Positions 1-21,474 of a stretch of DNA of 21,474 nt are shown here, piece by piece. Under the pieces are notes generated by a model, which worked only from the letters and a program-made list of their open reading frames with translations, did no database searches and was not told the DNA's origin. Position numbers and translations under genes: made by a program. How positions within the stretch are numbered: position 1 is the stretch's first letter; each line of letters opens with the position of its first letter. The stretch is from a virus, in IMG/VR virus record IMGVR_UViG_3300027714_000153, positions 1 through 21,474 of that record. The stretch is one strand, 5' to 3'.

Positions 1-1
1 T

Positions 2-526
2 GTAAAACCAACTCCAGAACAACAAACTGAATTTGACCAGGTAATAATGTTTTCTGATAGGATAACATTTGATGCTCAAGAAAATGATTTAACATTGTCA
101 GCATTTAGAAACATTAATGTGGGTGCTGGACAAAACATATCCATAACATCAAAAGGATTCTCACTTATTGAATCTAATAATATTTATTTAGGAGTACAAT
201 CTCAAAGGAAAAAAGAACCTATAGTATTAGGTGATGAGTTAAGAAAGATGTTAGAAGATATAACAAAGATATTAAAAAATGCTCATGCTCTGGTACAAGG
301 AGTTCCCGTACCACTTACTGATGCTTTAGGATCTCCGTTAGGTACGAGTAAGAGTGTTGCACTTGAAAGTCCTATACTTACTTTAACTGAGATGGTGACT
401 CGTTTAGAAGCAAGAACTGAAACTGAAGATGATGATGGAAATATAAATTATGGCAAAGATGGTCCTAAATTTCTAAGCCATCACCATTATATAGAAACAA
501 ACAGACCAAAACCAACACAGGAGTAA
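2..526 (+). CDS. Baseplate spike/hub-like structural protein, C-terminal part (5' truncated)
   Basis: The reading frame is open from base 2, so the gene starts before the window and the ATG at 47 is internal (VIMFSDR...). What is visible is about 174 residues. The first 60 or so are short alternating strands with Asn/Gly turns (SAFRNINVGAG, ISITSKG, NNIYLG), the style of the C-terminal beta-helix that follows the OB-fold in gp5/gpV-type tail spikes of marine T4-like phages. A helical segment follows (LGDELRKMLEDITKILKNAH), then a Pro/Gly-rich stretch, then a terminal His cluster (LSHHHYIETNRP). In spike proteins such His groups can bind metal at the tip, but that is untested here. Position just upstream of the gp25/gp6 wedge genes supports a hub or spike role. 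The lysozyme and OB-fold parts, if present, are out of view. It could be another beta-helical baseplate protein. Confidence 0.55.
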   Translation, partial: VKPTPEQQTEFDQVIMFSDRITFDAQENDLTLSAFRNINVGAGQNISITSKGFSLIESNNIYLGVQSQRKKEPIVLGDELRKMLEDITKILKNAHALVQGVPVPLTDALGSPLGTSKSVALESPILTLTEMVTRLEARTETEDDDGNINYGKDGPKFLSHHHYIETNRPKPTQE

Positions 527-528
527 TA

Positions 529-942
529 ATGAAGGTTAATATATTTAAGAAGTTAATAAGAGAAGTAATAAGAGAAGAGTTAGATTTTAAATTTGCAGCA
601 CTTGAAAAAAAGCTAGATGAAGTGTTAGTTAGTAGTAATTCTAATAGTTTAGTTGAAGATAGAGCTCCACAACGTACCGCATCTCCGACTGGTAAAAATC
701 CAGTTTCTAATACTAAAGTACCTATGACTACAAATTCTATCTTAAATGATATATTAAAAGAAACTGCTAATGCAGGTGAATGGAAAAATATAGATAAAGA
801 AGTAGAAGTAAAATCAGTAGTTGACGATACTCAGAACTTACCTGATCATCTAGCAAATGCTTTCACTAAAGATTATTCTGGTATAATGAAAAAAGCAGAA
901 GAAAAATCAAATTTTAATAAAGGACCTAATAATGGGGCTTAA
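529..942 (+). CDS. Hypothetical small virion-cluster protein with N-terminal charged helix
   Basis: This 137-residue protein is not recognised. The first 35 residues (IFKKLIREVIREELDFKF, then ALEKKLDEVL) are a strongly amphipathic, probably coiled-coil helix. Residues 36-70 are Ser/Asn/Thr/Pro-rich and probably disordered. The C-terminal half is charged and helical (NAFTKDYSGIMKKAEEK) with an Asn/Gly tail. The start is supported by AGGAG at 519-523, six bases before the ATG. Its 3' end overlaps the next gene by 11 bases, which suggests translational coupling. No signal peptide or membrane segment is present. Its place between a spike-like gene and the gp25-like gene suggests a minor baseplate component or assembly chaperone, but that is inference from position only. 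Confidence 0.7.
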   Translation: MKVNIFKKLIREVIREELDFKFAALEKKLDEVLVSSNSNSLVEDRAPQRTASPTGKNPVSNTKVPMTTNSILNDILKETANAGEWKNIDKEVEVKSVVDDTQNLPDHLANAFTKDYSGIMKKAEEKSNFNKGPNNGA

Positions 943-1327
943 ATCCGACATATATGATGCCTTTGTAAAAAACCTTGGTGAAGATAATGTTAATGCTACA
1001 TCCGATGGTCAAATGAAAGTTGATGAGTTAGCAGAAGATTTATCCAAAGCTATACAGACATTTCTTTTAGCTCAAGATTTTAAAGTTGATAAGTTAAGTG
1101 CACCTGTTGTTCAGACAAGTGTAAATGGAGTACTTACAACTCCAATTCCATCGACACCCGCTGCAGTTCCACCTGGAGGATTAGTTAATCTTCTTGGTCA
1201 AGGTCCTTTCGTAATAGAAACATCGGCTGATGTAGATGTAAATTTTCCTGGTGCAAGTATGGGTGCTCAAGATGCTTCTAATAATTCTTTAGTTAAACTG
1301 AGAGTAGTAAAGAAAGGTAGTAAATAA
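932..1327 (+). CDS. Hypothetical small structural-cluster protein
   Basis: This 131-residue protein has an acidic helical N-terminus (residues 1-55, including DELAEDLSKAIQTFLLAQDF). A Pro/Thr/Val-rich linker follows (about 62-85, PIPSTPAAVPPGG), then a Gly-rich tail ending in basic residues (KLRVVKKGSK). The start at 932 lies inside the previous gene and is supported by AAAGGA at 919-924. Its stop overlaps the next ATG as TAATG at 1325-1329. I recall proteins of this layout, with a helical N-terminus and a Pro/Gly-rich C-terminus, beside gp25 in marine T4-like phages, but no function is known to me. A minor baseplate protein is the simplest guess. Confidence 0.68.
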   Translation: MGLKSDIYDAFVKNLGEDNVNATSDGQMKVDELAEDLSKAIQTFLLAQDFKVDKLSAPVVQTSVNGVLTTPIPSTPAAVPPGGLVNLLGQGPFVIETSADVDVNFPGASMGAQDASNNSLVKLRVVKKGSK

Positions 1328-1800
1328 TGCCAATATTAGATAGAAGAAAAAATCAATTTGTAGAAGACCAAGATAGTAGGGTATCAGTTGGAATAGACTT
1401 TCCATTAGCTAGGGTTCCTGGTGGGGATGGGTATTTTGCAACAACTAAAACTACTATTGATGCTATAAAAACTAACATAAGACTTTTACTACAAACCAAT
1501 CAAGGTGAAAGATTATTCCAACCTAGTTTGGGTGTGAATTTAAAACAACTTCTTTTTGAGCAAATGACAGATGATATAACTATTCAAATTGAAAATGAAA
1601 TAGTTGATACATTTCAAAGGTGGTTACCATTTATTGATTTAAACAATATCGAAGTTAATAGAAGAGATGATATAAATCAAGTAAATATAAACATAGAATT
1701 TAATATAAATAGAACACCTAATGCTACAGAAAGTGTTCAGGTTACATTTGATGGTGTCGGTGATGAAACCACATCAACAACAAGTGATGGAGCTTACTAA
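1327..1800 (+). CDS. gp25-like baseplate wedge protein
   Basis: This belongs to the GPW/gp25 family, a small subunit of the contractile-tail baseplate wedge that joins the inner baseplate and sheath-initiation region. At 157 residues it is a little longer than T4 gp25 (132), with extra N- and C-terminal tails. The diagnostic core is residues 40-112: a helix (TIDAIKTNIRLLLQTNQ), the family's GER motif at 60-62 followed by LFQPSLG, a second helix (LKQLLFEQ), and an acidic helix running into RWLPFIDLNNIEV. The C-terminal strand region (VNINIEFNINRT) matches the family's closing beta hairpin. The start overlaps the upstream stop (TAATG), and its own stop overlaps the gp6-like start in the same way, so the wedge genes are probably co-translated. 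The lysozyme label once attached to gp25 is historical; no catalytic motif is visible. Confidence 0.9.
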   Translation: MPILDRRKNQFVEDQDSRVSVGIDFPLARVPGGDGYFATTKTTIDAIKTNIRLLLQTNQGERLFQPSLGVNLKQLLFEQMTDDITIQIENEIVDTFQRWLPFIDLNNIEVNRRDDINQVNINIEFNINRTPNATESVQVTFDGVGDETTSTTSDGAY

Positions 1801-3710
1801 TGGCATACACCGATAAACAAAAATTAATAGAAACCAATGTAAACTATACAAGTAAAGATTTCAGTACGATTAAAGCTGACTTGATTGAATATACCAAATC
1901 CTATTTTCCTGATACATATAAAGATTTTAATGAAACATCACCTGGTATGATGTTAATAGAATTATCAAGTTATGTCGGTGATGTTCTTTCTTATTACATT
2001 GATTATAACTACAAGGAAAATTTATTAGCAACGGCAACTGAAAAAAGAAACGTAAGAAGACTTTCCGAGTTTCTTGGCTACAAAGCCCCAAATAAAACAC
2101 CATCGGTTGTTAAATTAAAAGTTACTACAACAATTGATGCTAATGCAGATGGTACTCCTAATTATGGTCAAGCTCCATCTTCAATAAATAGTGGATTGCA
2201 AATTGCTTCTAGTTTAGATTCTCAAATACTTTTTGAAACCACATCTGAAATAGATTTTACATCGAGTGGTTCCGGTGATCCTGCTGTAAGCGCTCCAACA
2301 TTAGATGGTAATGGTGAGGCTGAATCTTATACCCTTACACGACATGTAAGAGCTGTTTCGGGTAAAACTAAAACAAAATCATTTACTATAACAAGTCCAA
2401 CTAAATTTTTAGAATTAGATTTGGGTGAGGATAATGTAGTTGAGGTAATAAGTTGTATCGACTCATCTGGACTTACATGGTATGAAGTTGATTACTTAGC
2501 ACAAGAAAAAGTTTTAAAACAGACTCATTATAGTGATGATACGACCAGAGATAGTGCTTATGACCAAGGTGATGCTACAACCGTCTTATCTATTATACCT
2601 GTTCCTTATGTTGCTGAATATATAAAAACAAATAAAAAATTTATATCAAATTTTGATGAGGATACACAGACATATAAAGTTCAGTTTGGAAATGGATTAT
2701 TTAAATTTAGTAATTCTGGTTCAAATGTAGATTCTATTGAACAGGCAGGTGTGACAGTAAATGGAACTAATCTAGCTGATATACCTGGTGCTATAGGTTC
2801 TACAATAGGTAATAATTTAAACTTAGGTGAAACTCCAGCAAACACAATAATGACTTTTACTTATCGTGCTGGTGGTGGTGCTACATCAAATGTTCAAGCT
2901 GGAGAACTTACAATTCCCCAAAATACTCCTCTTGGAGTAGATATATCTATAACAAATGATGAACCGAGTGTCGGTGGAACAGATGGTCAAACCATAGATG
3001 AGATTAGAAATAATGCTAGTGCATTCTTTGCTACTCAACTTCGATGTGTAACCAAAGAAGATTATACAGCAAGAATACAAAGTATCCCAGCAAAGTTTGG
3101 TAGTATTGCTAAAGCATATGTAGAACGATTAGATGGTGGTACTCTTTTAGTATCCACCCTTTCTTATAATCAAAGCAGACAACTTACTCAAACACCACAA
3201 CTTGTTTTACAGAATATAGCAACTTATCTTAATCAATTCAGAATGATTAATGACCAAGTTGATTTTGGATTTTCTTTAAGGGAACTTTTATTTTCCGGTT
3301 ATATAATAAACTTTGGTGTTCATTTTAAAGTAAACTATGATAGGCGCTTTAATCCAACAGAAGTTAAATTAAATGTAATTCAAGTAATAAAAGATTTTTT
3401 TAAAGTAGGAAAATTAAAATTTAGACAATCTATTAATATGAACGATTTACAATATAATATATTAGGATTAAGTGGTGTTATTGGAATAAAAGAATTAAAA
3501 CTATTTCAAGATGGAAATGATGATTATGGCAGTAATAGGAAATTATATTATTATAGAGGTGATGGTGAAATTATAGGAACTGATGCTAATTATGGATTTC
3601 AATATGATTTTCATAGTGCCCTTGAAGATGGTATTTATAAACCATCGGTTTCACCTGCTGTATTTGAATTAAGAAATCCAAACCAAGACATTTATGGGAA
3701 GGTAGTATAA
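1800..3710 (+). CDS. gp6-like baseplate wedge protein (baseplate J family)
   Basis: This is the wedge subunit that forms the inner baseplate ring in T4-type tails. Its 636 residues compare with 660 in T4 gp6. The N-terminal signature at residues 15-98 is typical: YTSKDFSTIKADLIEY, then the ETSPGMMLIELSSYVGDVLSYYID block, then KRNVRRLSEFLGYKAP. The central baseplate J-like core includes a GGTDGQTIDEIRNNA segment near residue 392, followed by FFATQLRCVTKEDYTARI. That is the conserved stretch in which J-family proteins carry the E-x-R-x-A ... R-x-V-T-x-x-D-[YF] pattern. The C-terminal third (VDFGFSLRELLFSG through LGLSGVIGIKELKLFQ) matches the gp6 wedge-ring region. It immediately follows the gp25-like gene with a TAATG overlap and overlaps the next start, consistent with T4-like baseplate order. 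Confidence 0.92.
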   Translation: MAYTDKQKLIETNVNYTSKDFSTIKADLIEYTKSYFPDTYKDFNETSPGMMLIELSSYVGDVLSYYIDYNYKENLLATATEKRNVRRLSEFLGYKAPNKTPSVVKLKVTTTIDANADGTPNYGQAPSSINSGLQIASSLDSQILFETTSEIDFTSSGSGDPAVSAPTLDGNGEAESYTLTRHVRAVSGKTKTKSFTITSPTKFLELDLGEDNVVEVISCIDSSGLTWYEVDYLAQEKVLKQTHYSDDTTRDSAYDQGDATTVLSIIPVPYVAEYIKTNKKFISNFDEDTQTYKVQFGNGLFKFSNSGSNVDSIEQAGVTVNGTNLADIPGAIGSTIGNNLNLGETPANTIMTFTYRAGGGATSNVQAGELTIPQNTPLGVDISITNDEPSVGGTDGQTIDEIRNNASAFFATQLRCVTKEDYTARIQSIPAKFGSIAKAYVERLDGGTLLVSTLSYNQSRQLTQTPQLVLQNIATYLNQFRMINDQVDFGFSLRELLFSGYIINFGVHFKVNYDRRFNPTEVKLNVIQVIKDFFKVGKLKFRQSINMNDLQYNILGLSGVIGIKELKLFQDGNDDYGSNRKLYYYRGDGEIIGTDANYGFQYDFHSALEDGIYKPSVSPAVFELRNPNQDIYGKVV

Positions 3711-4804
3711 TGCATAGATATTTTTTTACAACCAAAGACACTTTTATTAATAGTGGTTCAGACGCGATTACGGGTGAAGACTTTAAAGATAAAAATACAG
3801 GACAAGACGAGATACTTGAATTAAAAAAAGTATTTTTTGATAGGACATTTTCTTATCAAACAAGAGTTCTTCTTCAGTTTGATACTAATGAAATAGAAAG
3901 TTATATTAGTTCATCTGTTCTGCCCAATGACTATCAGTTAAATCTTAGACTTTATGAGACAGAAGGAACAAGTGGTTTAAGTGAAGAATACACAATTGCT
4001 GCTTATCCATTGAGTGAATCTTGGGATGAGGGTGTTGGTAAAGAGAGTGATACGCCAAAGACAACAGATGGATGTAGTTGGTTGTATAGAAAAAATAAAA
4101 ATAATTCCGAAATAAGTTGGGTAGCACCTGGTGGAACTTATCTTAGTGGTAGTGATGAAGTAACCCAAGTATTTTCAGCAGAATCTCCTGACCTTAATAT
4201 GGATATTTCTACTTTAGCTAATAAATGGTTTGGTGGTGTTAATGAAAACTATGGTATATTAGTAAGATTATCTGGTAGTAGAGAAACATCTTCTACTAGT
4301 TTTGAAGACCTTAAATTTTTCTCAAGACAAACCAATACAATATACTCTCCTAAGATAGAATTAAAGTGGGACGACCATCTTCCAGCAACTGGTTCTAACA
4401 CAGGTAGCTTGACCACCTTGGATGTTTCTGGTAATAGTGAGAACTACCTATACCCTATACACTTACGAGAAGCGTATAAAGAAAACGAAACTGTAAAATT
4501 TAGATTTGGTGCTCGTAAAAGATACATACAAAAATCATTTACAACATCGGTTCAAACCGTAAGCGGTAGTTTTATACCCGAAGGTAGGGGTGTTTACTCT
4601 ATTATTGATATGGCAACAAATGAACCAGTTGTTCCATTTAGTGCTTATACCACGATGAGTTGTGATGAAACTTCTAATTATTTTAAACAAGATTTGGATT
4701 CATTTGAACCTAATCGTGCTTATAAGATTTTAATAAAAGTTAATCACGATGATGGTCAAGAAATAATATATGATAACGATTTTGAATTTATACTAAGGAC
4801 TTAA
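3710..4804 (+). CDS. Virion protein with DNRLRE-like domain
   Basis: This 364-residue structural protein has an N-terminal half (about 1-223) resembling the DNRLRE family of beta-sandwich, carbohydrate-binding-like domains. Supporting features are an opening TTKDTFINSG, the strand TRVLLQFD at 51-58, SESWDEGVGKE near 102-112, the segment DISTLANKWFGGVNENYGIL around 165-184, and a closing SPKIELKWDDH at 213-223. In that family the W-x-x-G and final SPxLxxxW strands are typical. Residues 224-364 are beta-rich and unrecognised, perhaps Ig-like. The start overlaps the gp6-like stop (TAATG) and is preceded by a purine-rich GGGAAGGTAG. The place after gp6, where T4 has gp7, suggests an outer baseplate or fibre-attachment protein that might bind glycan. 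No enzyme motif is visible. Confidence 0.68.
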   Translation: MHRYFFTTKDTFINSGSDAITGEDFKDKNTGQDEILELKKVFFDRTFSYQTRVLLQFDTNEIESYISSSVLPNDYQLNLRLYETEGTSGLSEEYTIAAYPLSESWDEGVGKESDTPKTTDGCSWLYRKNKNNSEISWVAPGGTYLSGSDEVTQVFSAESPDLNMDISTLANKWFGGVNENYGILVRLSGSRETSSTSFEDLKFFSRQTNTIYSPKIELKWDDHLPATGSNTGSLTTLDVSGNSENYLYPIHLREAYKENETVKFRFGARKRYIQKSFTTSVQTVSGSFIPEGRGVYSIIDMATNEPVVPFSAYTTMSCDETSNYFKQDLDSFEPNRAYKILIKVNHDDGQEIIYDNDFEFILRT

Positions 4805-4806
4805 TC

Positions 4807-6717
4807 ATGGCTATTTATGATGGTGATGACACAGGTGAAGAAGAATCAGGAATAAACCAAAATCCTATTATAGAAGTTGGTTTAAATGCTACAGCAGAAG
4901 ATAGTTTTTATTTTGTAGAAAATCCTGAAGAACTATATGTAGGTCCTTATCACATACATCAAGATGGTGAAATTATGATTGGTGGGGGTGAATTGGGAAT
5001 AAATCATGAACTAAAACCAGATGAAATAATATTTAGAAAAGTTACCTATGCTGCTATACAAGAAACTCGTGAAGCAGTAAGTGATATTTTTTATAAACTA
5101 TGGTTTGAATCTAATACATTAACTGATGAACAACTTCTTTCTCTCCAAACAACTATCCGTGATGGTATAAAACAATCCGGTCGTACTGAAGATGAACCAC
5201 TTGTTTTTTATAAAAAAGATAGAAACACTTTAGAAAATAGAAAAGATATAGAAGGTGATATTTTTGAACAGTTATGCCAATATATTTTTGATAACAATAT
5301 TACTCAACTAGAAGGTAAGTTTTCTATACTAGAAACAGAATTACCAGCAGAAGGTACGCCTCCACAACTAGTTATTCAATATAAAATAAAATTTATAGAT
5401 GGGGCTAATGTATATGAACTAAATATTGCTAAAAAAATAGGAAATGAATTTACAGATATTTTAAATCTAAGTCAATTAACAAAAACAAAAACTGGTTCTA
5501 AAATAGATCCTGAAAAAGCCCAAGAAGTTTTAGATACTGGTATATTTGAACTTCTTCCAACCCAACCAGATCGTCAAGAGCAGATAAACAATTTCTTTTC
5601 AGACTTTGATGACTTTGTAGGTCCAACTCCAAGTTTTACAGATGTGGATGGGGATGGTGCGGGAGAACAACCTGATAATTATCAAGATGACGAAGAGAGT
5701 CGTGTTAGTCATGAAAATCAAGTGGACGCTTTTATAACTAGATTAGATGACCAAGTAAATGAAGAGAATGGTGGTAAGACTCTTCAATCAATGAGGAACA
5801 AACTTAACACTTATCTTGGCGATGTTGATAATATTATTCACAACTTAGATGATCAAAGACCTGAATATGAAAACACATCAGAGGGTTTTCTTAAAATAAG
5901 AAAACCAAATCAAGCAATTATTTTAACCGCGCCTGGTGATAATTTATTAGAATTTGATAAAAAAAACGAAGATGGAATCCCAAGTTATTTAACCGATGGT
6001 TTTACAATAACAATGTGGGTAAGGTTTGTAAGTAAAACATCAGAAGGAACTCTTTTTAATTTTGGCAACCCAAACTCTTTAGAAAACCCATCTGGATTTA
6101 GATTAGAGACATATGTAAAACCTAATGTTGATGACAATGGTAAAATTGTTAGACTATTAAGACTAATAATATTTGATGGGGTAGTTAGGGATAATCATTG
6201 GGGAACATCCAATCCTACGAGAAAAACACTTTCACAAGCGGGTTATCAAAATGGTGTGGGTAGAAATATGAATCCAGTTACACGTTTTGCTAAATCCCAT
6301 AGAAATTATCCTACAATACCAACTGATGATTTAAACGAGTGGTATTTTATTTGCGCTACTTATAATCCTAATGTAGTAGAACCATCTTTAGAAGATGGTA
6401 ACGAACTTCTTACTAATAAAGATTATTGGTTAAATCATGTTATACCAGGAGTAGAAGATGCTGAAGATGGAATAGTTTCTTTTAGTGGTCTTGGTGCTAA
6501 ATGTAAAGTGGAAATAATAAGCCGTAGCGATTTGTTAAAAGCTCGTGGGTATAAAATAGATGACTTAACAGTAACAGCATCCGAAGAGGCATCTAATCAA
6601 GGAAATAACTCAACATCGAATACCAATAATACCGGTGCACCACCAGAACCAAATTTTACATATGAAATACAAATTCCAATGGTAATAGATTTAGCAGATA
6701 CCGGCGGAGAACAATAA
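4807..6717 (+). CDS. LamG-like virion protein with N-terminal HxH module
   Basis: This 636-residue protein appears to have three parts. Residues 12-78 form an HxH module (YVGPYHIHQDG, then IMIGGGELG, then PDEII; H49 and H51) that recurs in the 756-residue protein downstream. Residues 80-350 are mostly helical and acidic; they include a DxDxDG loop at 279-290 (D279, D281, D283, G284, E287, D290) that fits the EF-hand ligand spacing. Residues about 370-585 resemble a laminin-G/concanavalin-A-like sandwich, with the hallmark strands DGFTITMWVRFVS, TLFNFGN and EWYFICATYN, and an insertion between them. The C-terminus is Ser/Asn/Pro-rich and then beta. AAGGA at 4795-4799 supports the start. Probable role: baseplate-attached host recognition, by analogy with LamG domains in phage fibres. 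No catalytic residues are evident. Confidence 0.72.
   Translation: MAIYDGDDTGEEESGINQNPIIEVGLNATAEDSFYFVENPEELYVGPYHIHQDGEIMIGGGELGINHELKPDEIIFRKVTYAAIQETREAVSDIFYKLWFESNTLTDEQLLSLQTTIRDGIKQSGRTEDEPLVFYKKDRNTLENRKDIEGDIFEQLCQYIFDNNITQLEGKFSILETELPAEGTPPQLVIQYKIKFIDGANVYELNIAKKIGNEFTDILNLSQLTKTKTGSKIDPEKAQEVLDTGIFELLPTQPDRQEQINNFFSDFDDFVGPTPSFTDVDGDGAGEQPDNYQDDEESRVSHENQVDAFITRLDDQVNEENGGKTLQSMRNKLNTYLGDVDNIIHNLDDQRPEYENTSEGFLKIRKPNQAIILTAPGDNLLEFDKKNEDGIPSYLTDGFTITMWVRFVSKTSEGTLFNFGNPNSLENPSGFRLETYVKPNVDDNGKIVRLLRLIIFDGVVRDNHWGTSNPTRKTLSQAGYQNGVGRNMNPVTRFAKSHRNYPTIPTDDLNEWYFICATYNPNVVEPSLEDGNELLTNKDYWLNHVIPGVEDAEDGIVSFSGLGAKCKVEIISRSDLLKARGYKIDDLTVTASEEASNQGNNSTSNTNNTGAPPEPNFTYEIQIPMVIDLADTGGEQ
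4840..5040 (+). repeat. HxH protein module, copy 1 (dispersed duplicate)
   Basis: This encodes residues 12-78 of the LamG-like protein. It shares with copy 2 (8889-9128) an opening EESGI-x-QNP, a central YHxHxDG, then an IGG block, and a closing ADEII or PDEII. The DNA has diverged, so this is an old duplication or separate acquisition of one domain. The paired His residues (codons at 4951 and 4957) could bind a metal ion, as HxH motifs do in phage spike and fibre tips; this is inference. Confidence 0.75.
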
Positions 6718-6737
6718 ATTTAAATTGAGGAATTAAT

Positions 6738-7349
6738 ATGGCAGTTGCAAATAATGATGATACCGTTGACGATAGTGCAACGGGTGACGATCTACTAATC
6801 GTTAAATTATCAGAAGAAATTCAATTCACGGACGCAACACTTAACGCTGATGAAGTATTGTGGGATTTTGGAAATGGTGATTTTTCAAGTGATAGAAATC
6901 CATTATATACTTACTATTCAAATGGCGTGTTTAATGTTATATTAACTGCTGTTAATGATTTTGGTGAAGCATCAACAACTCAAACTATAACAATATCTAG
7001 TATAGGAGAGATGATTGTAGATCCTAATGAAGAACAACAAGAAGAAGAAACTCAAGAAGAAGAAACTCAAGAAGAAGAAACTCAAGAAGAAGAAACTCAA
7101 GAACAACAAGAAGAAGAGCAACAGCAAGAAGAAGAGCAACAGCAAGAAGAAGAGCAACAGCAAGAAGAAGAGCAACAGCAAGAAGAAGAGCAACAGCAAG
7201 AAGAAGAGCAACAACAAGAAGAAGAACAACAAGAAGAACAACAAGAAGAGGAACAAGAAGAGGAACAAGGAGATACATCAGGTAAAGGTGCAACTAAAAC
7301 TCGTGGTTATAAAGGTAAAGATGGTACACAAAATGATGAAAACCAATAA
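6738..7349 (+). CDS. PKD-domain virion protein with Glu/Gln tandem-repeat spacer
   Basis: This 203-residue protein carries a single PKD (polycystic kidney disease) beta-sandwich at about residues 20-88. Landmarks are the WDFGNG turn at 42-47, NPLYTYYSNGVFNVILTAV and a closing DFGEASTTQTITIS. Residues 97-180 are almost entirely Glu, Gln and Thr, encoded by two in-frame tandem DNA repeats (15 bp and 18 bp units). The last 23 residues are basic and Gly-rich (GATKTRGYKGKDG). PKD domains commonly mediate protein or glycan contacts on surface proteins. The repeat is probably an extended, highly acidic spacer separating the PKD head from the basic tail. GAGGA at 6727-6731 supports the start. No signal peptide is present, consistent with a virion protein and not a secreted one. 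It may decorate the baseplate or fibres; this is inference. Confidence 0.72.
   Translation: MAVANNDDTVDDSATGDDLLIVKLSEEIQFTDATLNADEVLWDFGNGDFSSDRNPLYTYYSNGVFNVILTAVNDFGEASTTQTITISSIGEMIVDPNEEQQEEETQEEETQEEETQEEETQEQQEEEQQQEEEQQQEEEQQQEEEQQQEEEQQQEEEQQQEEEQQEEQQEEEQEEEQGDTSGKGATKTRGYKGKDGTQNDENQ
7041..7100 (+). repeat. Four perfect 15-bp tandem repeats (EEETQ)
   Basis: The unit GAAGAAGAAACTCAA is present four times without mismatch, at 7041, 7056, 7071 and 7086. Each copy encodes EEETQ in the frame of the PKD gene. The unit is a multiple of three, so gain or loss of copies changes protein length without a frameshift. Confidence 0.97.
7110..7217 (+). repeat. Six 18-bp tandem repeats (EEEQQQ)
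   Basis: The unit GAAGAAGAGCAACAGCAA starts at 7110, 7128, 7146, 7164, 7182 and 7200. The first five copies are identical; the sixth has one substitution (CAG to CAA, silent). Each copy encodes EEEQQQ. Identity at the third codon positions points to recent expansion by slippage or unequal recombination, not to protein-level selection alone. Confidence 0.96.
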
Positions 7350-7355
7350 TAAATA

Positions 7356-9626
7356 ATGGCAAAATTTACTACAATACCTAATCTTAAAGGATTATCCTAC
7401 CAATCTATCCAAGGAGAGCCATCACCAATAGCTGGCATACAAGAACTAGGAACATTTACTATAAACAATAGAGGTTTTTGGGAAGAGATTAATTTTAATG
7501 AGGCTACATTACAACCTTATTTAACTGGTAACTTAACAACATTAGATGTATTATTTAATGAAGAAGCAGATGAAGGAAGAGGTATTCCTTATTTAAATTC
7601 AATAAATAACTCACCAAGATATCGGTATTCAATAGATGCTATACCATATGTTATTGATCCAAATGACGATGATGAAATAATTAGACTTGATGAATATTAC
7701 GATAAAACCAATAATACCAATGAATATTATTTAACAACAGAAGGTAAAATAAATTATCATATTTACCCAAGAGAAATTGGTAGGAATCCATTTAATAGTA
7801 ATATTGATAATTACACTACTAGATTAACTACAGATAATTTTGATATATATGCTGATAACGAAGATGAGATAGGTCATTTTTTATTTAAATTAAATTGGGG
7901 TGATGGCACTCCATTAGAATATACTAATGAACCTAAGTTATTAGAGTCAACAGTTTTATTAGATCACACTTATAAAAAACCTGGTTTTTATTCTATTACA
8001 GGAGTAGTGTATGCTTTTGATGGTAATAACATAGGTGCATATGAAAAGTTTCAAACAAACATTTTATTAAATCCATCTAAAAGCTATGAATTTAATTTAT
8101 ACAATTATGATAATTTTGCTACCATAGGTGGTATTAGTGTAGATTCTAGTTTAGTAAAATCTGCTGTTAACATACCAGGAATAGATCCGATTGATTTTAA
8201 TGATGAAACTGCTTCGGAAAAAGTAATAGAAGATATAGACTTACTAGATAGATTAGATTTATTTAACTTTTTAAATAAAGTTGATAGTACTCTTTTAAAT
8301 AAATTTGAAGATTTTCTATTACCATATTCACAAGAGTTTGAAATCCCTATTCAAATATATGGGTGTATGGATTCTAATGCTAACAATTATGATGGATTTG
8401 CAAATATGGATGATGGATTATGTAATTATGATTTTAATATAAACATTAATTTTAATAATAATGGTAATAATATATACCTTGCCAGAATAATATATTTTAC
8501 AGATGGCTTACCACCAGCTCAAGCACAATCAGGACAACAAGTAGCAGAAGGTGATTTTTGGTATATATCGGAGATTCTTCTTGGCGATACTTCAACTGGC
8601 GGTATATTAAACACTAGTGAATTACTAAATGACGATATACCAAAATTATTTTTTCAATTTGAAGAACAAGGTCAACCACCACCATTTACTAGTGTTGTTA
8701 GTCTTAATAATCAAAATACTCTCGGATATAGATTTAAATTAATAACTGCGTATGATGATGATAATAATCCAATTAATGGGTGGTATACATTTGAACAAAT
8801 AAACGATCCTAGTATAGATAATCTTGAATTAGATGGATCCCGTGAGTTGTTATTAGAAGCAGACATCAACTCATCCACAAATACAGATGAAGAGTCAGGT
8901 ATAAGTCAAAATCCAGTTACGGAAGCTCCACTTAATACTGGTGCTACTGGTGAATATAATCCTGATATGTGGTATTTACAAGAAGAAGGTGATATACTCC
9001 AACCTGATTTTGATAATCAGTATACTGGTGGTTTATATCATAGACATGACGATGGAACATATCATATTGGAGGTGCAATTGTAGGTGATATTCATGACAT
9101 ACCTGCAGATGAAATAATAGTACCAGCAATTGAACCAGGCTCTCTTAATAAATATAGAATAATTTTACATAATAGTCCAAGTACTTTTGAATCAAGTTAT
9201 TCAAAAGTTAAATTTCCAGGTGGACCTCAATCAGTAAATGATAGTAATTTTTCTAATATGTATAATGGCTATCCAAGTACAAATAATCAATTTATAAGTA
9301 ATATTGAAGAAACAGGTGATACTTCTGTTGCAAGTTTTACATCAGATACCTTAACATTACCACATCCACCTCTGAGTCATGCAGCTGATTTTTTACAAGA
9401 TAAAATTGTTCAAATAGAAGGTAATAGAGTAAATGATGATCCAAATTCTGTATGGGTTGGTTGGTATTATAGTGATTCTTCTTTAATAACAACTTCTAAA
9501 ATAAAACAAATTGTTTTAAATGACGAGGTATGGGAAGCATCAGGAGGGGAATTAGACGAGACAGGAGTTGATCCTGTAAGAGTAATTAATTTATATGCTA
9601 AAGTAGTACTGGACTTGGAAATTTAA
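7356..9626 (+). CDS. Multi-module virion protein: PKD-like, GCMDxNAxNY motif and HxH module
   Basis: This 756-residue protein has at least three recognisable modules. A PKD-like sandwich at about 150-240 has the NWGDGTP turn (W181-G184) and the closing HTYKKPGFYSITGVVYAFDG. At 336-358 lies a motif with two cysteines (GCMDSNANNYDGF, then MDDGLCNY; C337 and C356), of the GCxDxxAxNYxxxAxxDDGSC type common in marine bacterial surface proteins. At 512-591 is a second copy of the HxH module (LYHRHDDGTYHIGG; H562 and H564) also found in the protein starting at 4807. The remainder is Asn/Asp/Tyr-rich and beta-like. The start follows the previous stop by six bases with no obvious Shine-Dalgarno, so translation may be coupled. 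Most likely an outer baseplate or receptor-binding component; no enzymatic motif was seen. Confidence 0.68.
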   Translation: MAKFTTIPNLKGLSYQSIQGEPSPIAGIQELGTFTINNRGFWEEINFNEATLQPYLTGNLTTLDVLFNEEADEGRGIPYLNSINNSPRYRYSIDAIPYVIDPNDDDEIIRLDEYYDKTNNTNEYYLTTEGKINYHIYPREIGRNPFNSNIDNYTTRLTTDNFDIYADNEDEIGHFLFKLNWGDGTPLEYTNEPKLLESTVLLDHTYKKPGFYSITGVVYAFDGNNIGAYEKFQTNILLNPSKSYEFNLYNYDNFATIGGISVDSSLVKSAVNIPGIDPIDFNDETASEKVIEDIDLLDRLDLFNFLNKVDSTLLNKFEDFLLPYSQEFEIPIQIYGCMDSNANNYDGFANMDDGLCNYDFNININFNNNGNNIYLARIIYFTDGLPPAQAQSGQQVAEGDFWYISEILLGDTSTGGILNTSELLNDDIPKLFFQFEEQGQPPPFTSVVSLNNQNTLGYRFKLITAYDDDNNPINGWYTFEQINDPSIDNLELDGSRELLLEADINSSTNTDEESGISQNPVTEAPLNTGATGEYNPDMWYLQEEGDILQPDFDNQYTGGLYHRHDDGTYHIGGAIVGDIHDIPADEIIVPAIEPGSLNKYRIILHNSPSTFESSYSKVKFPGGPQSVNDSNFSNMYNGYPSTNNQFISNIEETGDTSVASFTSDTLTLPHPPLSHAADFLQDKIVQIEGNRVNDDPNSVWVGWYYSDSSLITTSKIKQIVLNDEVWEASGGELDETGVDPVRVINLYAKVVLDLEI
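8889..9128 (+). repeat. HxH protein module, copy 2 (dispersed duplicate)
   Basis: This encodes residues 512-591 of the 756-residue protein. It matches copy 1 (4840-5040) in order and spacing of its landmarks, with a short insertion before the YHRHDDG segment. The His codons are at 9039 and 9045. In both copies the module follows an acidic stretch and ends at DEII followed by V or F. Confidence 0.75.
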
Positions 9627-9627
9627 A

Positions 9628-10263
9628 ATGGCTAGAATACACAAAGGATTTATAAATAAAAATTTAACCGATACCTTTAAGGATACTGGTTTAAATAACT
9701 TTGACTTAGCCACAACTAAAATTTACAAGGGTGTAAAACTGATGTGGGAACAGTTAGGATTTGAAAGTGATGATAGTGATAAACCAAATGAAAATATTTA
9801 TTGGAAAAATATAATACCAAATGATTATACTCTTTTAAATAAAAGTGGAATTACAGTAGAAGATGGTGATGATCCGGTAAGTGGTTCAAGAACTCCAAGA
9901 ACTCCGTATAAGGAAGTAATTATAAATCAAGATGATGAACAAGTATGGGATGATAATTATTATTATCCAAATTTACCTAAGTTAGATATATATGGTAATT
10001 TTGTAGAAGAGGTAAATACAGAAAACTCATATGGAGTAAGTACGGCACCAATAACAAACTTAGATGAAGCGGATGATAACTTAATATTAAATGTGGATTT
10101 TGATCAAAATAATACTGGTGATTTAATTGATAAAACCGATTACAATAAAATTGAATATAATCAAGATTTTAAATTATCTCTTGATCAAAATTTTAGATTA
10201 CAACGAACTCAAACTTTAAGTCAAGATGGTATTACTAAAGATAGTACAGAGCAGGCATTTTAA
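9628..10263 (+). CDS. Hypothetical virion-cluster protein
   Basis: This 211-residue protein is not recognised. It opens with a basic segment (ARIHKGFINKNL) followed by a short helical part (TKIYKGVKLMWEQLGF). Most of the remainder is Asp/Asn/Tyr-rich, with little predicted regular structure apart from strands near 118-130 (YYYPNLPKLDIYGNFVEEV) and 155-190. There is no signal peptide, membrane span or Cys. It starts one base after the previous stop and overlaps the next gene as TAATG. The C-terminus (STEQAF) resembles that of the following protein (NEKQAF). Its place among virion genes suggests a connector between larger subunits, but nothing in the sequence proves this. Confidence 0.66.
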   Translation: MARIHKGFINKNLTDTFKDTGLNNFDLATTKIYKGVKLMWEQLGFESDDSDKPNENIYWKNIIPNDYTLLNKSGITVEDGDDPVSGSRTPRTPYKEVIINQDDEQVWDDNYYYPNLPKLDIYGNFVEEVNTENSYGVSTAPITNLDEADDNLILNVDFDQNNTGDLIDKTDYNKIEYNQDFKLSLDQNFRLQRTQTLSQDGITKDSTEQAF

Positions 10264-12449
10264 TGGCATATAACAAAAAAAATAGTTACCCATCTATAAA
10301 AACACCTGGTGTTTATCCAGAAGGAACTAATACAGAACTTGGATTAAATAGTTCTAATCTTGTAGATTTTTCCTTGGGTAATTGGAACTCTATAGTTAAA
10401 GGAAATAAGATATTATTATCTTCAGTAAATGTCCCATCTAATAAGAAAGGTGTGCCAATTAATATAGAATTTGATTTATCCGAAATAATATATTACAAAA
10501 TACGTAGACCGGCATCCGGTGCACAAAGCACTTTAGTAAAAAATACCATTAATGAAAGCGCAAGTAATAATGACAGAGACATTCTTTTTGAAGCTGGTTT
10601 ATTAAATCCATCAAATCAAGGCTATACATATAAAGATGTAGCAGGACCTCTTGTACAAATACTTTCAGAGTCGGGTGGTAGTTTATTTAATGTAATAGAC
10701 AATAATGATGATGGTGCAGTCCAAAGAGCTAAAGATTTTTTAAATTATTTTTATAATGAACTTACCTTTCCTGAAATAACAAATGGAATAGAAGTTGATT
10801 TAACAGGAAAAACTCCATTTTCAAATAGAACAATCTTATTTTCAGATGGAACAGCTTTTATACAACCAAGAGAAGACAATGAAGACGCTGGAATAATTTT
10901 ATCACTTGATGATGATTTAAAGGAAAAAATAAAAGATATAGGTAAGGGAACTCACAGTCCTAATCAGTACCCAAATGCATTTATTTTAAGAGAAGTACCA
11001 GAAGCCGATAAAGATGATTACTTTACACATGAGATAATGTTTCCTAAAAATATGAAAATAAAAAATGTTGGGGACGATGAGGATGCTGCTATTATACTTA
11101 CCGGTTTTACTAGTTTTAATAATATAATAAAATTAGATGAAGATAGATTTTCACAAATAACTTTTTTTCCAGAAGATAGATTAATTTATAGTCCACAAAA
11201 CATTCCACCAACAGAATTAAGTTATCTTGCTAGTTTAGGATATCCTAATTTTAAATTTGATAATAGTATTGATAATGACGAGTATATCGAGTCTTTAAAT
11301 ATAAATCCAGTAGACTTTATAGTAAATTTAAGAACAATAGATACTCAAGATAATTTACTTTACTATCAAAGAAGTGATAATAAATATCGAGACACATCCT
11401 ATCCAATAGAAGTTGATCTAACAATAGGCTTGTTTAATCTAAATGAATTCGAAAATAATTTTGATGAGAATGCAGACTTAACAGCACTTTACGGAGGAGC
11501 ATATCTTTCTGATCCAGATGCTATTGTTGCTTATTTAGAAGATAATATTGAACCATATACTCATAAAGCTTTTTCTTATTATAAGTACAGAGTTATTCAA
11601 TGGGGTGATGAAAAACAACTGCTGTCCGATAGTCAGATAGAAAATAGTTATCTTTTTAATTTTTACGATAAAGAAGATTATCCTAATCTTAGTGATTATG
11701 ATTTTAAAAAATTTATAAATGAACAATCTACGCTTACAAAACCAATACAAAATTCTAGTAATCATGTTTATGTTAATCCTGGTGTAAAGTCAATAAAAAT
11801 TGTATTGTATAGGTATACTCCTAATGGAGCTTTTATTTTACAAAGTTATCTCATTACAAAAAACATTGTAGTGAATGATGGATCTTTATCATCTCAAGAT
11901 TTTTCTATATTCGGTACAAGTAATTTTAATCTACTGCCATTAAAAGATAATCAAGCAATCATAGGTGGTATTGACGAGAATTCAGAATACAATAACTCAG
12001 TTTTTAAAATTGTAAAGGATGATAACTTTATACGAAGTGATTATTTAGAACGAGTTTCATCTAGGGATTATGTAAAAAAATTTAAAAATGGTTCTTTAGG
12101 AAAACAACCTGGTCAGTTGGACTTAGGACAAACAAGGGTATTTACAGAACCAAAAGATATTTATGATTTTATTGGTGCTGATAAATTAAAGTGGATAAAT
12201 GACGGATCGGGAAGTTTACCTATCAATAGTTTAGCAACCGACATATTTATAAGAGATGATAAATGTGTTGTTGATTTAAATCCATCAAACTCTGAATATT
12301 CAGCAATACAAAATCAAGCAGGTTTAGAAGGGGTAGGGGTATTAATTGGAGACTATAAAGTTAATCAACCAGAAGGTAGTGGGATACAAAGGGAAGGTGC
12401 GATGGAAACTCCTCTTTTAGAAACAGATAACGAAAAACAAGCATTTTAA
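10263..12449 (+). CDS. Hypothetical large virion protein with PKD-like segment
   Basis: This 728-residue protein has no family I can name with confidence. Residues about 440-540 read like a diverged PKD or Ig-like sandwich: YKYRVIQWGDEK (W447, G448, D449) early, and NHVYVNPGVKSIKIVLYRY towards the end, with a long insertion between. The C-terminal part (about 615-710) has an ordered RVFTEPKDIYDFIGADKL followed by SLATDIFIRDDKC, and then Gly-rich strands. An Asp/Asn-rich stretch near 146 (DNNDDG) might bind calcium. Its 5' and 3' ends overlap neighbouring genes as TAATG, so it is probably co-translated with the 211- and 1537-residue proteins. An outer baseplate role is inferred from context. 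Confidence 0.66.
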   Translation: MAYNKKNSYPSIKTPGVYPEGTNTELGLNSSNLVDFSLGNWNSIVKGNKILLSSVNVPSNKKGVPINIEFDLSEIIYYKIRRPASGAQSTLVKNTINESASNNDRDILFEAGLLNPSNQGYTYKDVAGPLVQILSESGGSLFNVIDNNDDGAVQRAKDFLNYFYNELTFPEITNGIEVDLTGKTPFSNRTILFSDGTAFIQPREDNEDAGIILSLDDDLKEKIKDIGKGTHSPNQYPNAFILREVPEADKDDYFTHEIMFPKNMKIKNVGDDEDAAIILTGFTSFNNIIKLDEDRFSQITFFPEDRLIYSPQNIPPTELSYLASLGYPNFKFDNSIDNDEYIESLNINPVDFIVNLRTIDTQDNLLYYQRSDNKYRDTSYPIEVDLTIGLFNLNEFENNFDENADLTALYGGAYLSDPDAIVAYLEDNIEPYTHKAFSYYKYRVIQWGDEKQLLSDSQIENSYLFNFYDKEDYPNLSDYDFKKFINEQSTLTKPIQNSSNHVYVNPGVKSIKIVLYRYTPNGAFILQSYLITKNIVVNDGSLSSQDFSIFGTSNFNLLPLKDNQAIIGGIDENSEYNNSVFKIVKDDNFIRSDYLERVSSRDYVKKFKNGSLGKQPGQLDLGQTRVFTEPKDIYDFIGADKLKWINDGSGSLPINSLATDIFIRDDKCVVDLNPSNSEYSAIQNQAGLEGVGVLIGDYKVNQPEGSGIQREGAMETPLLETDNEKQAF

Positions 12450-15400
12450 TGGAAATATTACAACCATATAACAACGACACCTTACAATTAATATCCGATA
12501 ATAGTGATTATATATTTACTGCTAGTGATTTACAACAAGGTGTTATAAAAATATCTGTATTTGGTGATAATGGTTTTTTTGATAGCAGCGGTGACTTACA
12601 AGAAAATATTGATTTCTATGTAAAAGATGATGAGTTATTTTTAAAACCAAATGAGTATTTAGATAGAAATAATTTTTTAGAAGATAACTATAATGTTCAG
12701 TTTGATTTTTTAAAAAGATTTCCTCAAGGTGATATTTTTCACATATCGCAGGTATCTCCAAGTAGAAAAGAAGTTAGATTAAATTCGGTTAACTTTGAAA
12801 TAGATAATGGTCTAAGAGACTCGGTATCAAACTTCATGAATGAAGATCCAAATGAAGAAGACGAAAAACCATATCAATTTAATTCTTATTTTGAAATATC
12901 ACAAGGGCGATTGATTCCTATAAATGGATATGCGTTTGATGAGGTTACTAGTAATAAAAGAACTTTAATATTAAAATTAAATGAGCCCTTACCAACCGAT
13001 ATAGAAGTTTTATCAACCGATTTTAATATATCAAATAAATTTTTATCTTCACAAACCGAAACTATTTTCTTTATTGATAGAGAACAACTTTCTGTAGTTG
13101 GATTAGGTTTAGATGTAGATGTATCATTTTCTACATTCGATACACCAATCTCTGACTCTTCAGCTAACTACAATGAGATAACAGCATCCGTTGGATTAAA
13201 TATTGTAGAGCAAGTAAATAGATTACAAAAAGACCTTAACCTAAATATAGATTATGAAAAGTTTAATGGTCATGTGTTTTTTGGTTCTGCAAAATCTAAA
13301 TTAGAAAATTTTAAAAATAAAGCTGTTAAGCTAGACAGTATATATTCAGAAATAAGTTCTTCATTATCACTAGTAAGTAATCCGCGTGTTATAGAAAAAA
13401 GAAAAGATTTATTTAAAAGGATACAAAACGTACAAAACGATTTTACTCATTATGATTATTTTATGTATAATGATGGTCAAAGTTATTCTACATCATCTGC
13501 ACCGGGAGTGGGTATTAACTTCGCTGGTAGGGAGTATAATAATAAAGTAGATAATAGTTTTGAGATGTTACAAGACCAAGAGGGAATTGATAGAGTTTAT
13601 AAAAAAACAGAGGATGGTTTTATTCACCTTTTTACCGATGTGTATAATGTAGAACAACCACCTTTTTATAATTCTAATGATGATTTTTATCTTTCATTTT
13701 TATTAAAGGGTGGTGACGCAGAGTACAGTTTAAATATTAGTGGTGGTTTAGCTAATCAAAATTACAACACAACTGGTGGTACTACATTAGGAAACTACCC
13801 ATATAATAATGATAGACAAATTCCGTTTGATGCGACAACCGGTTCTGTTATATTAAATCCAGAAGTAACGGGATCGGAATATAGAAGATTTATATTTAGA
13901 GCACAACAAAATTATTTTAGACCATCGAATTCAAATGGGATAGTACTTACAGGTAATTTTCCTGAAAGTTATGGAAAGGGTTCAGGCACATGGACGATAG
14001 CAACTGGTTCTATGATAACTAGCTTGACAACCGGATTTGCTAGGGGTATCCTAGATACTTCTGGTAAATTTACTAATTATTTCTTTCCATCGAATATCGG
14101 TGAGGACGGTTTGGTTAGTAATTCAACAGCTAATCCTACTATTATTTTACCACAAGGTGATTTATTTCCTGTGTTTTCACAAGAAGGTGGTGATAAAGAA
14201 GCCCTTTTTGCTAATGTAGTTGTAACAAAAAATAATCCAACTAACATTCATCCTTTTTCAAAAATATATAGACCACCGAATGGTGCTTACGCCGGTTCAT
14301 CAGAATGGAATGATTGGTATAATACAATGGAACGTATTGCTAAAGATTATGATAATAATAATATCCATTCACTTATAAATAACTTACCTGAAATTTTACA
14401 AACTGGTGATGAGCATAAAGTTCTTCGTGATTTTGTAAATATGTTAGGAGAGCAATTTGATTTGTTAAGAAGTTACATTGATAATTACCATAACATATAT
14501 AAGTTAGGATATAAAAATCCAAATTCTATGCCAGATAATCTTTTGCCTATAATAGGAAACTCACTTGGATTTGATTTATCAAACCCAATTTCTGGTAGTT
14601 TAGAAAATTATTTAGAAGGAACTGGTGGCGATGAAGTTGGTGATAAAAAAGCTATTGCTTCTCTTTGGACAAAAATATTAAATAACTTGATGTATATTTA
14701 CAAAACAAAGGGAACGCAAGAAAGTATAAATACTTTATTAAACCTTTATGGATATGATACTAACTCTTTTAATTTAACAGAATATGGTGGTTCTACCGAT
14801 GAACATAATCCATCGGTTGTTACTAATAATGTTGCAAATGATTTAGATAATGGATTAAAAAATGTTAAGGGTAATGTTTCTTTTAAGGAAAAAACAGAAC
14901 AATTTAAATCATTAAACATATCATCTGGTTCGGATAGTTTAGCATTAGATTGGTGGACGGAAGACGCTAAACCAAATGGTATAGAATTTATTTTAAGAAC
15001 AGCTCCGACAAATAATACTCAGACAATTTTAAGAGCTAGCGGTTCAGCTGATTTATGGGATTTAAAAATTATACCATCCGGCTCATCAACTACGACTGGT
15101 AGTTTAGAGTTTAGATTAAATCGTAGTGTCAATGGTACTGGTTCATTAGATGCGTTTACTAATGCTATATCAATGTCAACTGATTTTATTAATGATATAA
15201 ATAATTTCAAATATTTTAATGTAATGTTACAAAGAAATGTAGTAAGTGCTTCAGCTCAACTAACACAATCATATCATTTGTTTGTTGGTAGGAAAGAAAC
15301 TGATAAAATTAAAGATATACAATTTGTTACAACATCGTCATTTAATATAAATGCTAATAACAATTTTATAACATCATCTGCTGCTCAACAATCTGCTGGT

Positions 15401-17062
15401 AATAATTTATTTTTTGGTGAGTCTATAACAGGTTCAATTGCTGAAATAAGAGCTTGGGATGCTTATGTTAGCATGTCTAAATTTAAACAACATATTCTTA
15501 ATTACAAAAGTGTTGTTGGGGGAACTGTAACTTCTGCTAGAGATAATTTAATTTATCACTATCCACTAGCTGATAACGAAGGTGGTACAACAATAAAGGA
15601 TATTTCGTCACCAAGTAAAAATAAAAATTTTGATAAGACCATATCAACACAACCTAGTTTGACAATAAAAAGTAGTACATCAGATGTTAAAAACTTTAGT
15701 TTTCAAGTTAGAGGAACTGACGCTGTAAAGAGTGACAAACAATTTAAAATAGGTTCAGATTTAAAATCAGTAGGTGGTCTTAATTCTAAAACTTCTAACT
15801 TAAAACAACCAGTTAAAGCTGGAACAAATGAACCTAAAGTACAAGTTGTAAACAAAATTGGTAAAACTTATTCTTATGTAGATGCTGTCGATTCGATTAT
15901 AATAAATGCTATGTCCGATTTTCAATTAGATGATTACTTAGATGATTATGATAATAATGGAATATATGACGACCTCTTAACTTTAAGAAAACAATTAATT
16001 ACTGAAAGATTAATATCAGTTGATGTTGCTGAAAACTTATTATCGGTAGAAAAACAAACGGATGATTCTGGACTTATAGATATATTAGAAACTTTATTAC
16101 CAGCAAAAACAAAATTTGAGTTTTCATATGAAGTTAAAAATGATACTCTATTTAGATCAAAAATAAAAAAAGCTAGTTTACAAACAGAACTTAATCCAAA
16201 TAAGGTAATTGGTTCTACCAACTTAACAGAGCCAGTTGTTAGTATAAACTTTAATCAAAACAAACACAACGTGTCTATTGATGTTCTAACTGACGAGTTC
16301 TCCGTGTCTGCTTTAGCTAATAAAAACTTAAAAGAAAAAACAATTAATGTTTTAACCGATGAAATTAATGTAAGTGCTACTGCTAATGATAAAGTTCATT
16401 CTAATTCATCTATTAAATTAAATATAACAGATTTATCAGATTCATCAAATCAAAAAGTTTTTAATGTAGAACTGAATAATTTTAGCGATTTACTATTGGG
16501 TTCTAAAAACGAGTTTTATAAAAATAGTGGAACTAGTGTAGACAATACATTTTTTAAATCAGGTAATCCTGGTATTAATGGAAAATACAATACTTACAAA
16601 TATGAAGACAGATTTTTCTTTAGAAGTATAGGTGATACCGAAGAGTTTTTTCCTGTAAGTGGAACTTACGAAGATAGAACTGGTACAAATGCTAAACAAC
16701 CTTTTAATCATCATGATAACTTTAGACATTTTGGAAATCGTTATTATGTAGATAGTAAAGAGGGTTATACTTACGATTCTTTTTTTGGAGATGCTAATGC
16801 TACGGTAGATGGTAGGATGATAGGTAGAACTCTTTTCTTTAAATCAGATGCCGATGGTAACATTACTTATCCAATCAATCATTACTTTAAGGTCGGAACA
16901 AGTAAAGATATGTTAACAAACCTTATTTATAAGGGAACACAAAACGATGGATCTAATCCACCAAACTTTGATAAAAACTTAGATACATCACCAACAATTT
17001 CAGCTTATACAATTAACGTAGGTGGTTCGGATACTACTAAGAAGTTAAAAGTAATAAGGTAA
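12449..17062 (+). CDS. Giant virion protein: tail-protein-I-like segment plus LamG-like domain
   Basis: This is the longest gene here, 1537 residues. Residues 1-600 are beta-rich and begin with a pattern (VSPSRKEVRL) that I recall from marine phage structural proteins. Residues about 626-780 resemble the P2 gpI-like tail domain: LRDFVNMLGEQFDLLRSYID, then LLPIIGNSLGFDL, then WTKILNNLMYIYKTKGTQ with INTLLNLYGY. A LamG/concanavalin-A-like sandwich follows at about 831-1045 (EFILRTAPTNNTQTILRASG, SIAEIRAW, YHYPLADN). Residues 1166-1175 (DYDNNGIYDD) look like a calcium loop. A 22-residue tandem repeat lies at 1277-1320, and a conserved-looking tail contains DGRMIGRTLFF and NLIYKGTQND. The gpI-like part probably docks to the baseplate while the LamG part faces outward; that division of labour is inference. 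Confidence 0.72.
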   Translation: MEILQPYNNDTLQLISDNSDYIFTASDLQQGVIKISVFGDNGFFDSSGDLQENIDFYVKDDELFLKPNEYLDRNNFLEDNYNVQFDFLKRFPQGDIFHISQVSPSRKEVRLNSVNFEIDNGLRDSVSNFMNEDPNEEDEKPYQFNSYFEISQGRLIPINGYAFDEVTSNKRTLILKLNEPLPTDIEVLSTDFNISNKFLSSQTETIFFIDREQLSVVGLGLDVDVSFSTFDTPISDSSANYNEITASVGLNIVEQVNRLQKDLNLNIDYEKFNGHVFFGSAKSKLENFKNKAVKLDSIYSEISSSLSLVSNPRVIEKRKDLFKRIQNVQNDFTHYDYFMYNDGQSYSTSSAPGVGINFAGREYNNKVDNSFEMLQDQEGIDRVYKKTEDGFIHLFTDVYNVEQPPFYNSNDDFYLSFLLKGGDAEYSLNISGGLANQNYNTTGGTTLGNYPYNNDRQIPFDATTGSVILNPEVTGSEYRRFIFRAQQNYFRPSNSNGIVLTGNFPESYGKGSGTWTIATGSMITSLTTGFARGILDTSGKFTNYFFPSNIGEDGLVSNSTANPTIILPQGDLFPVFSQEGGDKEALFANVVVTKNNPTNIHPFSKIYRPPNGAYAGSSEWNDWYNTMERIAKDYDNNNIHSLINNLPEILQTGDEHKVLRDFVNMLGEQFDLLRSYIDNYHNIYKLGYKNPNSMPDNLLPIIGNSLGFDLSNPISGSLENYLEGTGGDEVGDKKAIASLWTKILNNLMYIYKTKGTQESINTLLNLYGYDTNSFNLTEYGGSTDEHNPSVVTNNVANDLDNGLKNVKGNVSFKEKTEQFKSLNISSGSDSLALDWWTEDAKPNGIEFILRTAPTNNTQTILRASGSADLWDLKIIPSGSSTTTGSLEFRLNRSVNGTGSLDAFTNAISMSTDFINDINNFKYFNVMLQRNVVSASAQLTQSYHLFVGRKETDKIKDIQFVTTSSFNINANNNFITSSAAQQSAGNNLFFGESITGSIAEIRAWDAYVSMSKFKQHILNYKSVVGGTVTSARDNLIYHYPLADNEGGTTIKDISSPSKNKNFDKTISTQPSLTIKSSTSDVKNFSFQVRGTDAVKSDKQFKIGSDLKSVGGLNSKTSNLKQPVKAGTNEPKVQVVNKIGKTYSYVDAVDSIIINAMSDFQLDDYLDDYDNNGIYDDLLTLRKQLITERLISVDVAENLLSVEKQTDDSGLIDILETLLPAKTKFEFSYEVKNDTLFRSKIKKASLQTELNPNKVIGSTNLTEPVVSINFNQNKHNVSIDVLTDEFSVSALANKNLKEKTINVLTDEINVSATANDKVHSNSSIKLNITDLSDSSNQKVFNVELNNFSDLLLGSKNEFYKNSGTSVDNTFFKSGNPGINGKYNTYKYEDRFFFRSIGDTEEFFPVSGTYEDRTGTNAKQPFNHHDNFRHFGNRYYVDSKEGYTYDSFFGDANATVDGRMIGRTLFFKSDADGNITYPINHYFKVGTSKDMLTNLIYKGTQNDGSNPPNFDKNLDTSPTISAYTINVGGSDTTKKLKVIR
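16277..16408 (+). repeat. Two-copy 22-residue repeat within the giant protein
   Basis: Residues 1277-1298 (IDVLTDEFSVSALAN...) and 1299-1320 (INVLTDEINVSATAN...) are adjacent 66-bp units. Eleven of the first fifteen residues are identical. The codons have diverged substantially, so this is an old duplication kept at the protein level, probably two similar beta-strand pairs in a stalk. Confidence 0.75.
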
Positions 17063-17115
17063 AAAAATATTTCGATATATTTATAGATAGACATATTTAA
17101 CACAAGGACAAAATT
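17063..17115 (+). promoter_or_regulatory. 53-bp intergenic spacer with AT hairpin and Shine-Dalgarno
   Basis: This is the longest non-coding gap in the window. It contains an imperfect inverted repeat at 17063-17082 whose arms are all A/T around a TTCG loop (4 bp stem, one mismatch, then 3 bp). UUCG-capped hairpins occur between T4 genes, but this one is weak. Further on, AAGGA at 17104-17108 precedes the ATG at 17116 by seven bases. A break between two transcription or processing units is plausible here; I see no convincing plus-strand late-promoter match (TATAAATA). Confidence 0.3.
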
Positions 17116-17784
17116 ATGGGAATTTTAGATAACGATACCGTCATAGTAGACGCCATCTTAACCAAGTTGGGAAGACAGAAATTAGCAAACGGACAACCTT
17201 TAGGAATATCACAATACGCTTTTGGTGATACTGGTGTAGATTACACATTATATAACGCTGGCCATCCAAGTGGTTCAAGTAATTACGGAAGTGCTATCAC
17301 TTCTCTTCCAATGTTGGAAGCGGTACCTGATGATAATGTATTTTTAAGATTTAGGCTTTACGGAGAAGGTGAAAGAAATGTACAAAACTTTTCTTTTATA
17401 ACTGCTACAAGTGGTACTTCTGTAACAATATCTAAGGTTGCTGGTGAAACAGAAAGTACACCTGTTACAATAGTCCCAAGAGTTTTTCCAACTGTATCGG
17501 GAGCACAATACAATTATAAAATTTTAGATATGAGAGGGTTAACATTAGAGGGCGTAAATGCTTCGAATGTAAACATATCTGGTGAATTTGGTGCAAATAA
17601 ATTACCACCATTTGACCATCCAGATCCAGTTATAGCAAATATTACTGGTATTAGTGATTTAATTATTAATGCTCAACCACAACAAATTACTTCACAAAGA
17701 TCAGTTGGAGTGGAAATATCAAGAGATGGTGCTGCTTCAGCATTTGTAACCTTAACAATTGAAGCTAACAACACAACAGCATAG
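17116..17784 (+). CDS. Predicted phage structural protein (MGILDN.T..VDAILTK type)
   Basis: This 222-residue protein has an N-terminus (DTVIVDAILTKLGRQKLANG, then YAFGDTGVDYTLYNAGHP) that I recognise as recurrent in virion gene clusters of marine T4-like phages, where it is annotated only as a structural protein. After residue 60 the chain is beta-rich with alternating hydrophobics (FLRFRLYGEG, VTISKVAGE, and a late VGVEISRDGAASAFVTLTIE). The last segment could form an Ig-like strand set. There is no signal peptide or Cys. AAGGA at 17104-17108 supports the start. It is the first gene after the 53-bp spacer and is followed by two genes sharing a C-terminal module, so the three may build one appendage. 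Confidence 0.7.
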   Translation: MGILDNDTVIVDAILTKLGRQKLANGQPLGISQYAFGDTGVDYTLYNAGHPSGSSNYGSAITSLPMLEAVPDDNVFLRFRLYGEGERNVQNFSFITATSGTSVTISKVAGETESTPVTIVPRVFPTVSGAQYNYKILDMRGLTLEGVNASNVNISGEFGANKLPPFDHPDPVIANITGISDLIINAQPQQITSQRSVGVEISRDGAASAFVTLTIEANNTTA

Positions 17785-17794
17785 GATTTAGATT

Positions 17795-18877
17795 ATGATT
17801 AAACAATTTAATATAGCCGATGATACAATAACAACACAGATTGGGGTAACTAATGGATTTTTTGATGGTGGTGTTGGAACACTTGCTGGTTCAGGTTTTA
17901 CCACATCATCCTTATCTGCTGCACAGAAATCTTATTATTATAATCTACAATATAATACTAAAGATCATTTTAGTATAACTTATGGGCACATTCTTGGAAG
18001 TGGTAGTGCTGAAGAATCAACAACTGTTGAAGGAACAACACAAGCAATCTATAAACAATTTTTTAATTTCACAGAACCCAATTCTGAAAATTTAAGAGAT
18101 GGCACCGGTTGGCAAATGATAGATGGAACTAATGGCAGTAACGCTGTAACTCAAGAAGGAGTTTATATTTTATCTGCTGAAAGACTACAGATGAAAGATA
18201 GGTTAAATCCAGGTACCTGGACAATAAACCTTTCTGGTTCAGAGGGTAGTGGAAGTGGTGCACTTCATTTTGGAGCTCGTAATTTATCACTAACCGATGA
18301 CTCAAAAACAACTGTAGCTGAATCTGCTCCATTTGGTCCAAGATATCATATTGTAGAAGGTTCTGCTGGAGAAGTAACTACTGATTATACAACTAGAACT
18401 TATGGATTCTTTTATCCTGACGCTGGATTGATGGTCTTTAGTGCCAATGCTCTTTCATCAAGTATACCTGGAGATGAAAATTACATAACAAGTGGAAGTG
18501 ATCATGGTTTAGCGGATGGTAATGGATTAACACAAGATTTAAGGGTAACGGATGCTGCTGATAACGCTAACAAACTTAGAACAGCAATACAAAGAGGTAC
18601 TGGAATAACTATTCGTTCAGAAGAACAACAATATATTTATGATTATTTCTGTAGAGCTAAAGCTAGTGAATTTAATCTTTCACAAAATATAACTTTTTGG
18701 AGTGGTTCAACTTATGAAATAAGGCATAGTGATATGGTAACTAATCCACAAACTTTTATTAGTGAAGTTGGATTGTACGATACTCAAAATTCTTTATTAG
18801 CTATTGGTAAATTAAGTTCACCAATCAATAAAAACTTTAGTTCAGAAGCTATCGTTAAAGTTAGATTAACTTACTAA
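17795..18877 (+). CDS. Predicted virion appendage protein with C-terminal EVGLYD module
   Basis: This 360-residue protein is Ser/Gly/Thr-rich with predominantly beta character throughout, as in phage fibres (GVYILSAERLQMKDR, PGTWTINLSG, RTYGFFYPDAGLMVF). Residues 286-360 form a C-terminal module (C286, then EFNLSQN, then FISEVGLYDTQNSL and KLSSPI) that is repeated at the end of the next protein. EVGLYD-type segments also occur in P2 gpH-like collar/fibre proteins, where they sit in the baseplate-proximal part. The start is preceded by TAGGA, which overlaps the previous stop at 17782-17786. The stop overlaps an ATG (TAATG at 18875-18879). A tail-fibre or fibre-adaptor role is likely but unproven. 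Confidence 0.66.
   Translation: MIKQFNIADDTITTQIGVTNGFFDGGVGTLAGSGFTTSSLSAAQKSYYYNLQYNTKDHFSITYGHILGSGSAEESTTVEGTTQAIYKQFFNFTEPNSENLRDGTGWQMIDGTNGSNAVTQEGVYILSAERLQMKDRLNPGTWTINLSGSEGSGSGALHFGARNLSLTDDSKTTVAESAPFGPRYHIVEGSAGEVTTDYTTRTYGFFYPDAGLMVFSANALSSSIPGDENYITSGSDHGLADGNGLTQDLRVTDAADNANKLRTAIQRGTGITIRSEEQQYIYDYFCRAKASEFNLSQNITFWSGSTYEIRHSDMVTNPQTFISEVGLYDTQNSLLAIGKLSSPINKNFSSEAIVKVRLTY
18650..18874 (+). repeat. C-terminal EVGLYD module, copy 1
   Basis: This encodes residues 286-360 of the first appendage protein. Landmarks in order are Cys, EFN, a Ser/Asn run, F-I-S-EVGLYD, QNSL, KLS and PI. Copy 2 (19472-19699) has the same order with nearly the same length, which indicates a duplicated structural unit. 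Confidence 0.75.
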
Positions 18878-18889
18878 TGTCATGGGATG
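18875..18889 (+). other. Stop/start junction with three ATGs in three frames
   Basis: The junction carries ATG at 18877 (overlapping the previous stop), 18882 and 18887, each five bases apart and each in a different frame. The first reads MSWDV and then meets TAA. Only the third opens the 271-codon gene. No Shine-Dalgarno precedes any of them. The first ATG has the TAATG overlap used by other genes in this window, which hints that it was the original start before a small indel. Confidence 0.6.
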
Positions 18890-19702
18890 TTTAAGAAATT
18901 TACAACCGAAAACCAAAATACCTATCAGTATAAGGCACATAAGAAATTTACTTTAAGCCAAGCTGATTTAACAAGATATGAGTTTATTAAAGACTCAAGT
19001 AATGAGGTATCTAAAAGTTATTACGATTTTGCTCGTATAAATTTTTATCTTAGTGGTTCTCAAGATGAAACATATCTAAACGAATCATTTAACATAGGTA
19101 ATGACGGCTCCGGTAGAAATATATTCCTAAACAAGTTTTATGATAATGGCTCAATTGTTTTTATTCCACAAAATAAATTTGATGAAGAAATAAGACGAGG
19201 TAGTTTTCTTTTAGTAGATAATGCAACGGGAGCAATCATTGTTGATGATAGTGATGGAAATCTTTTTTCTAAAAATGCTACTTTTTCACAATCCATATTC
19301 CCCTTATCTTCACAAGACAATTATGTTGGAAATATTTTTTACAATGTAGGAGCCTTTGCTATTACAGAAACTGCTTCTTTTAACGGTTCAAATGATTATA
19401 CCGATGTGACTAGTGGTAACTTTACGGTTCAATATCAAGGAACAACACAAATAAATACTTATGAATGGAGTTGTGACTCACAACCAAATGAATTAAATAA
19501 CACAACTAATCCTACGGTGTTTAATTCCAATGGATTAGGTCAATTAAAAGATAATTTGACAGGTAGTAATTATCCAACTTATATAACAGAAGTTGGATTG
19601 TATGACGACCAAAATAGTTTAATAGGTTATGCTAAGTTATCAAAGCCAATACCAAAAAGTCAGCAACTGCCGATGAAGTTTTTACTAAGAATGGATTATT
19701 AA
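18887..19702 (+). CDS. Predicted virion appendage protein sharing C-terminal EVGLYD module
   Basis: This 271-residue protein opens with a basic segment (FKKFTTENQNTYQYKAHKKF) and is beta-rich, with a strand-turn pattern through the middle (GSIVFIPQNKF, RRGSFLLVDNATGAIIVDD). Residues 196-271 align with the C-terminus of the preceding protein: a Cys (C196), ELNNTTNPT, YITEVGLYDDQNSL and KLSKPI. The two genes are therefore paralogous at least in this part. ATG 18887 is the only start in this frame after the stop at 18875, but it lacks a Shine-Dalgarno and lies ten bases past the TAATG overlap, so the N-terminus may have been reset by an indel. Probably a second fibre or adaptor subunit made with its neighbour. 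Confidence 0.65.
   Translation: MFKKFTTENQNTYQYKAHKKFTLSQADLTRYEFIKDSSNEVSKSYYDFARINFYLSGSQDETYLNESFNIGNDGSGRNIFLNKFYDNGSIVFIPQNKFDEEIRRGSFLLVDNATGAIIVDDSDGNLFSKNATFSQSIFPLSSQDNYVGNIFYNVGAFAITETASFNGSNDYTDVTSGNFTVQYQGTTQINTYEWSCDSQPNELNNTTNPTVFNSNGLGQLKDNLTGSNYPTYITEVGLYDDQNSLIGYAKLSKPIPKSQQLPMKFLLRMDY
19472..19699 (+). repeat. C-terminal EVGLYD module, copy 2
   Basis: This encodes residues 196-271 of the second appendage protein. The YITEVGLYDDQNSL core differs from copy 1 by conservative changes only, while the flanking parts are diverged. Confidence 0.75.
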
Positions 19703-19728
19703 AACAATACTTATATAGGAGAAATATT

Positions 19729-20022
19729 ATGAATAGCCCAATAGCAAAATTTGTTAACTGGCAAGTATCAACTGGTCAGTTAGATATATGGACATCATAC
19801 CACCTAGCAGCTGGAATCTTTATTGCAAAGATAGCAGAATGGTTAGGACAAACCGATTTTTGGTGTGTGATGTGGGTAGTGATTATAGGTGTAGCATGGG
19901 AAATATTTGAGTACTTTGTAGAAGGTACAGAAGAAACTTATGGTACAAAAAAGAAGTGGGCTTACAATACAGGTGCTGATTTACTTGTAGAGATAGGTGC
20001 TGCTGCTTGGATAATGATATAG
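19729..20022 (+). CDS. Small multi-spanning membrane protein
   Basis: This 97-residue protein has two or three hydrophobic segments: about 22-40 (SYHLAAGIFIAKIAEWL), 44-64 (FWCVMWVVIIGVAWEIFEYF) and 83-97 (ADLLVEIGAAAWIMI). Polar residues sit within or at the edges of these spans: H25, E37, E58, E61, D84 and E88. That H ... W-E-x-F-E ... N-x-x-A-D pattern recalls VanZ/DUF2238-like membrane proteins, but the chain is shorter and I cannot assign it. A holin is possible from size and topology, although embedded acids are unusual for holins and no endolysin lies nearby. The start has AGGAGA at 19717-19722. The stop overlaps the next gene's Shine-Dalgarno, so it is expressed with the secreted protein that follows. 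Confidence 0.7.
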   Translation: MNSPIAKFVNWQVSTGQLDIWTSYHLAAGIFIAKIAEWLGQTDFWCVMWVVIIGVAWEIFEYFVEGTEETYGTKKKWAYNTGADLLVEIGAAAWIMI

Positions 20023-20032
20023 GAGAAAGCAG

Positions 20033-21325
20033 ATGTTAAAAAAACTTATAATAGGTTTATTATTAACCTCATCTTTGTTTAGCCAAGAGTTTTTTACTAA
20101 CTTTTTTAAGTATTCAACTGCTTATGCAAGTTTTAGTTTAAATGCTCCTCGCTATCAAGACGATAGGTTTGCTATTGTTGGGGGTTTATCTACTGGTGAT
20201 TTAATTGTAGAAAGAACTGAAAGAGAATTAAAACCAGATTTTCAAAAATCTTTTGGTATAAGAAAAATTGGTAGATTTCAATACGAACCAAAACGTGGTG
20301 TCAAGTCTGCTGGAAAGGGTGGTGTTTGGTATGATGGTTCTGAACAATCAGCTAATGAAAATGCTACATTTGGACCTGTAAAGGGTTGGGAGTATTTGAT
20401 TAAATTTTCAGAAGGTAGACAATGGGGTGATGACTATCTCAATCAAGAATATTGGTTAAGATATATTGGAAAATTTGTAATGGCTAAAGTAGGTTGGACA
20501 GAACTTGGTTTAGAAGATATTAATTATGGACAAGGTGATATTAGAATCCACCTCACACCTGAAGCATTAGGAAATAAATTTCATCTATCTCTTGGATTTA
20601 AACACAGACAACATCCAGTATATGGATTTGATGCTGCTATCTTAGATACAACTTGGTATAGAGGACAATGGTGGGATTTTGCAGAAGATGCTTTTGGTGT
20701 TGATGATAACCGATGGGTTGATGCTAGTATGATTGACGAAGATGGTAACTTTATACAAGGTCAAAATGAACTATTAGAATACATCAATGGTGAGTGGGTG
20801 CCAATTGAAGGTGGTGGTCCTTTTTGGAATGAAGGTGGAGAATATTGGGGACATGATTGGTTATGGAGAGGTGCCAACGGAGAACTATTTGCTTATACCG
20901 ATAGAGAGTTTTTTATATATCACTTTCCAGGTATGTTAGAAGAATATATCGGTGGTGTTAAAAAAGATATTGGATATCAAAGTGAGACATCATTAGTATT
21001 GGGTATGGATTTTTATCATTATGCTGAAAACTGGTGGTTACACACTTGGGGTAATTGGTTGCCGGTACATTATGGTCACACAAAACACTCTTATCACAAT
21101 GCGTCACTTTATCAAAATCACATAGAAGAAGGTAAAGAACCATATGATTTTGAATATGTAGAAAAGGGATGGGCTGATTGGAATGATTACGATATGGGTG
21201 CTATCTTTGGTGTAAAGTTAAAAGATAATTTAGGTGTATTTGCTGAAGGTAGATATTTGTTCTATTGGGAAAGACCAGCATACGATATCAAACTAGGTGT
21301 TAACTATCAATTTATGGGATTTTAA
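20033..21325 (+). CDS. Secreted, Trp-rich probable outer-membrane beta-barrel protein
   Basis: This 430-residue protein has a clear Sec signal peptide: MLKK, a hydrophobic core of Leu/Ile, then SLFS before Q18. The mature part is rich in Trp, Tyr and Gly and has alternating strand patterns (YWLRYIGKFVMAKVGWTELGL, FHLSLGFKHRQHPVYGF). It ends in a typical outer-membrane closing strand with terminal Phe (AYDIKLGVNYQFMGF). A central loop region is unusually Trp/Gly-rich (GGPFWNEGGEYWGHDWLWRG) and another contains WWLHTWGNWLPVHYGH. The start has AGGAGA at 20021-20026. A tailed phage rarely needs such a protein in the virion, so insertion into the host outer membrane is more likely, for receptor masking, superinfection exclusion, nutrient uptake or lysis. 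No known family was recognised. Confidence 0.7.
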   Translation: MLKKLIIGLLLTSSLFSQEFFTNFFKYSTAYASFSLNAPRYQDDRFAIVGGLSTGDLIVERTERELKPDFQKSFGIRKIGRFQYEPKRGVKSAGKGGVWYDGSEQSANENATFGPVKGWEYLIKFSEGRQWGDDYLNQEYWLRYIGKFVMAKVGWTELGLEDINYGQGDIRIHLTPEALGNKFHLSLGFKHRQHPVYGFDAAILDTTWYRGQWWDFAEDAFGVDDNRWVDASMIDEDGNFIQGQNELLEYINGEWVPIEGGGPFWNEGGEYWGHDWLWRGANGELFAYTDREFFIYHFPGMLEEYIGGVKKDIGYQSETSLVLGMDFYHYAENWWLHTWGNWLPVHYGHTKHSYHNASLYQNHIEEGKEPYDFEYVEKGWADWNDYDMGAIFGVKLKDNLGVFAEGRYLFYWERPAYDIKLGVNYQFMGF

Positions 21326-21326
21326 A

Positions 21327-21474
21327 ATGAAGAAAATACTTTTACTTTTATTATTATCGTTTGGTTGTGAAGATACTATAGTAACTGAACAGAAACAAGA
21401 GCTAATTCAGATGTGGGTTAATGGTGACATTATACCTGTCTATGATTACTATGAGAGTATTACTACCTATGGTG
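21327..21474 (+). CDS. Predicted lipoprotein (3' truncated by window end)
   Basis: The frame stays open to the last base, giving 49 residues. It begins MKKI followed by six Leu and SFGC at 11-14: a short lipoprotein signal with a relaxed lipobox (Ser at -3, Phe at -2, Gly at -1, Cys14 as the acylated residue). The mature start is CEDTIVTEQKQELIQ followed by MWVNGDIIPVYDYYES. It begins one base after the outer-membrane-like gene, so the two are surely co-translated. A residue other than Asp after Cys (Glu here) does not fix its membrane location. It may be a partner of the beta-barrel protein, or an Rz1-like spanin, but spanin lipoproteins are usually short and Pro-rich and this one shows no such bias so far. 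Confidence 0.7.
   Translation, partial: MKKILLLLLLSFGCEDTIVTEQKQELIQMWVNGDIIPVYDYYESITTYG

Follow-up and report, generated by a model that had tools for sequence, protein, structure and literature searches.

The described systems closest to the locus reported here are phage envelope and lysis-locus proteins. Phage lambda encodes the Lom/Bor conversion proteins, with an outer-membrane barrel gene behind the tail-fibre gene (lom after J) and a lipoprotein gene, and phage T5 carries llp, a gene for a receptor-masking lipoprotein, close to its receptor-binding genes. Two-component spanins, such as lambda Rz/Rz1, pair a protein with an N-terminal transmembrane (TM) segment, a Pro-rich linker and a periplasmic coiled coil with a small, Pro-rich lipoprotein, and their genes lie near those of the holin and endolysin. 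The genes described below belong to an envelope-directed, probably late-expressed, phage-specific module that is tied to lysis genes, a characterization that is well supported. In kind it appears to fall among the envelope and lysis-locus proteins just mentioned; what would make it categorically new is its mechanism, for which a proposal is given.

The window is the whole stretch of DNA analysed, 21,474 nucleotides of IMG/VR virus record IMGVR_UViG_3300027714_000153 (positions 1 to 21,474). Its upstream genes include baseplate wedge homologues, and the phage is therefore probably T4-like. At the end of the window, directly behind virion genes, are three reading frames that an earlier note on this DNA had singled out as a tightly packed set directed to the host envelope. 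The features, by position and strand, are:

17076..17085, + strand: TATATTTATA, a candidate late promoter motif; the virion gene at 17116 lies 30 nt downstream
18887..19702, + strand: tail-fibre-like gene, directly upstream of the 97-aa protein gene; context, outside the module
19717..19722, + strand: AGGAGA ribosome-binding site of the 97-aa protein gene
19729..20022, + strand: gene for a membrane protein of 97 aa in which H, E, D and W residues are invariant; an optional neighbour of B, not core
20021..20026, + strand: ribosome-binding site (AGGAGA) for B, sharing bases with the stop of the 97-aa protein gene
20033..21325, + strand: gene for protein B (430 aa), around which the conserved module is centred; signal peptide and a predicted outer-membrane beta-barrel of 12-14 strands
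21327..21474, + strand: start of the lipoprotein (LP) gene, with ATG at 21327 and 49 codons before the contig end cuts the frame

The reading frames, their coordinates and their close packing were confirmed, with gaps of 26, 10 and 1 nt before the 97-aa protein, B and LP genes, respectively. Homologues were found for all three (more than 80 for B at 47-83% identity, 33 for the 97-aa protein and a cluster of 60 genes for LP), so that the frames are not due to chance. The strong AGGAGA sites attributed to the whole set stand before its first two genes, but there is none at the LP start. Most virion genes upstream in the window have weaker sites than these, and a GGAGAAA core upstream of B is strongly conserved among relatives. 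Description of the 97-aa protein as multi-spanning is plausible, but a hydropathy scan at moderate threshold detected one segment only.

A scan of IMG/VR for B yielded 88 relatives, 80 of which were kept, and gene order was read after clustering all frames of these loci. Downstream of B, in the 48 loci with at least 2.5 kb of sequence on that side, a predicted inner-membrane coiled-coil protein (CC) is encoded in all 48, a secreted protein of thioredoxin fold (TX) in 47, and LP in 37, being absent from 11. In 17 of 79 loci the 97-aa protein gene is one of the three genes before B; other loci have it elsewhere, and it is also present in contigs of unrelated phages, amid different small membrane proteins. 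The earlier note had taken the three genes at the window's end as the unit, and had named beforehand their linkage in related phages, as opposed to homologues scattered independently, as the test of that view. It is the 97-aa protein gene that scatters, and LP, CC and TX that are the stable partners of B. The natural unit is B followed by LP, CC and TX; two genes of the trio belong to these four, and the 97-aa protein gene is optional. Judging from its relatives, the window phage would have its own CC and TX genes beyond the contig end.

Two identities considered for the 97-aa protein were rejected: heliorhodopsin (17.5-20.7 bits, below the cut-off of 26.7, and the protein has only a third of the length) and a relative of a DUF2279-like cluster, which comparison of profiles did not bear out. 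Some loci have, close to the module, a gene for an 88-aa membrane protein whose DUF2279 match is below threshold (L017:10955-11218; cluster 23).

Protein B has a signal-peptide-like N-terminus (MLKKLIIGLLLTSSLFSQ) and a C-terminal aromatic closing strand (...VNYQFMGF), and its initial reading as a signal-peptide protein with an outer-membrane closing strand agrees with both an AlphaFold2 model and a fold search. The model, from 49 aligned relatives (pLDDT 67, pTM 0.59), has about 14 barrel strands and a long insertion at residues 195-315. Searches with Foldseek and VIA-align returned outer-membrane barrels of many unrelated families, the best being EstA (Z 16.5, 204 residues, 3.4 A). Small outer-membrane barrels and autotransporter domains (EstA, NalP, KdgM, NanC, OMPLA) are like B in overall barrel fold (Z 12-16.5) but are 5-12% identical to it, a match to barrels in general that is silent on function. 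The results support B as an outer-membrane barrel and nothing more specific, in a model of moderate confidence and uncertain strand number. A TonB-dependent receptor (Plug plus 22 strands) was rejected as an identity for B, which has no Plug match and at most 14 strands in the model. When strands are counted back from the C-terminus, which is expected to be periplasmic, the long insertion is predicted to be extracellular.

No relative of B was found in PHROGs or, at an E value of 1, in Pfam (Ail_Lom and Plug included), and sequence comparison with the PDB gave nothing credible. For the 97-aa protein the same two collections yielded a sub-threshold match at most. Neither B, the 97-aa protein nor a full-length LP relative has a match among the 50,697 phage records of INPHARED. 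A search of the open-access literature found no description of the module. The suggestion of an envelope-directed cassette at the end of a virion cluster is borne out; it is absent from these databases and conserved in related phages. The Lom/Bor-type conversion proteins share with it an outer-membrane barrel gene behind a tail-fibre gene and a lipoprotein gene; B differs from them in lacking an Ail/Lom Pfam match, in having 12-14 predicted strands instead of 8, and in being tied to CC and TX.

The module extends well beyond the window's clade. A second clade came to light by profile search, which matched a 359-aa homologue of B on a contig that had been binned into a Flavobacteriales MAG. That contig, also present in IMG/VR, belongs to a phage. 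Its gene order is an Rz-like candidate, a small TM protein, a 994-aa protein sorted by the type IX secretion system (T9SS), B, CC, TX and an amidase endolysin. Homology between the window's module and the second clade is evident for B (E 2e-43), the CC core (4e-13) and TX (1e-8), with conservation of B between clades concentrated in residues 81-117 and the last strands. B-CC-TX is shared by two clades of phages whose hosts belong to different phyla. A third phage, the second Flavobacteriales match, has the genes in another neighbourhood, where the genes for an M15 endolysin (Peptidase_M15_3, phrog_894), B, CC and TX touch, in that order. A protein of about 1000 aa with a T9SS sorting domain is encoded near B in all 48 well-covered Bacteroidota-type loci (L184:11204-14185, - strand; cluster 1 in L185-L264), and the domain fits a Bacteroidota host for the second clade. 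This phage-encoded protein seems to be directed to the surface of the host.

Altogether, B occurs in more than 560 marine viral contigs, two scans of the second clade having given at least 541 and at least 565 relatives. As far as sampled, it is a phage family. A scan of GTDB contigs with two peptide patterns found no B, nor was a homologue found in 245 Marinimicrobia genomes, a set that holds no positive control. Two of 395 Flavobacteriales genomes match, both through phage contigs, and the one match in 395 Bacteroidota genomes is the first of these same two contigs. A widespread, phage-specific outer-membrane barrel with conserved partners, absent from the reference collections, represents a large blank in knowledge of the phages of two abundant marine groups.

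The host of the window's clade is probably Marinimicrobia (SAR406), for which we know of no described phage isolate. The evidence comes, indirectly, from one phage, a 120-kb relative (contig G003) with the following genes:

L120:5270-8056, - strand: TonB-dependent receptor (Plug and CarbopepD_reg_2), contig G003, T4-like phage
L121:496-885, - strand: TonB C-terminal protein, a separate gene, contig G003

Full-length homologues of this receptor are mostly 55-66% identical to it and nearly all from Marinimicrobia. Receptor genes 72-74% identical to the phage one, in MAG contigs labelled Flavobacteriales (L122) and Euryarchaeota (L167), were set aside as host evidence: they stand beside phage-like genes, and the contigs are probably mis-binned phages. 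Viruses were noted earlier in Marinimicrobia genome data (PMC4533152).

The receptor and TonB genes of this relative also bear on the idea that barrel and lipoprotein nourish the infected cell as a transporter in its outer membrane; a marine megaphage carries a SusC-like receptor (PMC9723777). B, however, has no plug domain and, unlike the TonB receptor, no cellular homologue in the sampled genomes; there is no obvious place in a transporter for CC or for a redox-dead TX, nor does feeding the cell sit well with the linkage to lysis genes. We consider such an uptake function improbable.

LP is about 180-200 aa long in full-length relatives. Its assignment as a lipoprotein holds, with a lipobox-like LSFGC-ED in the window and, in 36 full-length relatives, an invariant lipobox Cys and +3 Asp. 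Most LP sequences read C-E-D-x-x after the lipobox and are acidic there. We know of no surface lipoprotein export motif in Marinimicrobia. In Capnocytophaga, the surface export signal is K-(D/E)2 or Q-A-(D/E)2 following the lipobox Cys (PMC5080379); LP departs from this published Bacteroidetes motif despite its like charge. A model of a full-length relative predicts a folded beta domain (pLDDT 86), for which fold search gave no match above Z 8; the best was LpqH (7.6), and a weak likeness to BT2262 (Z 5.0) counts in favour of the uptake reading. LP is like T5 Llp in being encoded near receptor-binding genes, but its length is about 190 aa and its evolution tracks that of B, CC and TX rather than that of the fibres.

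On inspection, CC sequences of both clades appear to combine a single N-terminal TM segment with a linker that contains Pro and a predicted coiled coil; they have no match to spanin PHROGs. Several TX members reach Pfam Thioredoxin, but CxxC is present in none of 98 distinct TX proteins, which therefore lack the redox motif of an active thioredoxin. In Mantel tests, B, CC and TX are correlated in their pairwise distances at r about 0.59, and LP with B at 0.51.

Several verified lysis families are encoded near B: an Amidase_2 endolysin, an M15 endolysin, endolysin phrog_33083, holin phrog_3427 and a Phage_holin_4_1 member. The amidase beside TX in the Flavobacteriales-MAG phage combines PG_binding_1 and Amidase_2. 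Because loci extracted around B would be biased, whole contigs were searched. Of 16 cases of holin phrog_3427, 12 lie no farther than 5 kb from B where 1.6 were expected, and the Amidase_2 endolysin is within 1 kb in four of four (0.3 expected within 5 kb); the nominal probabilities, 6e-10 and 3e-5, assume an independence that related phages violate. The remaining four phrog_3427 holins are 66-90 kb from B, and one of the 20 cases (G006) is from the window's clade. In that clade, where 34 loci extend 5 kb downstream, the module is followed by phrog_3427 (1.5e-25) in 16; holin-type genes are found in about half of the loci, and no endolysin was found near the module. Of the 48 Bacteroidota-type loci with good coverage, 19 encode an endolysin close to B, belonging to one of two families. 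When holins and holin-like genes are counted as well, the number rises to 40; the commonest holin-like cluster is putative. Linkage alone is not proof of lysis, as lysis and surface-conversion genes tend to share late regions. Of the roles that the earlier note had listed (superinfection exclusion, receptor masking, envelope remodelling or a new lysis route), the lysis-related one nonetheless gains most support from this linkage.

We tentatively propose, as the favoured reading, with a fair though less than even prospect of being correct, that B, LP, CC and TX are a late-expressed outer-membrane arm of lysis or egress that lies outside the known spanin families. B would insert into the outer membrane, and CC, anchored in the inner membrane, would span the wall by its Pro-rich linker and coiled coil in the manner of an i-spanin, with TX as a periplasmic adaptor. 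Once holin and endolysin had removed the inner-membrane and wall barriers, CC and B would open or destabilise the outer membrane. Homology, gene order, coevolution of the four proteins, their near absence from the cell genomes sampled, lysis-gene linkage and the shared upstream motif come from computation; late timing, protein topology, physical contact among B, CC, TX and LP, and lytic action are what we infer here. The likeness to two-component spanins would lie in the TM segment, Pro-rich linker and predicted periplasmic coiled coil that CC appears by inspection to have and, in the second clade, in the position of the genes near holin and endolysin. The outer-membrane partner would, however, be a 350-430 aa barrel rather than a small Pro-rich lipoprotein, with a protein of thioredoxin fold added. 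The module is not filed as a spanin because two defining features are missing, a spanin-family match and the small Pro-rich lipoprotein, LP being about 190 aa with a folded domain. It is a further and rather unlikely step that a phage barrel, an inner-membrane coiled-coil protein and a redox-dead thioredoxin adaptor constitute a new outer-membrane lysis mechanism, taking the place of the spanin in phages, T4-like and others, that infect Bacteroidota and Marinimicrobia. A weak Rz-like spanin candidate in a Bacteroidota-type phage (phrog_739, 6e-5) would make B-CC-TX redundant as a spanin. If correct, the lysis reading would explain how these phages cross the outer membrane.

Late remodelling of the cell surface is a serious rival, somewhat less probable. 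B and its partners, with the acidic-start LP or the T9SS-sorted protein, would change the exterior of the cell as it dies, preventing re-adsorption of progeny to debris or the entry of other phages. The predicted large extracellular segment of B would suit this role, as would the C-E-D charge of LP, which resembles the Bacteroidetes surface export signal without its exact motif (PMC5080379), and the location of B after fibre-like genes in the window's clade, as lom follows J. The constant presence of the T9SS protein in the Bacteroidota-type loci and the second copies of B are better suited by a surface function than by lysis. Such copies occur in tandem in one locus (L011:7968-10557), the second being 47% identical to the window protein, and as partial copies at contig ends in G003 and G012 (G012:C1:1-2250). 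However, the large loop of B is about as conserved within the window's clade as the strands (0.72 versus 0.71-0.83, with residues 233-262 an exception), unlike surfaces in an arms race; loop 349-378 is variable within the clade. Distances of B and fibres correlate at r 0.24-0.26 before conditioning, but with CC, TX and the virion gene as covariates the partial r with the adjacent fibre is -0.09 for B and -0.07 for LP. Recurrent linkage to endolysins of three families also speaks against remodelling. Receptor masking tied to tail fibres, one of the roles suggested earlier, was rejected on this negative Mantel test, covariation lending it no support. Were surface remodelling nevertheless the function, it would be a widespread late surface modification; whether by lysis or by remodelling, the module may offer viruses a previously undescribed means of handling the outer membrane.

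Timing of the module was approached through upstream motifs. ATATTTAT occurs in the 120 nt before 52% of B genes and before 74% of genes in the virion family represented in the window at 17116, against 3% expected, frequencies in which related loci are counted repeatedly. Genes for CC, TX, holins and pilin-like proteins have it upstream in no case or hardly any. In phages of the second clade, 28-32% of endolysin and holin-like genes are preceded by it, but only 4% of B genes. The T4 late promoter TATAAATA near gene starts was not informative. From its placement, ATATTTAT may be a late promoter, with B leading a late operon in a large part of the window's clade, and the module would be expressed late. 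In the window itself TATATTTATA stands before 17116 and no such motif before B, because of which B of this phage would be read through from upstream. The shared motif and the position after fibre genes would also be expected of structural virion parts made beside the tail fibres. The signal peptides, lipobox and barrel fold, however, direct the products to the host envelope, and B is away from virion genes in many second-clade contigs; a virion component is the least credible of the readings considered.

CC of the window's clade has an extra N-terminal domain that, by sequence, looks MshEN-like (the GspE/MshE N-terminal domain). Together with pilin-like genes downstream of the module in 20 loci, some with N_methyl, this could point to interference with a host pilus or secretion system. 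The domain has no match in Pfam, however, Bacteroidota-type CC is without it, and the pilin-like genes occur in part of the clade only, which leaves interference of this kind very unlikely. The type IV pilin-like genes follow the module singly or up to four in tandem (L121:2057-3171, - strand; cluster 3 in L012, L022, L058 and L075). Also downstream of TX, in about 22 loci (cluster 12), is a phage membrane protein with matches to cNMP_binding and POPDC1-3 (2.5e-15 and 8e-15; L027:10237-10887).
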